From Synechococcales cyanobacterium CNB (GTDB taxonomy: Bacteria; Planctomycetota; Phycisphaerae; Phycisphaerales; UBA1924), in assembly GCA_030263455.1 (NCBI GenBank), contig SZOZ01000002.1:558001-622000 (forward strand): 64,000 nucleotides of DNA. The letters are read 5' to 3'. Under the pieces are notes generated by a model. It had not been told where the DNA came from, made no database searches, and saw only the letters and a list, made by a program, of their open reading frames with translations. The translations under genes and the position numbers were made by a program. Of the stretch, positions 1-64,000 are shown piece after piece. Each line of letters opens with the position of its first letter. Position 1 is the stretch's first letter.

Positions 1-60
1 CCGGTCTCGCCGGAACAACTCGTCGAACTGCACGTGCGGGGGACGTATGAGGGGGAGTGA
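1..60 (+). CDS. C-terminal end of an unidentified protein (truncated by the window edge)
   Basis: Frame 1 is open from the first base to a TGA at 58-60 and encodes 19 residues ending HVRGTYEGE. The fragment is too short to identify a family. It lies 130 bp upstream of the cyclophilin gene on the same strand. It could also be chance open frame in GC-rich DNA. Confidence 0.35.
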   Translation, partial: PVSPEQLVELHVRGTYEGE

Positions 61-190
61 GAGAGTCCGCAAGTGACGGAGTGACGGAGAGCGTGAGACG
101 GCGACTGGGTTCCCTCGCTCCCTCTCAGCCTGGATCCCTTGTTTCCTTGATTTCTCGACCCCTTCCCCCGTGCCTTCCGAAGGAGCCGCC

Positions 191-682
191 ATGCGCATCC
201 GAATGACGACCTCGATGGGCGACGTCGTGCTCGAACTCGACACAGAGAACGCGCCCGTCACCACGGAGAACTTCCTGGCCTACGTGGACGACGGGCACTA
301 CGACGGCACGATCTTCCACCGCGTGATCGACGGGTTCATGATCCAGGGCGGCGGGTTCACGCCGGACATGAAGCAGAAGCGGACGCGACCGGGCATCGCC
401 AACGAATGGCGCAACGGGCTGAAGAACCGGCGGGGGACGATCGCCATGGCGCGGCTCGGGGGCAAGCCGGACTCGGCCACCGCCCAGTTCTTCATCAACG
501 TCAAGGACAATGCCTTCCTCGACCAGCCGCAGAGCGACGGCGCGGCCTACGCGGTGTTCGGAAAGGTGGTCGAGGGGATGGACGTGGTTGACCGCATCAA
601 GGGCGTGCGCACCGGCAGCAAGGGCGGGCACGACGACGTGCCGGTCCAGCTGGTCGTGATCGAGAGCGTGTCGCGGGACTGA
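191..682 (+). CDS. ppiB: Peptidyl-prolyl cis-trans isomerase, cytoplasmic cyclophilin type
   Basis: This 163-residue protein is a single cyclophilin domain that catalyses proline cis-trans isomerisation during folding. The core motif [13 protein letters not shown] lies at about residues 42-54, with the catalytic Arg at 44. A second conserved segment, [10 protein letters not shown], lies at 95-104. The length matches the E. coli PpiB type (about 164 residues) and no signal peptide is visible, so a cytoplasmic location is inferred. I chose the ATG at 191 because GAAGGAG sits six bases before it; an upstream in-frame start at 170 would add residues without family support. The next gene is convergent. 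Confidence 0.93.
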
Positions 683-747
683 ACGCGGGAGCGACAACGG
701 ACAGCCGACAGCGGACTTTCGATCCGCTCACCCGCTTCAGCGCTCCG

Positions 748-1503
748 TCAGTTCAGCCCGTACTTGAGGATGCACCAGACGGCGGCCACGCCGTCGCGCC
801 AGGTGATCTTCTTGCCCTCGGCGTAGGTTCGTCCGGCGTAACTCACCGGCACCTCGTAGATGCGGGCGGGGCGTGTCTCGCCCTCGCGGTCCTCGTGCTG
901 CAGGCGGAGGCGGGCGAGTTTGGCGACCAGTTCCGGCTCGACGCCGAAGCGGTTCTCCTCGATGCGGATGCGCTCCAGGGCCTCGCGCCTGAAGGCCTTG
1001 AAGCAGCACTCGATGTCGGAGAGGTTGAGGTTCGTCAGCATGTTGCTGAGCGTGGTAATCACGCGGTTCGCCACCGAGTGCCAGTAGTAGAGGACGCGGT
1101 GCGCCTGCCCCTGGAAGCGCGTGCCGATGACGGCATCCGCCCGCCCGTCGAGGATCGGCCGCAGCAGCGCGGCGTGGTCGGCGGGGTCGTACTCGAGATC
1201 CGCGTCGTGGACGAGCACGACGTCCGCGCCGTCGGCGAGGGCCGCCGCGAAGCCGGAACGCAACGCCGCTCCCTTGCCCATGTTGCGCTTGTGGATCACC
1301 GTCAGCACGTCGGGTCGCTCGCCGAGGAGGCGCACGATGCGCGGCGTGTCGTCGGTCGAGCCGTCGTCAACCAGGATCAGGCGGCGTTCGAGGGGTTGCG
1401 AGCCGCCTGTGGTGGCTGGCGCCGGCACGGCGTCGAGGCGAGCGACCGCCTCGGCGAGCGTCGCCTCCTCGTTGAACACAGGCATGACCACGGCCAGGCG
1501 CAC
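748..1503 (-). CDS. Family 2 glycosyltransferase (dolichyl-phosphate-sugar synthase-like)
   Basis: This 251-residue GT-A glycosyltransferase has PVFNE at 8-12, VDDGSTDDT at 45-53 and an acidic HDADLEYDP motif at 99-107 that should bind the metal and nucleotide sugar. The layout resembles polyprenyl-phosphate mannose or glucose synthases, but no C-terminal membrane segment is visible, so the enzyme is probably cytoplasmic or peripheral. It begins the glycan-related block at 0.7-8.6 kb. It is divergent from the gene starting at 1575. The substrate cannot be told from sequence. Confidence 0.88.
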   Translation of the reverse strand: MRLAVVMPVFNEEATLAEAVARLDAVPAPATTGGSQPLERRLILVDDGSTDDTPRIVRLLGERPDVLTVIHKRNMGKGAALRSGFAAALADGADVVLVHDADLEYDPADHAALLRPILDGRADAVIGTRFQGQAHRVLYYWHSVANRVITTLSNMLTNLNLSDIECCFKAFRREALERIRIEENRFGVEPELVAKLARLRLQHEDREGETRPARIYEVPVSYAGRTYAEGKKITWRDGVAAVWCILKYGLN

Positions 1504-1574
1504 GGAGAGGAGCGTATCGCGGACACCCCGGCCCCGCCCGAAACCCGGCCGTGCGCGACCCGTACACTCACGCC

Positions 1575-3683
1575 GTGCCCGCGCGCCAACGCCCTGCCCC
1601 CGCCTTGCTGCTGCTCGCTGCCTTCGTCGCGGCGGCGTGCCCCCCCCTTGTGTCGGCCCAGCGACTGGACCTCGGGGGCGTGCGCGTGCCGGAGCGGGGT
1701 GAAGGTCGGGCCGCGCTGGCGGTCGCCGCTCTCATGGAGGATCAGGCGCGGACCATCGAGGCCCGCGACACCACGGCCCCGGCGCGGGTGCGGGTGGCGG
1801 CCCGGCGTCTGGCGGCCGCGCTGATCCGCTCGGGGGAGGAGGCCGGCGAGCGGGGGAGCGTGCGCGTGCTGACCGGACGGACGCTCGCGGGCAGAATGGC
1901 CGACCTCGATTCGCTGCTGACAAACCCGACCACCCTGCCGGAGCCGATGCTGCACGCGGCGGCGGATGAGCTCTTGCTGCTGGGCGCGGCGGTACCGCCG
2001 GATGACAACGAACTGGACCGGGCGATCCGCGATGCCCTCGCGCCGCTGACGACGCTGGCGGGCAGGCCGAACGAAGCGACCGGGTGGTTCGTCGAGGGCG
2101 AGCGTGGGCTGCCGGACGGCGCATCACTGGGCTGGCTCGCCGATGCGCTCGACGGGCTGTCGGCCGGTGGGTCGCTCTCGGACGATGCGGCGCGGGCCGT
2201 TGGCGCGCTGAGCGAACGAACACGACTCGCGGCGGGGTGGCCTGCGTACGCGCGGTCGGCGGCGGCGGCGGCACGCGCTGCACTGGACACCCACGCAGCC
2301 ATCGAATCGCTGCCGGCATGGGTGACACGGGAGGGGCGCGGGCGGCTGCGAGACGACCTCGACCGAGCGCTCATCGCGCTGACGAACGCCTCGCTCGCGC
2401 CGTCGGCGATGGCTTCACTGCGCGAGCTCCGCACGCTGGCCTCGATCGCGGCGAGAATGGACGCCATCGACGCGGCACGTCCCGGCTCGAGGCAGGCGCG
2501 CGAAGCCTGGCTGCGCCTCGTCGCGGCCGACCCGAACGACCCGAGGCGTGTCGGCGCGGCGCCAGCGCGGATCGGTGCGGCAATGGACCGGGCGCTCTCG
2601 CTGGTGGAATCGCGGGCCGCGCTGCCGGACGAATCGACGGTGGCGCGGCAGGTCCGGCCCGCGCTGCGCTCGCTGGCCGACGCGACACGCGACGGCGAGC
2701 CGCGCGTGCTGGCGGTGCTGGCGAGCATGCTTGAGCAGCCCGACCCAGCGACCGACCCGGCGATCATGGCCGCCCTGAACGCCCAGCAACGTGCGGTGGA
2801 CGATGCGCGAATGCTGCTCGCGCTGAACCGGCTCCTGTGCGAGTGGGTCGGTTCCGGCGCGCCCGGCGAGGCGCCGACGCCGGAGAGCGAGCCGCGCACG
2901 CGAGAGCCGACGCCGGTGCGCGCCATGCTGCCGCTGGCGGAGCGCGTGCGCGCGCTTGGGGTCGAACTCGGCCGGCCCGCGTCTCGCGACGCCGCGCTCG
3001 CGGAGTTGCGGACGCTGGCCGAGACTGCCCCGCTGCTCTTCGACATGCCCGGACTCGCAGAACTGACGGCCGACCCGAACGAACGCGGGTGGCGCGAGGC
3101 GACGGGCGGGCGTGGAGACGAGATCGTGCGTGCCGCGGCGGCGGCGCGGGCGGCGTGGGTCGAGTCGGCCTCGTCGGATCGCCTCGCGGACCGGCGCAGC
3201 GCAGACACGGAACGTCTGCGGACGCTCGCGGCGACGCTGGCGGCGCAGCGCGATGCGGCGTCCTACCTGCGGCTGGTCGCGTCGTCGTCACCCATGCCCG
3301 GTGCGGCGCAGTCGTGGCCGGGGTGGGAGCTCTCGGCGCGCGGGCTGGCTGCGCTCGGGCCGCGCGTGCGGGCGGAATCGCCCTCGCGCGCGCTCTCGCT
3401 GCGAGATGAAGCCCCGGCCGCCCTGCTGGCGGGCAGGCTCGAACGGCTGGCGGCGGCACGGGGGATCGGCGCTCGACGCGACCTGTTCCACGAGGTCGCG
3501 ATCGGACCTCCGCGCGATGGTTCCTGGCTCGCAGATCGTCGCGGCGCGCTCGCGGCGGTCTGCCGGTACGCGGAGGAAGCGGTGCACGCGGCGGCATCGA
3601 ACGAGCCGAGCCGAGCCGAGGAACTGCTGCGCTACGTCAACGACCGCGCGAAGCCGCTGCTGGCTTCGCTGCCCGAGGAGTGA
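1575..3683 (+). CDS. Large secreted alpha-helical protein of unknown function
   Basis: About 702 residues with no domain I recognise. From the GTG at 1575 the product starts with a basic stretch and a hydrophobic run (LLLLAAFVAAACPPLVSAQ), a credible signal peptide that may carry a lipoprotein-like cysteine. The rest is very rich in Ala, Arg, Leu and Asp and looks like long helices. An in-frame GTG at 1551 would add eight residues before the signal, which is less likely. Its 3' end overlaps the convergent glycosyltransferase gene by 52 bp. The function is unknown; the alternative that this is a shadow frame is less likely because of the clean signal peptide. Confidence 0.7.
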   Translation: MPARQRPAPALLLLAAFVAAACPPLVSAQRLDLGGVRVPERGEGRAALAVAALMEDQARTIEARDTTAPARVRVAARRLAAALIRSGEEAGERGSVRVLTGRTLAGRMADLDSLLTNPTTLPEPMLHAAADELLLLGAAVPPDDNELDRAIRDALAPLTTLAGRPNEATGWFVEGERGLPDGASLGWLADALDGLSAGGSLSDDAARAVGALSERTRLAAGWPAYARSAAAAARAALDTHAAIESLPAWVTREGRGRLRDDLDRALIALTNASLAPSAMASLRELRTLASIAARMDAIDAARPGSRQAREAWLRLVAADPNDPRRVGAAPARIGAAMDRALSLVESRAALPDESTVARQVRPALRSLADATRDGEPRVLAVLASMLEQPDPATDPAIMAALNAQQRAVDDARMLLALNRLLCEWVGSGAPGEAPTPESEPRTREPTPVRAMLPLAERVRALGVELGRPASRDAALAELRTLAETAPLLFDMPGLAELTADPNERGWREATGGRGDEIVRAAAAARAAWVESASSDRLADRRSADTERLRTLAATLAAQRDAASYLRLVASSSPMPGAAQSWPGWELSARGLAALGPRVRAESPSRALSLRDEAPAALLAGRLERLAAARGIGARRDLFHEVAIGPPRDGSWLADRRGALAAVCRYAEEAVHAAASNEPSRAEELLRYVNDRAKPLLASLPEE

Positions 3684-5185
3684 CCGTAGACGCGGTGAAC
3701 GCGCAAGCCCTGACGCTCGTAGACCCCGCGGCGTTCCCAGACCGCACTCTCGTGCAGGAACGTGCTGATGAGCACGTCGGTCGCGCCCGTGAGCGCGGCA
3801 TCGGTGGGCGCGACGACGGGAACGCCGCGGATCGCCCCTCCCTGGCGGGCGGGGTCGTCGTCGCTGAAGGCGACGACGCAGGCGGGCGACTCGGCGAGCA
3901 CTTCGGCGAGTTCGGTCGTGTGCCGTCCCGCACCGTGGACGACGATGCGCCGACCGGCGAGGCGGTCCAGCACCGCTCGCATCCGTTCGGCCGCGTCTGC
4001 GGGCACGGTCGTAAACGCGACCGCACGGTCCTGCGCCCAGCGGCGCGCCGGCGCGGCGGCGCAGCCGTCGAGGATCGCGGCGTACGCGCCGGCCATGCGC
4101 TCGACGCTGAAGCAGTCGCGAGCACGCTTCGCCGCGGCCGCACCGGCGCGGTGCGGGCCGGCGCGGATCGCCCGCTGAACAGCGTCGGCCATCGCGTCGC
4201 CCGTCGCGGCGTCGTCCCCGTCGTCGGCGTCGACGAGGAAGCCGGTCACGCCCTCGGTGATCTGCTCCCCCGCGCCGGAGGCGGTGCGCGTGATGACCGG
4301 CGTGCAACCGCGCGCCATGGCTTCGAGCACGGAGACGCTCAGCCCCTCGTAGCGCGATGCGAGAACGAAGAGATCGGCGGCGTCGAGCAACGCGGCGATA
4401 CCCGCGGGCGAGCGCGGCGGGAGGCGGCGCACCCACGAGCGGCTCGCGCAGGCCGCGTCGATCTCGGGGCAGGCAGGCCCGTCGCCGACCAACGCGAGTT
4501 CGTGCGCGACGCCGCGGGCGGCGAGCGCATCGGACATGGCGACGAGCGATCGCACCCGCTTCTGCTCGTGCTCGATGCGCCCCGCGTAGAGCAGACGAAC
4601 CGGACGCCCGGCGAGCGGCGGGCGCGGCGCGGCGACGCCCGACGCCTCCACACCGTAGGGAATGCGGTGCACGTCGGCGGCCCGCGCGGGCAGGTTGCGG
4701 CGCAATCGGTCGGTGATCCGCTCGCTCACGCCGACGAAGGCATGGACGATCGGCTCGAAATGGGCGCACACGGCGTCGTTGTAGGCAAGGTCGGAGTGGT
4801 GGACGGCGATCGTGCGGACGGCGTCGGCGTGTGCGCGCGTGAGTTCGGCCGCGACGGCGTAGCACTCGCCGACCAGGTTCGGGCTGAGCACGACCGGACC
4901 GCCGGGGCGCGCCCCGAGCGAACGCGCCGCGGCCAGGTATGCCGGCGCGAACGCGCCCCCTCCCTCGGCGTCGAGGCGGGGCAGGCGGCGCAGGTCGAAG
5001 ATGCGCACACCGGGGTGGAGGGCGACGTCGATGGGTCGCTGACCGGGCGGCTCGGGGTGGAGGACGAGGCCGCACACCCGCCCGGAGGCGGCGAGCGCGG
5101 ACGCGAGCCGCACGGCCCAGGTGGTGACGCCGCTGGCGTTCAGGCCGTCGGGGAGCGCGATGAGGAGCGGCGCGCCCCACGTCAT
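3632..5185 (-). CDS. Family 4 glycosyltransferase with an extra C-terminal Rossmann-like module
   Basis: This 517-residue protein has a GT-B glycosyltransferase core. It starts with a glycine-rich N-terminal segment (ALPDGLNASGVTTW), the core continues through LLYAGRIEHEQKR, and the donor-site motif SRYEGLSVSVLEAM carries the E-x7-E pair. After the GT4 core, roughly residues 410-510 contain VVHGAGRHTTELAEVL and DDDPARQG, like the first half of a nucleotide-binding fold seen in PglD-type and sugar-methyltransferase tails. The fusion is therefore unusual. The ATG at 5185 was chosen because the GT4 fold begins at once after it and GAGGG lies eight bases upstream; the open frame extends to 5347 without homologous-looking sequence. 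Role: probably surface polysaccharide assembly. Confidence 0.85.
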   Translation of the reverse strand: MTWGAPLLIALPDGLNASGVTTWAVRLASALAASGRVCGLVLHPEPPGQRPIDVALHPGVRIFDLRRLPRLDAEGGGAFAPAYLAAARSLGARPGGPVVLSPNLVGECYAVAAELTRAHADAVRTIAVHHSDLAYNDAVCAHFEPIVHAFVGVSERITDRLRRNLPARAADVHRIPYGVEASGVAAPRPPLAGRPVRLLYAGRIEHEQKRVRSLVAMSDALAARGVAHELALVGDGPACPEIDAACASRSWVRRLPPRSPAGIAALLDAADLFVLASRYEGLSVSVLEAMARGCTPVITRTASGAGEQITEGVTGFLVDADDGDDAATGDAMADAVQRAIRAGPHRAGAAAAKRARDCFSVERMAGAYAAILDGCAAAPARRWAQDRAVAFTTVPADAAERMRAVLDRLAGRRIVVHGAGRHTTELAEVLAESPACVVAFSDDDPARQGGAIRGVPVVAPTDAALTGATDVLISTFLHESAVWERRGVYERQGLRVHRVYGHSSGSEASSGFARSLT

Positions 5186-5263
5186 GCATCGGCCCTCGGG
5201 GCGAGGAGCGTGCGGAAGCGGCGAGCGTCGCTCGATCTCATGGGCATCCTCCGGGTTGCCACC

Positions 5264-5279
5264 CTCATCGGCCGATGAG
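5264..5279. promoter_or_regulatory. 16-bp perfect palindrome in a 304-bp gene-free gap
   Basis: CTCATCGGCCGATGAG is self-complementary over all 16 bases and lies about 80 bp upstream of the GT4 start. The gap 5186-5489 has no other feature I can support. The palindrome could be a dimeric regulator site or a remnant hairpin. No matching copy was noticed elsewhere in the window. Confidence 0.25.
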
Positions 5280-5489
5280 AGAGCGCGGGTGCAGGGAATG
5301 GGTCGGGAGTCGGGGCGCGGGGAGCGGGGGTTCCGTGCCCCGAGCACGGCCAGAGGTGGTCGTGAGTGAGCGGAACGATGAGACGCGAGCGTGTTCGAGC
5401 GGTCGGGTTGGCGCGCGAGTGCGAGCGCCGTACGCTCGCGGTTCGTTGGGCATGGGCGGATGGATGGAGGCGCGGCGTATGCGCGCCGC

Positions 5490-6527
5490 TCACGCCTCGG
5501 CTGTGCCGATGACGACCTCCGCGGGCGGGACGTGCCAGACCGCCTGCTGGGCGCGGCCCTCGGCGAGGTACCACTTGACCATGCGGTCGATGCCCTCTCG
5601 CAGAGGGACGCGAGCCTTGAAGCCGGCGGCGATGACCTTGTCGGCCTCGAACTTCGTCTGCGTGGAAAAAAGTTTGCGCACCCGCGCCCCCGAGATCGGC
5701 AGGTTCCTGCCCGTGAGGGCGATCACCGCGTCAAAGGGCAGGGCGAGGGCGAGGCCGACCCAGAGCGGGAGGCGCGGGGGTCGCTTGCGGCCGAGCGAGT
5801 GGCAAACGGCCGCCGTGATCTCCGCGCTGGTCAGGTCCGGCTTGTCGATGTAGTTGAAGACCTCGAAGGGGGCACGCGCGCCCGCGGCACGCCCCCACAG
5901 ATAGAGCGTGGCGTCGACGATGTTCTCGATGTACGAGAGGCTCTTGACGTTCGTGCCCGCGCCGAACTCGAGATAGCGGCCCGAGGCGGCCTGGCGGATG
6001 AGCGAGTACATGTTGGCGAAGTTGCGCGGGCCGAAGGTAACTGTCGGGCGGATGACGAGGCATCGGCGGCCCTCGCCGCGCGCGGTCCAGGCCTCGAAGA
6101 CCCGCTCGCCGGCGAGTTTGCTCTCGCCGTAAGGCGAGTTGGGGCGTTTCTCGGAGTCCTCGAAGTGCGGCTCCGGGGCGTCGCCGTAGACCGCGACGGT
6201 GGAGTAGAAGCAGCACTCGCGGACTCCGGCGCGGTCGAGTTCCTCGCACATCACCTTGGAGCCGATCTCGTTGACGGAGAAGTAGGTGTCGCGGGCGATG
6301 CCGAAGTCGTGGTGGGCGGCCGCGAGGTGGAGGACGCGGTCGCAGCCGACCATGGCGCGGCGGACGGCAGCGGGGTCGCGGATGTCTCCCTTGATGAACG
6401 AGCCGCCCGAGGTGTCGAAGGGCGGATCGACGAGGTCCATGATGACATAGGGCGTACCGGTTCGGCGGAAGTGGTCGATGAAGAACGACCCGATGAATCC
6501 GGAACCCCCCGTGACGAGCACCTTCAC
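5490..6527 (-). CDS. NAD(P)-dependent sugar epimerase/dehydratase (extended SDR)
   Basis: This 345-residue extended short-chain dehydrogenase/reductase has the NAD-binding motif TGGSGFIG at 6-13, a Ser/Thr at 109-110 (FYSTVAVYG) and the catalytic YxxxK pair at Y133 and K137 (SPYGESK). Such enzymes interconvert nucleotide-sugar epimers or dehydrate them. The GTG at 6527 is chosen because the Rossmann strand starts immediately there (KVLVTGG); an in-frame extension to 6581 is unsupported. It is divergent from the sulfotransferase gene and probably feeds the neighbouring glycosyltransferases. The exact substrate is not deducible. Confidence 0.88.
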   Translation of the reverse strand: MKVLVTGGSGFIGSFFIDHFRRTGTPYVIMDLVDPPFDTSGGSFIKGDIRDPAAVRRAMVGCDRVLHLAAAHHDFGIARDTYFSVNEIGSKVMCEELDRAGVRECCFYSTVAVYGDAPEPHFEDSEKRPNSPYGESKLAGERVFEAWTARGEGRRCLVIRPTVTFGPRNFANMYSLIRQAASGRYLEFGAGTNVKSLSYIENIVDATLYLWGRAAGARAPFEVFNYIDKPDLTSAEITAAVCHSLGRKRPPRLPLWVGLALALPFDAVIALTGRNLPISGARVRKLFSTQTKFEADKVIAAGFKARVPLREGIDRMVKWYLAEGRAQQAVWHVPPAEVVIGTAEA

Positions 6528-6743
6528 GCCACCGCTCCCGCGCCACGCGCCGCTGACGCCAACGACCGCCCCCACCACCACCCCCGGCCCCGCCCGAGCC
6601 TTCCATCGGCCCGGAACGCCGCAGGCGTGAGTGTACTATGCACGGCACGCCCGGGCCTGTTCGCCGGAAGTTGCGACCCCGATTCCCCACGCGATACCGG
6701 ACCCGACCCCGCACCGACCGAACTCCGCCCGAGCCAACCGACC

Positions 6744-7580
6744 ATGCGACCGACCTTCCTCGGCATCGGCGTCCCCCGCGGCGGCTCGACGTGGCTCTAC
6801 GAAGTTCTCGACGCGCACCCGGACGTGTACGTCTCCCAGCAGCGCAAGGAGGTCCACTTCTTCGATCGCTCGTTTGACAGGGGATGGTCGTGGTACGAGT
6901 CGTTCTTCCCGCAGGACGCCGAGGCGGGGCGGTACAAGGCCGTGGGCGAGGTCACGCCGCACTACATCTTCTCCGAGGAGGCGATGCGGCGCATCCGTGA
7001 GACGCCGTCGATCACACGGCTGATCACCACGCTTCGCGACCCGGTGGAGCGGGCGTTCTCGCACTTCACGTGGCGCATTCAGCACGACAACTACCGCAAG
7101 GGCTTCCGATCGTTTCTGACGGATTATCCCGAGGCTGTGGAGTGGGGCCGGTACTCCGAGCACCTTGACCGGTGTTTCGGCCTGTTCCGGCGGGAAACCG
7201 TCCTGGTGCTGGTGTGCGAGCACGCCTTCGCGGACGTGCCGACCGCGCTCCGGCGCATCGCGGACCACCTGGGAGTGGACGCGGGCCGATTCCCGGCGGG
7301 CACGGGGGAGACAAAGGTGAACACGGCGACCTCGCCCCGCTCGGGCGCGGCCTACAAGCTCGCCTCGCGCGTGGGCGCGTTCATGCGCAGGCACGACCTC
7401 TACTGGATCAACGAGTTCGCGGTGAACCGGCTGGGCGTGAAGCGTCTGCTCGGCCGCGGCGGCAGGCCGAAGCCGAGGCTCACGCCCGAGGACCGTGCGT
7501 ACGCACGCACGCTCTTCGAGGGCGAGACGGAGCGCGTCGAAGCGCTGCTGGGCGTGAACCTGGACGTGTGGAGGATATGA
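6744..7580 (+). CDS. PAPS-dependent sulfotransferase
   Basis: This 278-residue protein has the two signatures of cytosolic and heparan-type sulfotransferases: the 5'-phosphosulfate loop PRGGSTW at 11-17 and the 3'-phosphate site RDPVERAFSHF at 98-108. It should transfer sulfate from PAPS to a hydroxyl, most likely on a polysaccharide given that it sits between two nucleotide-sugar epimerases. The ATG at 6744 puts the 5' loop at the usual distance from the N terminus. Its stop lies six bases from the end of the convergent GDP-mannose 3,5-epimerase gene. Confidence 0.9.
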   Translation: MRPTFLGIGVPRGGSTWLYEVLDAHPDVYVSQQRKEVHFFDRSFDRGWSWYESFFPQDAEAGRYKAVGEVTPHYIFSEEAMRRIRETPSITRLITTLRDPVERAFSHFTWRIQHDNYRKGFRSFLTDYPEAVEWGRYSEHLDRCFGLFRRETVLVLVCEHAFADVPTALRRIADHLGVDAGRFPAGTGETKVNTATSPRSGAAYKLASRVGAFMRRHDLYWINEFAVNRLGVKRLLGRGGRPKPRLTPEDRAYARTLFEGETERVEALLGVNLDVWRI

Positions 7581-7586
7581 GCGCGT

Positions 7587-8612
7587 TCAGGCGCGGGCGT
7601 GGGCGGCGTCGCTGGTGGGGACGCTGGTGCCGTGCTGTCGGTTGTACTCGCCGACGATCCAGTCGTAGGTCTTGCGCATGCCCTCGCGGAGGCGGATGCC
7701 CGGCTCCCAGCCGAAGTGCTTCTTGATGAGGGTGTTGTCCGAGTTGCGTCCGTTGACGCCCTTTGGGGCGTTCAGGTTGTACTTGCGCTTGAGCTTGACG
7801 CCCGCGATGTTCTCGACGATGTCCACGAGGCCGTTGATGGTGACGAGTTCGTTCGAGCCGAGGTTGAGCGGCTCGACGCAGTCGCCGTCCATGAACATGC
7901 GAATGCCCTTGATGCAGTCGTCGATGTACATGAACGAGCGGGTCTGGTGGCCGTCGCCCCAGATCTCGATCTCGTGCTTGCCTGTTGCCTTGGCGTGGAT
8001 GACCTTGCGGCAGATGGCGGCGGGGGCCTTCTCCCGGCCGCCGTCCCAGGTGCCGTAGGGGCCGTAGACATTGTGGAAGCGGGCGACGCGGGTGTAGACG
8101 CCGAAGTCCTCGCGGAAGTGTCGGCACATGCGCTCGCTGAAGAGCTTCTCCCAGCCGTAGCCGTCCTCGGGCATCGCCGGGTAGGCGTCCTCTTCCTTGA
8201 GGGGGACGACGTCCTCGGACTTCTGCTTGTCGGCGTTGTAGACACAGGCGGAGGAGGAGTAGAAGAACCGCTTCACGCCCGCGTCCTTGGCGGCGAGGAG
8301 CATATGGGTGTTGATGAGCACGCTGAGCATGCACAGGGCCTTGTTGTTCTCGATGAAGCCCATGCCGCCCATGTCGGCGGCGAGCTGGTAGACGTCGGCC
8401 GCGCCGGCACAGGCACGGCGGCAGTTGCCGAGGTCCTTGAGATCGGCGACGACGTTGTCCACGCCGTCATGGACCTGGTACCACTCGTCGAGGGGCTTGA
8501 TGTCCACGGAGCGGATGTTGGTGTGGCCCTGTTCGAGGAAGTGCCGGACGAGCCAGCCGCCGATGAACCCGCCGCCGCCCGTCACCACGATCAGCCCGTT
8601 CTTCCCAGCCAC
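7587..8612 (-). CDS. gme: GDP-mannose 3,5-epimerase-like protein
   Basis: This 341-residue extended SDR closely follows the plant GDP-mannose 3,5-epimerase pattern: TGGGGFIGG at 11-19, AADMGGMGFI at 78-87, SSSAC with Cys123, YGWEK with Tyr152 and Lys156, then RFHNVYGPYGTW, GGREKAPAA and GRNSDN. The Cys-to-Tyr spacing of 29 equals that between the catalytic Cys145 and Tyr174 of the Arabidopsis enzyme, so epimerisation of GDP-mannose to GDP-L-galactose is a well-founded prediction. With the adjacent sulfotransferase and glycosyltransferases this suggests a sulfated, L-galactose- or related-sugar-containing polymer (inference). Confidence 0.9.
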   Translation of the reverse strand: MAGKNGLIVVTGGGGFIGGWLVRHFLEQGHTNIRSVDIKPLDEWYQVHDGVDNVVADLKDLGNCRRACAGAADVYQLAADMGGMGFIENNKALCMLSVLINTHMLLAAKDAGVKRFFYSSSACVYNADKQKSEDVVPLKEEDAYPAMPEDGYGWEKLFSERMCRHFREDFGVYTRVARFHNVYGPYGTWDGGREKAPAAICRKVIHAKATGKHEIEIWGDGHQTRSFMYIDDCIKGIRMFMDGDCVEPLNLGSNELVTINGLVDIVENIAGVKLKRKYNLNAPKGVNGRNSDNTLIKKHFGWEPGIRLREGMRKTYDWIVGEYNRQHGTSVPTSDAAHARA

Positions 8613-8957
8613 GGCTCGCTCCTCTCGCGTTCGATGAACCTTGTTGAAGACGCCTCGGGGGCGCTCGCGGGGCGGGGCCTGTCAGGCCCCGTACAAAGCC
8701 CCGTGAAGTCCCGGCCACCGCACTACGCACTCTACGGCGGCTCGGTTCATCGGGGGAGTATCGGCCCCCTGGGGAGCAGGATTGAGTGCGACACCGGACG
8801 ATGGACAGTGGACATCCGCCTCGGGGGCGTGATTGAGCGAGGCGAAGGAAGGGAGTGCCGGAGGGGCTGCGGGGTTGAGGCATATGGCGTTGAGGTCGAG
8901 GCCGCGGCCTCTGCCTTTCGGCCTGCTTCATGTCCGCTGTTCGCTGCCCTCCGTCGC
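8613..8957. other. 345-bp gene-free region with an inverted repeat at 8673-8691
   Basis: No coding sequence is supported here. CGGGGCCTG and CAGGCCCCG form a 9-bp inverted repeat separated by one base at 8673-8691. It lies 61 bp upstream of the epimerase start on the minus strand, so it could be a leader hairpin, a regulator site or the terminator of the upstream transporter transcript. There is no adjacent U tract, which argues against a simple terminator. Confidence 0.3.
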
Positions 8958-10760
8958 TCACGGAGCGACGAGCGGTCCGTAGACCAGCGGCGCGAGCGCG
9001 ACGCAGACGATGCCGCAGAGAATGGTGAGCGGCCCGCCGAAGCGCGTGTAGTCGATCCACTTGTATCCGCCCGGTCCCATCACCATGAGGTTGGTCTGGT
9101 AGCCGATGGGCGTGGAGAACTCGCAACTGGCGGCGACGGCGATCACAACCGCGAACGGCAGGAAGTTCAGGCCCGCCTCCTGCGTGATGCCGAGGGCGAT
9201 GGGGAACATGAGGACGGCGGCAGCGTTGTTGGTGATGACGCAGGTGAAGAAGGTCGTCACGGCGAAGGTGACGGCGAGAAGCGCCCACGGGCCGAGGTCG
9301 GCCGTCGCGTCCACCACGCCGTGCGCGATCCAGGAGGCGAGGCCGGTCTTGCTCATGGCCCGCTCGATGCCGAAGGCGGCGGCGATGACGATGAGAACCT
9401 GAAAGTCCACTGAGCGTCTGGCCTGGGGGCCGGTGCAGCATCGGGTGAGGATCATCAGCCCGGCGCCCGCCATCGACGCGACCATCGGGTCGAGCCAACC
9501 GGTCGAGATCGCGACGACGACGGCGAGCACGATGCCCATCGCGATCCAGGCACGCTCGTGGCGAAGGGCGGCGGTCTGGGCGGCCTCGCTCACGAGCATG
9601 AAGTCGGTCGAGTCGCGGTACTGCTTGGCGAAGCCCTGCGGCGCCTCGAGGAGGAGCGTATCGCCGGGGCGGAGTCGGATGTCGCCGATCTTGCCGCGCA
9701 AGCGGTATCCCTGGCGATGCACGGCGACGACAACCGCGCCGTAGCGCGTACGGATGCCTGCGCCGCGCACCGTGCTGCCCACGAGCGGCGATGCCGGCGA
9801 GACCACGGCCTCGACCAGGCGCAGGTTCGGCCTGTAGCCCCCGCCGCCTTCCTCGTCCGCGATCGGTTCGAGGCCCTTGAACTGCTGCAAGTCCACCAGC
9901 GAGTCCAGCCGCCCCACGAACACGAGAACGTCTCCGGCGCGCAGCGTCTCCTCCGGTCCGACGGCGATCACGGTCGAATCCGCGCGGTCGATGCGGCTGA
10001 GGAAGAGCCCGGGCAGCGAACGCAAGCCCGCGCCCTCCACCGTCCTGCCCGCGAGCGGCGAGCCTTCGGTGAGGCGCATCGCCGCGACGTACTTGCGGCT
10101 CTGTTCCTTCCCCGCCTGCTCCGGGCTGGAGCGGTCGGGCAGCAGCCACTTGCCGAAGAGGAGTATGTACGCGACGCCGACGATCGCGACCGGCACGCCG
10201 ACCCAGGTGATGGTGAACATGCCGAAGCGCACGGGATCGCCGAGCGAGTTGCGCACGTCGGCATGGCTCATCATGCCCGCGACGACGACGTTCGTGCTTG
10301 TGCCGATGAGCGTGCAAACGCCGCCGAGGATGGAGGCGGCGGAGAGGGGCAGCATCAGTTTGCTGGCGGGGATGCGGGAACGCTTGGAAAACCCGTCGAT
10401 GGCGGGCATGAGCATGGCGACGATGGGGGTGTTGTTGATGAACGCGGAGAGGCCGACGACGGGGATCACCATGCGCGCCTGGGCGGAAACGACAGACTTG
10501 GCCTTCTTGAGCATCGGGCCCGCGATGAGGTTGATCGCGCCGGTTTCGCGCATGCCCGCTGCGACGACGTAGAGCATCGCCACGGTGATGACCCCGCCGT
10601 TGCTGAACCCCCGGACGGCCTCGCCCGCGTCAATGACGCCCGCGAGCAGGAGCGTGACGAGCACGCCCATGAGGATGATGTCCGGCCCCCAGCGCCCGGC
10701 GACGAGCGCGGCGAGCATCCCCACCAGCAACGCCCCGGTCAGCCAGGCTTCCCACCCCAT
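8958..10760 (-). CDS. SLC13/DASS-type anion permease with two TrkA-C (RCK-C) domains
   Basis: This protein of about 600 residues has many membrane helices. It opens with AWLTGALLVGMLAALVAG and includes the hallmark FINNTPIVAMLMP near residue 125, plus a second NN-containing repeat, FFTCVITNNAAAVLMFP. Between the two membrane halves are two soluble stretches of RCK-C type (AGRTVEGAGL...GDVLVFVG and VGSTVRGAGI...GDTLLLEAP), as in sulfate or dicarboxylate permeases with ligand-binding inserts. The ATG at 10760 was preferred to the GTG at 10778 because GGAGGG lies eight bases upstream. The substrate is probably an inorganic or organic anion; sulfate would suit the nearby sulfotransferase but is not shown. 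Confidence 0.88.
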   Translation of the reverse strand: MGWEAWLTGALLVGMLAALVAGRWGPDIILMGVLVTLLLAGVIDAGEAVRGFSNGGVITVAMLYVVAAGMRETGAINLIAGPMLKKAKSVVSAQARMVIPVVGLSAFINNTPIVAMLMPAIDGFSKRSRIPASKLMLPLSAASILGGVCTLIGTSTNVVVAGMMSHADVRNSLGDPVRFGMFTITWVGVPVAIVGVAYILLFGKWLLPDRSSPEQAGKEQSRKYVAAMRLTEGSPLAGRTVEGAGLRSLPGLFLSRIDRADSTVIAVGPEETLRAGDVLVFVGRLDSLVDLQQFKGLEPIADEEGGGGYRPNLRLVEAVVSPASPLVGSTVRGAGIRTRYGAVVVAVHRQGYRLRGKIGDIRLRPGDTLLLEAPQGFAKQYRDSTDFMLVSEAAQTAALRHERAWIAMGIVLAVVVAISTGWLDPMVASMAGAGLMILTRCCTGPQARRSVDFQVLIVIAAAFGIERAMSKTGLASWIAHGVVDATADLGPWALLAVTFAVTTFFTCVITNNAAAVLMFPIALGITQEAGLNFLPFAVVIAVAASCEFSTPIGYQTNLMVMGPGGYKWIDYTRFGGPLTILCGIVCVALAPLVYGPLVAP

Positions 10761-10862
10761 CCCGTACACCCTCCACACGTCCCACGAGGCCGCATCCTAC
10801 CGAAACTTCGGGGGGGGACCTCGCACGCCCCCTCCACTACTTCGCTCGATCTACGCTTGTTC

Positions 10863-11729
10863 GTGCTGCGCCCCCTGCTGCTGCTGGCTGCCTTGTTCTT
10901 CGTCCATTCGACGCTCCGCGCCCAGCCCGTGCTGGAACTCTCGCTGCTGACGTTCAACATCCGCTACGCGACGGCCGCGGACGGGCCGAACGCTTGGGAG
11001 CGCCGGGCGGACTTCGTGGCCGAGGTGATCCGCGAAGCGGACGCGGACGTGGTCGGGTTGCAGGAGGCGCTCCGCGGGCAACTCGACCACCTTGCGGCCG
11101 CGCTGCCGCGATATGCCGAGATCGGCGTGGGGCGAGACGACGGTCGCACGCGCGGCGAGCACTCGACCATCCTGTACGACTCGGCCCGCTTCGCCGTCGC
11201 GGAGTCGGGCACGTTCTGGCTGTCCGACACGCCGGAGATGCCCGGCTCGATGCACTGGGGCAACCGCATCACGCGGGTCTGCACATGGGCGCGTCTGGTG
11301 GAAAAGGCGACTGGCCGGGCCGTGTACGTCTACAACACGCACCTGGACCACGAATCACAGCCCTCGCGCGAGAGGAGCGTGCGGCTCATCGCGGAGCGCA
11401 TCGCCGCGCACACGCACGCGGACCCGGTCGTGCTGATGGGCGACCTGAACGCGGGCGAGGACAACCCGGCCGTGCTCTTTCTCACCGGCGGCACGGACGA
11501 TCGGTCGGCCGTCGTCTTCCGGGACTCCTTCCGCCTCCTCCATCCCGACACCGTGGAGGTTGGTACGTTCAACGCCTTCCGCTCCGACGCTACGCGCGGT
11601 CCGAAGATCGACTACGTTCTCGTGCCCGCCGAAGCCGAAGTGATCGAGGCGGCGATCATCCGCACCCGGCGCGACGGGCGCGTGCCCTCGGACCACTTCC
11701 CGGTGTCCGCCCGAATCCGGCTTCCCTAG
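10863..11729 (+). CDS. Secreted endonuclease/exonuclease/phosphatase family protein
   Basis: This 288-residue member of the DNase I-like metal-dependent phosphodiesterase superfamily shows LLTFNIRY, VVGLQEAL, YNTHLDHES, VLMGDLNAGE and SDHFPV, which together form the metal and phosphate site. The first 18 or so residues after the GTG at 10863 are a signal peptide ending near LRAQP, so it acts outside the cytoplasmic membrane. A TTG at 10857 is an alternative start. It is divergent from the anion permease. Substrates of this family range from nucleic acids to phospholipid or sugar phosphates and cannot be chosen here. Confidence 0.88.
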   Translation: MLRPLLLLAALFFVHSTLRAQPVLELSLLTFNIRYATAADGPNAWERRADFVAEVIREADADVVGLQEALRGQLDHLAAALPRYAEIGVGRDDGRTRGEHSTILYDSARFAVAESGTFWLSDTPEMPGSMHWGNRITRVCTWARLVEKATGRAVYVYNTHLDHESQPSRERSVRLIAERIAAHTHADPVVLMGDLNAGEDNPAVLFLTGGTDDRSAVVFRDSFRLLHPDTVEVGTFNAFRSDATRGPKIDYVLVPAEAEVIEAAIIRTRRDGRVPSDHFPVSARIRLP

Positions 11730-11798
11730 CCGCGGCTCGCATCGGTTCTCACACCCCGCGTCTCTGCGCCTCCGGGCGAGCCTCTGTATCATCCACTC

Positions 11799-13532
11799 AT
11801 GCGAGTTGTCCGCTTCTTCCTCGCGGTTGTTCTGGTTCTCGCTCCCTCCCACTGCCGCGCTCAGCAGCACGCCGCGCACTACACGCACGGAGCGGTCGCG
11901 GCAGCGCACCCGGTCGCGTCGGAGGCCGGCGCTGCCATGCTGCGCGCGGGCGGGAACGCCGTGGACGCGGCGGTGGCGGCCTCGTTCGCGCTCTCGGTTG
12001 TGCGCCCGCAGTCGTGCGGCGTGGGCGGCGGCGGGTTCATGGTCATTTACCTCCCCAACGACCCCCTGCGCGGGCGCATCGTGACGGCGATCAACTACCG
12101 CGAGACCGCGCCCGCCGCGGCGACGCCGGACATGTTCCAGCGCGCGAGCCACGAGCACGCCAGCACGCGCACGGGGCTTGCGATCGCCGTGCCGGGGACG
12201 GTGGCGGGGCTGCTGCACGCGCTGGAGCGGTACGGAACGATGGAGCGTGCGGCTGTGCTCGCGCCGGCGATCGCGGCGGCGCGGGACGGGTTCATCACCG
12301 ACGGGGCGCACGCCGCCGCGGCGCGTGAGGTCGCCCCGAACATGAGCGACGAGGAGAAACGGCGCAGTCCCCTCCTCTGGCGCACGCTGCTGCGCGAGGG
12401 CGCGATCCGCCCTGGCGACCGCATCGTGAACGAGCCGCAGGCGCGGCTGCTGGAGGCGATCGCGGAGCGCGGCGCGGCCGCGTTCTACGACGCGCCGGAA
12501 CTCCCCGATGCCGCGGCGGCGGCAGGGGGCGTCATCACGCGCGATGACATGCTCGGCTATGCGCCGGTCGAGGTGTCTCCGCTGGTGTTCGAGTTCGCGG
12601 GGCGCACGTTCCTGGCGATGCCGCCGCCCTCGTCGGGCGGACTGGCAATGGCCCAGTCGCTGCTGATGCTGGAGCGAGTCGCTGGGCCGATGACCGGGCC
12701 GCGCCCTCCGGACACTGACTTCGCACACCTGCTGGTCGAGTCGTTGAAGCACGCCTTCGCGGACCGGGCCGAGTGGCTGGGCGATCCGGCATTCGTCGAC
12801 GTGCCGGTGCAGCGTCTGCTCTCGCCCGAGTACCTCGACGCCAGGGCCGCGACGATCGACCGCGAGCGCACCCGCCCGTCGCACGCCTACGGCACGCGGG
12901 AGGCGAAAGACGACGCCCCGGCCGCGCCGCCGCCGGACGACGCGGGCACGAGTCACCTGTGCGCCGTGGACCAGTGGGGCGGGGCGGTGGCGTGCACGGA
13001 GACGATCAACCTGTCGTTCGGCTCGCGGATCACGGTCGAGGCGTGGGGCATCTGCCTGAACAACGAGATGGACGACTTCACGGCCCGTCCGGGCGAGCCG
13101 AACGCCTTCGGACTGCGCCAGTCGGCGCGCAACGCGCCCGCGCCGGGCAAGCGACCGCTGAGCAGCATGAGCCCGACGATCGTGCTCGACGCGGAAGGGC
13201 GGGTGGAGGCTGTGGCGGGCGCGGCCGGCGGGCCGCGGATCATCACGGCCACGGCGCAGTGCCTGCTGAACGCGCTGGTGCGCGGGCTGGACGCGGGCCA
13301 CGCCGTCGCCGCGCCCCGGCTGCACCACCAGTGGCTGCCGGACCGTTTGCTCTACGAGACGAGCGGAGCGGCGGACAGCGAGCACAACGCGCTGATCGGC
13401 GCGCTGGCGGCGCGCGGGCACGATGTCGAGCGGACGGGGGGCATCGGCGTGGCGCAACTCATCGTTCGCACGAGCGAGGGCTGGCACGCGGCGTGCGACC
13501 CGCGACACGGCGGGCGACCGGCGGGGCACTGA
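11799..13532 (+). CDS. ggt: Gamma-glutamyltransferase
   Basis: This 577-residue precursor is an N-terminal nucleophile hydrolase that cleaves gamma-glutamyl bonds of glutathione and related peptides in the periplasm. A signal peptide covers roughly the first 22 residues (FFLAVVLVLAPSHCRAQ). MLRAGGNAVDAAVAAS and GGGGFMVIYL mark the large subunit. The autocleavage threonine is Thr384 in AGTSHLCAVDQWG, which would start the small subunit. PLSSMSPTIVLD and AGGPRIIT near the C terminus match the substrate site. The size is typical of the family (about 550-590). It follows the phosphodiesterase gene by 69 bp. Confidence 0.93.
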   Translation: MRVVRFFLAVVLVLAPSHCRAQQHAAHYTHGAVAAAHPVASEAGAAMLRAGGNAVDAAVAASFALSVVRPQSCGVGGGGFMVIYLPNDPLRGRIVTAINYRETAPAAATPDMFQRASHEHASTRTGLAIAVPGTVAGLLHALERYGTMERAAVLAPAIAAARDGFITDGAHAAAAREVAPNMSDEEKRRSPLLWRTLLREGAIRPGDRIVNEPQARLLEAIAERGAAAFYDAPELPDAAAAAGGVITRDDMLGYAPVEVSPLVFEFAGRTFLAMPPPSSGGLAMAQSLLMLERVAGPMTGPRPPDTDFAHLLVESLKHAFADRAEWLGDPAFVDVPVQRLLSPEYLDARAATIDRERTRPSHAYGTREAKDDAPAAPPPDDAGTSHLCAVDQWGGAVACTETINLSFGSRITVEAWGICLNNEMDDFTARPGEPNAFGLRQSARNAPAPGKRPLSSMSPTIVLDAEGRVEAVAGAAGGPRIITATAQCLLNALVRGLDAGHAVAAPRLHHQWLPDRLLYETSGAADSEHNALIGALAARGHDVERTGGIGVAQLIVRTSEGWHAACDPRHGGRPAGH

Positions 13533-13547
13533 CGGCGCGAGGCCGCA

Positions 13548-13766
13548 TCACGGGCACGGCGGGTACCTGAAGAGGTCGAGGAAGCACATGACGTCGAGGG
13601 AGTTGATGGCGGTATCGCCGTTGCAGTCGGCGGCGGCGTCTCCGGCGGCGTAGAGGTTGAGGAAGCAGAAGAGGTCGCGTGTGTCGAGGACGCGGTCGTT
13701 GTTGCAATCGACGAAGCAGGGGAGGGGATCGCCGGGGACGCCCCAGAAGGTGATGGCGTGCGTCAA
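13548..13766 (-). pseudogene. Detached dockerin-like tail, in frame with the upstream gene after a single TGA
   Basis: Seventy-two codons carry two calcium-loop repeats of the planctomycete dockerin type, DCNNDRVLDTRDLFCFLN and DCNGDTAINSLDVMCFLD. The stretch continues the reading frame of the 281-residue gene at 13767-14612 with only TGA (complement of 13767-13769) between them. The track-like TTG start at the first codon has no ribosome site. The simplest reading is one secreted protein with a C-terminal dockerin domain, broken by a nonsense change or a base-call error. Readthrough is possible but unproven. Confidence 0.65.
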
Positions 13767-14612
13767 TCAGATCGGGCAGACGCCGAGGTCGGTGAAGAAG
13801 TAGCACCAGGCGTCGCCCGGCGCACCGCAGATGAAGGCGTCTACGTCCTGGCTCCATCCGGTGGATGAGCCGGGGCGACCGGGAATCCCGCCGGCGTCGG
13901 CCGTGCCCCAGAGGGCGAGGTGCGCGCCGAAGGAGTCCACCACGCAGAAGTCGCCGTTCTCGATTCGATCGGCGAGGAAGTGGAGATTCGCGCCCGCGCC
14001 ATCCTGCGGCATGGTCCAGCCGTCGGTGCCGCCAGTCCCGAGGTCAACGCTGGTGAACCACATGCCCGACTTGAGTGCGGGGAACTCGAAGACCCACCCC
14101 GCCGCGCCGGGCGGCTCATCGCACGCCGGTCGGAACGAGTCCTCGGCGGTGAGGATGCCGACATAGCACACGGCGGTCGCGCCCCACCACCACATCCAGC
14201 CCGCCCGTGTTGCGAAGGAACCCTCATAGCCGGGGTCCATGCTCATCTCACTTGCGGCGAGAGGGTTGAGGTACTGCGCTCCGAAGTACCAGCGGCTGCG
14301 GTCCGGCACTCCGCACTCCCCGCCGCCGATCGGCTCGCCCGAGCATGGATGGACCTGCAGCGCATCCCACAGGCGTTCGCAGCCGCGCGTGCCTTCGCGG
14401 GTGGCGGCGTCGGGCGCGTCGTAGTCGCGCCACTCGCCTGCGAGGCGGGCCTGGCCGTCCAAGAGAACGACGGGCGCGTAGCGTGCCGGGACGACCATCT
14501 CGGGCACGGGAGAGACGTGCAGCGTTCGACCATCCTGGGCGGTGGCTGATGCGGACACACCGGCCGCTGCCGCTGCGCAGATCACCGTACGGAACTGGAA
14601 CTTCGGTTGCAC
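13767..14612 (-). CDS. Secreted protein of unknown function, missing its dockerin tail
   Basis: This 281-residue product starts with a signal peptide (VICAAAAAGVSASATAQ). The mature part is rich in Trp, Gly and Asp with several cysteines (CERLWDALQVHPC, ICGAPGDAWCYFFTDLGVC), suggesting an extracellular beta-rich, disulfide-bonded protein. No family is recognised. Its frame resumes directly after the stop as a dockerin-like tail at 13548-13766, a tail typical of secreted Phycisphaerae proteins, so the ancestral gene was probably 13548-14612. It is convergent with ggt and divergent from the aminotransferase gene. Confidence 0.7.
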   Translation of the reverse strand: MQPKFQFRTVICAAAAAGVSASATAQDGRTLHVSPVPEMVVPARYAPVVLLDGQARLAGEWRDYDAPDAATREGTRGCERLWDALQVHPCSGEPIGGGECGVPDRSRWYFGAQYLNPLAASEMSMDPGYEGSFATRAGWMWWWGATAVCYVGILTAEDSFRPACDEPPGAAGWVFEFPALKSGMWFTSVDLGTGGTDGWTMPQDGAGANLHFLADRIENGDFCVVDSFGAHLALWGTADAGGIPGRPGSSTGWSQDVDAFICGAPGDAWCYFFTDLGVCPI

Positions 14613-14843
14613 AGCTGGGCTCCTTCAGACTCGACCACTCGGCGCCGCCCTGAAAGCCCACGAGACCGGCGAACGCCGCTCTCCTCGGGACGTCCCCGCG
14701 CCAGATCGGCGCACCTTCCAGTCTACTGATTGCCCCCTCACCATCAAGGGTCTTCCGCACGCCGCCGCACGCTCGCCGCCATCCGGCGGACCCGCGTTTC
14801 GCTGTGTCCGTTTGATGATCTGGCCATTTGCTACCCTCCTCCC

Positions 14844-15752
14844 ATGCCGACCACCGTCTTCCTGAACGGCGCGTTCGTCGAGCCGGGCGAGGCCCGGGTC
14901 TCGGCGTTCGACGCGGGCCTGCAGCATGCCGTCGGGCTGTTCGAGACGCTTGCCGCGGGCAACGCCGCCGGCGAGGCGTGGGGGCGCCGGTTGCCCGAGC
15001 ACGTGGACCGGCTCTGCGCGTCGGCGCAGGAACTGGCCCTGAGCAACGACCTGCGGCGCGATGCGCTCATCGACGCCGTGCTGCTGACGGTGAAGCGAAG
15101 CGGGCTGCCGCGTGCCCGCGTCCGTCTCACCATCACGGCGGGGGACATGAGCGCGGCCCCCCGGCCCGCGCCGGGCACGACGCCGCCCCCCCCCCACTCG
15201 CCGACCGTGATGATCCTCGCCCAGCCCGCGACGGACTACCCCGAGGCGATGTTCGAGCGGGGGGTTCGGGTCGCCATCGCCGACGCCCGCGCCAACCCGT
15301 TCAACCCCACCGAGGGGCACAAGACGCTGAACTACTGGTGGAGGCTGCGTGAGTTGCACCGGGCCTCGGCGAAGGGCGCGGCCGAGGCCCTCGTCTTCCA
15401 GATCACCAACCACCTCGCGGGCGGGTGCGTCTCCAACGCCTTCGTCGTGAAGGACGGCACGCTCCTCACGCCGTTCGCCCGAGGCGACGAGGGCGCGACC
15501 CTCCCCAGCCCGGTCCTGCCCGGCGTCACGCGGGCCGCCTTGCTCGACCTGGCGACAGAGCTTGGCATCGACGCACAGCGGCGCATGATCACGATCGACG
15601 ACGTGCTCGGGGCGGACGAAATCTTCCTGACGAACTCGAGCTGGGACGTGCTGCCCATCGTGGCGGTAGAGCGGGAAACCATCGCCGATGGGAAACCCGG
15701 CCCGCTGACCGCGCGATTGCGCGCCGCGATGGCGGCGGAACCGAGGCCATGA
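14844..15752 (+). CDS. Class IV PLP-dependent aminotransferase (branched-chain / D-amino acid / ADC lyase family)
   Basis: This 302-residue protein is a fold-type IV PLP enzyme. It starts FLNGAFVEPGEARVSAFDAG, where the D-x-G segment with LFET is typical. The Schiff-base lysine is Lys160 in EGHKTLNY, and NAFVVKDGTLLTP and LPGVTRAALLDLA follow in the expected order. EIFLTNSSWDVLPI near residue 275 matches the C-terminal substrate loop. Members transaminate branched-chain or D-amino acids or release pyruvate from aminodeoxychorismate; the sequence does not decide. The ATG at 14844 starts the conserved strand directly; a longer open frame from 14730 is unsupported. Confidence 0.88.
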   Translation: MPTTVFLNGAFVEPGEARVSAFDAGLQHAVGLFETLAAGNAAGEAWGRRLPEHVDRLCASAQELALSNDLRRDALIDAVLLTVKRSGLPRARVRLTITAGDMSAAPRPAPGTTPPPPHSPTVMILAQPATDYPEAMFERGVRVAIADARANPFNPTEGHKTLNYWWRLRELHRASAKGAAEALVFQITNHLAGGCVSNAFVVKDGTLLTPFARGDEGATLPSPVLPGVTRAALLDLATELGIDAQRRMITIDDVLGADEIFLTNSSWDVLPIVAVERETIADGKPGPLTARLRAAMAAEPRP

Positions 15753-15849
15753 AGCGCGTTGCGTGTGTGATGAGCATGGCGTTGCATCCGCGAACTTCTT
15801 TCGCCTGTTCGTGTTTGGTTCGCCCCGGTCTTTCTTTGTTCACAATCGG

Positions 15850-15879
15850 TTGTATCAACGCGGTTCGGCTCGCTAGCAT
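15850..15879 (+). promoter_or_regulatory. Possible promoter for the basic protein gene at 15994
   Basis: TTGTAT at 15850-15855 and TAGCAT at 15874-15879 are separated by 18 bp. They lie about 110 bp upstream of the start codon in a stretch locally richer in T than its surroundings. Each hexamer matches the sigma-70 consensus at four positions. Confidence 0.3.
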
Positions 15880-15993
15880 GGTTTGAAGAACGCAACTCGC
15901 CGCGCAGCGCGTCCGGCATCTCACATGACTTCCATTCTGTGCCACGTGGGCCAGACAACGGGCGCGCCGTCCGGCAAGAGAGGTTGAACGCAC

Positions 15994-16500
15994 ATGGCGA
16001 AGAAGAGGAAGGTCCGCCGCAGGAGAGTGATGCGCAAGGCCGTTCGGCGTGCGCGCAGGTCCGCTGCCCGCGGAACGGGCGCGCTCGCGTCGATGAGCAC
16101 GGAGGCCATCGCGGCCGAGCTCGCACGCCGGCAGAACGCGGCGCCGGCCCTGCGCGACCGAGAGGCCGAACTGATGGCGGAACTCGACGACGTCCGCTCC
16201 CAACTCGCGGGGCTGGACGTGGCTCCGGCCCGGGGACGCCGGCGCGGCGGCGGACGCGGGCCGGGCTGGCCCGCGGGCGGCAGCACGGGCCGAAAGCGCC
16301 CCCGCAACGACGCGAACCTCGAAACCTACCTCGCCCGCGTGCTCAAGGGCAAGACCATGGGCGTCACCGAAGTCGCCAACGCCGTCAAGCGCGCCGGCTA
16401 CAAGACCACTTCCCCCAACTTCCGCACCATCGTCAACCAGACGCTCATCAGGAGCGACAAGATCAAGAAGCTCGCACGCGGCAAGTACACCGCGGCCTGA
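15994..16500 (+). CDS. Small basic protein with a C-terminal winged-helix-like domain
   Basis: This 168-residue protein has three parts. Residues 1-30 are almost all Lys and Arg. A helical middle (MSTEAIAAELARRQNA, RDREAELMAELDDVRSQL) is followed by an Arg/Gly-rich linker. Residues about 104-168 read as a helix-turn-helix fold (LETYLARVLKGKTMGVTEV, TSPNFRTIVNQTLIRS, KIKKLARGKYTAA), similar in layout to HARE-HTH-type domains. It is most likely a nucleic-acid- or nucleoid-binding protein. It stands alone between a candidate promoter and a strong hairpin terminator, which suggests well-expressed monocistronic mRNA. The family assignment is tentative. Confidence 0.8.
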   Translation: MAKKRKVRRRRVMRKAVRRARRSAARGTGALASMSTEAIAAELARRQNAAPALRDREAELMAELDDVRSQLAGLDVAPARGRRRGGGRGPGWPAGGSTGRKRPRNDANLETYLARVLKGKTMGVTEVANAVKRAGYKTTSPNFRTIVNQTLIRSDKIKKLARGKYTAA

Positions 16501-16532
16501 CCGCGCACCCCGAGTCAACCAGCAAAACAACA

Positions 16533-16559
16533 AGGCCCGGGGAATCGTTCCCCGGGCCT
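16533..16559. terminator. Strong hairpin between convergent genes
   Basis: AGGCCCGGGGAA and TTCCCCGGGCCT form a 12-bp perfect stem with a TCG loop, 33 bp after the stop at 16500 and 58 bp before the convergent lipoprotein stop. A long T run is absent, but the stem is symmetric and placed to end transcripts from both sides. Confidence 0.75.
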
Positions 16560-16616
16560 GTTCGTCGGTATGGTTCGGCGCTCCCCGTCAGGCCCGCGCC
16601 CCGAAGCGACGCCGCA

Positions 16617-16898
16617 TCACCACGGGATCGGCTCGCGGGTCAGGCGGCTCGGACGGTCGGTGTAGAAGACCCGCCCCAGGTCCTGCATGAACATCCGTTC
16701 GTTCTCGTTGGCCATGACCGCGAGCGTGTTGTCCACATCTACCTGCCGCTGGTAAAGAGTGACGAGCTCGGGCATGGGGTTGGCCCTGATCTTGGCCGCA
16801 TACCGCGACGAGGGCGTGGACGGCCCGGAAGAACAGGCCATCAGGGTCGCGGCGCACAGGCCCGCGGCGGAAACAGCGAACAGACGGCGCAGACGCAT
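16617..16898 (-). CDS. Small lipoprotein of unknown function
   Basis: This 93-residue product has a classic lipoprotein signal (LFAVSAAGLCAATLMACSSG) with the lipobox LMAC, so Cys22 should be lipidated. The mature part (about 70 residues) contains ELVTLYQRQVDVDNTLAVM and MFMQDLGRVFY, mostly helical. A clear GGAGG lies seven bases before the ATG. It is divergent from clpB. No family is recognised. Confidence 0.82.
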   Translation of the reverse strand: MRLRRLFAVSAAGLCAATLMACSSGPSTPSSRYAAKIRANPMPELVTLYQRQVDVDNTLAVMANENERMFMQDLGRVFYTDRPSRLTREPIPW

Positions 16899-17209
16899 GA
16901 GAGCCTCCTTCCGGCGGGCAGTGTTCTACCGGCCCCGCCCCGGGGCGTCAAATTCGGGCACGGCCGCGAGGGCGTATTCGGCCCGATGCCGAGGGTGGAT
17001 GCAGAAAGAAGGATGGGCTTGGCCCGGGCGAGGGAGCAGACGATGAGCGAGCGGAAGCAGAGGCAGGAAAGTGCCAGAACGGCAGCGTATCGGGCCTGGG
17101 AAGCCGTGGCGGCCTGTGTTGGGCCGGTTTGACGGGCTGACGGGGCCGGGTTGCCGGGCCTGAGGGTTGCATGGATTCAGGGACAGACTGGTCAGGAAGG
17201 AAGGGTTCG
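16899..17209. other. 311-bp divergent intergenic region upstream of clpB
   Basis: No gene is supported here. The region must contain the promoters of the lipoprotein (minus) and clpB (plus). I looked for a CIRCE element (TTAGCACTC-N9-GAGTGCTAA) and did not find one, and no convincing heat-shock sigma-factor promoter was recognised. Confidence 0.5.
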
Positions 17210-19945
<2,736 letters not shown>

Positions 19946-19981
19946 ACCCGCTCTGCATCGATCGCTCGAACGACTTCTCGC

Positions 19982-20470
19982 TCATTCCCGCTCCAGCAGC
20001 AGCGCGGTCAGTTCGTCCGTGACATCCAGCCCCGCGATCCCCGGCCCGGCCTCGACCACGCGGGCCAAGGCGTGGCGGTCCATCACCAGCCGCAGCTCGT
20101 CCTCGATGCCGGGGATGAGTGTGTAGAGCGGCTCGGTCCCGGCCAGTTGGCGGTGAGCGATGTCCTGCATCATCTCGCCGTAGGCCTCGTAGGCCGCAAC
20201 CGCCTGCTCGTCCCCTGCGGCACGGGCGTCATCCCGTGCCCTGATCAGCACCCGCAGTTCGGCTTCCTTCTCCGACGTCCTGTGGAAGGCGACCAGCAGG
20301 TCCGTCCGACGCACGACCCCGACGCCGCCTGTGGCGTTCTCCGGACGAAGCATCAGGGTCGCCCCGGCGTGGCGGTTGACCGGCTCGCTCCCGTTGTGGC
20401 ACCCCGACCCGGCAAGGGCGAGAACAGAGCAGGCAAGAACAACCGGAACGATTCGAAAGAGACGGTGCAT
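19982..20470 (-). CDS. Lipoprotein of unknown function
   Basis: This 162-residue protein starts with a lipoprotein signal (FRIVPVVLACSVLALAGSGC). The lipobox-like AGSGC predicts lipidation near residue 23. The mature part is acidic and helical with alternating Arg and Glu and ends ELTALLLERE. The ATG at 20470 has AAAGG nine bases upstream; a second ATG at 20479 would touch that site. It lies convergent to clpB, 36 bp from its stop. No known domain is visible. Confidence 0.75.
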   Translation of the reverse strand: MHRLFRIVPVVLACSVLALAGSGCHNGSEPVNRHAGATLMLRPENATGGVGVVRRTDLLVAFHRTSEKEAELRVLIRARDDARAAGDEQAVAAYEAYGEMMQDIAHRQLAGTEPLYTLIPGIEDELRLVMDRHALARVVEAGPGIAGLDVTDELTALLLERE

Positions 20471-20657
20471 GACGGGCATCCTTTCAGTGGGCGGGCAGGC
20501 TTGTTTAGCGATCACTAACTTATTGGGGATGTTGGGGTGCGGGTTGCAGGTCGCCGGGCAAATCGGCGTACCGACGACGCACGGCACGGAACCGAGCGTG
20601 AAGGGAGTCGCGTCCACGACTCACCCCCACTTTCACCGCCGGTTTGAATCCAGCCGA

Positions 20658-20977
20658 ATGGCGGCGATCGAAGACATCCTCGCCCGGCTCCGCGCCGCCA
20701 TGCTCGGATTCCGCCGCGATTTCGGGGTCCGCTCCCTCGCTGTCTTCCGCCCCGCGTCTCGCTTCGATCCCGACGCCGTGCTGTGCGGGTGGCTCGACCT
20801 GCGCGACGAGCCGTGCCCTGCGTCCGGCTACAACCTGAGCGGTACGGACGGACGCACCTGCCCCGAGTGCGGCGTCGCGATCGCCGCGATCGTGCTTGGG
20901 CAGCACGCGGACAACGACGACGGTGGGCGATCTGGCTCTTGGGCTACTGGCTGTGGCAGGGCGTCAGAACCCCTTGA
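20658..20977 (+). pseudogene. Decayed zinc-ribbon protein fragment
   Basis: One frame reads MAAIEDILARLRAAM and then EPCPASGYNLSGTDG and CPECGVAIAAIV. This is the pattern CPxCGYNLxG...CPECG common in planctomycete membrane proteins, but the second cysteine is replaced by Ser. Shifting one frame near 20920 continues into a hydrophobic end, AIWLLGYWLWQGVRTP, and a stop at 20975-20977. The lost cysteine and apparent frameshift suggest a pseudogene remnant. Its end overlaps the convergent gene by 14 bp. Confidence 0.35.
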
Positions 20978-21788
20978 GCCGCTCCAGGAACGCCTCGCGC
21001 TGCTTCTCGTTGAGCAGGGCGATGACGCCGAGGAACGCTTCGGCCTGCTCCGCCTCGGTCGCGCCGCGCATGGCGCGGGCATCGTATTCGCCGATGATGG
21101 CGCGGATGCGCTTCTCCTGATGCTCGCTCAGGCCCAGGCCGCGGAGCAGGTACTCGACGAAGAACGACTCGCTGGCCGAGAGGCGCGCGTAGGAGCGCTC
21201 GAGTTCGCGTCCGAGGGCCTCGAAGCGCTCCTGACGCATGGCCTCGCCGGCGCGGACGGTCGCGCCCTCGGCCTTCGCCCGTTGGACCCGCTCGGCGGCG
21301 ACGGCGCGCCAGTAGTCGCTGACGAGCCGGTCCAGGCGGGCGCGCACGCCCTCGGGCAGCACGGCGCGAAGTTCCTCGCCCAGCGTGCCGCGCTGGCGCA
21401 GCGGCTCGGTGATGCGCACGAACTCGAGGAAGAGCCGCAGTTGCCCGAGTTTGTCGCCCGCCTGCTCGGCCGCGGCGAACTGAGGGAAGAGGTCGAGATT
21501 GTCGAGGACGATGCGGTCCATGACCGCGGCCCGCTCCGAGATCACACGGCGCGCCGCGGCGAGCGTGCCCGCGTCCAGACCGAGCAACTCGAGCGCGGCT
21601 TCTTCGGGGGGCACCTCCAACCGGCGCACGCGGCCCTCGTAGTCCACACGCACGAGCGAAGTCTCGCGTTCCACGCCGGCGAGCGCAGGCCCGGCGAGCG
21701 GTGCATCCTGAGCCGAGGCGCGTTCCGCCGCGACCGACGCCCCCCCCACCGCCGCGATCACCATCACCGTCAGTCTCACCAGCCGCAT
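20964..21788 (-). CDS. Secreted helical protein of unknown function
   Basis: This 274-residue protein has a signal peptide of about 26 residues (VMVIAAVGGASVAAERASAQ). The mature domain is almost entirely predicted helix with many Arg and Glu and repeated pattern segments such as GLSEHQEKRIRAIIGEYDAR and LNEKQREAFLERLKG, reminiscent of Spy/CpxP-like sensor or chaperone proteins. That resemblance is weak. GGAGGCCGGCG precedes the ATG. Confidence 0.8.
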   Translation of the reverse strand: MRLVRLTVMVIAAVGGASVAAERASAQDAPLAGPALAGVERETSLVRVDYEGRVRRLEVPPEEAALELLGLDAGTLAAARRVISERAAVMDRIVLDNLDLFPQFAAAEQAGDKLGQLRLFLEFVRITEPLRQRGTLGEELRAVLPEGVRARLDRLVSDYWRAVAAERVQRAKAEGATVRAGEAMRQERFEALGRELERSYARLSASESFFVEYLLRGLGLSEHQEKRIRAIIGEYDARAMRGATEAEQAEAFLGVIALLNEKQREAFLERLKGF

Positions 21789-21867
21789 CGCCGGCCTCCT
21801 TCCCCGTCAGCGTACCGACCGGGGGGTTGTTGGCAAAGAGTCGGCCCGCGATTTCGCGCGGCGCCGG

Positions 21868-22845
21868 TCAGCCCTCGCCGGCGATCCACGCCCACTGCCG
21901 GCGCAGGCCCTCTTCGAGCGGCGTCCTCGGGGCGTAGCCCAGCTCGGCCCTGGCGCGGGAAAGGTCGGCCCAGGTACGCTCCACGTCGCCGGCAAGGGGG
22001 GGAGTGTGCGTGACCCTCGGCTCGACGCCGACGACGCGCCCGATCGCCGCGATGAGTTCGTCGAGGCGCACCGGACGATCGCTGCCGAGATTCCAGACGC
22101 GGAAGCCGAAGCGAGGCACACGCTCGTACGCGCTGATGATGCCGGCGACGACGTCGTCGATGTAGGTGTAGTCGCGGCTGGTGGAGCCGTCGCCGTAGAC
22201 GGAGAGCGTCTCGCCCGCCGCGAGCCGGCGCATGAAGGAGCCGATGGCGAGGTCAGGCCGCTGGCGCGGTCCGTACACCGTGAAGAACCGCAGGCAGCAC
22301 GTGGGCATGCCCGTGAGGTGATGGTGCGTGAAAGACTGGAGCTCGCAGGCCCGCTTGGTCGCGGCGTAAGGGCTGATCGGCCCATCGACGGAATCCTCTT
22401 CCGCAAACGGTGTCTTCGGGTTGTTCCCGTAGACCGACGACGACGATGCGACGACCATCCGCGACACGCCCGCCTCGCGCGCCGCTTCGAGAACGCTCGC
22501 GGTGCCGAGCACGTTCGCGCGGGCGTAGCCGACGGGGTCTTCGACGCTCGGCCTCACGCCGGCCTTCGCGGCGAGGTGGACGACGCCCTCGGGCCGCTCG
22601 CGCTCGAACAGGCGCGAGAGCCAGTCGAAATCGCAGATGTCGCCTTCCGCGAGCGTGAAGCCCCCCCCTGCCGCCAGCCCGCGCACGTTCTCCTCCTTGA
22701 GCGAGCGATCGTAGAACGGGTCGAAGTTGTCGATGCCGACGACGCGGCGCCCGCGCGAGACGAGCGCACCCGCGAGGTGCGAGCCGATAAAACCCGCGGC
22801 GCCAGTCACGGCGATGGTGGTGGACGTGGTGGGCGAGGTGGTCAT
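21868..22845 (-). CDS. UDP-glucuronate 4-epimerase-like SDR
   Basis: This 325-residue extended SDR has GAAGFIGSHL near residue 15, the segment GIDNFDPFYDRSLKEEN typical of UDP-glucuronate epimerases, SSSSVYG, the catalytic pair in SPYAATKRACELQ, and RFFTVYGPRQRPD. It probably makes UDP-galacturonate for surface glycans. The ATG at 22845 is chosen because the Rossmann strand starts 11 residues later; the open frame upstream to 22917 is not conserved-looking. It lies apart from the main glycan block at 0.7-8.6 kb. Confidence 0.9.
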   Translation of the reverse strand: MTTSPTTSTTIAVTGAAGFIGSHLAGALVSRGRRVVGIDNFDPFYDRSLKEENVRGLAAGGGFTLAEGDICDFDWLSRLFERERPEGVVHLAAKAGVRPSVEDPVGYARANVLGTASVLEAAREAGVSRMVVASSSSVYGNNPKTPFAEEDSVDGPISPYAATKRACELQSFTHHHLTGMPTCCLRFFTVYGPRQRPDLAIGSFMRRLAAGETLSVYGDGSTSRDYTYIDDVVAGIISAYERVPRFGFRVWNLGSDRPVRLDELIAAIGRVVGVEPRVTHTPPLAGDVERTWADLSRARAELGYAPRTPLEEGLRRQWAWIAGEG

Positions 22846-23087
22846 GGGGGGGCGTCGGGGGGGGCCTGCCGCATTCAGCCGCGACCGCCGGAGTCGGCGC
22901 AGAAAGCAGGGCGCCATCGTAAGACAGCGCCCCGCTGGAGGAGAGAGAGATCAATGGAGTCTAGTGCGATATCGGGTGAACTGTTCCAAATCCCATCAAA
23001 CTTCGCACCAGTTTTCACGTCCCGAGCTTGACAAACCCAACCTCTAGGGGTACCGGCATTCCGGCCCCGCGGCCCGTTGCCGACAGG

Positions 23088-23096
23088 TTGTCCACA
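23088..23096 (+). promoter_or_regulatory. DnaA-box-like nonamer
   Basis: TTGTCCACA matches the DnaA-box form favoured in GC-rich genomes such as Streptomyces and differs from TTATCCACA by one base. Only one strong copy was noticed in this gap, so an origin is not shown. Confidence 0.3.
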
Positions 23097-23150
23097 GATG
23101 TCATACGCACCGGGTGGCGGCAGGGTTTGCGCGATTTTCGGACCCCCGCA

Positions 23151-23175
23151 CTGCCATAAAGCCCGCCGATGGCAG
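23151..23175 (-). terminator. Weak hairpin after the secreted Pro/Arg-rich protein gene
   Basis: CTGCCAT and ATGGCAG form a 7-bp stem with an 11-base loop, 43 bp beyond the stop at 23219 on the minus strand. No T run follows, so termination is uncertain. Confidence 0.3.
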
Positions 23176-23218
23176 GCTCTAGGGCATCTTCAGACCACGC
23201 TGCGGTGTCGCGGAAGGC

Positions 23219-24322
23219 CTAGCGCGGCTCGGGAATGTCCACGCTGTCCATCGGGGGCGGCGGTCGCCGTTGCCCCGGCGCGGGCTGTTCGGGCCGTCCC
23301 TCCCCGAACCGGCGTTCCATGAGTCGCTCGATCGCCCGCCGACGGTCCTCCGGGGACATCGCCCGGAGTCGCTCGCGCGCCCGTTCCGGCAGGCGTTCGA
23401 GCAACTCGGCCGGGATGTCCCCGCGTTCGAGGGCCTGGCGGATCGCCCTGCGGCGCGCCGGATCGTCCCCGCCGGACGGGCCGGCGTCGAGGCCACGCGC
23501 CTCACGCTCGGCGCGCAGTCGATCCGTCATCATCTCGCGGTAGGCCTCGTCGCGGCGCGCGTCGATCTCCCGCCTCGCCGCCTCCAGACGCGCCCCGACG
23601 TGCACCTGCTGCTCCTCCGTCAGCAGGTTCCAGACCTTCGCCTCGACGTCCGCGATCCGCGGTCCGCTGCGCCGAATCTCGGCAAGCCGCTGTGCATGAG
23701 CGCGCCGCTCCCGCTCGTCCATCGTGGGCGGGCGAACGACGTCCGGCTCCACGCGCTGCGGGACAGGCCTCGCATCCGGCGCGGGCCTTGTCTCTGGATT
23801 GGGTCGCGCTCCGGGTCTGCCTTCGGAGCGCGGTTCCGGACCCACCGCCGGTTCGCCCGGCCTGCGCTGAAGCGGTCTGGCCTCGGGTTGACCCCCAGGC
23901 GCGCCTCCCGGGCGCGCACCGGGTTGCACCGGACGATCGATCGCGCCATCCCGGCGCACCTGGCCGCGCAACTCGTCGGCGTGCTTTTCCACGTGCGCTC
24001 GCACGTCGCGCCGGAATGCCTCCTGTAACTCCTGAATCCTGAGCCGCTGGCCATCGGTGAGCCGCAGATGCCGAGGTGCCTCCGGCGCGTCGAGCGAAAA
24101 GACGGCCCGCATGAAGAGGTCGTGCGGCACTCGGGCCTGCTCCATGCGGGTACGCTCGCCCTCCTGGCCTGTGAAACTCGACTGCCAGCCGGGGGGCATT
24201 CGGTCCACGACCCCCGGCCCCCGGAGCGGCGGCTCATGCCGACCCGGCTGTTCCCCCTGCCCCATCGCCATTCCGCCGACCGCCGCCACGCACGCTGCCA
24301 CGAAAATCTGCCGGATCATCAT
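23219..24322 (-). CDS. Secreted Pro/Arg-rich protein with Spy-like helical segments
   Basis: This 367-residue product has a signal peptide (MMIRQIFVAACVAAVGGMAMG). The segments LRLTDGQRLRIQELQEAFRR and VWNLLTEEQQVHVGARLEAA follow the pattern of LTxxQ-type helical sensors (Spy/CpxP-like). They are separated by a long low-complexity stretch of Pro, Arg and Glu (about residues 125-200). The C terminus is again proline-rich. GGAG in GAAGGAGCATCG places the start at 24322. A periplasmic chaperone or metal-responsive role is only a family-based guess. Confidence 0.75.
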   Translation of the reverse strand: MMIRQIFVAACVAAVGGMAMGQGEQPGRHEPPLRGPGVVDRMPPGWQSSFTGQEGERTRMEQARVPHDLFMRAVFSLDAPEAPRHLRLTDGQRLRIQELQEAFRRDVRAHVEKHADELRGQVRRDGAIDRPVQPGARPGGAPGGQPEARPLQRRPGEPAVGPEPRSEGRPGARPNPETRPAPDARPVPQRVEPDVVRPPTMDERERRAHAQRLAEIRRSGPRIADVEAKVWNLLTEEQQVHVGARLEAARREIDARRDEAYREMMTDRLRAEREARGLDAGPSGGDDPARRRAIRQALERGDIPAELLERLPERARERLRAMSPEDRRRAIERLMERRFGEGRPEQPAPGQRRPPPPMDSVDIPEPR

Positions 24323-24458
24323 CGATGCTCCTTCAAGGGTCATGTCACGCCTCTGCACAACGCCCCTTGCATCCCCGGATTGCCCGCGCTGCATCCTCTA
24401 TCGTTTCTACGGAGAGGTTCCCCCGCCACACCCCGCCCGAGCTGCAAGGCACGACCAG

Positions 24459-25316
<858 letters not shown>

Positions 25317-25387
25317 GCGCCTTGCGGCGCGCAAGGTTCCGTGGGAAGATGCGACCGTCGGCGTCCCGCGCCGAACGGAGCAAACCA

Positions 25388-26470
25388 ATGACCATGAACC
25401 CACGCGTTCGCCCCGCCGACTGCACCCGGCGCGCCTTCCTGCGAACGGCGACCGCCGCCGGCGTCGGCTCCCTCGCTCTGCCCGCCGCCGCGTCCACGCT
25501 TGCGTTCCCGTTCGTGCGGACGCGCGACCGCTCCGGCCTGCAGCCCGTCATCCTCGGCGAGGGCCGGCACGCCTACGAGTGCATCCACGACTGGGCGAAG
25601 ATTCCCGACCACGTCGCCCTCGGCAACACGCACGGCGTCTGCGAGGATGCGCAGGGCCGAATCTACGTCAAGCACACGGTCCACGCCTCGAGTTCCTCGC
25701 CCGACGCCGTATGCGTCTTCGACCCCGACGGCCGGTTCATCGAGAGTTGGGGCGCGGAGTTCCGCGGCGGCGCCCACGGCCTGCACATCGCACGCGAGGG
25801 ACGCGAAGAGTTCCTCTACCTCTGCGATTTCGCACGCGGCGTCGTCGTCAAGACCGACCTCAGGGGCGAGGAAGTCTGGCGGCTCGGCGTCCCCGACGCC
25901 TCCGGTCTCTACAACAGCCCCGATGAGTACCACCCCACCAACGTCGCCACCGCCCCCAACGGCGACTTCTACGTCGCCGACGGCTACGGCAAGTCCTGGA
26001 TCCACCACTACAGCCGCGACGCCGAGTACCTCCGCTCCTTCGGCGGACCCGGCAACCAGCGCGGACAACTCTCCTGCCCGCACGGCCTGATCGTCGATAC
26101 GCGCGGCCCACAGCCCGAACTCCTCGTCGCCGACCGCTCCAACCGCAGACTCCACCGCTTCGACCTCGAAGGCCGCGTTCTCGGCCTCGTCACCGACGAA
26201 CTCCGGCTCCCCTGCCACTTCCACACCCGAGGCACGGACCTGCTCATCCCGGACCTCGAGGCCCGGGTCACCATCTTCGACCGCGAGAACCGTGTCATCG
26301 TCCACCTCGGCGATGGCGGCAACACCGCCCTGCGCGACAGGCCCCGCGACGAGTTCATCCCCGGCCGATTCATCGCCCCCCACAGCGCGATCTTCGACCG
26401 CGAGGGCAACATCTTCGTTGTCGAGTGGGTCGAGGTCGGCCGAGTGACGAAACTGCGACACATCGCCTGA
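25388..26470 (+). CDS. Tat-exported NHL-repeat (beta-propeller) protein
   Basis: This 360-residue protein has a twin-arginine signal (CTRRAFLRTATAAGVGSLAL). The mature part is a six-bladed-propeller type: NTHGVCEDAQGRIYVKHT, VCVFDPDGRFIESWG, VATAPNGDFYVADGYGKS, SFGGPGNQRGQLSCPHGLIV and LVADRSNRRLHRFDLEGRV repeat at about 45-residue intervals. The layout resembles peptidyl-hydroxyglycine lyase-like and other NHL proteins. An extracytoplasmic binding or lyase role is possible. The ATG at 25388 has GGAG about seven bases upstream. It follows the Mrp gene by 71 bp. Confidence 0.85.
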   Translation: MTMNPRVRPADCTRRAFLRTATAAGVGSLALPAAASTLAFPFVRTRDRSGLQPVILGEGRHAYECIHDWAKIPDHVALGNTHGVCEDAQGRIYVKHTVHASSSSPDAVCVFDPDGRFIESWGAEFRGGAHGLHIAREGREEFLYLCDFARGVVVKTDLRGEEVWRLGVPDASGLYNSPDEYHPTNVATAPNGDFYVADGYGKSWIHHYSRDAEYLRSFGGPGNQRGQLSCPHGLIVDTRGPQPELLVADRSNRRLHRFDLEGRVLGLVTDELRLPCHFHTRGTDLLIPDLEARVTIFDRENRVIVHLGDGGNTALRDRPRDEFIPGRFIAPHSAIFDREGNIFVVEWVEVGRVTKLRHIA

Positions 26471-26588
26471 TACCCCGGCCGGTCGCAAAGTATCTCCCCC
26501 GATCAATCCTAGAGACAGAACCGTCTGTTCATGTTCTCGACCCATCAGGGCGAATCGGTCCTTGTGCCGCTGACTCGATGAAACAGAA

Positions 26589-26608
26589 GGTTCTACCCGT
26601 CAAGAACC
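26589..26608. promoter_or_regulatory. Inverted repeat, candidate TetR operator
   Basis: GGTTCT and AGAACC are perfect 6-bp arms separated by eight bases, ending 13 bp before the tetR-family start codon. The position and symmetry fit autoregulation by a dimeric TetR repressor. A weaker repeat (ACAGA-ACCG-TCTGT) lies about 75 bp further upstream. Confidence 0.45.
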
Positions 26609-26621
26609 GATCATTCCGTCC

Positions 26622-27197
26622 ATGACCACGGTTGCCGATCGTCTTCTCAATCATGCTTCCACCATCTTCGAGGCCAAGGGGTTCAATGCCGTCGGCATCG
26701 ATCTCCTCCTCGCCGAGGCCGGCGTCGCCAAGATGTCGCTCTACAAGCACTTCAAGTCCAAGGACGGCCTTGTGCTCGCGGCCCTGCGCCGGCGCGATCA
26801 TCGCTTCCGCGAGACCTTCGCCGCGCTGGTCGAAGCGCGGGCTTCGGAGCCGCGGGCCAGGATGCTCGCCGTGTTCGACGTGCTGTCCCGGTGGTTTGAG
26901 CGGGACGATTTCCGCGGGTGCATCTTCCTGAACGCTGCGGCTGAGTTCCCCGAGGCGGACGGCCCCATCCGGCGTGCTGTCGCCGAACACAAAGCCTGGC
27001 TCCGCGAGTACCTCGGCTCGCTCGCTCGGGCCGCGGGCGCGCCAGATCCCCCCACTCTCGCGGCCGAACTTGCGTTACTGGTGGACGGCGCGATCGCCCG
27101 CGCCCACGCCGCAGGAGAGGCGGACGCTGCGACCACCGCCCGGCGAGCAGCCGAGGCGATTGTGCGGTCAGCCTTCGCTGCCGGGATGCCTGCCTAG
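26622..27197 (+). CDS. TetR/AcrR-family transcriptional regulator
   Basis: This 191-residue regulator has an N-terminal DNA-binding helix-turn-helix (ASTIFEAKGFNAVGIDLLL then GVAKMSLYKHFKSKDGLV, residues 12-48) and a helical C-terminal ligand domain (FERDDFRGCIFLNAAAEF). Members repress nearby genes until a small ligand binds. The inverted repeat just upstream may be its operator. No transporter or enzyme gene lies next to it, so autoregulation is the clearest prediction. Its stop overlaps the convergent kinase gene by four bases. Confidence 0.9.
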   Translation: MTTVADRLLNHASTIFEAKGFNAVGIDLLLAEAGVAKMSLYKHFKSKDGLVLAALRRRDHRFRETFAALVEARASEPRARMLAVFDVLSRWFERDDFRGCIFLNAAAEFPEADGPIRRAVAEHKAWLREYLGSLARAAGAPDPPTLAAELALLVDGAIARAHAAGEADAATTARRAAEAIVRSAFAAGMPA

Positions 27198-28006
27198 GCC
27201 GCCTTCTCCCGCGCGTGCTCCGACCTGGCTCTTTGGCAGCTGGCCCCCTTGGCCGTTTGAAGTTCGACCACGACCGTCGTCCCCCCCCCTTGGCGAGGCT
27301 CGACCCGGATGCTCCCCCCTGCCGCCTCGACGAGTGTTCGACAGAGGGCGAGACCGAGTCCGCTCCCTCGACTGGAAACGAACGGCTCGAACACACGATC
27401 TCTCAGGTGCAGGGGAATACCCTTGCCCGTGTCGCTAATCTCGATCGTGGCGTGCGTGTTCCACGTGGAACACTCTCTCACTCGGACGGTGAGTTCCCCG
27501 CCGCCGGGCATCATCGCTTCCCGGGCATTAAGAAGCAGGTTCAACAGGATCTGTTCGAGGGCAGTGGCCGAGATGGCGACGCGCCCGCCGGCAGGCACCT
27601 CGATCGACACGGTGATCCCGTCCTGGTTCAACTCTCGGCCAAGGTTCTGCAGGGCGGTTGTGATGCACACCGCGATCTCGCACTCGTCCGGCTGGACTCC
27701 CCCACCCTTCGCAACTGCGAGCACAGCCTCGGCGATGCCACTTGCCCGTTTGGCGGCGGAAGCGGAACGTTCCAGGGCCTTGCGAACCAACGCCGCATCT
27801 TCCGGCCTTGCGAGCGCAGCCTTGGCGTAGCCCAGCACGGGCGTCAGGATGTTGTTGACCTCGTGGGCGATCATCCCAGCAGCGATGCCGAGCATGGACA
27901 GCCGGTGCGATTCGGCCAGTTGACCCCGAAGACGGTCGATCTCCGCTTGCAGCCTGTCGAGATGGGCCTGCGGGTCGGTCGGCGAAATCGGTTCGGTTTC
28001 GGGCAT
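27194..28006 (-). CDS. Soluble sensor histidine kinase
   Basis: This 270-residue protein starts with a coiled-coil-like stretch (LDRLQAEIDRLRGQLAESHR). It continues with the phosphoacceptor helix GMIAHEVNNILTPVLGYAK (His48) and an HATPase domain with N box NLLLNAREAM, G1 box DTGKGIP and GSGLGLALCRTL. No membrane segment or sensor domain is visible, and no response regulator gene is adjacent. The NN after the acceptor His is the NtrB/ZraS-like form. A parS site is embedded in the codons for ECSTWNT. Confidence 0.88.
   Translation of the reverse strand: MPETEPISPTDPQAHLDRLQAEIDRLRGQLAESHRLSMLGIAAGMIAHEVNNILTPVLGYAKAALARPEDAALVRKALERSASAAKRASGIAEAVLAVAKGGGVQPDECEIAVCITTALQNLGRELNQDGITVSIEVPAGGRVAISATALEQILLNLLLNAREAMMPGGGELTVRVRECSTWNTHATIEISDTGKGIPLHLRDRVFEPFVSSRGSGLGLALCRTLVEAAGGSIRVEPRQGGGTTVVVELQTAKGASCQRARSEHAREKAA
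27457..27472. promoter_or_regulatory. parS: parS centromere-like site inside the histidine kinase gene
   Basis: TGTTCCACGTGGAACA is a perfect 16-bp palindrome and matches the nearly universal chromosomal parS consensus bound by ParB. It lies 1.15 kb from parB and 0.79 kb from a second identical copy. Confidence 0.92.
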
Positions 28007-28076
28007 GGCAAGCGCGCGGCCTCATCCCGGGCACGATTGGGCTATCGGTCCAATCCGGTCGGAACTTGGGGCACAG

Positions 28077-28520
28077 TCAACGATCGCGATGCCAGATCCA
28101 GCCGTCGGGTTGACACCCGGCAACGATCCATGCCTTGATGGTGGCAGGGCGAAGATCGGCATCAACGACCGCGGCGAGGTCGAGCCAGCGGAACGCAATG
28201 TCCGGTTCGAGACTCGGCACGACATCCGGCCACGCGGGGTGGTGTTCCACGTGGAACACCAGGTTGATCTCGTGTCTCAGGCGTTCTTGCTGGGTGAAGG
28301 CGTTCTCACTCACGAGCATCAGTCTGCCGGCCACGACGGTCAAGCCCGTCTCCTCCTTGAACTCCCGCACCAAGGCAGCTGAAGACGATTCGCCAAGCTC
28401 GACGTGCCCCCCCGGAAGATAGAGATAGCCTTGCTTGCGGTTGGCGCAGACAAGAACATGCTGTCCTCGCAGAGCCAGGCCTCGGGCGATGATCTCGATG
28501 CGGTGGGGGGTGTTGGACAC
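28077..28520 (-). CDS. NUDIX hydrolase
   Basis: This 147-residue protein has a complete Nudix box, GGHVELGESSSAALVREF followed by KEETGL, that is Gx5Ex7REUxEExGU. Nudix enzymes hydrolyse nucleoside diphosphates linked to another group. The GTG at 28520 is preferred: GGAG lies eight bases upstream and the fold begins soon after, whereas the open frame extends another 56 codons upstream across the parB 5' region. It is divergent from parB. A parS site is embedded in the codons for VFHVEH. The substrate is unknown. Confidence 0.88.
   Translation of the reverse strand: MSNTPHRIEIIARGLALRGQHVLVCANRKQGYLYLPGGHVELGESSSAALVREFKEETGLTVVAGRLMLVSENAFTQQERLRHEINLVFHVEHHPAWPDVVPSLEPDIAFRWLDLAAVVDADLRPATIKAWIVAGCQPDGWIWHRDR
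28243..28258. promoter_or_regulatory. parS: Second parS site, inside the NUDIX gene
   Basis: This is an identical copy of TGTTCCACGTGGAACA, 352 bp upstream of the parB start. Both copies are kept in coding sequence without disturbing the encoded proteins. Confidence 0.92.
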
Positions 28521-28609
28521 GGATCGCTCCGAGTGAGTTTGTAACCGAAAGAGGCATCGCTCGCATTCCGAGCGTGCGAATGCGACCCCGCCGTGGCATA
28601 ATGCCAGCC

Positions 28610-29536
28610 ATGAGCACGAAGCCGCGACGGTTGGGACGGGGTTTGAGCAGCCTGCTGGAAGCCCCCTCGCCGGTCCGCATTGAAACACAAGTGCCTGTCA
28701 GTCAAGACGTTACGGTCGGTTCTGGCGTTGTCGCCCTGCCGGTTGATGCCGTCTCGCCCAGCCCGTTCCAGCCGCGAGAGCGGTTCGACGACGCGGGACT
28801 GGCCGGCCTGGCCGAATCGATCCGCCGGTCCGGCGTCATGCAACCGATCATCGTCCGTCCGCTCGGGAGCATCGGGGGGGGGGCGCGGAAGTACGAACTC
28901 GTGGCCGGCGAGCGGCGGTGGCGAGCGGCCCGGCTGGCGGGGCTGGCGACCGTGCCCGCGCTGGTGCGCGACCTCGACGACGAGTCGGCGGCCGAGTGGG
29001 CCGTGGTCGAGAACGTGCAGCGCGAGGACCTGAACCCCATCGAGCGGGCGCGTGCCCTGCGCGGCCTGGCCGAGCGGTTCGGCCTGACGCACGGCGAGAT
29101 CGCGGATCGCGTGGGGCTCGAGCGCTCCAGCGTCGCCAATCTCATCCGTCTCATCGACCTTGATGCCCGAGTGCAGGAACTGATCGCGTCGGGCGCGCTC
29201 ACGGCCGGCCACGGCAAGGCCCTGCTTGCGGTCGCCGACGCCGCGCGGAGGGCAGCGCTGGCCGAGCGGGCGGTGCGCGAGTCGTGGACGGTGCGCCGGC
29301 TGGAGCGCGAGGCTCGGCGCGCGCCGGCGGTGGGAGGGAGCACGGCCGCGCAAGGGGGGGGGACGCGCGAGGCCGTCATCGCCGACCTCGAGCGCCGGCT
29401 CACGCAGCATCTGGGCACGAAGGTGACGATCGTCACGGGCGCGACGGGCACGCGGGGGCGGATCGTCGTGGAGTTCTACGACCTCGACCACTTCGACGGG
29501 CTGATGACGAGGATGGGCCTGGTACAAGGCAAGTAG
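28610..29536 (+). CDS. parB: Chromosome-partitioning protein ParB
   Basis: This 308-residue protein starts with a basic segment (KPRRLGRGLSSLL). It has the ParB/Srx CTPase motifs GERRWRAA (100-107) and ENVQREDLNPIERA (134-147), then a helix-turn-helix (about 158-181, GLTHGEIADRVGLERSSVAN) that reads parS. The C-terminal dimerisation part ends IVVEFYDLDHFDGL. Runs of ten G at 28874-28883 and nine G at 29354-29362 encode glycines in the frame. parA, usually just upstream, is absent from this window. The ATG at 28610 matches the family N terminus. Confidence 0.95.
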   Translation: MSTKPRRLGRGLSSLLEAPSPVRIETQVPVSQDVTVGSGVVALPVDAVSPSPFQPRERFDDAGLAGLAESIRRSGVMQPIIVRPLGSIGGGARKYELVAGERRWRAARLAGLATVPALVRDLDDESAAEWAVVENVQREDLNPIERARALRGLAERFGLTHGEIADRVGLERSSVANLIRLIDLDARVQELIASGALTAGHGKALLAVADAARRAALAERAVRESWTVRRLEREARRAPAVGGSTAAQGGGTREAVIADLERRLTQHLGTKVTIVTGATGTRGRIVVEFYDLDHFDGLMTRMGLVQGK

Positions 29537-29602
29537 CACAAACGTCAAGTGAGCCAATGCGGAAGCGGCGTCCGGTGAGTGTGCGTGGGGAGGGGGGGGC
29601 AC

Positions 29603-30286
29603 ATGTACAAGCCGTGGGTCGTAGAAGGCGAGACGCCATGGGAGCCTGATGACTTCTACGGATTGTCCGCCGCCGAGGCGGGCCTGTTCACGACGTGGTT
29701 CGTCGAGAGCGCCGCGGTGCGGATCGCCGCGCTCGAAGCGTTCATCGCAGCGACGCCGGGTTTCGAGGGCTGGCGCGCGGACGGCTCGCGCGAGTCGTTT
29801 GAGAGGTTCGGGCCGTGGTTCCTGGCGACGATGAGGATGCTCAGGACGCCCGAGGGTCGGCAGGTCTACGCCGACCGCCCGCTGGCCCGCTCGGTCAGCG
29901 CGGACATGGGAACGTACATGGCGGAGACGCTCAGGCATGAGGGGCCGCGCTGCGCGTGGGAGCGGTGGGATGACGAACGCGACAAGTTCCATAACCACCC
30001 GGTGCTGGTCTGGCCGAAACGGCGCGGCAAGTTCTGCCCGATCGGCACATACATCGGCGATGGCCTTTTCATCAGAGCGTTGCCGACGAACTACTACGCG
30101 GTACACTTCGATGAGTTGCTGGTCATCGCGACCTACGAACCACGCGAGTACCCGCCCGTGCCCCGGCGTGAGGGAGAGCCGGAACGCTCCCGCTGTCCGA
30201 GGTGCGGCTTCGTCTACGGTCGCGTCGCTATGCCCGAGGGCGTGTACTGCAATCACTGCGGAGACCTGGAGAAGCGCACAACCTAG
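29603..30286 (+). CDS. Conserved hypothetical protein with a C-terminal zinc ribbon
   Basis: This 227-residue protein has no recognised catalytic motif. The N-terminal and middle parts are rich in aromatic residues (FYGLSAAEAGLFTTWFVES, GYxx-like FCPIGTYIGDGLFI). The C terminus has two CxxC pairs, RCPRCGF and CNHCGD, 20 residues apart, that should bind one zinc. The ATG at 29603 follows a purine-rich stretch; an upstream GTG at 29579 would add eight residues. It follows parB on the same strand by 66 bp and may be co-transcribed with it. Confidence 0.7.
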   Translation: MYKPWVVEGETPWEPDDFYGLSAAEAGLFTTWFVESAAVRIAALEAFIAATPGFEGWRADGSRESFERFGPWFLATMRMLRTPEGRQVYADRPLARSVSADMGTYMAETLRHEGPRCAWERWDDERDKFHNHPVLVWPKRRGKFCPIGTYIGDGLFIRALPTNYYAVHFDELLVIATYEPREYPPVPRREGEPERSRCPRCGFVYGRVAMPEGVYCNHCGDLEKRTT

Positions 30287-30331
30287 CGGCTTGCACGGCA
30301 TCCGCGGTTCGTCGGCGCGACCCTGACTGAG

Positions 30332-32674
30332 TCACGCCGGCTGGCTTGCGCTCTGCGGCGCGGCGGTCTTCGGCTGCGGTTTGCCGCCGGCGGGGTAGGC
30401 GATGCGTCCGTGATAGATCGCGGCAACGGTCTTGGAGATGGATTCGACGATGGCGGAGAGTTCGCGGAGGGTGAGGTCGCACTCGTCGAACTGGCCGTCC
30501 ATGAGGCGCTTGTTGGCGAGTGAGCGCACCAGGGCGTCGATGCGACTGGGGGTCGGTTCGCTGAGGGTGCGTGTCGCGCTCTCGACGGCGTCGGCGAGCA
30601 TGAGGATCGCTGTTTCCTTGGACTGGGGCTTGGGGCCCGGGTATCGGTATTCGATCTCGCTGGGCATGTCCTTGTCGTCCGCGCCGCCGGCCTGTTCCTC
30701 GGCCTGCTTGCGGGCGCGGTGGTAGAAGAACTCGACGAGGGTGGTGCCGTGATGCTGCTCGATGAATGGGAAGAGCGAGCGGGGCAGGCCGTACTCGCGG
30801 GCGAGTTCGACGCCGTCCTTAACGTGCCCGACGATGACGAGGAGGCTCATGGCGGGGCTGAGCTTGTCGTGCTTGTTGATCCCTCCCGACTGGTTCTCGA
30901 CAAAGTACTCGGGCTTGTTCATCTTGCCGACGTCGTGGTAGAGCGCGCCGACGTAGGTGCGCAGGGGGTCCGCGCCGACGGCGTCGGCCGCTGCCTCGGC
31001 GATGCTGGCGACGTTCAGCGAGTGGTTGTAGGTGCCCGGGGCGCGCTGCTGGAGCTCGCGCAACAGCGGCTGCTTCGGATCGCGCAGCTCGATGAGCGTC
31101 ATGCCGGTGGTGATGTCGAAGGCCCGTTCGATCACGGGGAGCAGGAAGAGCACGACGCCGCCGACGACCAGCCCGCCCATGCCGGCGAGCGCGGCATCGC
31201 CCAGGGCCTCGCGGAGCGAGTCGGCGACGATGGGCCGATCGGCCAGACCCGCGAGCAGCGTCGCGGCGGCGAGACCGACGGCCGTGAACGCGCCCATCTT
31301 CACGAGGGCGTTGCGCTGGCGGATTTCGCGCAGCCTCCAGACGGCCATCGCCACGCCCGTGACGATGACAGCGAACATGCCGATGGACTGGTCGAGCGCG
31401 ACGCACACCAGGATGCCGTGCAGACAACCGATGGCGAGCGCGACGCGCTGGTCATAGGCGATGACGACGATCGCGGCGACGAAGACCGTCGGGGCGACGC
31501 CGGTGAAGAAGATCATCCACGGCTCGGCCACCGTGGCGACGCAGGCCACCGCCTGCGCGCCGACCAGCAGGCACGCGATCCAGGCGATCCGCGAGACGTT
31601 GCGTCGCATGCGCGGGCTGAAGAGGGCGGCGTAGAACGCGACGCCCGCGGCGACGGCGAAGACCGCGCCGGCGATGCTGGCCCGCCGCAGGGAGATCCGC
31701 CAGATCGGCGCGTCGGCGGCGAAGTGCTCCAGTTCCGCCCGCGCCACCTCGTACTGCGCCGGCGTCAGTGCGTACCCGCGGCTGTAGATCACCGCGCCGA
31801 CGGGCCATTCGTTGACGATCGGCTCGACCGCCTCGGCGGCGGCGTTGCGCTTGGCCTCGGTCGCGGCGGCGTCATAGCGGAAGGTGGCCCGCGGCGAGGA
31901 CGAGAGGCGACCGACGATCACCTGCCGCATCGGACGCGCAAACCCCGCGAGGCGGGCCGCTTCGTCGATTGCGGCGCGCAGCATCTCCGCGTCGTCGATG
32001 TTCACGGCGCGGTCGGCCTCGTGCTCGACGCGCCCGCCGGGCCCGAGGCGCAACTCCATCCGCCGCGTGATGCTCTGCGACCACCGCTGCCACTCGTCGC
32101 GCCCGAGCAGCGGCGTGCGCTCCAGGATCGCCATGAACGCGTGCACACGGTCGAGGTAGTCCGGCGACGGCTCGCCCGCGACCGCCTCGGCCTGCACCGC
32201 CGCAAGCCCCTCCTCCGTGAGCCTGAATCGCTCGCGGATGCCCGCTTCCACGTCGGCGAGCGACGAGACCGACGCGAGCGTCCGCGGCAGGTTCTCCAGC
32301 GAAGAGCGCAACTCCGCGAGCACGGGCAGGTCCGCCACGTACACGCCGGGCACGGACAGTCGCACGCTCTCGCGCTTCTTCTCCGTCTCCAGCGTGTCCA
32401 CCAGCGTGAACGGCACGCGGACCAGGCGCGTCTCGTTCATCACGCGCCCGACGCTCACCAGCGGCCGCTCGCGCGTCCAGATGGCGATGCCCGCGGCTGC
32501 CGTCGCGGCGACGATCGCGATGATGACGCCCCATCCCGCAACCGGCGAGCGGTAAAGGTCGGCGAGACGCTCGCGGAAGGTTGCCTCTCCCCGGCGGCGC
32601 AAGCCGGACCGGACGCGACCGCCCCGGCGCGTGCCCGGTGAGCGAGGTCCCGTCTTGGGGGTGTCCTTGGGCAT
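30332..32674 (-). CDS. pgpH: 7TM-HD family phosphodiesterase (PgpH type)
   Basis: This 780-residue membrane protein has one N-terminal helix (VAGWGVIIAIVAATAAAGIA, about 45-65), a long extracytoplasmic 7TMR-HD-type domain (to about 330), a seven-helix membrane block (about 340-520) and a C-terminal HD domain (YNHSLNVASIAE, GALYHDVGKMNKP, EQHHGTTLV). Proteins with this order, such as Listeria PgpH, hydrolyse cyclic di-AMP. The gene lies 18 bp downstream of phoH, the usual bacterial neighbourhood. No ybeY gene follows here. Confidence 0.9.
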   Translation of the reverse strand: MPKDTPKTGPRSPGTRRGGRVRSGLRRRGEATFRERLADLYRSPVAGWGVIIAIVAATAAAGIAIWTRERPLVSVGRVMNETRLVRVPFTLVDTLETEKKRESVRLSVPGVYVADLPVLAELRSSLENLPRTLASVSSLADVEAGIRERFRLTEEGLAAVQAEAVAGEPSPDYLDRVHAFMAILERTPLLGRDEWQRWSQSITRRMELRLGPGGRVEHEADRAVNIDDAEMLRAAIDEAARLAGFARPMRQVIVGRLSSSPRATFRYDAAATEAKRNAAAEAVEPIVNEWPVGAVIYSRGYALTPAQYEVARAELEHFAADAPIWRISLRRASIAGAVFAVAAGVAFYAALFSPRMRRNVSRIAWIACLLVGAQAVACVATVAEPWMIFFTGVAPTVFVAAIVVIAYDQRVALAIGCLHGILVCVALDQSIGMFAVIVTGVAMAVWRLREIRQRNALVKMGAFTAVGLAAATLLAGLADRPIVADSLREALGDAALAGMGGLVVGGVVLFLLPVIERAFDITTGMTLIELRDPKQPLLRELQQRAPGTYNHSLNVASIAEAAADAVGADPLRTYVGALYHDVGKMNKPEYFVENQSGGINKHDKLSPAMSLLVIVGHVKDGVELAREYGLPRSLFPFIEQHHGTTLVEFFYHRARKQAEEQAGGADDKDMPSEIEYRYPGPKPQSKETAILMLADAVESATRTLSEPTPSRIDALVRSLANKRLMDGQFDECDLTLRELSAIVESISKTVAAIYHGRIAYPAGGKPQPKTAAPQSASQPA

Positions 32675-32692
32675 GGTGGGGGCCTGGCCGGG

Positions 32693-33745
32693 TCAGCCGC
32701 CCTGCAAGGGTACATCGTCCCGACCGAGGGCCTGCTCCAGCATGGCGCGGTGCCGCTCGCTGTGGTCTTCCTCGCCGTAGGCCTCGATGACCCGTTGCAC
32801 GAGGGTGTGCCGCACCACGTCGGAGCCGTCCAGCCCGACCACGCCGACGCCCTGGACGCGGCGCAGCCTGCGGGCGGCGTCGATCAGGCCGCTGTCGGTC
32901 GGCTCGGGGAGGTCGATCTGGGTGACGTCGCCGGTCACGATCATCTTCGAGCCGTGTCCCATGCGGGTGAGGAACATCTTCATCTGGCCGCGGGTGGTGT
33001 TCTGGGCCTCGTCGCAGATGATGACGGCGTTGTTGAGGGTGCGGCCGCGCATGTAGGCGAGGGGCACGACCTCGATGACGTCGTTGTCCATGAAGCGGCG
33101 GATGGTGGGGAAGTCCATCATGTCGTGCAGGGCGTCGAAGAGCGGGCGGAGAAAAGGGTTGACCTTCGCCTCGAGGCCGCCGGGGAGGAAGCCGAGTTTC
33201 TCGCCCGCCTCGACGGCCGGACGCGCGAGGATGATTTTGCTGATCCGGCCGGTCTTGAGCAGATGCACGGCGGCGGCAACGGCAAGGTAGGTCTTGCCCG
33301 TGCCCGCGGGGCCGATGGCGATGACGAGGTCGTGGTCGCGGATGCAGTCGATGTAGGCCTGCTGGTTCGCGGTCTTGGGTCGGACGGGCCGGCCCGCGGC
33401 GTAGACCTCGAGCCTGCCATCCCAGTCACGGATGCCGGCGATGGGGCCGTTGGCGCGGGTCGCGCCGTCGGAGGCCATGCGTGCGCTCTCGTCAGCGATG
33501 AGGCCCAGGACGTCCTGGCGGGATCGGACAGTCGCGCCGCCCGAGCGGGCCGCGCCCTCGCAGAGTCGTTCGAGTACGCTTCGCGCGACACCGACCGCGC
33601 CCGGCTCGCCGCTGACCCGGATGAGGTCGTTGCGGGCGGCGACGTTGACGCCGAGAGCCTCGCGGATCATTTTGAGGTTTCGCTCGCCAGACCCGACGAC
33701 GGCGAGCCTTTCAACCCCTTCGGGGACACGAACCGTGGCGTCCAA
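32693..33745 (-). CDS. phoH: PhoH-family ATPase
   Basis: This 350-residue protein has an N-terminal KH-like segment (VPEGVERLAVVGSGERNLKM) and a PhoH P-loop domain with GPAGTGKTYLAVAAAV, then IILARPAVEAGEKLGFLPGG, DEAQNTTRGQMKMFLTRMG and VTGDVTQIDLP. PhoH proteins are RNA-helicase-like ATPases linked to RNA metabolism. A TTG at 33745 with AGGAG ten bases upstream is my preferred start; the open frame extends to 34009 but that part is antisense to a lipoprotein gene. The pgpH gene follows in the same transcript. Confidence 0.9.
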   Translation of the reverse strand: MDATVRVPEGVERLAVVGSGERNLKMIREALGVNVAARNDLIRVSGEPGAVGVARSVLERLCEGAARSGGATVRSRQDVLGLIADESARMASDGATRANGPIAGIRDWDGRLEVYAAGRPVRPKTANQQAYIDCIRDHDLVIAIGPAGTGKTYLAVAAAVHLLKTGRISKIILARPAVEAGEKLGFLPGGLEAKVNPFLRPLFDALHDMMDFPTIRRFMDNDVIEVVPLAYMRGRTLNNAVIICDEAQNTTRGQMKMFLTRMGHGSKMIVTGDVTQIDLPEPTDSGLIDAARRLRRVQGVGVVGLDGSDVVRHTLVQRVIEAYGEEDHSERHRAMLEQALGRDDVPLQGG

Positions 33746-33752
33746 TCGAGTG

Positions 33753-34235
33753 ATGCTCCTGGATGCACGGGCGGACAGCCCGCCCCGTTCGGAGAAGTCT
33801 AGTCGAGACCGGCGAGCCGGCCCGGAGGCCCTTCTCCTCTTCTTTTTTCTTCTCCTCCTGCCCGCCTGCGGCACGGGGGGCCGGCCGGTGAATCCGACGG
33901 CCGCGGGCGAGGGGCCGGCGGTCGTGGTGGGGGACTGGGACGACGTCGAGGCCGCCGTGCGGGCCGCGCTGAGCCGACACGAGCTCACCTTCGCCCGGCG
34001 CGATGGCAAACTCGACGACCCGGTGCTCGTCTACGTCGTGCATGGGATCCGCGACGAGCGCGGCACGCTGCGGGTCGAGCGGATCGGGGATCCCGCCAAG
34101 GGTCAGGTCGAGATCACGATCGCCTGTCGCCTCGACCCCGCGACGGGAACGGCCCGGGCGCGGGCGCTGGAACGGGACGTTGCGCGTCGCATCGAGCAGC
34201 TCAGGGGCGAGGTGGCGCGTCCGCGGGCGTGGTGA
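33753..34235 (+). CDS. Small lipoprotein of unknown function
   Basis: This 160-residue product has a late hydrophobic run, ALLLFFFLLLLPACGTGG, with lipobox LPAC. The n-region before it is unusually long (about 27 residues, basic). The mature part reads WDDVEAAVRAALSRHEL and LVYVVHGIRDERGTLRVER, a compact alpha-beta domain. The ATG at 33753 lies seven bases from the divergent phoH start, and the 3' end overlaps the convergent phoR-like gene by 35 bp. No family is recognised. Confidence 0.65.
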   Translation: MLLDARADSPPRSEKSSRDRRAGPEALLLFFFLLLLPACGTGGRPVNPTAAGEGPAVVVGDWDDVEAAVRAALSRHELTFARRDGKLDDPVLVYVVHGIRDERGTLRVERIGDPAKGQVEITIACRLDPATGTARARALERDVARRIEQLRGEVARPRAW

Positions 34236-35592
34236 CGGCTTGCTCGCGCGTTGACGGCAGGGGGGGGGTGGCCGATCCCGAGAGCGGGACCGCGCCGGGG
34301 AGATCGACGGTAACGGTTGTTCCCTGTCCCCAGACCGATCGCAGCGAGACCGAGCCGCCGAGAGCGCGTACGGCGTGCTTGACGATCGCCAGGCCGAGTC
34401 CGGTGCCGCGCCGTTCGCGCGGGCCTGAGCGGGCGGCGTCCACCTGGTAGAAGCGTTCAAAGACGCGCTGCTGCTGGGCGAGCGGGATGCCGATGCCGCG
34501 GTCGATGACCTCGAATCGGGCGGTGCGTCTCGCCCCGCCGTTCGGCGCGACGCTGCCGACGACGCGGACAGCCGTACCCTCGTGGGCGAACTTGACGGCA
34601 TTGTCGATCAGGTTCCGCAGGATGAGCGTGAGCAGGCGCGGGTCCGTGTCCAGCGATTCGAGCGAGGTGTCAAGCTCGAACGCGAGCGTCAGGTTGCGCT
34701 TCGCGCAGGCCTCTTCGAAGTCCGCTCGCAGCGCGGCGGCGATCTCCGAGGCGGCGCACCGCTCGATCGCCGCTCGTGTTTGGGGCGATTCGAGCCGCGA
34801 CAGGTCCAGCAGGTCCGCGACGAGTTCCTCAAGCCGGGCAGCGTTCGATTCCACCAGGTGCAGCATGCGCCCGCGGATCGACGGGTCTTCGTCGCCGAAC
34901 TCGCGCAGGGTTTCCAGGGCGGTTCGCATCGAGGCCAACGGCGTGCGGAGTTCGTGCGAGGCGTTGGCCACGAAGTCCGTCTTCAGCTGGACCGTCGCGG
35001 CCTGCTGGGTCACGTCGCGCAGGGCGAGGACCGCGCCGCTCGTCTCGCCGGGTGTCGGCCCGAGGTCCGCGGGTGCGGCAAAGGCCTCGAAGACCCGCAC
35101 GCTCTCGCCGTCCGCGATCGGAACGGCCTCGCGCCCCGCTCGCCCCGATGAGGCGTTGGCCACCAGCGAGACCAGTTCCGGCTGCGGCAGCAGGTCTTCC
35201 ACGGGTCGGCCTTCGAGCGAACGCGAGCCTGTCGCCAGCAGGGCGACGGCGGCGCGGTTCGCGATCACGACCACGCCCGCGCCGTCCACGCCGAGGAGCG
35301 GATCCTCCAGCGCGTCGACCAGCGAGCGCAGCACGTCGCCGCGAGCGTTCGCGTCGCGCAGCAGCGCCGCATCGGCCTGTGTACGGTCTTCCCTCGCGGC
35401 ACGGTCCGCGGCCGAGGTGTGCAGACAAAACGCGGCTGTGAAGATCGCGATGAGCGCAGCCGGCGACGCGAGCGCCGCAACGAGCGATGGCGACGCGCCC
35501 ATCGGCACCGCGATCCACGCCGCCGCGAGCGACGCGAGCGCGACGCCGAGCCATGCCCAAGCGGGTTGTCGCGCCGGGCGTGCGGGGGTCAT
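34201..35592 (-). CDS. phoR: Membrane sensor histidine kinase, PhoR type
   Basis: This 463-residue kinase has two N-terminal membrane helices (AWLGVALASLAAAWIAVPMG and LVAALASPAALIAIFTAAFC), a PAS-like sensor (about 95-190), the phosphoacceptor motif NASHELRTPLASM, and an HATPase domain with LRNLIDNAVKFAHEG and RGTGLGLAIVKHAV. The start is four bases after the stop of the response regulator gene, so the pair is co-transcribed. Overall order matches PhoR, the phosphate-starvation kinase; the two phosphate-selective-porin-like genes upstream support this. Confidence 0.85.
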   Translation of the reverse strand: MTPARPARQPAWAWLGVALASLAAAWIAVPMGASPSLVAALASPAALIAIFTAAFCLHTSAADRAAREDRTQADAALLRDANARGDVLRSLVDALEDPLLGVDGAGVVVIANRAAVALLATGSRSLEGRPVEDLLPQPELVSLVANASSGRAGREAVPIADGESVRVFEAFAAPADLGPTPGETSGAVLALRDVTQQAATVQLKTDFVANASHELRTPLASMRTALETLREFGDEDPSIRGRMLHLVESNAARLEELVADLLDLSRLESPQTRAAIERCAASEIAAALRADFEEACAKRNLTLAFELDTSLESLDTDPRLLTLILRNLIDNAVKFAHEGTAVRVVGSVAPNGGARRTARFEVIDRGIGIPLAQQQRVFERFYQVDAARSGPRERRGTGLGLAIVKHAVRALGGSVSLRSVWGQGTTVTVDLPGAVPLSGSATPPLPSTREQAVTTPADAPPRP

Positions 35593-35596
35593 GCGG

Positions 35597-36337
35597 TCAG
35601 CCCGTCCGTTCCGCTCCCGAGCCTGCGGCGGACGGCTCGGCCGCCTCGGGCTCGGTTGAGAAACGGTACCCGACGCCGCGCACCGTCTCGATCATCGCGC
35701 CGTCCTCCCCGAGCTTCTTGCGGAGGGCGGTGACGTGCACGTCGATCGTGCGCGGCGTGACGGTGATTCCCGGTCCGATCGCGCGACGGATCAGTCCCGC
35801 GCGCGAGACAACGCGACCCTCGGACTGCACCAGCGTGCTGAGCAGGCGGAACTCCGTCACCGTGAGTCGGATCGGCTGACCGCGGCACGAAACACGGTGG
35901 GCATCGGCGTCGATCTCGACAGGGCCGGCTCGGAGCAGGCTGGAAACCGGCGCCTGTCCGGAGGCCCGGCGCAGGACGGCCTCGATGCGGGCCAGCAGCA
36001 CCTTCGTCGAGAATGGTTTGGTGATGTAGTCGTCCGCGCCCACAGCCAGGCCGACCAACTGGTCCACTTCCTCCCCCTTGGCCGTCAGCATGACGATGGG
36101 GATGGAGGCCGTGGCGGCGTTGGTGCGGACGCGACCGGCAACCTCGGTGCCGGAAAGCTCGGGGAGCATCAGGTCGAGGAGGATCAGGTCAGGTTTGCGC
36201 TCGCCCAAGGCCTTGAGGGCCTGCCGCCCGTCGTGGGCGGTCGTGGTCTCATAACCCGCCTTGCGGAGGTTGAAGGCCAGCAACTCGGCCAGGTCACGCT
36301 CGTCTTCGACGATCAGGATGTGCCTGTTTGGTTGCAT
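35597..36337 (-). CDS. phoB: OmpR/PhoB-type response regulator
   Basis: This 246-residue protein has a receiver domain with the acidic pair in LIVEDERD, phosphoacceptor Asp in LILLDLMLPE, Thr in IVMLTAKG and Lys in ADDYITKPFS. A C-terminal winged-helix DNA-binding domain follows (LTVTEFRLLSTLVQS, TPRTIDVHVTALRKKLG, ETVRGVGYRF). The ATG at 36337 is the preferred start; a TTG at 36352 would add five residues. It is the first gene of the phoB-phoR pair and is divergent from the first porin gene, which it may control. Confidence 0.9.
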   Translation of the reverse strand: MQPNRHILIVEDERDLAELLAFNLRKAGYETTTAHDGRQALKALGERKPDLILLDLMLPELSGTEVAGRVRTNAATASIPIVMLTAKGEEVDQLVGLAVGADDYITKPFSTKVLLARIEAVLRRASGQAPVSSLLRAGPVEIDADAHRVSCRGQPIRLTVTEFRLLSTLVQSEGRVVSRAGLIRRAIGPGITVTPRTIDVHVTALRKKLGEDGAMIETVRGVGYRFSTEPEAAEPSAAGSGAERTG

Positions 36338-36856
36338 GTATCTGTCTGACAATGACTTACGGTTGTACTCGCGTGGCTCGGACGGCCGGTACCGCCCGAG
36401 AAATGTAGCATCGTCCCGGGCTGTCTACCCGGCCGGGTGGGTTGTGTTTGCGCGAAGAAAGTGGCTGGGCACCCCCCTGAAAGGCAGGGGAGAGGAAGGA
36501 AAAAGGTGTTGGAGAGGGGGTCGGGTGGACGAAGAGCGGGAAGAGTTTGCAATCGCTAATCAGGCCGGGTAGACTTCCGGCCGTTGCGAGTGAATACTAG
36601 CGTCCCGTGCGGAAAGGCTCGCTCGGGGCATCACGAGGGTCGGGGAAGTCTTTCGGGACTTCGGGTGGATGGGTTGAGTGGTTCTCGCGAGTCGTGGGAG
36701 TAAGCACTCACTCTGGCAGAAGACGCGATCGCCCGAGCGTGGGCGAACGACGGATAACGAATCCGGCCTCGTGGGCCGGTGAGAACGAAGGACAGAGTTT
36801 TCGGTTACGGGACGCAGGCATTCGACGCGTTCCAAACCCCTAGCAAGGAGTCTCAG
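36338..36856. other. 519-bp divergent intergenic region and long porin leader
   Basis: No gene is supported here. The region holds a candidate forward promoter (36547-36575) and two short hairpins in the porin leader: AAGTC-TTTCGG-GACTT near 36646 and CCGGCC with GGCCGG near 36764-36780. No clear tandem TGTCA-type pho box of the E. coli form was found, so direct PhoB control is not demonstrated. Confidence 0.45.
36547..36575 (+). promoter_or_regulatory. Candidate promoter of the first porin gene
   Basis: TTGCAA at 36547-36552 and TAGACT at 36570-36575 are separated by exactly 17 bp. Transcription from here would give a 5' leader of about 275 nt. Confidence 0.35.
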
Positions 36857-38161
36857 ATGAGTCAGTCCAGGAAGCTTGCTTTGCTCGCGGGTGCGGCTCT
36901 GAGCCTGAACGCGTTCGGCGTTGCTTCGGCTCAGACCGCCGATCAGGACCGGGCGTACCAGGCCGAGATGCTCGCCGACGCGAGCAGCCGGACCAGCCTC
37001 CTCCAGCACGGCGGCGGCGGGCACGACGGTCAGTTCCACATCGGCGATGGGACGGGCAACTACCGCCTGAACATCGGCGGGTACACCCAGTTCCGCTACG
37101 TCCTCAACTTCCGTGACGACGACTCCGCCAGCGCGTCCGACGAGGACTTCGCCAACGGGTTCGACCTCGTCCGCGCCAACCTCGTCTTCTCGGGTAACGT
37201 CATCAACCCCGAGACCACCTTCTATATCCGCGGCGACTTCGGCGGCGGTGAGTCGGGCGACGAGGGCGGCTCCTTCAACCTGATGGAGGCGTGGGGCAAC
37301 TACCAGTTCGACAACGGCGTCGGGCTGAAGTGGGGCCAGTACAAGGTGCCCGTCCTCCGCGAGTGGATGGTCTCCGATACCTACCAGCTGGCCGCCGATC
37401 GCTCCGTCACGCACTCCGTCTTCAGCCCCGGCTTCACCCAGGGCGTCGCTGTTCATTACCGCGACGAGTCGTGGGGCATCGTGGTCTCGGCCAACGACGG
37501 CCCGAGCACCGGGAGCACCTCGTTCTTCAGCCCCGCCGAGTCCGACATCGGCCTGACCGGCCGCCTCGAGATCAAGTGGGCCGGCGACTGGGAGCAGTTC
37601 GACGACTTCACCAGCTTCCGCGGCAGCACCGAGAACTACGCCGGCATGCTCGGCGCGGGCGTCCACTGGTCGCACTACGGCGACACGGCCGCCTTCTCGG
37701 GCGGCGCCCCGGTTGCCATCGATGAGATGGACCTCATCCTCTACACCGTCGATCTCTCCATCGAGGGTGACGGCTGGAACTTCTTCGCGGCCTTCGTCGG
37801 GCAGCACAACGACCCCGATGCCGCCGACAGCTGGGACGACTTCGGCTTCGTCGTCCAGGCCGGCTGGTTCATGACCGAGCAGTTCGAGCTGTTCGGCCGC
37901 TGGGACGCCGTCTTCCCCGACGAGGATGCCTACGGGCCCGGCTCTGACGAGGACTTCCACACCCTCACCTTCGGCGCCAACTACTACTTCGTCGAGGGCA
38001 GCCACGCCGCCAAGTTCACGGCGGACATCCAGATCTTCCTCAACGAGGTCGCCGAGAACGCCCCCGTCCTCGCCACCTCGCCCAACGCCTACACCGGGCT
38101 CCTCCCCGACACCGAGGACGGCCAGGTGGCCCTCCGTTTCCAGATGCAGCTGGTCTTCTGA
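36857..38161 (+). CDS. Phosphate-selective porin O/P-like outer-membrane protein
   Basis: This 434-residue precursor has a signal peptide (LALLAGAALSLNAFGVASAQ) followed by alternating beta-strand segments such as YRLNIGGYTQFRYVLNFRDD, LVFSGNVINPETTFYIRGDF, VGLKWGQYKVPVLREWMVS and DGQVALRFQMQLVF ending in Phe, the usual outer-membrane insertion signal. The pattern GQ(Y/F)K.P..RE is the OprP/OprO hallmark. AAGGAG lies seven bases before the ATG. It is followed by a strong terminator and a paralogue. Adjacent phoBR suggests a role in phosphate uptake. Confidence 0.88.
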   Translation: MSQSRKLALLAGAALSLNAFGVASAQTADQDRAYQAEMLADASSRTSLLQHGGGGHDGQFHIGDGTGNYRLNIGGYTQFRYVLNFRDDDSASASDEDFANGFDLVRANLVFSGNVINPETTFYIRGDFGGGESGDEGGSFNLMEAWGNYQFDNGVGLKWGQYKVPVLREWMVSDTYQLAADRSVTHSVFSPGFTQGVAVHYRDESWGIVVSANDGPSTGSTSFFSPAESDIGLTGRLEIKWAGDWEQFDDFTSFRGSTENYAGMLGAGVHWSHYGDTAAFSGGAPVAIDEMDLILYTVDLSIEGDGWNFFAAFVGQHNDPDAADSWDDFGFVVQAGWFMTEQFELFGRWDAVFPDEDAYGPGSDEDFHTLTFGANYYFVEGSHAAKFTADIQIFLNEVAENAPVLATSPNAYTGLLPDTEDGQVALRFQMQLVF

Positions 38162-38197
38162 TCCGCTGCTCTGAAGGTCTGGCAACACTCAGTGATC

Positions 38198-38235
38198 AAC
38201 CGGCCGTCCCGCGAGGGGCGGCCGGTTCTTCTTTT
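38198..38235 (+). terminator. Intrinsic terminator after the first porin gene
   Basis: AACCGGCCG-TCCC and GGGG-CGGCCGGTT form a 13-bp stem (one T:G pair) with a GCGA loop, followed by CTTCTTTT. It lies 37 bp past the stop at 38161, a textbook rho-independent terminator. Confidence 0.9.
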
Positions 38236-38295
38236 GACTGATTCCAGAACACAACCGCGACTTTTCCACACGCATTTGTCCGTGGCATGTTGATG

Positions 38296-38301
38296 TATAG
38301 T
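38296..38301 (+). promoter_or_regulatory. Candidate -10 element of the second porin gene
   Basis: TATAGT matches TATAAT at five of six positions and sits 33 bp upstream of the start codon, after the terminator. No good -35 hexamer was found at 16-18 bp. Confidence 0.35.
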
Positions 38302-38333
38302 GTGCCCTCGCGCAACATTCATGGAGTATGAAC

Positions 38334-39578
38334 ATGTCCGCCCGATCAACCGTTCCGATCGTCGTAGCTCTGGTCGGATCGGCCGCCGCCGCGTCGAACA
38401 GCGCCGCACGCTCGACGGACCTCGACCGTTCGCCCGCGTCGTTCTCCGCTGGCGCGGCGGCATCGGCGGCCGGTCCGTTCGAGATCGTCGATGCCGAGGA
38501 CGCTGCGTTCCGCCTGCGGGTCGGCGGGCAGGTGCAGTTCCGCTACATCGCCAACTTCCGTGACAGCGACGACGCCACCGACGACAGCGACTTCGGCGGC
38601 GGATTCGAGACGCGCCGCACGAAGATCAACTTCTCGGGCACCACGCTCTCGAAGGACCTCTCGTTCCGTATCGTCGCCGCTTTCGATCGCACCGGCGACG
38701 GCGCGTTCAAACTCGAAGAGTCGTGGCTTCGTTACAAGCTCGGCGACGGCTGGTCCGTCCGCGCCGGGCAGTTCAAGCTGCCGTTCCTGCGCGAGGAGAA
38801 CGTCTCCTCGTCCGCGCAGCTCGCGGCCGACCGCTCGGTGGCGAACGAGGTCTTCAACCAGGATTTCTCGGAGGCGGTCGAGTTCGCGCGCGAGTCCGAG
38901 TGGTGGCGTCTGCTCGCGGCGGTCTCGGACGGTTTCGGCTCACGGAACACGGCGTTCTTCAGCCCGAAGGAGGCCGACGTCGCGCTCACGGGCCGCGTCG
39001 AGCGTCGCGTCGGCGAGGCGCCGTGGAAGTCCTACGACGACCTGACGTCCTTCCGCGATTCGCCCTCGGGGTGGATGGTGGGGGGGGCGTTCCACTGGCA
39101 GCACATGGGCGACACGGCGGCGTTCTCGGGCGGCGCGCCCGCGACCGTCGCCGAGTCCGACATGATCTCCTACACCGTGGACCTCTCGGTCGAGGGGGGG
39201 GGCTGGAATCTCTTCGCGGCGTGCGTCGGGCGGTGGACCGACGCGGCGGGTGTGGAGGCGTGGGACGACTTCGGCGCGGTCGTGCAGGGCGGGTACTTCT
39301 TCACCGAGCGCACCGAGGGGTTCGCGCGGTGGGACGCGGTGTTCCCCGACAAGGATCGCGCTGACCCGCACGACAACTTTCACACCATCACCGCGGGGCT
39401 GAACCACTACTTCATCGAGGCGAGCCACGCGGCCAAGCTCACCATCGACGTGCAGATCTATCTCGACGACCAGGCGGGGAGTTCGTCGGTCGTCTCCGCG
39501 CAGACTGGCCTGGGCATGCTGCCGTCCTCGGAGGACGGCCAGATCGCGGTGCGCGTGCAGATGCAACTGCTGTTCTGA
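38334..39578 (+). CDS. Second phosphate-selective porin-like protein (tandem paralogue)
   Basis: This 414-residue paralogue of the preceding porin shares FRLRVGGQVQFRYIANFRDS, WSVRAGQFKLPFLREENVS, HWQHMGDTAAFSGGAPA and the C-terminal EDGQIAVRVQMQLLF. The N-terminal signal (VPIVVALVGSAAAASN) is shorter and less regular. I prefer the ATG at 38334, seven bases after GGAG, over the ATG at 38328 only three bases from it. Its own candidate -10 and the terminator between the genes suggest separate expression from the first copy. Confidence 0.87.
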   Translation: MSARSTVPIVVALVGSAAAASNSAARSTDLDRSPASFSAGAAASAAGPFEIVDAEDAAFRLRVGGQVQFRYIANFRDSDDATDDSDFGGGFETRRTKINFSGTTLSKDLSFRIVAAFDRTGDGAFKLEESWLRYKLGDGWSVRAGQFKLPFLREENVSSSAQLAADRSVANEVFNQDFSEAVEFARESEWWRLLAAVSDGFGSRNTAFFSPKEADVALTGRVERRVGEAPWKSYDDLTSFRDSPSGWMVGGAFHWQHMGDTAAFSGGAPATVAESDMISYTVDLSVEGGGWNLFAACVGRWTDAAGVEAWDDFGAVVQGGYFFTERTEGFARWDAVFPDKDRADPHDNFHTITAGLNHYFIEASHAAKLTIDVQIYLDDQAGSSSVVSAQTGLGMLPSSEDGQIAVRVQMQLLF

Positions 39579-39625
39579 GCCGGAAGGGTGCGAAGCGCGC
39601 GAAGGGTTGTGCCGCGCCGCTGACA

Positions 39626-41506
39626 CTACATCCGTTCGACCGCCGGGATGCCGAGCACGTCGAGGCCGTCCGCGAGGACGCGGGCGGTCAGGTCGCACAG
39701 GCGGAGGCGTGAGCGCCGCGTCGCGTCGTCGTCCGCCGCAAGCACGGGGCACGCGTCGAAGAAGACGCTGAACGCGCCGGCGAGGTCGTACAGGTACGCG
39801 CAGAGCCGGTGCGGCTCCAGCGAATCACCGACGCTCCGCACCGTGCGCGGGTACCGCAGGAGCGCGAGAGCGAGGGCTTTCTCGGCCGGATGCTCGACGA
39901 CGAAGGGCGCGGCACGATGGTCGAGCGCGATGCCTCGCTCCGCGGCCTTCCGGAAGATGCTCCGGATCCGCACCAGGGCGTAGAGCAGGTACGGGCCGGT
40001 GTTGCCCTCGAACGCCAGCATCCGGTCGAACGAGAAGACGTAGTCCTTGATCCGCTCGCCCGAGAGGTCGGCGTACTTCAGCGCGGCGACGGCGACCGCG
40101 TGCGCGATCGCCCCTCGTTCGTCGGCGGGCAGATCGGGGTTCTTCTCGGCTACGGTGCGCTCGGCGCGGGCCTCGGCCTCGTCGAGCAGGTCGCTGAGTT
40201 TCACGTTCTCGCCGGTGCGGGTCTTGAAGGGGCGGTTGTCCTCGCCGAGCACCATGCCGAAGGGGGCGTGTTCGAGCCGCGCCGGCGCGCTCGCGCCCGG
40301 GCGCGTCGCGTACGACGCCTTGCGCGCCGCGGCGAAGACCTGCCGGAAGTGCAGCGACTGGCGCGCGTCGACGGCGTAGACGACGCGGTCCGCCCCCATG
40401 CCGTGCACGCGGCGCCGGATGCCCGCGAGGTCCGTCGTCGCGTAGAGGTACCCGCCGTCGCGCTTGCGGACGATGCAAGGCTCGGCGATCCCCTCGTGCT
40501 CGAGGCGCACGACGAGCGCGCCGTCCGACTCGACCGCCACGGCCCGGCTCACGAGGTCGTCCACCAGCGGCCCGAGTTCCTCGGCGTAACTGCTCTCGCC
40601 AGCGCTGTCAGCGGCGGTGATGCGCGTGTGCAGCCGCTCGCAGGTTTCGAGGCAGGCGCGCATCGTCACGTCGTAGATGCGCCGCCATACGGCGACGGTG
40701 GCGGGGTCGCGGCTCTGGAGCGCGACGAGCGTGCGCTTCGCCGAGGCAAGCCGTTCCTCCGCCTCCTCGTGCTCCGCGCGCAGTTCCGCCTCCGCCTTCG
40801 GCCCCATGCGGTAGCGCCCCACGATCTCGAGCGCCTTGTCCTGCCCGGCGCACTCGCGCTGTGCCTCGCGGTAGAGCCGGTCGAGGTCGTCGAGCGACAC
40901 GCGGTCGAGGTCGATGCGGGCGGCCTCGGCCTCGCGTCGCAGGCGGTCGGTCACCATGGCGATGGGCAGGCCCCAGTCGCCGACGTGGTTCTGGCGGATG
41001 ACTCGCTCGCCCAGCCGCTCGAAGGTGCGGGCGAGCGCATCGCCGATGACGGTCGAGCGCAGATGCCCGACGTGCATCTGCTTGGCGAGATTGACGCCGC
41101 ACAGGTCCACGACGACGGTGCGCGGCGCATCGGGGGGGGGGATGCCGAGTTCCGGCGTGTCCAGCCGCGCGAGCAGCGAGGCGATGGCCGCGGGGCGCAG
41201 ACGGACGTTGATGAACCCCGGCCCGGCCACGTCGCGCTCGGAGAGCGGCTCGGCGAGGTCGCCCAGGTCCGCGTGCCGCACGATCGCCAGCGCGATCTCG
41301 CGTGGGGGCCGCCCCACCGCCTTCGCCAGCGGCATCGCGGCGTTGCACTGGAAGTCCCCGAGTTCCGCTCGCTTGCTCGGCGCGATCATCGGGTCCGCGT
41401 CGGCGGGCGCGTCCGGCACGGCTGCCGCGATCGCGGCCCGGAAACGATCGGTCAATGCCTCAACGGGGTCGAACGTATCGGGAGTGTGCGGGCGAGCGTC
41501 CGTCAT
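39626..41506 (-). CDS. argS: Arginyl-tRNA synthetase
   Basis: This 626-residue class I synthetase charges tRNA-Arg. It shows the N-terminal Add-1-like domain (ELGDFQCNAAMPLAKA), the HIGH-type motif MHVGHLRSTVIGD, GDWGLPIAMV, DGGYLYATTDLAGI, and LGEDNRPFKTRTGENVKL in place of the KMSK region, followed by the anticodon-binding domain (LLYALVRIRSIFRKAAERG). The length is typical. The ATG at 41506 is supported by the conserved N-terminal domain; the open frame reaches 41563. It stands as a single gene convergent with the second porin. Confidence 0.95.
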   Translation of the reverse strand: MTDARPHTPDTFDPVEALTDRFRAAIAAAVPDAPADADPMIAPSKRAELGDFQCNAAMPLAKAVGRPPREIALAIVRHADLGDLAEPLSERDVAGPGFINVRLRPAAIASLLARLDTPELGIPPPDAPRTVVVDLCGVNLAKQMHVGHLRSTVIGDALARTFERLGERVIRQNHVGDWGLPIAMVTDRLRREAEAARIDLDRVSLDDLDRLYREAQRECAGQDKALEIVGRYRMGPKAEAELRAEHEEAEERLASAKRTLVALQSRDPATVAVWRRIYDVTMRACLETCERLHTRITAADSAGESSYAEELGPLVDDLVSRAVAVESDGALVVRLEHEGIAEPCIVRKRDGGYLYATTDLAGIRRRVHGMGADRVVYAVDARQSLHFRQVFAAARKASYATRPGASAPARLEHAPFGMVLGEDNRPFKTRTGENVKLSDLLDEAEARAERTVAEKNPDLPADERGAIAHAVAVAALKYADLSGERIKDYVFSFDRMLAFEGNTGPYLLYALVRIRSIFRKAAERGIALDHRAAPFVVEHPAEKALALALLRYPRTVRSVGDSLEPHRLCAYLYDLAGAFSVFFDACPVLAADDDATRRSRLRLCDLTARVLADGLDVLGIPAVERM

Positions 41507-41541
41507 GGCGTGGGATGGTAGTCCGGGCGAGGACCGCGCCT

Positions 41542-42441
41542 TCACGGTCGCGGCTCGTTCCATGCGTCGAGAACGCCGCGGAGACGTTCGGCGAACCCCA
41601 CCGCCGCGGTGCTCGGGATGAGCGCGAGTGGATCGTCGATGACGGCGACGCGTCGCCGCTCGACCGCCGGGACAGGCAATGCCGCCAGTCGTCCCAGGCG
41701 CGGTGCGATCTCATCCCAGCTCGGCGAGTCCGACGCCGCCGATCCGGGCGAGCGCGGCGCGATCAGCACGATCCCGTCCGGCGCGAGCCGAAGCACGTCC
41801 TCGGCGTTCAGCGTCACGTAGGGCTGACCCTGTTCGAGAGCGGGCACGCCGCCGAGCAACGCGAGAATCTCCTGGTGGTACGACCCTGGGCCGAGGGCGG
41901 CAGGCGGCGTCGCGGAAAGCAGCAGCAGCACACGGCCCGCCCCGCTCCGATCGACCCCGTCCGCGATGCCGTCCAGCGACGCCACGACCGCCGCTGCCCG
42001 TGGATTGTTTGGCGCGAACTCCGCGGCGGCATCGGCGGCGAAGGCGCGGATGTCCCCGAGGCTGAGCAGGCGCACCGTACGCACCTTCCACCCGTTCGCA
42101 TCGGCCAGTTCGCCGAGCCGGGCGGGCAGGTCGCGCGTGCCCCATTCGAGGATGACGTGCGTCGGCCGCGCGGCGAGCAGCGATTCGTAGTTGATGCCGG
42201 ACTGATCGCCGCAGACCGGCAGCGAGCGGTCGAGGACGAGATCCCACCCGTGCCGACCGACGATGCGATCCTCGAGGCCGAGGTCGCGGAGCGTGACGGC
42301 GACAGCGGGTGAGAGAGCGACGATCCGCGGCGCGCCGGCCGCGTCGCCCGGCGGCGAAGGGGGCTGCGCGTGCTCCGAGCACGCAGCGACCAGCGCGGCC
42401 GAGAAGAGCGAGAGCATCGCACGCAGGAGCCGCATCGCCAC
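41542..42441 (-). CDS. BtuF-like ABC-transporter substrate-binding lipoprotein
   Basis: This 299-residue protein has a lipoprotein signal (LLRAMLSLFSAALVAAC) with lipobox VAAC. The mature protein follows the type III binding-protein fold: RIVALSPAVAVTLRDLGLED, VGRHGWD, YESLLAARPTHVILEWG and a C-terminal VIDDPLALIPSTAAV. These proteins bind cobalamin, haem or iron chelates. No permease or ATPase of the BtuCD kind is adjacent, so the ligand is uncertain. The start is three bases after the stop of the upstream gene, indicating an operon of three. Confidence 0.8.
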   Translation of the reverse strand: MAMRLLRAMLSLFSAALVAACSEHAQPPSPPGDAAGAPRIVALSPAVAVTLRDLGLEDRIVGRHGWDLVLDRSLPVCGDQSGINYESLLAARPTHVILEWGTRDLPARLGELADANGWKVRTVRLLSLGDIRAFAADAAAEFAPNNPRAAAVVASLDGIADGVDRSGAGRVLLLLSATPPAALGPGSYHQEILALLGGVPALEQGQPYVTLNAEDVLRLAPDGIVLIAPRSPGSAASDSPSWDEIAPRLGRLAALPVPAVERRRVAVIDDPLALIPSTAAVGFAERLRGVLDAWNEPRP

Positions 42442-42444
42442 AGC

Positions 42445-43809
42445 CTATCCGGCGACGGACGCGCCGAAGCGAGCCTCGATCTCGCGGCGGAGAGCCTCGA
42501 TCGCGCCCGCTTCGTAAAGCACGAACGGCCAGGTGCGGTCGTCCGCGACATCCGGCATCGCGGCCAGCCTCGTCAGCCGTTCGGCTTCCTCGTCGAGCCG
42601 GCGCAGGTCGTCGGCCCGCTCGGCCCGGTATCGCTCCAGAAGCGATTGCATGTCGGCGAAGTGGGGGGCGGGGTCGCCGCCCGCTTCCTTGGTCGTGCGC
42701 ACGCGGTCGAGGATGGCCTGCTTGGCGCGGGCCGTCGTCTCGTCGCCGACGATGGACGGGTCGTGGCGGGCGCGGTGGGCGTGCGCGCGGGCGGCGGCGG
42801 CCTGGGCCTCGGTCGGGCGCTCGCTCGCGCCGAGGGGCAGGCGCAGCGTCGCCGTCGCCAGCACAGCAGGCGCGAGGGCGGTCTCGCCGAGCCACGACGC
42901 GAACCACGCCTCGGTCACGCGGTCGTAGCCCCCGCCCGAGCCGGTCGCGCCCCCCCCCGTTCCGTGGACGAAGAGGTCGCACAGCCGACGGCGGACGAGG
43001 CCCGTCATCAGCAGACCGCGCGGCGCGAGCGTGCGCGGGTCGGCGTCGGGCAGTTCATCGCTGAAGACGGGTCTACGCGGACGCCCAGGCTCAAGACGCC
43101 ACAGCGGCAACTCGACGCGATCGTCGGCGCGATCCAGCGCACGAACGCCCGCGCCCTGGTGTGCAGCCGCGGCTTCGTTGTAGGCCCGTACGCACAGCGC
43201 GGGATCGGCGCGCATCGCACCCAGGGCTTCATTGAAAGCGACTGTTGCGGAAAGTTCGGTGGCGAAGATCGCACGCACGGCCGGCTCGCCGCCCAGCAGG
43301 TCGCGCACAGCGGCATCGGCCTGCCGGGCGAGGGATGGCGCATCGGCGTGGCGAGCGAACGCCTCGGTGGCCCGGCGCAGTCCCGCCCCGACTGCCGAGG
43401 TTGCCGCCCGTGTGTCCGCCGACGCCGCGACGCCGATCTTTGCCGCGGGCCTCATCCCCGTGGGCACGCCTGGGGCATCCTCGTCCGCCGCGCGCAGGTC
43501 GAACTCCCCGGTCACGGTTTCGCCGCGCTCGTCGCGGGCGGGGAACCGCAGGCGCGTCGGCTCGCCCTCGTCCTGATCGACGACGAGCCACGCGGCATCC
43601 CCGCTCACGGCGCGTGCCGCGGCGGCGCAGGCGAACCACTTGGCGAGGATGCCGGGGTGCCAGACCTCCGCCTGATGCCCGGACATGACGACCGGGCATC
43701 GCGAGCGTCCGCTTCGCTCGGCGTGGTCTCTCGCCAGTGCGGCCCACGCACGAGCGTCCGGTTCGATGCGAACCTGCGCGGCTGGCGGCTGCGCTGCGCC
43801 GGCCTTCAC
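42445..43809 (-). CDS. Conserved hypothetical protein, weakly BshC-like
   Basis: This 454-residue protein contains PVVMSGHQAEVWHPGILAKW followed by AWLVVDQDEGEP, a pattern weakly similar to the N-terminal nucleotide-binding part of BshC, the last enzyme of bacillithiol synthesis (GQQ...GPL...K...ED). The rest is helical and Arg/Ala-rich. The GTG at 43809 overlaps the stop of the glycosyltransferase gene in a GTGA junction, so translation is coupled. The order glycosyltransferase, this gene, BtuF-like lipoprotein is striking but unexplained. The family assignment is a guess. Confidence 0.65.
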   Translation of the reverse strand: MKAGAAQPPAAQVRIEPDARAWAALARDHAERSGRSRCPVVMSGHQAEVWHPGILAKWFACAAAARAVSGDAAWLVVDQDEGEPTRLRFPARDERGETVTGEFDLRAADEDAPGVPTGMRPAAKIGVAASADTRAATSAVGAGLRRATEAFARHADAPSLARQADAAVRDLLGGEPAVRAIFATELSATVAFNEALGAMRADPALCVRAYNEAAAAHQGAGVRALDRADDRVELPLWRLEPGRPRRPVFSDELPDADPRTLAPRGLLMTGLVRRRLCDLFVHGTGGGATGSGGGYDRVTEAWFASWLGETALAPAVLATATLRLPLGASERPTEAQAAAARAHAHRARHDPSIVGDETTARAKQAILDRVRTTKEAGGDPAPHFADMQSLLERYRAERADDLRRLDEEAERLTRLAAMPDVADDRTWPFVLYEAGAIEALRREIEARFGASVAG

Positions 43810-44573
43810 GCGCACCCCGCCTCGACGCCGCAGAGCGCCGCGGGCGGGAGCCGGTCTGCGCAGCGTTCCAGTTCGCAGTGCAGCACCTGGCGGTAGTGGG
43901 CGAGCCGCACGGCAGAGTCGTCGAGTTGCCCGCCGAAGGTGCGCGTCGGGTCGTTGTAGATGAGCCTTACCGCCAGCTCGCGGATGCGCAGTCGCGCGGC
44001 GGCGGCCTGCACCCAGAACTGCATCGGGAAGGCGTAGCCGCTCTCGGTGAGGTGCAGGCGGCGCAGCGACCCGACGCGCATGGCCTTGAACCCGCAGAAC
44101 GAGTCGGTGATCTCCTCCCCCCCCGCCTCGCGGAAGACGCGGCCGAGCCGACGGTTGACCTCGCGGGTGATCTCGGCGTTGATGGCGCGGCGGTCGCGGG
44201 GGGGAGCGTCGTCTTCGGGGGCCGGGACGAGGTAGCGCGAGCCGCTGATAACGTCGTGCGTGCCCTCGCGCGCCGCCTCGATGAACAGCGGGATCGCGTC
44301 CGGCTCGTGCTGCTCGTCGCAGTCCATCGTGATGATCCAGTCGTAGCGCCGGGCGATGGCGTCGTCGAAGGCGTCGCGCAGCGAGCGGCCGTAGCCGAGG
44401 TTCGTCGCGTGGCGGATCACCCGCACCGGCATGCATTCGAGACGACGCGGCGTGCTGTCGGTCGAGCCGTCGTCGATGACGAGAACGTCGTGCCCGTGCT
44501 CGACGACGCGCCGGATGACGGAGCAGACGTACCGTTCCTCGTTGTACACAGGGATGGCGACCAGCGTGCGCAT
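43806..44573 (-). CDS. Family 2 glycosyltransferase
   Basis: This 255-residue GT-A enzyme has VAIPVYNEERYV at 4-15, VIDDGSTDSTPRRLE and TMDCDEQHEPDAIP (DxD-like). ITDSFCGFKAMR and FPMQFWVQAAAA in the C-terminal half resemble polyprenyl-phosphate glycosyltransferases acting on lipid carriers. No membrane helix is present. It heads a three-gene minus-strand operon with GTGA coupling to the next gene. The acceptor is unknown. Confidence 0.88.
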   Translation of the reverse strand: MRTLVAIPVYNEERYVCSVIRRVVEHGHDVLVIDDGSTDSTPRRLECMPVRVIRHATNLGYGRSLRDAFDDAIARRYDWIITMDCDEQHEPDAIPLFIEAAREGTHDVISGSRYLVPAPEDDAPPRDRRAINAEITREVNRRLGRVFREAGGEEITDSFCGFKAMRVGSLRRLHLTESGYAFPMQFWVQAAAARLRIRELAVRLIYNDPTRTFGGQLDDSAVRLAHYRQVLHCELERCADRLPPAALCGVEAGCA

Positions 44574-44642
44574 CGGTCCTCCCCCGGGCCTCCCGCCCGG
44601 CTTGGAAGTTTATGCACGCCGCCAGCCGCGACCTGCCGCGAT

Positions 44643-44676
44643 GAACCGCGACCGCTCGCTACGAACCGCGACCGCT
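44643..44676. repeat. Short tandem repeat
   Basis: GAACCGCGACCGCT occurs at 44643-44656 and again at 44663-44676, a 20-bp period, in the gap after the 226-residue protein. It touches the end of that gene. It could be slippage or a remnant of an interspersed element. Confidence 0.5.
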
Positions 44677-45339
44677 GGGGAGCGCGCTGCGCACGATGAA
44701 CGCGGACGAACCACTCCCTGACGGTCGTGGCTCATTGGTCGGGAAGGAAGCGGGGGAGACCTGCGCCCGCTGTTCCGCCTCGGCGCGCTGGCGAGACCGC
44801 GCCACCGAGGTGAAGGCCTCGAACCCGAACGGCAATCCCTTGCTTTCGCCGGGGCTTTGCTCCACGGCGGCCTGTTCGAGCTGCTGCATCAGTTCCTCGC
44901 TCAGGGCGTGGAAGCCGCGGATCTCGTGCAGGGGGAGCGTGTAGACCTCACCGGCGGGCGTTGCGATCTGGTACACGCTGCACTGCAGGTCGGTCGAGAG
45001 CAGCCGGTCGCGCTGCGTTGAACTGATGCTGCACGCCAGCAGGGGGATGACGGCCGCGATCGGGATGCGCTGCCCCTGCGCGGTGATGACGGCCAGGCGT
45101 CCGTCGAGCATGTCGCTCTCGTCTTCGCCGTTCTTCGCAGCGGGCGGGGGCCGCATTGCCGAGGCCATCGCCAGCGAGGTGAGCATCTCTCGCATCACGT
45201 TCTGCCAGAAGAGCTCCCGCGCCTGCGCCACCTCACCGAGCGTGCGCGCCTCGGGAGTTTCCGGCTCGCGGGGCGCGGCGATCGCCTTGCGCTTCGCGCC
45301 CGCCTTCTTCACCGGCGGCTTCGTCTTCCGCTTCGCCAT
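44659..45339 (-). CDS. Conserved hypothetical protein, translationally coupled to the ABC ATPase
   Basis: This 226-residue product has a basic N terminus (AKRKTKPPVKKAGAKRKA), an acidic-helical middle, and the folded part DGRLAVITAQGQRIPIAAVI through EVYTLPLHEIRGFHALSEEL. The C terminus (NEPRPSGSGSSAFIVRSALP) is low-complexity. Its ATG shares one base with the stop of the upstream ABC gene (TGATG). No domain is recognised; a cytoplasmic partner of the transporter ATPase is one possibility. Confidence 0.7.
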   Translation of the reverse strand: MAKRKTKPPVKKAGAKRKAIAAPREPETPEARTLGEVAQARELFWQNVMREMLTSLAMASAMRPPPAAKNGEDESDMLDGRLAVITAQGQRIPIAAVIPLLACSISSTQRDRLLSTDLQCSVYQIATPAGEVYTLPLHEIRGFHALSEELMQQLEQAAVEQSPGESKGLPFGFEAFTSVARSRQRAEAEQRAQVSPASFPTNEPRPSGSGSSAFIVRSALPSGRGS

Positions 45340-46460
45340 CACGCCGCTCCGTTCCCGCCGTGCAGCAGGCTGCGCCCGAGTTCGCCCGGCTCGAAGGCGT
45401 GCGCTCGTTCCATCTCGACCGAAAGGTCAGCCCGATCACCCGGCGCCAGCCCCTGCCGGGCGGCGACGCGCGCAACGACGGCCTCGCCCGAATCGAGGTC
45501 GCAGACCACGTCCATCACGTCGCCGAGCAGTTCGACGAGGCGGACGCGCGCGCCGAGCGTCGCGCCGGGCCTGCCCGCCCCGAGGGAGATCGCCTGGGGC
45601 CGCACGCCCAGGACGCCCTCCCGCGGCGCGCTCCGCACAAGGCGGTCCGCGTGGGTGTCGGCGCAGCGCAGGCGCGCCCCGCCGCGCGACGTGAACCACA
45701 CCCCCCCCTCTCCCGCCTCGAACCGCCCGTGGAGGAAGTTCATCCCCGGCGTGCCCACGAAGCCCGCGACGAATCGGTCCGCCGGCTCGTTGTAGACTTC
45801 GAACGGCGTGCCCGCCTGCCGGATCACGCCCCCGTGCATGACGACGACGCGGTCGCCGAGCGTCATCGCCTCTTCCTGGTCGTGCGTGACGTAGACCGTG
45901 GTCGTGCGCAGGCGCAGGTGGAGTGCCTTGAGTTCGGCCCGGGTCGAGAGGCGCAGCCGTGCGTCGAGGTTCGAGAGCGGTTCGTCGAAGAGGAACGCCT
46001 TCGGCTCGCGGACGATCGCCCGACCGACGGCGACGCGCTGGCGCTGCCCGCCCGAGAGTTGGCGCGGCCGGCGGTCCAGCAGCCCCTCGATGTCCAGCAT
46101 CCGGGCCGCCTCGCGCACGCGCCGCTCGACCTCGGCCCTGGGCGTGCCGCGCAGCCGCAGTGCGAAACTCATGTTCTCGCGCACGGTCATGTGCGGGTAC
46201 AGGGCGTAGTTCTGGAAGACCATCGCCACGTCGCGGTCCTTGGGGTGGACGGCGTTCACGACCCGGTCGCCGATGCGGATCGTCCCGCCGTCCGCCTCTT
46301 CCAGGCCGGCGATCATGCGGAGGGTTGTGCTCTTGCCGCAGCCGGACGGCCCGACGAGCGCGACGAACTCGCCATCGCGGACGTGGAGCGTCAGGTCGCG
46401 CACCGCCTCGACGCCTCCGTCGTAGACCTTCCGGACGCTCTCCAGCGAGACGCTCGCCAT
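45339..46460 (-). CDS. Sugar-type ABC transporter ATP-binding protein (MalK/UgpC family)
   Basis: This 373-residue ATPase has Walker [14 protein letters not shown], signature [16 protein letters not shown], Walker B in [14 protein letters not shown] and the switch His in [11 protein letters not shown], then a C-terminal TOBE domain ([26 protein letters not shown]). Such ATPases energise maltose, trehalose or glycerol-phosphate importers and often serve several permeases. No permease or binding-protein gene is adjacent, which is common in planctomycetes. Start ATG at 46460. Confidence 0.92.
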
Positions 46461-46655
46461 GCCTTGGCACGCTCCGTGGGGCACGGCCCCGGTATGGAGG
46501 CTACGGGTCGCGGGCAGTCCCTGCCACCGCTGCGCTTCTCTAACCGGCACAACCCTTACGCCTTGCTGCCGGGTGTCGCCTGCGGCCGTCGTGACGGCCA
46601 AGAGCCGCACCCTCCGGGCCGATAGCACCCGTGTCCGGAGCAGGGAGGTCGGCCT

Positions 46656-46994
46656 ATGCGCGGCAGGAACGCCTTTGACGAGGTCCGCTCGATCCTCGGT
46701 CGTCTCGACGAGTCGATCACCGAGGCACGCCGTCGCCGCCTCGGCGACCCCGCCGATGCCACCACTCCCCAGCCCCCCCGAATGCCGAACACCCCCATTC
46801 CGGACCAACACCACACCCGCACCAGCAACGGGCAAACGAGCGGCCACACGCCGAGCAATGACCGCCCCATCGGTGGACAGCCGGTCGAGGAGCCGATCTC
46901 GCCCCGGCGTGCCCAGTACGGCAAGGCCAAGCCCCTCCGTCCTCTCAATGGCGAGGCTCACGACCACCACGAGCAACCACGCCGGACGGCCTGA
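46656..46994 (+). CDS. Small hypothetical protein
   Basis: This 112-residue product has an N-terminal amphipathic helix ([20 protein letters not shown] then RRRRLGD) and a Pro/His/Thr-rich low-complexity tail. AGGGAGG lies eight bases before the ATG, which is the main evidence that it is real. It lies between the divergent ABC gene and tRNA-Gln. No known family. Confidence 0.5.
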
Positions 46995-47054
46995 CCCGCC
47001 CCGCTTGCCCACCCAGACCCAAGGGGTACGATTGCCCCGGCGTCCGACGCCGAT

Positions 47055-47125
47055 TGGGGATTGGTGTAACGGTAGCACGACTGACTCTGGATCAGTTAGT
47101 GGAGGTTCGAATCCTCCATCCCCAG
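47055..47125 (+). tRNA. tRNA-Gln (anticodon CTG)
   Basis: TGGGGAT (47055-47061) pairs with ATCCCCA (47118-47124), with discriminator G. The anticodon arm ACTGA-CTCTGGA-TCAGT gives anticodon CTG, reading CAG for Gln. The T arm GGAGG-TTCGAAT-CCTCC is perfect. The CCA end is not encoded. Confidence 0.97.
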
Positions 47126-47380
47126 TTACTCCCTCGTTTGCGGGTCTGCGTTGCACGGCGCGTCCTGGGGATGCACCGATCCGACCGCGGGACCAGCCTC
47201 GTCAAGTCCGCAAACCATTGCCGCGCAACGGCCTGAACGCTGATCGACCCACTCTGGTTCGCGGCGATCGACGGAAAGCCAGAGGTTTTGCTTGGCCAGG
47301 CCACCCGGGAGGGTTACCTTGGTCCCGGACGAGAGCGAGTCCGTCTGTTGAGAAGGCGGGCCTCCGGGAGGAGACAATCC

Positions 47381-48115
47381 ATGAGACAGCGGGTCATTGC
47401 GTGCGCTACCGCGGCGGTTGCGTCCATCGGGTCCGTCGCCACGGCAACGCCCATCGAGGTCGAGGCCTTCATCGCCAGCGGGCTGTATTCCACCGGTGAC
47501 CACTCGCCCGGCCACCTCAACTACTACATCGGTCATGCACCGATCTCCTCGCCCCCCGAGCGACGCAACTACTTCGTCTTCGATCTCGGCTCGGTCGGCG
47601 CGCCGATCGTGAGCGCGAAACTCAAACTCTACATGCCCGGCGACGAACTGAAGAGCGAGCCGTGCGGCTATTCGAGCGTTGATCCCACCGAGATGTACAA
47701 ACTCTCCGGCAGCCCGTTCCCGTGGACCATGTTTGTGGCCGCGTTCGAGACGCCGGACGCGCCCAAGGACGGCATCAAGGCCATGTTCGGCACACTGGGC
47801 GAGGGCGTCCCGTACGGCTTCGCCATGCTGTCGGGCGAAGACTGCGGCAAAGACGTCGTCATCGACCTCACCGCCGAAGGTGTCGCCGCTCTCAACGCCG
47901 CCTTCAGCGACCCGCACGGGCCGAAGATCGTCCTCGGCGGACGCCTGACGGACATCACGCCCGGCGAGCCGGACATCTTCGAACTCGCGTTCGCCTACTC
48001 CGACATCCCGCCCATGCCCTACCCGCGGCTCGAACTCACGCTCGTTCCCGCGCCGGGCACGGTCGGCGTGCTGCTCGGCGCGTGCATGGTGGGATCGGCG
48101 CGTCGCCGCCGGTAG
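47381..48115 (+). CDS. Secreted protein with a PEP-CTERM-like C terminus
   Basis: This 244-residue protein has a signal peptide (IACATAAVASIGSVATA) and a beta-rich middle with NYFVFDLGSVGAPIVSAKLK and VIDLTAEGVAALNAAFSD, as in secreted proteins with jelly-roll-like folds. It ends VPAPGTVGVLLGACMVGSARRRR: a PxPG-like motif, a hydrophobic stretch and a basic cluster typical of PEP-CTERM sorting signals. GGAGGAG lies about seven bases before the ATG. The function is unknown. Confidence 0.78.
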   Translation: MRQRVIACATAAVASIGSVATATPIEVEAFIASGLYSTGDHSPGHLNYYIGHAPISSPPERRNYFVFDLGSVGAPIVSAKLKLYMPGDELKSEPCGYSSVDPTEMYKLSGSPFPWTMFVAAFETPDAPKDGIKAMFGTLGEGVPYGFAMLSGEDCGKDVVIDLTAEGVAALNAAFSDPHGPKIVLGGRLTDITPGEPDIFELAFAYSDIPPMPYPRLELTLVPAPGTVGVLLGACMVGSARRRR

Positions 48116-48154
48116 CGCGGCGCACGGGCGCGGGCGCGACGCCGGTGCGCCGTG

Positions 48155-50458
48155 TCATGGGAGTTTCGCCGACCACTCGGCCGCCTGCTCCGGACGTTCC
48201 CACGCCCCGTAGAGCGATACCAGCAGGCGCACCGTGTCCAGCGTGCGGGCGTGCGCGGGCCCGAGGGTCTGCTCCAGCGTCGCGTGGCCGGCCAGCAGGG
48301 CGGCCTCCGCTTCGTCGTAGCGACCGAGGGCAGTGAGCGAGCGCCCGTGCAGCGCACTGAACCAGGCCCGGCTCAACGGTGGAAGCGTCGCAGTGCCGTC
48401 GGCGAGGATGGCGGCGTACTCTCGCTCGGCATCGGCAGCGCGGCCCGCCGCTTCCATGAGCGAGGCGACTTGGGCCCGGGTCGCCAGCGTGTCCGGGTGC
48501 GACGCACCGAGGGAGACGAGCATCGACGCCGCGGCGGAGGCGAACTCTCGCTCGGCTTCGTCGGCACGATCCAGACGCCGCAGCAGCGAGCCGAGACGAA
48601 CACGGGCGCGGGCCGTGTCGGGGTGGTCCGGTCCGGACACCCTCGCGAGCGCGTCGAGCGCGCCGCGCAGCATCGGCTCGGCCTCCACGGCGCGGCCGGT
48701 GGCTTCGAGCAGCGTCGCGTAGGTCGCGCGCACGATGGCCGAGAGACCCGCGGGGGGGGCGGCCGCCGAGTCCAGCGCAGCGATGGTCTCGCGCCACAGC
48801 CGCTCGGCGTCCTCGACGCGACCATCCTCGAAGTACAGCTTGGCCAGGTTGTGGGCGGTCGTGAGCGTCTCTTCGTGCGCAGGCCCCCGCGCCGCTCGAA
48901 GACGGCCCAGCGCCTCGTCGAAGAGCGTGGCGGCACGCTCCGTCTCGTCCAGCGCATACAGCGCGACCGGCAGGTTCGCCAACGCGAAGAGGTGATCGTC
49001 GTCGTCATCGGGCAGCGTGCGCCGAGCGAGCGCGAGCGCGGCCTCGAACTGCGCCTCAGCCGCCTCGACGTGCCCGAGCCCGTAGAACGTGCGCCCGAGG
49101 ATGTTCCGCAGCGCGACCTCGACCCGCGGCTGGCCGGCCAGGTCCGCGCCGATCGTCGCGGCCGCGTGATCGAGCACCTCGGCGACGGTGATCTCGCGGT
49201 TCTCGCCTCGAGTCGGATCGGCGGCGGCGAGCCACCCTTCGAGCGCATCGACCACCTGACGCCGGGTCTCGGACTGCGCCTTCGCCTCCTTGAGCTGATC
49301 GTCGGCCATCCGTTCGGCGGCACGCGCCCGCTGGTAGAGCGCGGTCATGCCGATCGAGAAGCCCACGAGCAGCACGAGCAGCAGCGCGCCGAAGGCCACA
49401 GGCCCGCGGTGCCGACGCGCCATCTTCGAGAGCACGTACCACCCGCTGTCGCGCTTGGCCTCGATCGGCTCGCCGCGCAGGTAACGCTCGATGTCTCGGG
49501 CGAGTTCACCGGCGTTCTGGTAGCGGCGCTCGCGCTGCTTGCTCAGGCACTTGAGGACGATCGTCTCGACCTCGTCGTTGATCTGCCGGCGGATCGTGCT
49601 GGGGCGGGCCGGCTCGGCACGCAGGATGTTGTCCAGCACGTCGCGCATCGCCCCGATCACTTGGTAGGGGAACCGGCCCGTCAACGCCTGATAGAGCACG
49701 ACGCCGAGCGAGTAGACGTCCGTGCGCACGTCGATCATCGACGGCACGCCCTGCGCCTGCTCCGGGCTGGCCCAGGGCAGCGAGCCGATGAACTGACCCG
49801 TCATCGTCATCAGGCGCGGCTGGGCCTCGTCGCTCATGTCGCCCGTCGCCACTTTCGCCAGGCCGAAGTCCACGACGTGCGGCTCGCCCTTCGCGTCCAC
49901 GCGCACGTTCGCCGGCTTGAGATCGCGGTGGATCACCCCCTTGAGGTGCGCGGCGTTCACCGCGTCGCAGATCTTCACGAACATGGCCAGCACTTCGGAA
50001 ACGCTCGGGTCGTGCTGCGAGAGGTAGACGTCCAGCGTCTGGCCCGAGACGTAGTCCATCACGTAGTAGAACCGGCCCTCCGCCAGGCCCGAGTCGTGCA
50101 CCGCCACGATGTTCGGATGGTCGAGCTGCGCCAGAATCTCCACCTCGCGCTCGAAGCGCGTGCGCTCGCGCGGCCCGGCGAGCGCGCCCTCCAGCAGCAC
50201 CTTGATCGCCACCTTCCGCTTCGTCCCCTTGTGAATGGCCTGGTAGACGACGCCCTGTCCGCCGCGGTGAATCTCGCGGACCACGATGTAGCCGGGGAAG
50301 AAATCCGGCGGGGGCAGGTCGGGGTCGGGGGGGAGGCCGTCCGAGCGGGCCTCGGCGGCGGCCCGGGCCGCGGCGATGAGAGCGTCGTCCGAGCCTGAAC
50401 CGCCCGAGGGGGACGGCGCGGCGTCGTTCGGCCCTGGTTCGTTGGGGCGGTCAGGCAC
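48155..50458 (-). CDS. Transmembrane Ser/Thr protein kinase with a TPR-like tail
   Basis: This 767-residue protein begins with a disordered stretch, then an eukaryotic-type kinase domain (about 55-330) with GGQGVVYQAIHKG, the catalytic Lys in KVAIKVLLEG, HRDLKPANVRVD, DFGLAK and SPEQAQGVP. One membrane helix follows (VAFGALLLVLLVGFSIGMTA). The extracytoplasmic half is a long array of TPR-like helices (AAEAQFEAALALARR, AATLFDEALGRLRAAR, AEREFASAAASML). The GTG at 50458 has GGAGG nine bases upstream. It lies downstream of the cupin and ECF sigma genes on the same strand. Confidence 0.9.
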   Translation of the reverse strand: MPDRPNEPGPNDAAPSPSGGSGSDDALIAAARAAAEARSDGLPPDPDLPPPDFFPGYIVVREIHRGGQGVVYQAIHKGTKRKVAIKVLLEGALAGPRERTRFEREVEILAQLDHPNIVAVHDSGLAEGRFYYVMDYVSGQTLDVYLSQHDPSVSEVLAMFVKICDAVNAAHLKGVIHRDLKPANVRVDAKGEPHVVDFGLAKVATGDMSDEAQPRLMTMTGQFIGSLPWASPEQAQGVPSMIDVRTDVYSLGVVLYQALTGRFPYQVIGAMRDVLDNILRAEPARPSTIRRQINDEVETIVLKCLSKQRERRYQNAGELARDIERYLRGEPIEAKRDSGWYVLSKMARRHRGPVAFGALLLVLLVGFSIGMTALYQRARAAERMADDQLKEAKAQSETRRQVVDALEGWLAAADPTRGENREITVAEVLDHAAATIGADLAGQPRVEVALRNILGRTFYGLGHVEAAEAQFEAALALARRTLPDDDDDHLFALANLPVALYALDETERAATLFDEALGRLRAARGPAHEETLTTAHNLAKLYFEDGRVEDAERLWRETIAALDSAAAPPAGLSAIVRATYATLLEATGRAVEAEPMLRGALDALARVSGPDHPDTARARVRLGSLLRRLDRADEAEREFASAAASMLVSLGASHPDTLATRAQVASLMEAAGRAADAEREYAAILADGTATLPPLSRAWFSALHGRSLTALGRYDEAEAALLAGHATLEQTLGPAHARTLDTVRLLVSLYGAWERPEQAAEWSAKLP

Positions 50459-50576
50459 GGCACAGCCTCCGGGCCGCGGCAACGGGCGGCCGGGTGGAGA
50501 GCGACGCCGCGGGGCGAGGCTCACGCCAATCTACCACTTCCCAGGCGGTTCAGACGGGGCGTCTGCCGGAGCATGA

Positions 50577-51041
50577 TCAGCTGTTAGCAAAGTGGATGCC
50601 GTGCTCGGCCGCGATGGCGACCAGACGTGCCGTGTCGGGCGGGCCGGGGCGGGCGAACACCTCCGCGCAGCGGGAGAAGAAGGTCTCGAAGCCGGCAGGA
50701 GAGGTATGGACGAGCATCCTGAGCGGCCCGTCGCCGCGGTTGCGGTAGGCGTGCACGACGCCGCGCGGGGTGAAGACGACGGAGCCGACCGGCGCCTCGA
50801 CCCACGTGCCGCCCTTGAGGAACTCGACGCGCCCTTCGAGGACAAGGAACCACTCGTCCTCGTTGGCGTGGAAGTGGGGGGGCGGCCCACCGCCGGGCGG
50901 GGTGACAACGGTGAAGAGCGCGTAGCGCCCGTCCGTCTCGGCCGCGCCGAGGTAGATGGTGACTTCGTCACCGAAGGCGCGAATGACGCGGCCCGCGGCG
51001 GGGGGCACGATGCGAGTCCCCTTGACGGATTCAGTGGGCAT
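50577..51041 (-). CDS. Cupin-domain protein
   Basis: This 154-residue single-domain protein has the cupin metal motif GPPPHFHANEDEWFLVLEG and the second cupin motif GSVVFTPRGVVHAYRN. It may be a small metalloenzyme or a sensor. It sits between the ECF sigma gene and the kinase gene, where such proteins can act as anti-sigma or signalling partners, but no anti-sigma feature is visible. Confidence 0.85.
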   Translation of the reverse strand: MPTESVKGTRIVPPAAGRVIRAFGDEVTIYLGAAETDGRYALFTVVTPPGGGPPPHFHANEDEWFLVLEGRVEFLKGGTWVEAPVGSVVFTPRGVVHAYRNRGDGPLRMLVHTSPAGFETFFSRCAEVFARPGPPDTARLVAIAAEHGIHFANS

Positions 51042-51068
51042 GGACGACTGTACGCACGATCGTGGGCG

Positions 51069-51689
51069 TCAGGACACGCTGAAGAACCGCGACTCGGTAC
51101 CCATGGTCTCGCGCAGCCAGTCGTGAGCGCGGGCACGGAGCATGTAGACCGCGCCCTCGGTTCGGCCGAGTTCGCGCGCGACCTCCGCGATCGGTCGGCA
51201 TTCGAGGTCGTACAGCCGCACGACCTTCGCGTAGTCCGTCGGGAGTTTCGCGAGCGTGCGGTCGAGGATTTCGACGGCCTCGCGCCGCGCGGCCTGACGG
51301 CTCGGCGTCGTCGTGGTCATGCCGAGCACCTCGACGAGGCCGACGTAGGAATCCTCGTTCACCGGCCCCTGGACACGGCGCTTGGGATCGGGGCGTTTGG
51401 CGCGTTCGAGGCCTCGCACGGCGTCGCGGACGTTGTTCTCGGCGATGCGCGTCATCCACGCGAGAAACGCGCCCTCGCCCTCCGGCGTGAAGCAGGCGAT
51501 GCGCGTGAAGGCCTCCATGTAGGTAACCTGGAGGACGTCGTCGGCCTCGATCGCACCCTGCCACTGCCTGCCGATGCGGCTCTCGACGCGGCGGCGGAGT
51601 TCCGGGCCGTTGCGGCGCAGGAGTTCGGTGAGCGCGTCGGCGTCGCCCGCGCACGCGCGCTGCACGAGGGTCGGGTCCGCATCGGGCAT
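51069..51689 (-). CDS. ECF-family RNA polymerase sigma factor
   Basis: This 206-residue protein has region 2 (RQWQGAIEADDVLQVTYMEA and FLAWMTRIAENNVRDAVRG) and region 4 (LPTDYAKVVRLYDLECRPIA then EVARELGRTEGAVYMLRARA), the minimum ECF layout. The region 2-4 linker is long. It is followed by a cupin gene and a Ser/Thr kinase gene on the same strand. In Planctomycetes several ECF groups are linked to kinases rather than classic anti-sigma factors, so control by phosphorylation is plausible. Confidence 0.9.
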   Translation of the reverse strand: MPDADPTLVQRACAGDADALTELLRRNGPELRRRVESRIGRQWQGAIEADDVLQVTYMEAFTRIACFTPEGEGAFLAWMTRIAENNVRDAVRGLERAKRPDPKRRVQGPVNEDSYVGLVEVLGMTTTTPSRQAARREAVEILDRTLAKLPTDYAKVVRLYDLECRPIAEVARELGRTEGAVYMLRARAHDWLRETMGTESRFFSVS

Positions 51690-51704
51690 GGTGGGCCGCC
51701 GTTC

Positions 51705-52874
51705 TCAGCCGCAGCCGGCCGTGTAGGCGTTCAGGAAGGCCAGCACGTCGAGCGTGTTGAGGATGGTATCGCCGTTGAAGTCGGCCGAGGGGTCGTTGGC
51801 GGCGTAGGCGTTGAGGAAGGCCAGCACGTCGAGCGTGTTTACGACCGTGTCGCCGTTGAAGTCCGCGGGGCAGAGCGGGGGCACGAGCGAGCGGATGGTC
51901 TCCTCGGCCGAGTCGCCCTCGAGGGCCATCGCGTTGAGCGAGTCCATGTTGTCGGTATGCAGGAGGCCGAGGTCGCCGTGCTGGGCGAAGAGGGCGACGA
52001 CGCCGGGCACGTTGCACACCAGCACGTCCGCCGCGGAGAACCCGAAGAGCAGGAGCGTGGGCGAGCCGGGGGCGAGGGTGAAGTAGACCTCGTCGCCGGG
52101 AGTGAACCGGGCGTCGCGGTCCTCGTCGAAGACGATCAGGCCGTCGATGTCGTCGGCGAACTGGAGGCCGAGCTGGATGAACTGGGCGTAGAGGTTCTCG
52201 GTGCCGGGGATGTTCACGTCGAAATCGACGTAGACGTCCGCCGCGCTCCCGGTACCCGGCAGGAACATGAGCGACGGGCTGCCCTGTGCGAGCGTGAAGT
52301 ACGTCGGAGCGCCGGGGATCGGGATGCCCGTCATCGCGGCGTTCACGTCGTCGAGGTCGCCTGGGGGGAGGTGGTCGGTGGGCGAGGCGACCGGCAGCAG
52401 GCCGAAGACGGTCGGATAGACCGGCGACTGGTTGGTGCGCAGGACGTTGTTGAACAGCCCCATGCTCGTCGGGGGGGGGAGCATCCCGACGCCCTGCTCG
52501 AAGGCCTCGGTCGAGAGGAAGACGTCGCCGGCGGCCTGGTTCTTGTTCGCCTGGTCGAAGACGTTGAACGATGGGATGCGCAGCCGCGACACGCCCACCG
52601 AGAGCGGATCGACCGAGAAGCAGATGATGAACTTCTTGGCGGCCCGGAGGTCCGCGGCGTTCATGGAGACGCCGTTGAGGTCGTCGCCGGGTCGGCCCAT
52701 CCCCATGCCCGGGCCGCCGCCCACGGGCACGGGGAAGCCGCCGAAGGACTCGAAGAGGAGGTCCGAGGGGAGTGCGGAGGGACCGTCGCGTCCGACGCTG
52801 AAGACCGGCTGCGCGGCCGCCGCGCCACCAAGCCCGGCCACGACGAGCACAACTCCGGCCCAGCGCGCACACAT
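51705..52874 (-). CDS. Secreted protein with a C-terminal dockerin-like domain
   Basis: This 389-residue protein has a signal peptide (WAGVVLVVAGLGGAAAAQ) and a beta-rich body (DVYVDFDVNIPGTENLY, VYFTLAPGSPTLLLFG, the latter like a repeated blade). It ends with two near-identical calcium loops, CPADFNGDTVVNTLDVLAFL and ADFNGDTILNTLDVLAFL. This intact tail is the model for the broken one at 13548-13766. The body is known in planctomycete secreted proteins but has no assigned function. It is 15 bp upstream of the ECF sigma gene. Confidence 0.85.
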   Translation of the reverse strand: MCARWAGVVLVVAGLGGAAAAQPVFSVGRDGPSALPSDLLFESFGGFPVPVGGGPGMGMGRPGDDLNGVSMNAADLRAAKKFIICFSVDPLSVGVSRLRIPSFNVFDQANKNQAAGDVFLSTEAFEQGVGMLPPPTSMGLFNNVLRTNQSPVYPTVFGLLPVASPTDHLPPGDLDDVNAAMTGIPIPGAPTYFTLAQGSPSLMFLPGTGSAADVYVDFDVNIPGTENLYAQFIQLGLQFADDIDGLIVFDEDRDARFTPGDEVYFTLAPGSPTLLLFGFSAADVLVCNVPGVVALFAQHGDLGLLHTDNMDSLNAMALEGDSAEETIRSLVPPLCPADFNGDTVVNTLDVLAFLNAYAANDPSADFNGDTILNTLDVLAFLNAYTAGCG

Positions 52875-53037
52875 AGCCGTCTCCGATCGGGGGTTTCCTC
52901 GGCACAGCATCGCAGAAACCCGCGGCTGAATCAAGGGCGATCTTTTTTCGCCGTCGGTCACGCGAATACCGCGATTCGCGCCGAAACGGGTCGGCGGGCA
53001 GCGTCGCCGATTCCCCCACACCGCCCAACTTCCCCCC

Positions 53038-55023
53038 TCACCCGTCAGCCCGTGCTGCCCCGATCTCCCCCGCGTCCGCCACAGGGGGGGAAACGGGGGC
53101 ATGCTCCAGCTGGCGTGCGAGGAACCCGGCGTACCGCCCGCCGAGCGCGAGCAGCGTGTCGTGCGTGCCCTCCTCGACGATTCGCCCGCCGTCGATCACG
53201 ACGATTCGATCGGCGTCACGCACGGTGCTGAGGCGGTGGGCGATGACGAACGTCGTGCGGCCGCGCATGAGCGTGGCAAGGCTCTCGCGGATGAGGGCCT
53301 CGCTCTCCGCGTCGAGGTTGCTCGTCGCCTCGTCGAGGATGAGCACGACGGGATCGGCGAGGACGGCGCGGGCGATGGCGATGCGCTGCTTCTGCCCGCC
53401 GCTGAGGCGCACGCCGCGCTCGCCGATGACGGTGTCGTATCCGCGTTCGAGCCGCTCGACGAACTCGTGGGCGTGGGCGAGGCGGGTGGCCTCGACGATC
53501 TGCCCGCGCGTCGTGCCGCGCCGCGCGTACGCGATGTTCTCCGCCACCGTGCCGTCGAAGAGGAAGACGTCCTGCTCGACGATGCCGAGCAGCCGCCGGT
53601 AGCTCGCCGGCTCGATGGTGCGCAGGTCGATGCCGTCCAGCAGCACGCGCCCGCGCTGCGGGTCGTAGAAGCGAGCGATGAGGTTGCAGAGCGTGGTCTT
53701 GCCCGCGCCGCTCGGACCGACGAGCGCGACAACGCTGCCGGGCGGCACGTCCAGCGACACGTCCTCCAGCACCCAGCGTTCCTCCACCCTCTCACCCTTC
53801 GCACCCGCCCCGCGCGGGTAGGCGAACCAGACGTGCTCCACCGTGATCCGCCCGGCAACGGACGAGCGATCGACCGTTCGCTCGGACCGCTCGTCGGCGA
53901 ACTCGGGCTTCTCGGCCAGGAGGTCGAGCACACGGTCGAGGGCGGCCAGCTGCGTCTGGACGCTGGTTGCGCTCGTCGTGAGCATGGCGATCGGCCCGAG
54001 CAGCATGGTCACGTAGGCCACGAACATCACGAGGTCGCCGGTGCGCAGGCGCTCGCCGAGCACGGCGTAGCCCCCGTAGAGCACGACGCACGCCGTGGCG
54101 ACCGGGATCAGGAAGTCCCACGCCGCCTCGATGCCGCGCGACCACCACCACGCGAGGATTTCCTGGCGGGCGGCGAAGTGGTTGCGGCGCGTGAAGCGCA
54201 GGGCCTCGCCCGTCTCGCGCGAGAACGCCCGCACCACGCGCATGCCCGCGAAGGCCTCGGTCGCGTGGGCGTCGGTCGTCTGCTTCACGGCCTTGATGTC
54301 TCGCTGCACGGGCCGGATGCGCGCGATCCACGCGCGGTGCGTCACCCACACGATCGGCAGCACCAGCAGCCCGCCCGCCAGCATCCGCCAGTCCACGACC
54401 GCGAGGATGATGAGCGTGCCGGTCAGCTGCACGATCGCGCCCCACGGGTTGTAGAAGAGGTTGAAGGTGAGGTCGGAGACGGTGCCCGCGTCCTCGCGCA
54501 GCAGCGCGGTCACCCCGCCGGACTTGAGCCGCTGCACACGGTGGAGCGGCAGCCGCGAGGCGTGCTCGAAGACGCGCCGGCGTACCGCGGCGTGCATGAT
54601 GCGAGTCGCTTTCGTCAGTTTCCACCTGCCCCACAGGCCGACGATCGTTGCGGTGAAGGGCAGCAGCGCCAGGCCGACCGCCACGCACCAGAGCAGCGCG
54701 ACGCGGTCGTGCGGGAGCGGCATCCACGCCGGCAGCGGGTCCGTCCCCAGCACGCTGTCGAAGAGCGCCTTGAGCAGCACGGGCGGCAGCAGCGCGATGA
54801 GCGTGCCGAGCGTGCGCGTGGCGAGCGCGAAAGTGAAGATCGGTCGGGCCGCGTCCGCCAGCCGCCAGAACGCCGCCAGCAGCGACCAGAACGACCGCGA
54901 GCGCGCCCGCCCCTGCTTCGGCCCGTCCTCCGCGCCGATGACGCGATCGCCCTCGTCCGCCTTCTTGCGCTTGCGACGATATTCCTCGAACCACGCGCGG
55001 CTGCTTCGCCCGGTGCCGATCAT
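53038..55023 (-). CDS. ABC exporter (fused permease and ATPase)
   Basis: This 661-residue half-transporter has a soluble N terminus and six membrane helices (about 60-350; FTFALATRTLGTLIALLPPV, VALLWCVAVGLALLPFTATI and others). The ATPase domain has Walker A GPSGAGKTTLCNL, signature LSGGQKQRIAIARAVL, Walker B PVVLILDEATSNLD and IAHRLSTVRDAD. Such proteins dimerise and export lipids, peptides or drugs. The C terminus is short and proline-rich. It is divergent from the symporter gene at 55210. Confidence 0.9.
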   Translation of the reverse strand: MIGTGRSSRAWFEEYRRKRKKADEGDRVIGAEDGPKQGRARSRSFWSLLAAFWRLADAARPIFTFALATRTLGTLIALLPPVLLKALFDSVLGTDPLPAWMPLPHDRVALLWCVAVGLALLPFTATIVGLWGRWKLTKATRIMHAAVRRRVFEHASRLPLHRVQRLKSGGVTALLREDAGTVSDLTFNLFYNPWGAIVQLTGTLIILAVVDWRMLAGGLLVLPIVWVTHRAWIARIRPVQRDIKAVKQTTDAHATEAFAGMRVVRAFSRETGEALRFTRRNHFAARQEILAWWWSRGIEAAWDFLIPVATACVVLYGGYAVLGERLRTGDLVMFVAYVTMLLGPIAMLTTSATSVQTQLAALDRVLDLLAEKPEFADERSERTVDRSSVAGRITVEHVWFAYPRGAGAKGERVEERWVLEDVSLDVPPGSVVALVGPSGAGKTTLCNLIARFYDPQRGRVLLDGIDLRTIEPASYRRLLGIVEQDVFLFDGTVAENIAYARRGTTRGQIVEATRLAHAHEFVERLERGYDTVIGERGVRLSGGQKQRIAIARAVLADPVVLILDEATSNLDAESEALIRESLATLMRGRTTFVIAHRLSTVRDADRIVVIDGGRIVEEGTHDTLLALGGRYAGFLARQLEHAPVSPPVADAGEIGAARADG

Positions 55024-55209
55024 CGAACGATCCTAGCGGTGACATCCCCCGGCGAAGTTCCCTCGCCAACCAACGAGTCTCGACCGTGCAACGGGCCGCG
55101 ACAGTCGGGGAGGGGTTTCTCCGCCTTGTTCTCGGTTCGACCGCTCGCGGCTCGGCGTGGAGCAGCGCCTCGGATTGCGTGGCACGATGGTTCCCTGTAC
55201 CGTGTCGGC

Positions 55210-56772
55210 ATGGCAGGGAAACGCCTCGCCCTTCACTGGAAAATCCTGATCGGGCTTGTGCTGGGCCTCGTCGTGGGTCTCGTCGTGAACGCCGCGTGGA
55301 CGCCGCGAACGTGGGAATCGCTCGGCGTGGACCACCCGAAAGCATACGTCGCGCGCAAGGCGGCGGAAGTGCCCGTGCTGCCGGCGGGCATCGCGCGCGT
55401 CGCCGACCTCGACCCCGCCGATGCCTCGCTCGCGGGGCTGTATCCCTACCAGCTCAGCAAGGCGCAGATCGCACGGTTCAATCTGGAAACACGCCCGGCG
55501 AATCAAAGCCCGTCGTTCGGCGCGCGTGCGGCGAGATTCGTCCGCACACTCAACACCTTCGTCGGCGACCTCTTCATCCGCCTGCTCCGCTTTATCGCGG
55601 TCCCGATCGTGCTCTTCTCGCTCATCGTCGGCGTCAGCAGCCTGCACGACCTGAAGAAGCTCGGGCGCATCGGGGCCAAGACCCTCATCATCTACCTCTG
55701 CACGACCGCGCTCGCCATCACGATCGGCCTGACGGTCGCGAACGTGGTTCAGCCCGGGAGCGCGCGGTTCGTGCCGGCGGAGACACGCGAGCGGCTGGCG
55801 GTCGCGGGGGGGGAGGAGGCCGCCGCGAAGGTCGCCGAGGCAGCCGCCGCGCCCAGCGCCTGGCAGGTGCTCCTCAACATCGTGCCCGTCAACCCGTTCG
55901 AGGCGTTGGCGAAGGGCGAGATGCTGCAGGTGGTCTTCTTCGCCCTGATGATCGGCATCGGCCTCACGTTCATCCCGCGCGACAAGGCCGGGCCGGTCAT
56001 CGCCGCCTTCGACGCCCTCACCGACGTCATCATCCGCATCGTGCACTGGATCATGCTCGTTGCTCCCTACGCCGTGTTCGCCCTCATCGCGCGGGTGCTG
56101 GCGGACCTCGGCCTCGACGTGCTCCGCGCCCTGCTCGCCTACAGCGGCGTCGTCATCGCCGGCCTCGTCCTCATGGCCTTCGTCATCTACCCGTCCATCC
56201 TCCTCACCCTCGCGCGCGGCCGCATGGGCTACCGCCGCTTCTTCCGAGGCATCGCCCCGGCACAACTCCTCGCGTTCTCCAGCTCAAGCAGTTCGGCCAC
56301 CCTGCCCGTGACGATGGACTGCGCCCGCAACCGCCTCGGCATCTCGGAGGACGTCACCAGTTTCGTCCTCCCGCTCGGCGCGACGATCAACATGGACGGC
56401 ACCGCCCTCTACCAGGGCGTCGCCACCGTTTTCATCGCCCAGATGTTCGGCATCCCGCTCGACCTCGGCGCGCAACTCATGATCGTGCTGACGGCCACCC
56501 TCGCCTCGATCGGCACGGCGGGCGTGCCGGGCGTGGGCATCGTCATGCTCGTCATCGTGCTCCAGGCGGTGCGCATGCCGCCGGAGGTGATGACGACGGG
56601 CATCGCCATCATCCTGGGCGTGGACCGCATCCTCGACATGTGCCGAACGACCGTGAACGTCACCGGCGACTGCATGGTGGCGACGCTCGTCGCCGCGACC
56701 GAGAACGAACTGGCGAGCGCGGAAGAAGTGGAAGGGCGCCGCGCCGCCGACGCGGCAGAAGCGGACGAGTAG
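55210..56772 (+). CDS. Dicarboxylate/amino acid:cation symporter (DAACS/SDF family)
   Basis: This 520-residue transporter has the first helix WKILIGLVLGLVVGLVVN, then an unusual insertion of about 80 residues before RLLRFIAVPIVLFSLIVGV. The re-entrant serine motif AFSSSSSSATLPVTMDC and NMDGTALYQGVATVFIAQ mark the substrate and cation sites. DRILDMCRTTVNVTGDCM near the C terminus matches the family. Substrates are aspartate, glutamate or C4-dicarboxylates. Start ATG at 55210. Confidence 0.93.
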   Translation: MAGKRLALHWKILIGLVLGLVVGLVVNAAWTPRTWESLGVDHPKAYVARKAAEVPVLPAGIARVADLDPADASLAGLYPYQLSKAQIARFNLETRPANQSPSFGARAARFVRTLNTFVGDLFIRLLRFIAVPIVLFSLIVGVSSLHDLKKLGRIGAKTLIIYLCTTALAITIGLTVANVVQPGSARFVPAETRERLAVAGGEEAAAKVAEAAAAPSAWQVLLNIVPVNPFEALAKGEMLQVVFFALMIGIGLTFIPRDKAGPVIAAFDALTDVIIRIVHWIMLVAPYAVFALIARVLADLGLDVLRALLAYSGVVIAGLVLMAFVIYPSILLTLARGRMGYRRFFRGIAPAQLLAFSSSSSSATLPVTMDCARNRLGISEDVTSFVLPLGATINMDGTALYQGVATVFIAQMFGIPLDLGAQLMIVLTATLASIGTAGVPGVGIVMLVIVLQAVRMPPEVMTTGIAIILGVDRILDMCRTTVNVTGDCMVATLVAATENELASAEEVEGRRAADAAEADE

Positions 56773-56779
56773 CGGGGCG

Positions 56780-57970
56780 TTACGCCTCGATCGCCATGGC
56801 GACGGCGTTCCCGCCGCCGAGACAGAGCGTGGCGACGCCGCGCCGCGCGCGGGTGCGCCGCAACTGGTGGACGAGCGTGGTGAGCACGCGCGCGCCGGAA
56901 GCGCCGATCGGGTGCCCGAGGGCGATGCCGCCGCCGCAGATGTTCAGCTTGTCCTCGGGGATGCCGAGTTCCTTGATGTTGGCGAGGGTCTGGGCGGCGA
57001 AGGCCTCGTTGATCTCGAAGAGATCGACGTCGGCGAGGGACCAGCCCGCCTTCGTGAGCACGCCGCGGATGCCGCCCACGGGGGCGTCAAAAATCTCGCG
57101 CGGCTCGACGCCGTGGGTGTGGTAGGCGACGATGCGGGCGAGGGGCTTGAGGCCGAGTTCTTCGGCGCGCGTCGCGCTCATCACGAGCACGGCGGCGGCC
57201 CCGTCGGAAATCTGGCTCGCGTTGCCGGCGGTGATGAACTCGTGCCCCGGCACGGTGCGCAGTTTCGCCAGCCCGTCCGCCGTGGTCTCGGGGCGGATGC
57301 CCTCGTCCTGCGAGAGCCCGCCCTCGGGGCCGGGGTTCTTCTTGTTGCCGAGCTGCTCGCCGGTGAGGACGGCGATCTCGGCCTTGAACCAGCCTTCCTT
57401 CGTCGCTTTCGCCGCCCGCTGGTGCGATTGCGCGCTGAAGCGGTCGAGGTCTTCGCGGGCCAGGCCGTGCTTGCGCGCGGTGTGGTCGGCGGCGTTCGTC
57501 ATTCCCCAGCACTCGAAGGCGCAGCACAACCCGTCGTGCTGCATGTGGTCCTCGAACTTCGTCTCGCCGAACTTCACCCCGTCGCGGATGAAGGCGTAGT
57601 GGGGGGCGGCGGTCATGTTCTCGAACCCGCCCGCGATGACGCACTGCGCGTCGCCGGCACGGATGGCCTGCGCGGCGAGCATCACGGCCTCGAGGCCCGA
57701 ACCGCAGACCTTGTTGATCGTCTTGGCCGAGAGCGTCGCGGGCAGCCCCGCCTTCAGCCCTGCCTGCCGCGCCGGGTTCTGGCCCAGGCCCGCCTGGAGG
57801 ACGCACCCGAAGATGCACTCGTCGATCGCGCCGCGCGCGGCCGGAGCGTCGTCGAGCACGGCACGAATGGCGAACGCGCCGAGTTGCGGCGAGGGGGTCC
57901 TGGCGAGCGAGCCGAAGAACTTGCCGACGGGCGTGCGGCGGGCGGCGACGATCACGGGCTGCGCGGGCAT
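56780..57970 (-). CDS. Acetyl-CoA C-acetyltransferase (thiolase)
   Basis: This 396-residue thiolase condenses or cleaves acyl-CoA. The nucleophile is Cys89 in NKVCGSGLEAVM; NEAFAAQ, GGGIALGHPIGASGAR (His353) and the second catalytic Cys383 in CLGGGNAVA are present. CLGGGNAV differs slightly from the common CIGGGQGxA. The length is normal. Its stop is seven bases past the stop of the symporter gene, so the two genes converge. Confidence 0.94.
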   Translation of the reverse strand: MPAQPVIVAARRTPVGKFFGSLARTPSPQLGAFAIRAVLDDAPAARGAIDECIFGCVLQAGLGQNPARQAGLKAGLPATLSAKTINKVCGSGLEAVMLAAQAIRAGDAQCVIAGGFENMTAAPHYAFIRDGVKFGETKFEDHMQHDGLCCAFECWGMTNAADHTARKHGLAREDLDRFSAQSHQRAAKATKEGWFKAEIAVLTGEQLGNKKNPGPEGGLSQDEGIRPETTADGLAKLRTVPGHEFITAGNASQISDGAAAVLVMSATRAEELGLKPLARIVAYHTHGVEPREIFDAPVGGIRGVLTKAGWSLADVDLFEINEAFAAQTLANIKELGIPEDKLNICGGGIALGHPIGASGARVLTTLVHQLRRTRARRGVATLCLGGGNAVAMAIEA

Positions 57971-58083
57971 GGCTCGGTCCTCCGTTAACGCGGTCGGCGG
58001 GGGAGTGCGCCGCCGCCGTGCAACTGTAGGCGACGGCGCGGGACGTCCGGCCGGCGAACGACCGGGCGAGGATACGATCGCCG

Positions 58084-58770
58084 ATGGCGGATGCGGGCGA
58101 TGCGGGAGCGATCGGCGGCGCGCCGGCAGCGGCGCGTGCGCCCGTGCGCCGATGGGCGGAACTCGCCGCGATGTTCGTCGCCGGCCCGGCCGCGTACGCC
58201 GTCGCCGATCCCGGGCCGGGGTGGCTCTTCCCCGCGCTGTGGGCGTGGGCGGCGGCGTGTCTGTGGCTGCTGCTGCGCGATCCGACCTTTGACCGACGGC
58301 AGTTGTGGAACGCGCGGAACGCGCTGCGGGTCGGCGGCCGTGTCGTCGCGGTCTTCGTGCCGCTCGGCGCGGGGATCGCCCTGGCGGTCGCCGCGCTGGA
58401 CGAGGACGCGCTCTTCTCGCTCCCGCGACGCAGGCCCGAACTGTGGGCGGCGATCATGCTGCTCTACCCGCTGCTGAGCGTCTACCCGCAGGAGGTCATC
58501 TTCCGCGTCTTCTTCTTCCACCGCTACGGCGCGCTCTTCGGCAGGCAGGGCGTCGTCGTCGTCGCCAGCGCGGCCGCGTTCGGCCTCGCCCACGTCGTCT
58601 TCCACAACTGGATCGCCGTCGCCATGACGTTCATCGGCGGCCTGCTCTTCGCCGCGACCTACACCCGCACCCGATCGGCCTTCGCCGTGTCCGTCGAACA
58701 CGCGCTGTACGGGTGCCTGGTCTTCACGATCGGGCTGGGGCAGTACTTCTACAGCGGACGGGCGGGGTGA
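58084..58770 (+). CDS. CPBP-family intramembrane protease
   Basis: This 228-residue membrane protein has about six helices and the CPBP/Abi motifs in order: YPQEVIFRVFFFHRYG (usual EExxxR, here QExxxR), GLAHVVFHNW and VEHALYGCLVF. Members include prenyl-protein proteases and bacteriocin self-immunity proteins. The loss of the first acidic residue of the EExxxR motif makes catalysis uncertain. The CRISPR array begins about 100 bp beyond its stop on the other side. Confidence 0.85.
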   Translation: MADAGDAGAIGGAPAAARAPVRRWAELAAMFVAGPAAYAVADPGPGWLFPALWAWAAACLWLLLRDPTFDRRQLWNARNALRVGGRVVAVFVPLGAGIALAVAALDEDALFSLPRRRPELWAAIMLLYPLLSVYPQEVIFRVFFFHRYGALFGRQGVVVVASAAAFGLAHVVFHNWIAVAMTFIGGLLFAATYTRTRSAFAVSVEHALYGCLVFTIGLGQYFYSGRAG

Positions 58771-58867
58771 GGCTCGCACCATCGCCGTGGGCAACGGGCG
58801 ACCCGTGCGCCGGGGTGAAGGCTCTCAGTCCATGCCGGTCAGCCATGCCGCGGCGACACGAGGCAAG

Positions 58868-58899
58868 GGTGTAGCCGTGACTTTGCGGTCAGGCGCACC
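58868..58899. repeat. Decayed terminal CRISPR repeat
   Basis: This segment aligns with the repeat consensus from GGTGT through TCAGGCGCACC, with a clean loss of the CTGA that follows GGTGT and five substitutions in the next 27 bases. Twenty-nine bases separate it from the first intact repeat, exactly a spacer length. It marks the trailer end of the array. Confidence 0.8.
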
Positions 58900-58928
58900 G
58901 TTTCAAATGTGGCGAGGTCAAACCGGTG

Positions 58929-59490
58929 GGTGTCTGAAGCCGCGATTCTGGGATCAGGCGCACCTGACCAGGTCGGCGGTTTGTGCGTGTGTTAGGTGTC
59001 TGAAGCCGCGATTCTGGGATCAGGCGCACCGCTCTGTATCAGTGAGCAGACGGACTCTCAGGTGTCTGAAGCCGCGATTCTGGGATCAGGCGCACCGGTG
59101 TACCGGGCTGTCCCCCCGCCCGTGGGGTGTCTGAAGCCGCGATTCTGGGATCAGGCGCACCTCGACATCAACGAGGCGGCGCGCTCGTACAGGTGTCTGA
59201 AGCCGCGATTCTGGGATCAGGCGCACCAGTCGCATGACGACAGCGGCCATCATACGCGGTGTCTGAAGCCGCGATTCTGGGATCAGGCGCACCGCCCAGA
59301 GAAGGAACCCCAATGGCCACCAAGGTGTCTGAAGCCGCGATTCTGGGATCAGGCGCACCTGTCTCGCAGGCCATCCGTCCGAGCTGATGGTGTCTGAAGC
59401 CGCGATTCTGGGATCAGGCGCACCATCGCGGTCAGGCTCATGCGACGCACCACGGGTGTCTGAAGCCGCGATTCTGGGATCAGGCGCACC
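58929..59490 (-). CRISPR. CRISPR array, nine identical 36-nt repeats and eight spacers (plus a ninth next to the decayed repeat)
   Basis: Intact repeats start at 58929, 58995, 59061, 59126, 59192, 59258, 59324, 59389 and 59455. Each is 36 nt, reads GGTGTCTGAAGCCGCG...TCAGGCGCACC on the + strand, and is identical in all nine. Spacers are 29-30 nt and all differ. The ends GGTG/CACC and inner CTGA/TCAG can fold into a hairpin. The decayed repeat lies at the left and the leader promoter at the right, so the array is probably transcribed leftward, giving crRNA repeats that start GGTGCGCCTGATCCC and end CTTCAGACACC. Confidence 0.99.
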
Positions 59491-59560
59491 TGACCTCTCG
59501 TAAACCACGTTCCCGCAAGAACTTGTGTCCGAAACGCCCGTTCCAAACCGGGTTGACGAG

Positions 59561-59662
59561 TGTGCGGATGACCACGGAATCACGACTTTTTGCTTCGTGC
59601 CTTGGGTCCGTCCCGTTGGTCCAATGGTCCGCCGGGCGTGTTCCGGGCATATGACTCGAAGC
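59561..59662 (-). ncRNA. Candidate tracrRNA encoded in the leader
   Basis: Read leftward, the segment begins at the predicted +1 (59662) with GCTTCG, which pairs with CGAAGC at 59597-59592 to close a structured 5' part of about 70 nt. An A-rich linker follows, then a 23-nt segment at 59583-59561 (GTGATTCCGTGG...CCGCACA). Against the first 23 nt of the crRNA repeat that segment forms 16 Watson-Crick and 2 G:U pairs, in helices of 5, 5 and 7 bp. Scaffold then anti-repeat is the order of tracrRNAs in several type V systems. A hairpin CCCG-N8-CGGG at 59552-59537 lies just beyond. Expression is not shown. Confidence 0.55.
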
Positions 59663-59668
59663 AGGGTC

Positions 59669-59697
59669 AGTGTACCAAAATCCGACCGGGCGGTCAA
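59669..59697 (-). promoter_or_regulatory. Leader promoter reading toward the array
   Basis: On the minus strand TTGACC (59697-59692) and TACACT (59674-59669) are separated by exactly 17 bp. The predicted +1 is about 59662. It lies 27 bp past the effector stop and 172 bp before the first repeat, so it could drive the candidate tracrRNA and the array. Confidence 0.6.
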
Positions 59698-59723
59698 CCC
59701 GTTCGTCCGGGGTGGGTCCGGGG

Positions 59724-62171
59724 TCAGGGGCTGCCCGGCTCGGGGGCGGGGAGGGTGATCGCGCCCCAGAAGACGCGGGCGAGGACTCGGGCGGCGTTGG
59801 CGTCGCTGTTCATCTCCTGCTTGCACTTCTCGCAGATGAACGTGCGCTTGGCCTTGTTCTTGTTGAACAGGCCGATGTTCTCCTGCCGCGCACCGCAGGC
59901 TGAACAGACGCGCGAGGAGTTGTGAAAGGGGGCGGTGACAACGCGCATGCCGCGTTCGACGGCCTTCTCGGTGACCTTGGCGCGGACGCGACCGTAGGCG
60001 TGCATGGCGGCGGAGCGCTTCTTGCGCTCTGCCTCGTCGCCGAGTTGGTTGTAGGCCGGGGGTCGCTGGCCGCGCATGCTCTCGAAGACGATGAGATCGC
60101 ACCTGTGCTCCTCAGCGGCGTCGATGACCCGAGCGGCGTTATGCCTGGCCCAGTCGCGGATCATCCAGGCGACGTGACGCTGCAGGCTGCGCTGGTCGTG
60201 AGCGGCGGGTTTCGGGGCCGGCTCACCCTCGCGCCGGCGACGCTCTGCAATCTCGACGGAGCGCTCGGCGAGGCGGGCGAGGTGGCGGGCGAGGTGCTCC
60301 TTGCGCAGGCCGCGGGGGTCTTGCTTGTCGCTGAACTCGAGAGTTGCAGGGCGCTGATTGTGCTTGGGGTCATTCGGGTTGGGAACGAGGGTTGCGGGCG
60401 GGGCGTCGTAGAGTACGTTGATCTTCACGATCCTGAGTGCGACGTCGCGCTCGTGCGTTCGCCCGCGGTAGACGGCGGCGTGCGCGCCCTTCTCGCCCAG
60501 ATCGACGGCGAGAATGCGCATGTCTCGTTCCGGGTCGCCGTTGAAGGTTTCGAGCAGGCGTTGGCGGGCGGCGTCGATGAACTGCTGGTCTTGGGCACGG
60601 CGCGGGAACTTGCGGCTGCGGAGGAGTTGGAGTTCGTCCTGCGAGCAGGAGAAGCGGGAGGGCTTGTGGGGCGCGCCGAAGCGAAAGCCGGCCCGCGGAC
60701 GAGCGCCGACAAAGTGGATGTGGACGCTGGTGATGTTCACCTCGCGTTTCGAGGGCTTGTAGCCGCGCGGCCAGGGGATGAAACCGAACTCGACCCACTC
60801 GCCGCCCGGCGCGCCCTCGAGGCGGAGGCGGACAACGGGCCGGTCGAGGTCGATCTCGTGGAAGCCCTCTCCGAAGACCTTGGGCATGGGCAGGTCGCGG
60901 GCGGAGGGGTAGGCGAAGGTGGGCTTGCGCGGGCCGGCGAGGTAGAAGCGTCGCCACTCGCGATACTCCGATTCGAGCGCGAGGAGGGCGTCGGGGAGTT
61001 GGGCGACGGCTCGCCTGTAGCGGTCGCACAGTTCCGTGTGCGGGTTCCAGAGGCACTCCGATTTCTCGAAGACCTGACCACCGATCCTGCGGCAGTGGGG
61101 GAGGCGGCCGTGCTGGACGACGGTCGTATCGTTCATCCCCATCGCGTTGAGATACGCGATCCAGTTCTTCTTCAATCTCGTCACCGCATGACCGCGCTCC
61201 CGCTCGGGGAGATCGTTGAACAAGACGCGCGGCAGGTTCGGGTTCGAGAACTGCTTCGTGGGTTGGGATATCCGCTGCTCGTGGCAGAAGCGAACGAACT
61301 TCTCCGCATCTTCCCAGAATCGCTTGTCGTTGAAGGCGGTGTTGGCCTGCTTCCTGGCTCTGACGAACTCGGCGTACTTCCAGCAGAGCGGTCCGTGGCC
61401 CTTCTGCCCGTAGCAGCAGTTGTCCACGTTCTGGCGCAGGCGATCCCACGGGCAGATGCGCGGGGCCTTGGCGCGGATGCCCTGTCTCTCGTCGCGCTCC
61501 GGGTCCAGGAGATTGCGAAAGACGCCCGTGAACCGTTCGCGGACTTCGGGCGTGAGGTCGGGGTGATCGCGCTCCCACTCGTCGCGCTCCTGCTCCCACG
61601 CCGCGCGCTGGCGGATCCAGTTCTCGACGCCGCGCTTGTAGCGGGCGACGACCCACTCGGCGGCGGACTTGAGGAGCACGAGGCGGTGGGCGCGGTCGAG
61701 GGTTCGGAGCCGATCGAAGAGGCGCGCGGCCGCGCGGTTGCCCGGATCGCGGTGCGGCCCACGCTCGGCGGCATCGTCCATCGCCCGGCGCAGGTCGTCG
61801 GGGATCGACCGCCCGGCGATCGAGTCCGCCCGCCTGAAGCCCGCAACGTCGTCGAAGACGGAAAGACGCCAGCCGTCACGCTCCTTCTCGTCGGCCTCGA
61901 CACCGGACAGGGCCGGTTCGAGCAGGAAGTCGCCGAGCGTGCCGAAGGATTCTGGGTGCGCTTCGTCGCCCGCGCGCTTGCGCAGGCCCATGATCCACTG
62001 GCAGATTCCCGCGGTGTCGGTATTGAACCGCTCGAAGTGCTCGCGGAGGAGCATCACCTTGCGCCTGTACTCCTCGGGGCTTTCGCCCGACAGCCGACAG
62101 AGCCGGCGAACCAGCGTGCGGGACTCCTTGTAGCGAGTGCGAGTCGGAGTTTCAATGTGTGGCGACGCCAT
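59724..62171 (-). CDS. cas12: Compact Cas12-like type V CRISPR effector
   Basis: This 815-residue protein has a split-in-sequence RuvC nuclease in its C-terminal 265 residues: RuvC-I ILAVDLGEKG with Asp557, RuvC-II DLIVFESMRG with Glu697 and RuvC-III MNSDANAAR with Asp790. The zinc ribbon between II and III uses Cys756, Cys759, Cys780 and Cys783. Residues 1-550 lack a known enzymatic motif and are Arg/Glu-rich helices, as expected for REC and WED domains; a beta-rich stretch (VNITSVHIHFVGARPRAGF) precedes RuvC-I. The length excludes TnpB (about 400) and is below Cas12a/b. GAAGG lies four bases before the ATG. The array is immediately downstream. Subtype V-G or V-L by size, or undescribed. Confidence 0.92.
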   Translation of the reverse strand: MASPHIETPTRTRYKESRTLVRRLCRLSGESPEEYRRKVMLLREHFERFNTDTAGICQWIMGLRKRAGDEAHPESFGTLGDFLLEPALSGVEADEKERDGWRLSVFDDVAGFRRADSIAGRSIPDDLRRAMDDAAERGPHRDPGNRAAARLFDRLRTLDRAHRLVLLKSAAEWVVARYKRGVENWIRQRAAWEQERDEWERDHPDLTPEVRERFTGVFRNLLDPERDERQGIRAKAPRICPWDRLRQNVDNCCYGQKGHGPLCWKYAEFVRARKQANTAFNDKRFWEDAEKFVRFCHEQRISQPTKQFSNPNLPRVLFNDLPERERGHAVTRLKKNWIAYLNAMGMNDTTVVQHGRLPHCRRIGGQVFEKSECLWNPHTELCDRYRRAVAQLPDALLALESEYREWRRFYLAGPRKPTFAYPSARDLPMPKVFGEGFHEIDLDRPVVRLRLEGAPGGEWVEFGFIPWPRGYKPSKREVNITSVHIHFVGARPRAGFRFGAPHKPSRFSCSQDELQLLRSRKFPRRAQDQQFIDAARQRLLETFNGDPERDMRILAVDLGEKGAHAAVYRGRTHERDVALRIVKINVLYDAPPATLVPNPNDPKHNQRPATLEFSDKQDPRGLRKEHLARHLARLAERSVEIAERRRREGEPAPKPAAHDQRSLQRHVAWMIRDWARHNAARVIDAAEEHRCDLIVFESMRGQRPPAYNQLGDEAERKKRSAAMHAYGRVRAKVTEKAVERGMRVVTAPFHNSSRVCSACGARQENIGLFNKNKAKRTFICEKCKQEMNSDANAARVLARVFWGAITLPAPEPGSP

Positions 62172-62268
62172 GCCTTCATTCTAACGACAGGCACCGGTTG
62201 AGAAGACGTTCGCCGGCCCGCCCTATCCTTCCGCCCTTTCGCACCGCCCCCCACGGAGACCCGTCCTC

Positions 62269-63924
62269 ATGCCCGCCGAGCAGCAGTTTGCGACGCTTCC
62301 CGCCGACACGAATCAGGCCCGCGGCCTGGCCGAGTACGCCATCGCCTTCATGTGGGGCGAACCCGGCACGCGCGGCGAGCCGGACGCGGCGGTGCTGGAG
62401 CGCACCAACCTCTTCTTCACCGACGCGTGCCTGTGCGGCATCAGCGCGCTGGCGATGGGGTGCAACGCGCCGAACGTGCTGCGGCGCGAGGCGTTCGAGT
62501 ACGCGGTGCCGGAGGGGCACGCGGGCAGGCCGCTCGGGCGGTGCACGCGGCACGGGGCGACGGTCTTCGGCTCGGCGACGCGGGTGAAGAGCGAGAAGGC
62601 GATCGTCGCCAACTGCGCGGCGGTGCGCGAGTGGGACGCGAACGGGACGAACTTCGGCTACAACCCCGCGCGGGGGCACACGGCCGGCGAGTTCGGGCAC
62701 AACGACTTCTACGCCGTCCCGCTGGCCGCGGCCCAGATGCTCGGGGCGGACGGGGCGACCTCGCTGCGCGGCATGGTCCTGCACGACGAGATCCGCGGGC
62801 GGCTGGCCGAGGTCTTCAGCCTGAAGGACTGCAAGATCGATCACGTGCTGCACGGGGCGATCGCGTCGGCGTGCGTGTTCGGGGCGATGGTGGGGGCGAC
62901 GGCGGAGCAGATCGAGAGCGCGATCGGCATGGTGGTCGCGCACTACGTGCCGTTCCGCGCAATCCGCGCCGGCAAGCAGCTCTCGGACAGCAAGGGCGCA
63001 TCGGCGGCGATCAGCACCGAGGCGGCGATCCTGAGCCTGAAGCGCAGCATGGCCGGGTTCCGGGGGCCGCGGGACATCTTCCGCAACCCGGAGGCGGTCT
63101 TCCGGCTCTTCGAGGGGCCTGGGCAGATGTTCGGCAGGTTGGACAAGAGCGGCGCGCTGGTCGCCGCGCCGAACACCGAGAAGCGCGACGCCTCGCCGTT
63201 CGACCTCGTGCTGGCGCGTGCCGGCGGGGACTTCGCGGTGATGGGGATGCACTTCAAGCTCGCGCTGTACGAGCACCAGTCCGCCGGCGCGGTGCAGGCG
63301 ATCGTGGACCTGATCGCCAGGCACCCCGGGCTGATCGAACGAGCGGACGGCTCGGCCGTCGGGCACATCCGAATCGTGGCGTACGAGCCGGCGTTCGGCA
63401 TCATCGGCGACCCGGCCAAGAAAGACCCGAAGACCCGCCAGAGCGCGGACCACTCGATGGCGTACATCATCGCCACGCTGCTGCGCAAGGCGCTGGAGAA
63501 CCGTGCCGCGGGTCGACCGACGGACTGGAAGGGCCTGATGCTGAACCCGCTGGACTACTCGAAGGACGCGGTGTTCAACCCGCGGACGCGCGAGTTGATG
63601 GCGAGGATCGACTTCGTGCACGGCGGGCCGGAGTACGACCGCCGCTACCCCGACGGCATCCCGACGAGCGTGATCATCACGGACGACAAGGGCGCGCAAC
63701 ACGACTCGGGGCTGGTGATGTACCCGGCCGGGCACGCGCGAAACACGACCGCCGACCTGCGCGGGCTGCTGGAACACAAGTTCGGGCTGATGGCGGCGCT
63801 CGCCACCGACGACCCCACGCAGCTGATCGCTCGCTTCGATGGCCTCGCGGGCAAGAGCGCGAACCAGGTGCAAACGATCAACGACTTCGAGTACGCGGCG
63901 AGGGGGGGGTTCGAGGAGTTCTGA
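62269..63924 (+). CDS. MmgE/PrpD-family protein (2-methylcitrate dehydratase-like)
   Basis: This 551-residue protein has the MmgE/PrpD pattern. The N-terminal helical domain contains FFTDACLCGISALAMG and HNDFYAVPLAAAQM, then LHDEIRGRLAEVF and HVLHGAIASACVFGAMVGAT; the C-terminal half carries SADHSMAYIIATLLRKALE, a hallmark of the family. Members dehydrate 2-methylcitrate or act on related tricarboxylates. No other methylcitrate-cycle gene is in the window. It is divergent from the Cas12-like gene by 97 bp, probably an ordinary chromosomal neighbour. Confidence 0.9.
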   Translation: MPAEQQFATLPADTNQARGLAEYAIAFMWGEPGTRGEPDAAVLERTNLFFTDACLCGISALAMGCNAPNVLRREAFEYAVPEGHAGRPLGRCTRHGATVFGSATRVKSEKAIVANCAAVREWDANGTNFGYNPARGHTAGEFGHNDFYAVPLAAAQMLGADGATSLRGMVLHDEIRGRLAEVFSLKDCKIDHVLHGAIASACVFGAMVGATAEQIESAIGMVVAHYVPFRAIRAGKQLSDSKGASAAISTEAAILSLKRSMAGFRGPRDIFRNPEAVFRLFEGPGQMFGRLDKSGALVAAPNTEKRDASPFDLVLARAGGDFAVMGMHFKLALYEHQSAGAVQAIVDLIARHPGLIERADGSAVGHIRIVAYEPAFGIIGDPAKKDPKTRQSADHSMAYIIATLLRKALENRAAGRPTDWKGLMLNPLDYSKDAVFNPRTRELMARIDFVHGGPEYDRRYPDGIPTSVIITDDKGAQHDSGLVMYPAGHARNTTADLRGLLEHKFGLMAALATDDPTQLIARFDGLAGKSANQVQTINDFEYAARGGFEEF

Positions 63925-63971
63925 GGTCGAGCCCGGAGGCCGAAGGGAGACGGGCGAGCGGGAGCGCGGGC

Positions 63972-64000
63972 ATGGGGCGTGCGGTGGCGGTGTTCTGCGG
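63972..64000 (+). CDS. Start of a LOG-like protein (cut by the window edge)
   Basis: The ATG at 63972 opens MGRAVAVFCG, like the N terminus of LOG/cytokinin-riboside phosphoribohydrolase-type proteins (xxxVFCGSxxG). GGGAG lies nine bases upstream. Only ten codons are visible, so the call is weak. Confidence 0.35.

What the first reader, a model, noticed from the sequence alone, without database searches (positions are those of the whole stretch)
59561..59662. Hidden tracrRNA candidate in the leader: closing stem at +1 plus an anti-repeat
Seen on the minus strand: a promoter with 17-bp spacing; at its +1, GCTTCG pairs with CGAAGC 60 bases on; then a 23-nt segment matches the repeat in anti-sense at 16 positions, or 18 of 23 pairs with G:U. 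Promoter, structured 5' part, A-rich linker, anti-repeat and array follow in order. This is the expected tracrRNA layout and would make the guide dual-RNA. It is short and imperfect, so simple repeat searches could miss it.
Basis: partly seen in the sequence, partly recalled or inferred. Interest (0 to 1): 0.85.

Follow-up and report, generated by a model that had tools for sequence, protein, structure and literature searches.

The report
Guide-partner RNA of a Cas12g system

Summary
The gene beside the array (59724-62171, minus) encodes Cas12g, the type V-G effector. Published work says Cas12g is guided by crRNA plus a tracrRNA, encoded between cas12g and array (PMC10511118, PMC10707612; passages and parts). 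In the window alone the anti-repeat is only suggestive: 17 of 23 Watson-Crick matches occur in 1 of 1000 shuffles, but duplex energy is unremarkable.

Comparison decides it. In all 11 distinct Cas12g loci found, a promoter-like site, a stem domain and the array follow cas12g. As a set the anti-repeats fit their own repeats (0 of 20000 permutations; 9 of 11 loci by score, L005 and L016 weak). In 8 alignable loci 11 of 22 stem pairs change on both sides. RNA models built without the window find only 59557-59662 in it.

It is a new member of a known kind. Open: no promoter-like site lies between tracrRNA and array in any of the 11 loci, and the leader is conserved although no Cas1 was found in this genome.

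The parts
59724..62171 (-). cas12g, 815 aa, effector nuclease; residues aligned with D513, E655 and D745 of the solved Cas12g are D557, E697 and D790 (that D513/E655/D745 are catalytic is recalled)
   Evidence: PADLOC Cas12g 1010.9 bits; PDB 6xmf, 8i16, 8i3q at E 1.5e-187 to 2.1e-186; residues counted by hand on the alignment
59669..59697 (-). promoter-like site before the tracrRNA: TTGACC, 17 nt, TACACT
   Evidence: in 11 of 11 loci the best site of the 100 nt before the stem has 8-12 of 12 matches and ends 6-9 nt before the stem
59592..59662 (-). tracrRNA 5' stem domain: closing stem GCTTCG/CGAAGC (59657-59662 with 59592-59597), two further helices and the asymmetric loop AGUCAUAU
   Evidence: fold z -2.1; 11 of 22 pairs with changes on both sides, 93.8% of 176 cells paired in 8 loci (RNAalifold)
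59653..59655 (-). GUC, probable second anti-repeat (R:AR duplex 2), complementary to GAC at -6 to -4 of the repeat
   Evidence: complement present in the first 26 nt of 11 of 11 stem domains; L005 has GUG facing CAC; published change of C(-98)/U(-99)/G(-100) in duplex 2 abolishes cleavage (PMC10511118)
59587..59591 (-). A-rich linker
   Evidence: sequence
59562..59584 (-). anti-repeat 1: 17 Watson-Crick + 2 G:U of 23 with the array repeat
   Evidence: co-fold with the repeat
59491..59561 (-). array leader with TTT (-57 to -55), AAG (-34 to -32) and TT (-13, -12) counted from the first repeat, positions conserved in most relatives
58929..59490 (-). CRISPR array: 9 identical 36-nt repeats, spacers of 29-30 nt
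58864..58899 (-). degenerate terminal repeat

Best explanation
59662 to about 59557 on the minus strand is the tracrRNA gene of a type V-G CRISPR system. It is transcribed from the promoter at 59697-59669. Its 5' domain folds into a closed, interrupted hairpin that Cas12g should recognise. Its 3' segment pairs with the 5' part of the crRNA repeat (R:AR duplex 1), and GUC in the asymmetric loop pairs with GAC near the 3' end of the repeat (R:AR duplex 2). The duplex is probably trimmed by a host RNase such as RNase III, and the two RNAs then load Cas12g for RNA-guided RNA cleavage. Shown here by sequence comparison: identity of the effector, the conserved stem structure, the anti-repeat that changes with the repeat, the conserved promoter-like site. 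Inferred: transcription, identity of the GUC contact with duplex 2, processing by RNase III, and RNA cleavage (reported for two other Cas12g enzymes).
For: Cas12g identity. Stem domain, array and promoter-like site in 11 of 11 distinct loci. Own-repeat preference of the anti-repeats: Smith-Waterman total 365 against a maximum of 323 in 20000 permutations; own repeat best in 9 of 11 by this score, 9 of 11 by duplex energy, 8 of 11 by matches in 20 nt. 22 of 36 register columns, each paired in at least 6 loci, have a change on both sides (no shuffle control for this count). Stem domain in 8 loci: 11 of 22 pairs with changes on both sides, 0 of 500 shuffles as high on any of five measures. A model from the 10 other loci finds only 59557-59662 in the window (88.4 bits) and in the genome; one from 9, without the nearest relative, finds only the same place in the window (81.9 bits). 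In 392 phylum genomes the model finds 3, the three with a match over most of Cas12g, two of which were in the model. RNase III is present in the genome.
Against: No expression data. In the window the duplex energy with the repeat is no better than for shuffled leaders (79 of 300). By duplex energy the window's anti-repeat fits two relatives' repeats slightly better than its own (rank 3), and by matches in 20 nt one (rank 2). L005 and L016 pair at only 18 and 19 of 31 register positions, hardly above the mean of 17.0 with other loci's repeats, and rank 3 and 2 by Smith-Waterman, though L005 is rank 1 by energy. The permutations treat the loci as independent, and some are related. Single-sequence folds of L003 and L017 keep the closing stem but not the interior, and that of L018 the interior but not the closing stem. 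The structure counted was written by eye from these sequences, which favours its share of paired cells. L004, L005 and L006 were left out of that count.
Confidence: 0.95

Rival explanations
1. The stretch is only the array's leader and promoter; the anti-repeat match is chance and the effector uses crRNA alone, as Cas12a, Cas12h or Cas12i do (recalled; the table in PMC7889808 lists no tracrRNA for Cas12h and Cas12i).
For: Taken alone, 25 of 400 shuffled leaders reach 18 pairs of 23 and 79 of 300 reach the duplex energy.
Against: The effector is Cas12g; as a set the anti-repeats follow their own diverged repeats (0 of 20000 permutations); the stem covaries.
Confidence: 0.02
2. The RNA is a scoutRNA-like helper, as in types V-C and V-D, whose key contact is a few bases rather than a long anti-repeat.
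For: A 3-nt complement, GUC to GAC or GUG to CAC, is present in 11 of 11 loci, and published changes in duplex 2 abolish Cas12g activity. In L005 and L016 the long anti-repeat is weak.
Against: In the other 9 of 11 loci 21-26 of 31 register positions pair with the own repeat, against a mean of 17.0 with the others; scoutRNAs lack a long anti-repeat (recalled).
Confidence: 0.02
3. tracrRNA and pre-crRNA are a single transcript from the promoter at 59697-59669, rather than two separately promoted RNAs; the anti-repeat first folds onto repeat 1 in cis.
For: With one and the same rule, the 100 nt before the stem hold a site of 8-12 of 12 matches ending 6-9 nt before it in 11 of 11 loci, while the stretch between stem and array holds nothing above 7 of 12 in 11 of 11, no better than shuffles (stricter rule). 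In the minimum-energy fold from stem to first repeat, 10 of 11 loci pair anti-repeat with repeat 1.
Against: Only sigma-70-type sites were sought; a T-run near -57 could end the transcript in several loci; L003 shows no cis pairing; no RNA data. It refines the main reading and does not exclude it.
Confidence: 0.45

Closest known systems
Type V-G (Cas12g) of hot-spring metagenomes: Cas12g1 (PDB 6xmf, 6xmg, 8i16, 8i3q) and the Karmadon Cas12g (PMC10707612)
   Same: Effector family; tracrRNA between cas12g and the array; 36-nt repeat with 30-nt spacers (PMC10707612, parts 1-2); tracrRNA of two stem regions plus two anti-repeats (PMC10511118, passages)
   Different: Planctomycetota host (inferred); its own repeat and anti-repeat; effector of 815 aa instead of 767-768. 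The letters of the published tracrRNAs were not seen, so no direct sequence comparison was made.
   Same: Effector, then a GC-rich stretch with a 9-nt inverse match to the repeat-like unit, then two copies of that unit's start 66 nt apart at the contig end
   Different: Effector matches the Cas12b models over most of its length and Cas12g only at the C-terminus; whether it has a tracrRNA was not tested
scoutRNA of types V-C and V-D (table in PMC7889808; details recalled)
   Same: A short contact between helper RNA and crRNA
   Different: Here an extended anti-repeat is present as well, clearly in 9 of 11 loci

Membership tests
Type V-G CRISPR system | Effector of the Cas12g family over its whole length | tested here: met
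   PADLOC PDLC01702 1010.9 bits over 10-809 of 815; 6xmf over 3-810
Type V-G CRISPR system | Residues aligned with D513, E655 and D745 of Cas12g1 conserved (their catalytic role is recalled) | tested here: met
   D557, E697, D790 by hand count on the alignment
Type V-G CRISPR system | CRISPR array and tracrRNA region downstream of cas12g | tested here: met
   same order in 11 of 11 loci
Type V-G CRISPR system | RNA-guided RNA cleavage | not testable with these tools
   needs protein and RNA
Cas12g tracrRNA | Structured 5' domain conserved among Cas12g loci | tested here: met
   three single-sequence folds depart in part
Cas12g tracrRNA | Anti-repeat complementary to the locus's own repeat (R:AR duplex 1) | tested here: met
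   energy alone was not significant in the window, and L005 and L016 are weak
Cas12g tracrRNA | Short second anti-repeat (R:AR duplex 2) | tested here: met
   GUC facing GAC in 10 of 11 loci, GUG facing CAC in 1; that this is the published duplex is inferred from the mutated letters C, U, G
Cas12g tracrRNA | Transcribed and bound by Cas12g | not testable with these tools
   no RNA data
Any Rfam 15 family | Match to one of 4227 models | tested here: not met
   no match up to E 1 in 58000-63000

The most novel reading that the evidence does not exclude
In type V-G the tracrRNA and the crRNA precursor are one transcript from a single promoter placed at, and in some loci overlapping, the end of cas12g. 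The anti-repeat first closes on repeat 1 in cis, and the T-rich leader element at about 57 nt before the array tunes how much of the RNA stops as tracrRNA and how much reads on into the array. The fixed leader would then be kept for RNA production rather than for spacer capture, which fits its persistence in a genome in which no Cas1 was found.
Probability: 0.3. Interest if true: 0.45.

Novelty: new member of a known kind. Interest (0 to 1): 0.3.

Why it matters
It supplies a co-varying description of the type V-G guide from 11 loci, next to the two Cas12g systems whose guides are described in the papers I opened. That shows which bases are kept in nature when a Cas12g guide is to be shortened or redesigned, and it yields a covariance model that finds the RNA on its own. 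No Rfam family matched the stretch. For the field it confirms expectation rather than overturning it.

Tried and rejected
Duplex energy as proof: rejected, since shuffled leaders reach the window's energy in 79 of 300 cases. An intrinsic terminator behind the tracrRNA: the T-run near -57 has no consistent hairpin before it, and the only terminator-like site found in 59400-59800 lies on the promoter. A first promoter comparison used different rules before the stem and behind it; it was repeated with one rule, in which L020's site before the stem is not clearly better than shuffles (P 0.107).

Protospacers: the array against phages gave nothing at E 0.01; exact pieces of spacers 8, 3, 1 and 5 (4 of 9) gave nothing in viral contigs; no match of 22 or more bases elsewhere in the window. 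One search used a leader piece by mistake and says nothing about spacers. Adaptation in trans: no Cas1 found in this genome; present in 6 of 11 Cas12g genomes. Of 8 Cas1 places, 6 regions from 5 genomes were fetched; 3 of 6 held arrays, none with a Cas12g-like repeat by eye. Cas12g in plasmids: no match; in viral contigs: none by a search that finds close relatives only. Matches L007-L011 were left out of the Cas12g set because they cover only 72 to 172 of 815 residues; L007 proved Cas12b-like. Left out as duplicates: L001 and L015 (the window), L013, L014, L019, L021 (leaders identical to L003, L002, L004, L005). A notebook entry of mine gives the leader's TTT as 11 of 11; the counted value is 9 of 10 per position, L002 left out.

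Papers: PMC10511118 passages found by terms; PMC10707612 parts 1-2 of 5 and passages; PMC12669027 and PMC7889808 passages; all others only as search listings.

Full report
What the locus is. The window holds a gene on the minus strand, 59724-62171, that encodes an 815-aa protein. PADLOC's two Cas12g models match it at 1010.9 and 934.7 bits, the first over residues 10-809, and the solved Cas12g chains 6xmf, 8i16 and 8i3q match at 1.5e-187 to 2.1e-186. The residues aligned with D513, E655 and D745 of the solved protein are D557, E697 and D790, counted by hand; that these three are the catalytic residues is recalled. Nine identical 36-nt repeats with 29-30-nt spacers lie at 58929-59490, with a degenerate repeat at 58864-58899. 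The neighbours are an Rce1-like (CAAX) protease and a thiolase on one side and an MmgE/PrpD-like gene on the other. This is the organisation described for a type V-G locus: array downstream of cas12g, 36-nt repeats, 30-nt spacers, tracrRNA between gene and array (PMC10707612). The host is taken to be Planctomycetota because genome G576, of the window's genus, carries the same leader as L002, whose record is titled Planctomycetota bacterium.

The observation. The promoter TTGACC-17-TACACT is the only sigma-70-type match in 59400-59800. The stem GCTTCG/CGAAGC closes a 71-nt domain that folds at -25.5 kcal/mol, z -2.1, 10 of 200 shuffles as good. The best 23-nt anti-repeat is 59584-59562, with 17 Watson-Crick matches and 2 G:U. 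Against shuffles of the leader, 17 matches occur in 1 of 1000 and 16 or more in 14 of 1000. With G:U allowed, 18 pairs occur in 25 of 400, and the best duplex energy in 79 of 300. So in one sequence the match is suggestive, not proof.

Relatives. Cas12g was sought in genome contigs (3 loci), in 392 genomes of the phylum (8 matches, the window's included, 3 of them over most of the protein), in 298 of the class (6), in 301 of the order (5), and in smaller groups of 27, 4 and 17 genomes (2, 1 and 1); these sets overlap. After removing copies of the window and identical leaders, 11 distinct loci remain: the window, L002, L003, L004, L005, L006, L012, L016, L017, L018 and L020. All 11 have, in order behind cas12g, a promoter-like site, a closed stem domain and the array. 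In 10 of 11 the best 23-mer anti-repeat of the leader begins within a few bases of the stem's end; in L005 the best 23-mer lies elsewhere and the pairing behind the stem is split.

The anti-repeat follows the repeat. When each locus's 42 nt behind the stem is scored against all 11 repeats, own pairs total 365 against a mean of 252 and a maximum of 323 in 20000 permutations. By duplex energy the total is 368.3 against a maximum of 334.2, and by matches in 20 nt it is 161 against 153. Own repeat is best in 9, 9 and 8 of 11 loci by the three scores. The exceptions are L005 and L016 (Smith-Waterman), the window and L016 (energy), and the window, L005 and L016 (matches). The permutations treat loci as independent, although some, such as the window and L002, are close. 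In a fixed register, 18-26 of 31 positions pair with the own repeat against a mean of 17.0 with the others; the register was chosen for the own repeat, which favours it, and L005 (18) and L016 (19) hardly exceed that mean. 22 of 36 columns, each paired in at least 6 loci, show a change on both sides (this count has no shuffle control).

The stem domain is conserved as a structure. On 8 alignable loci (window, L002, L003, L012, L016, L017, L018, L020; L004, L005 and L006 left out because their 5' parts are longer), 93.8% of 176 cells pair and 11 of 22 pairs have changes on both sides, with 0 of 500 shuffles reaching any of the five measures; sliding the partners by 1-3 columns drops pairing to 27-47%. 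The structure was written by eye from these sequences, but RNAalifold on its own predicts nearly the same one. The three loci left out also have a closing stem, of 5-8 pairs, L005 and L006 with other letters. Single-sequence folds of L003 and L017 keep the closing stem but not the interior, and that of L018 keeps the interior but not the closing stem.

Prediction test. A covariance model from the other 10 loci finds one place in the window, 59557-59662 minus, at 88.4 bits, and the same single place in the 3.2-Mb genome. A second model without the nearest relative L002 finds the same place, and no other, in the window at 81.9 bits. G031 and G208 supplied training sequences, so only the window's is an independent hit.

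[quoted passage not shown] The window's RNA carries GUC at 59655-59653, in the asymmetric loop, complementary to GAC at -6 to -4 of its repeat. The complement is present in the first 26 nt of all 11 stem domains. In L005 the repeat has CAC and the RNA GUG, a matched change. That this is the same contact is inferred from letters and position; a 3-nt match alone is not rare. The co-fold of the window's RNA and repeat leaves both triplets free while forming the stem domain and duplex 1.

How it probably works. The RNA is transcribed from the promoter that begins 26 nt behind the cas12g stop. In L003, L004, L005, L012 and L018 the stop codon itself lies inside the -35 box. It folds into the hairpin domain for Cas12g and pairs with the repeat through duplex 1 and duplex 2. 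Cas12g was reported not to process its precursor (PMC10511118), and the genome has an RNase III, which probably trims the duplex; that step is inferred. RNA-guided RNA cleavage is carried over from the studied Cas12g enzymes.

Open points. With one rule for both stretches, the 100 nt before the stem hold a promoter-like site of 8-12 of 12 matches, ending 6-9 nt before the stem, in 11 of 11 loci (10 of 11 at P 0.03 or less against shuffles, L020 at 0.107). The stretch between stem and array holds nothing above 7 of 12 in 11 of 11, never better than shuffles. So tracrRNA and array may be one transcript; sigma factors of other kinds were not tested. In the minimum-energy fold from stem to first repeat, 10 of 11 loci pair anti-repeat with repeat 1; L003 does not. 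The last 62 nt before the array are conserved at fixed distances from the first repeat (score 21.1 against a maximum of 15.8 in 2000 random shifts, 10 loci with L002 left out): each T of -57 to -55 in 9 of 10, each A of -34 and -33 in 9 of 10, T at -13 in 9 and at -12 in 10 of 10. Relatedness inflates this score to an unknown degree. The distance from stem to array is 100-101 nt in 8 of 11 loci. No Cas1 was found in this genome, and Cas1 was found in 6 of 11 Cas12g genomes.

Verdict. The finding is correct and its interpretation is supported, but the system is a member of a described subtype for which a tracrRNA is expected. In the open-paper library, searches for Cas12g with tracrRNA (30 of 38 papers listed), with Planctomycet, adaptation module and covariance model, and for type V-G with tracrRNA listed no paper that I could recognise by title or abstract start as a comparative RNA model of this family; only four papers were opened, in part. 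Interest is modest.

Noticed in passing
window 59491-59552 and the leaders of the other Cas12g loci: The leader keeps TTT, AAG and TT at fixed distances from the first repeat in most Cas12g loci, and stem-to-array length is 100-101 nt in 8 of 11, although no Cas1 was found in this genome.
   Followed up: partly
L003, L004, L005, L012, L018, end of cas12g: The TGA stop codon of cas12g lies inside the -35 box (TTGAC) of the tracrRNA promoter-like site.
   Followed up: partly
L007 115-2586: A small Cas12b-like effector (687 aa, PADLOC Cas12b 491.6 bits) is followed by a GC-rich stretch that contains CCGAGAATG, inverse to CATTCTCGG of a repeat-like unit, and then by two starts of that unit 66 nt apart at the contig end: possibly the same layout in another subtype.
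   Followed up: partly
L013 / L003, N-terminal part of cas12g: The Cas12g match in L013 runs across one in-frame TGA; the open frame after it is 762 aa long.
   Followed up: no
L016 4159-5349: The array has an 8-nt spacer and a unit that recurs at about 132-nt steps, unusual for a CRISPR array.
   Followed up: no
L004 7546-7637: The predicted fold of the stem domain carries an extra hairpin behind GAGUC, so this part of the tracrRNA seems to tolerate insertions.
   Followed up: no
L038 9450-9684: The genome of the nearest relative (G576) has a second array with 65-66-nt period near a Cas1 gene, with an unrelated repeat.
   Followed up: no
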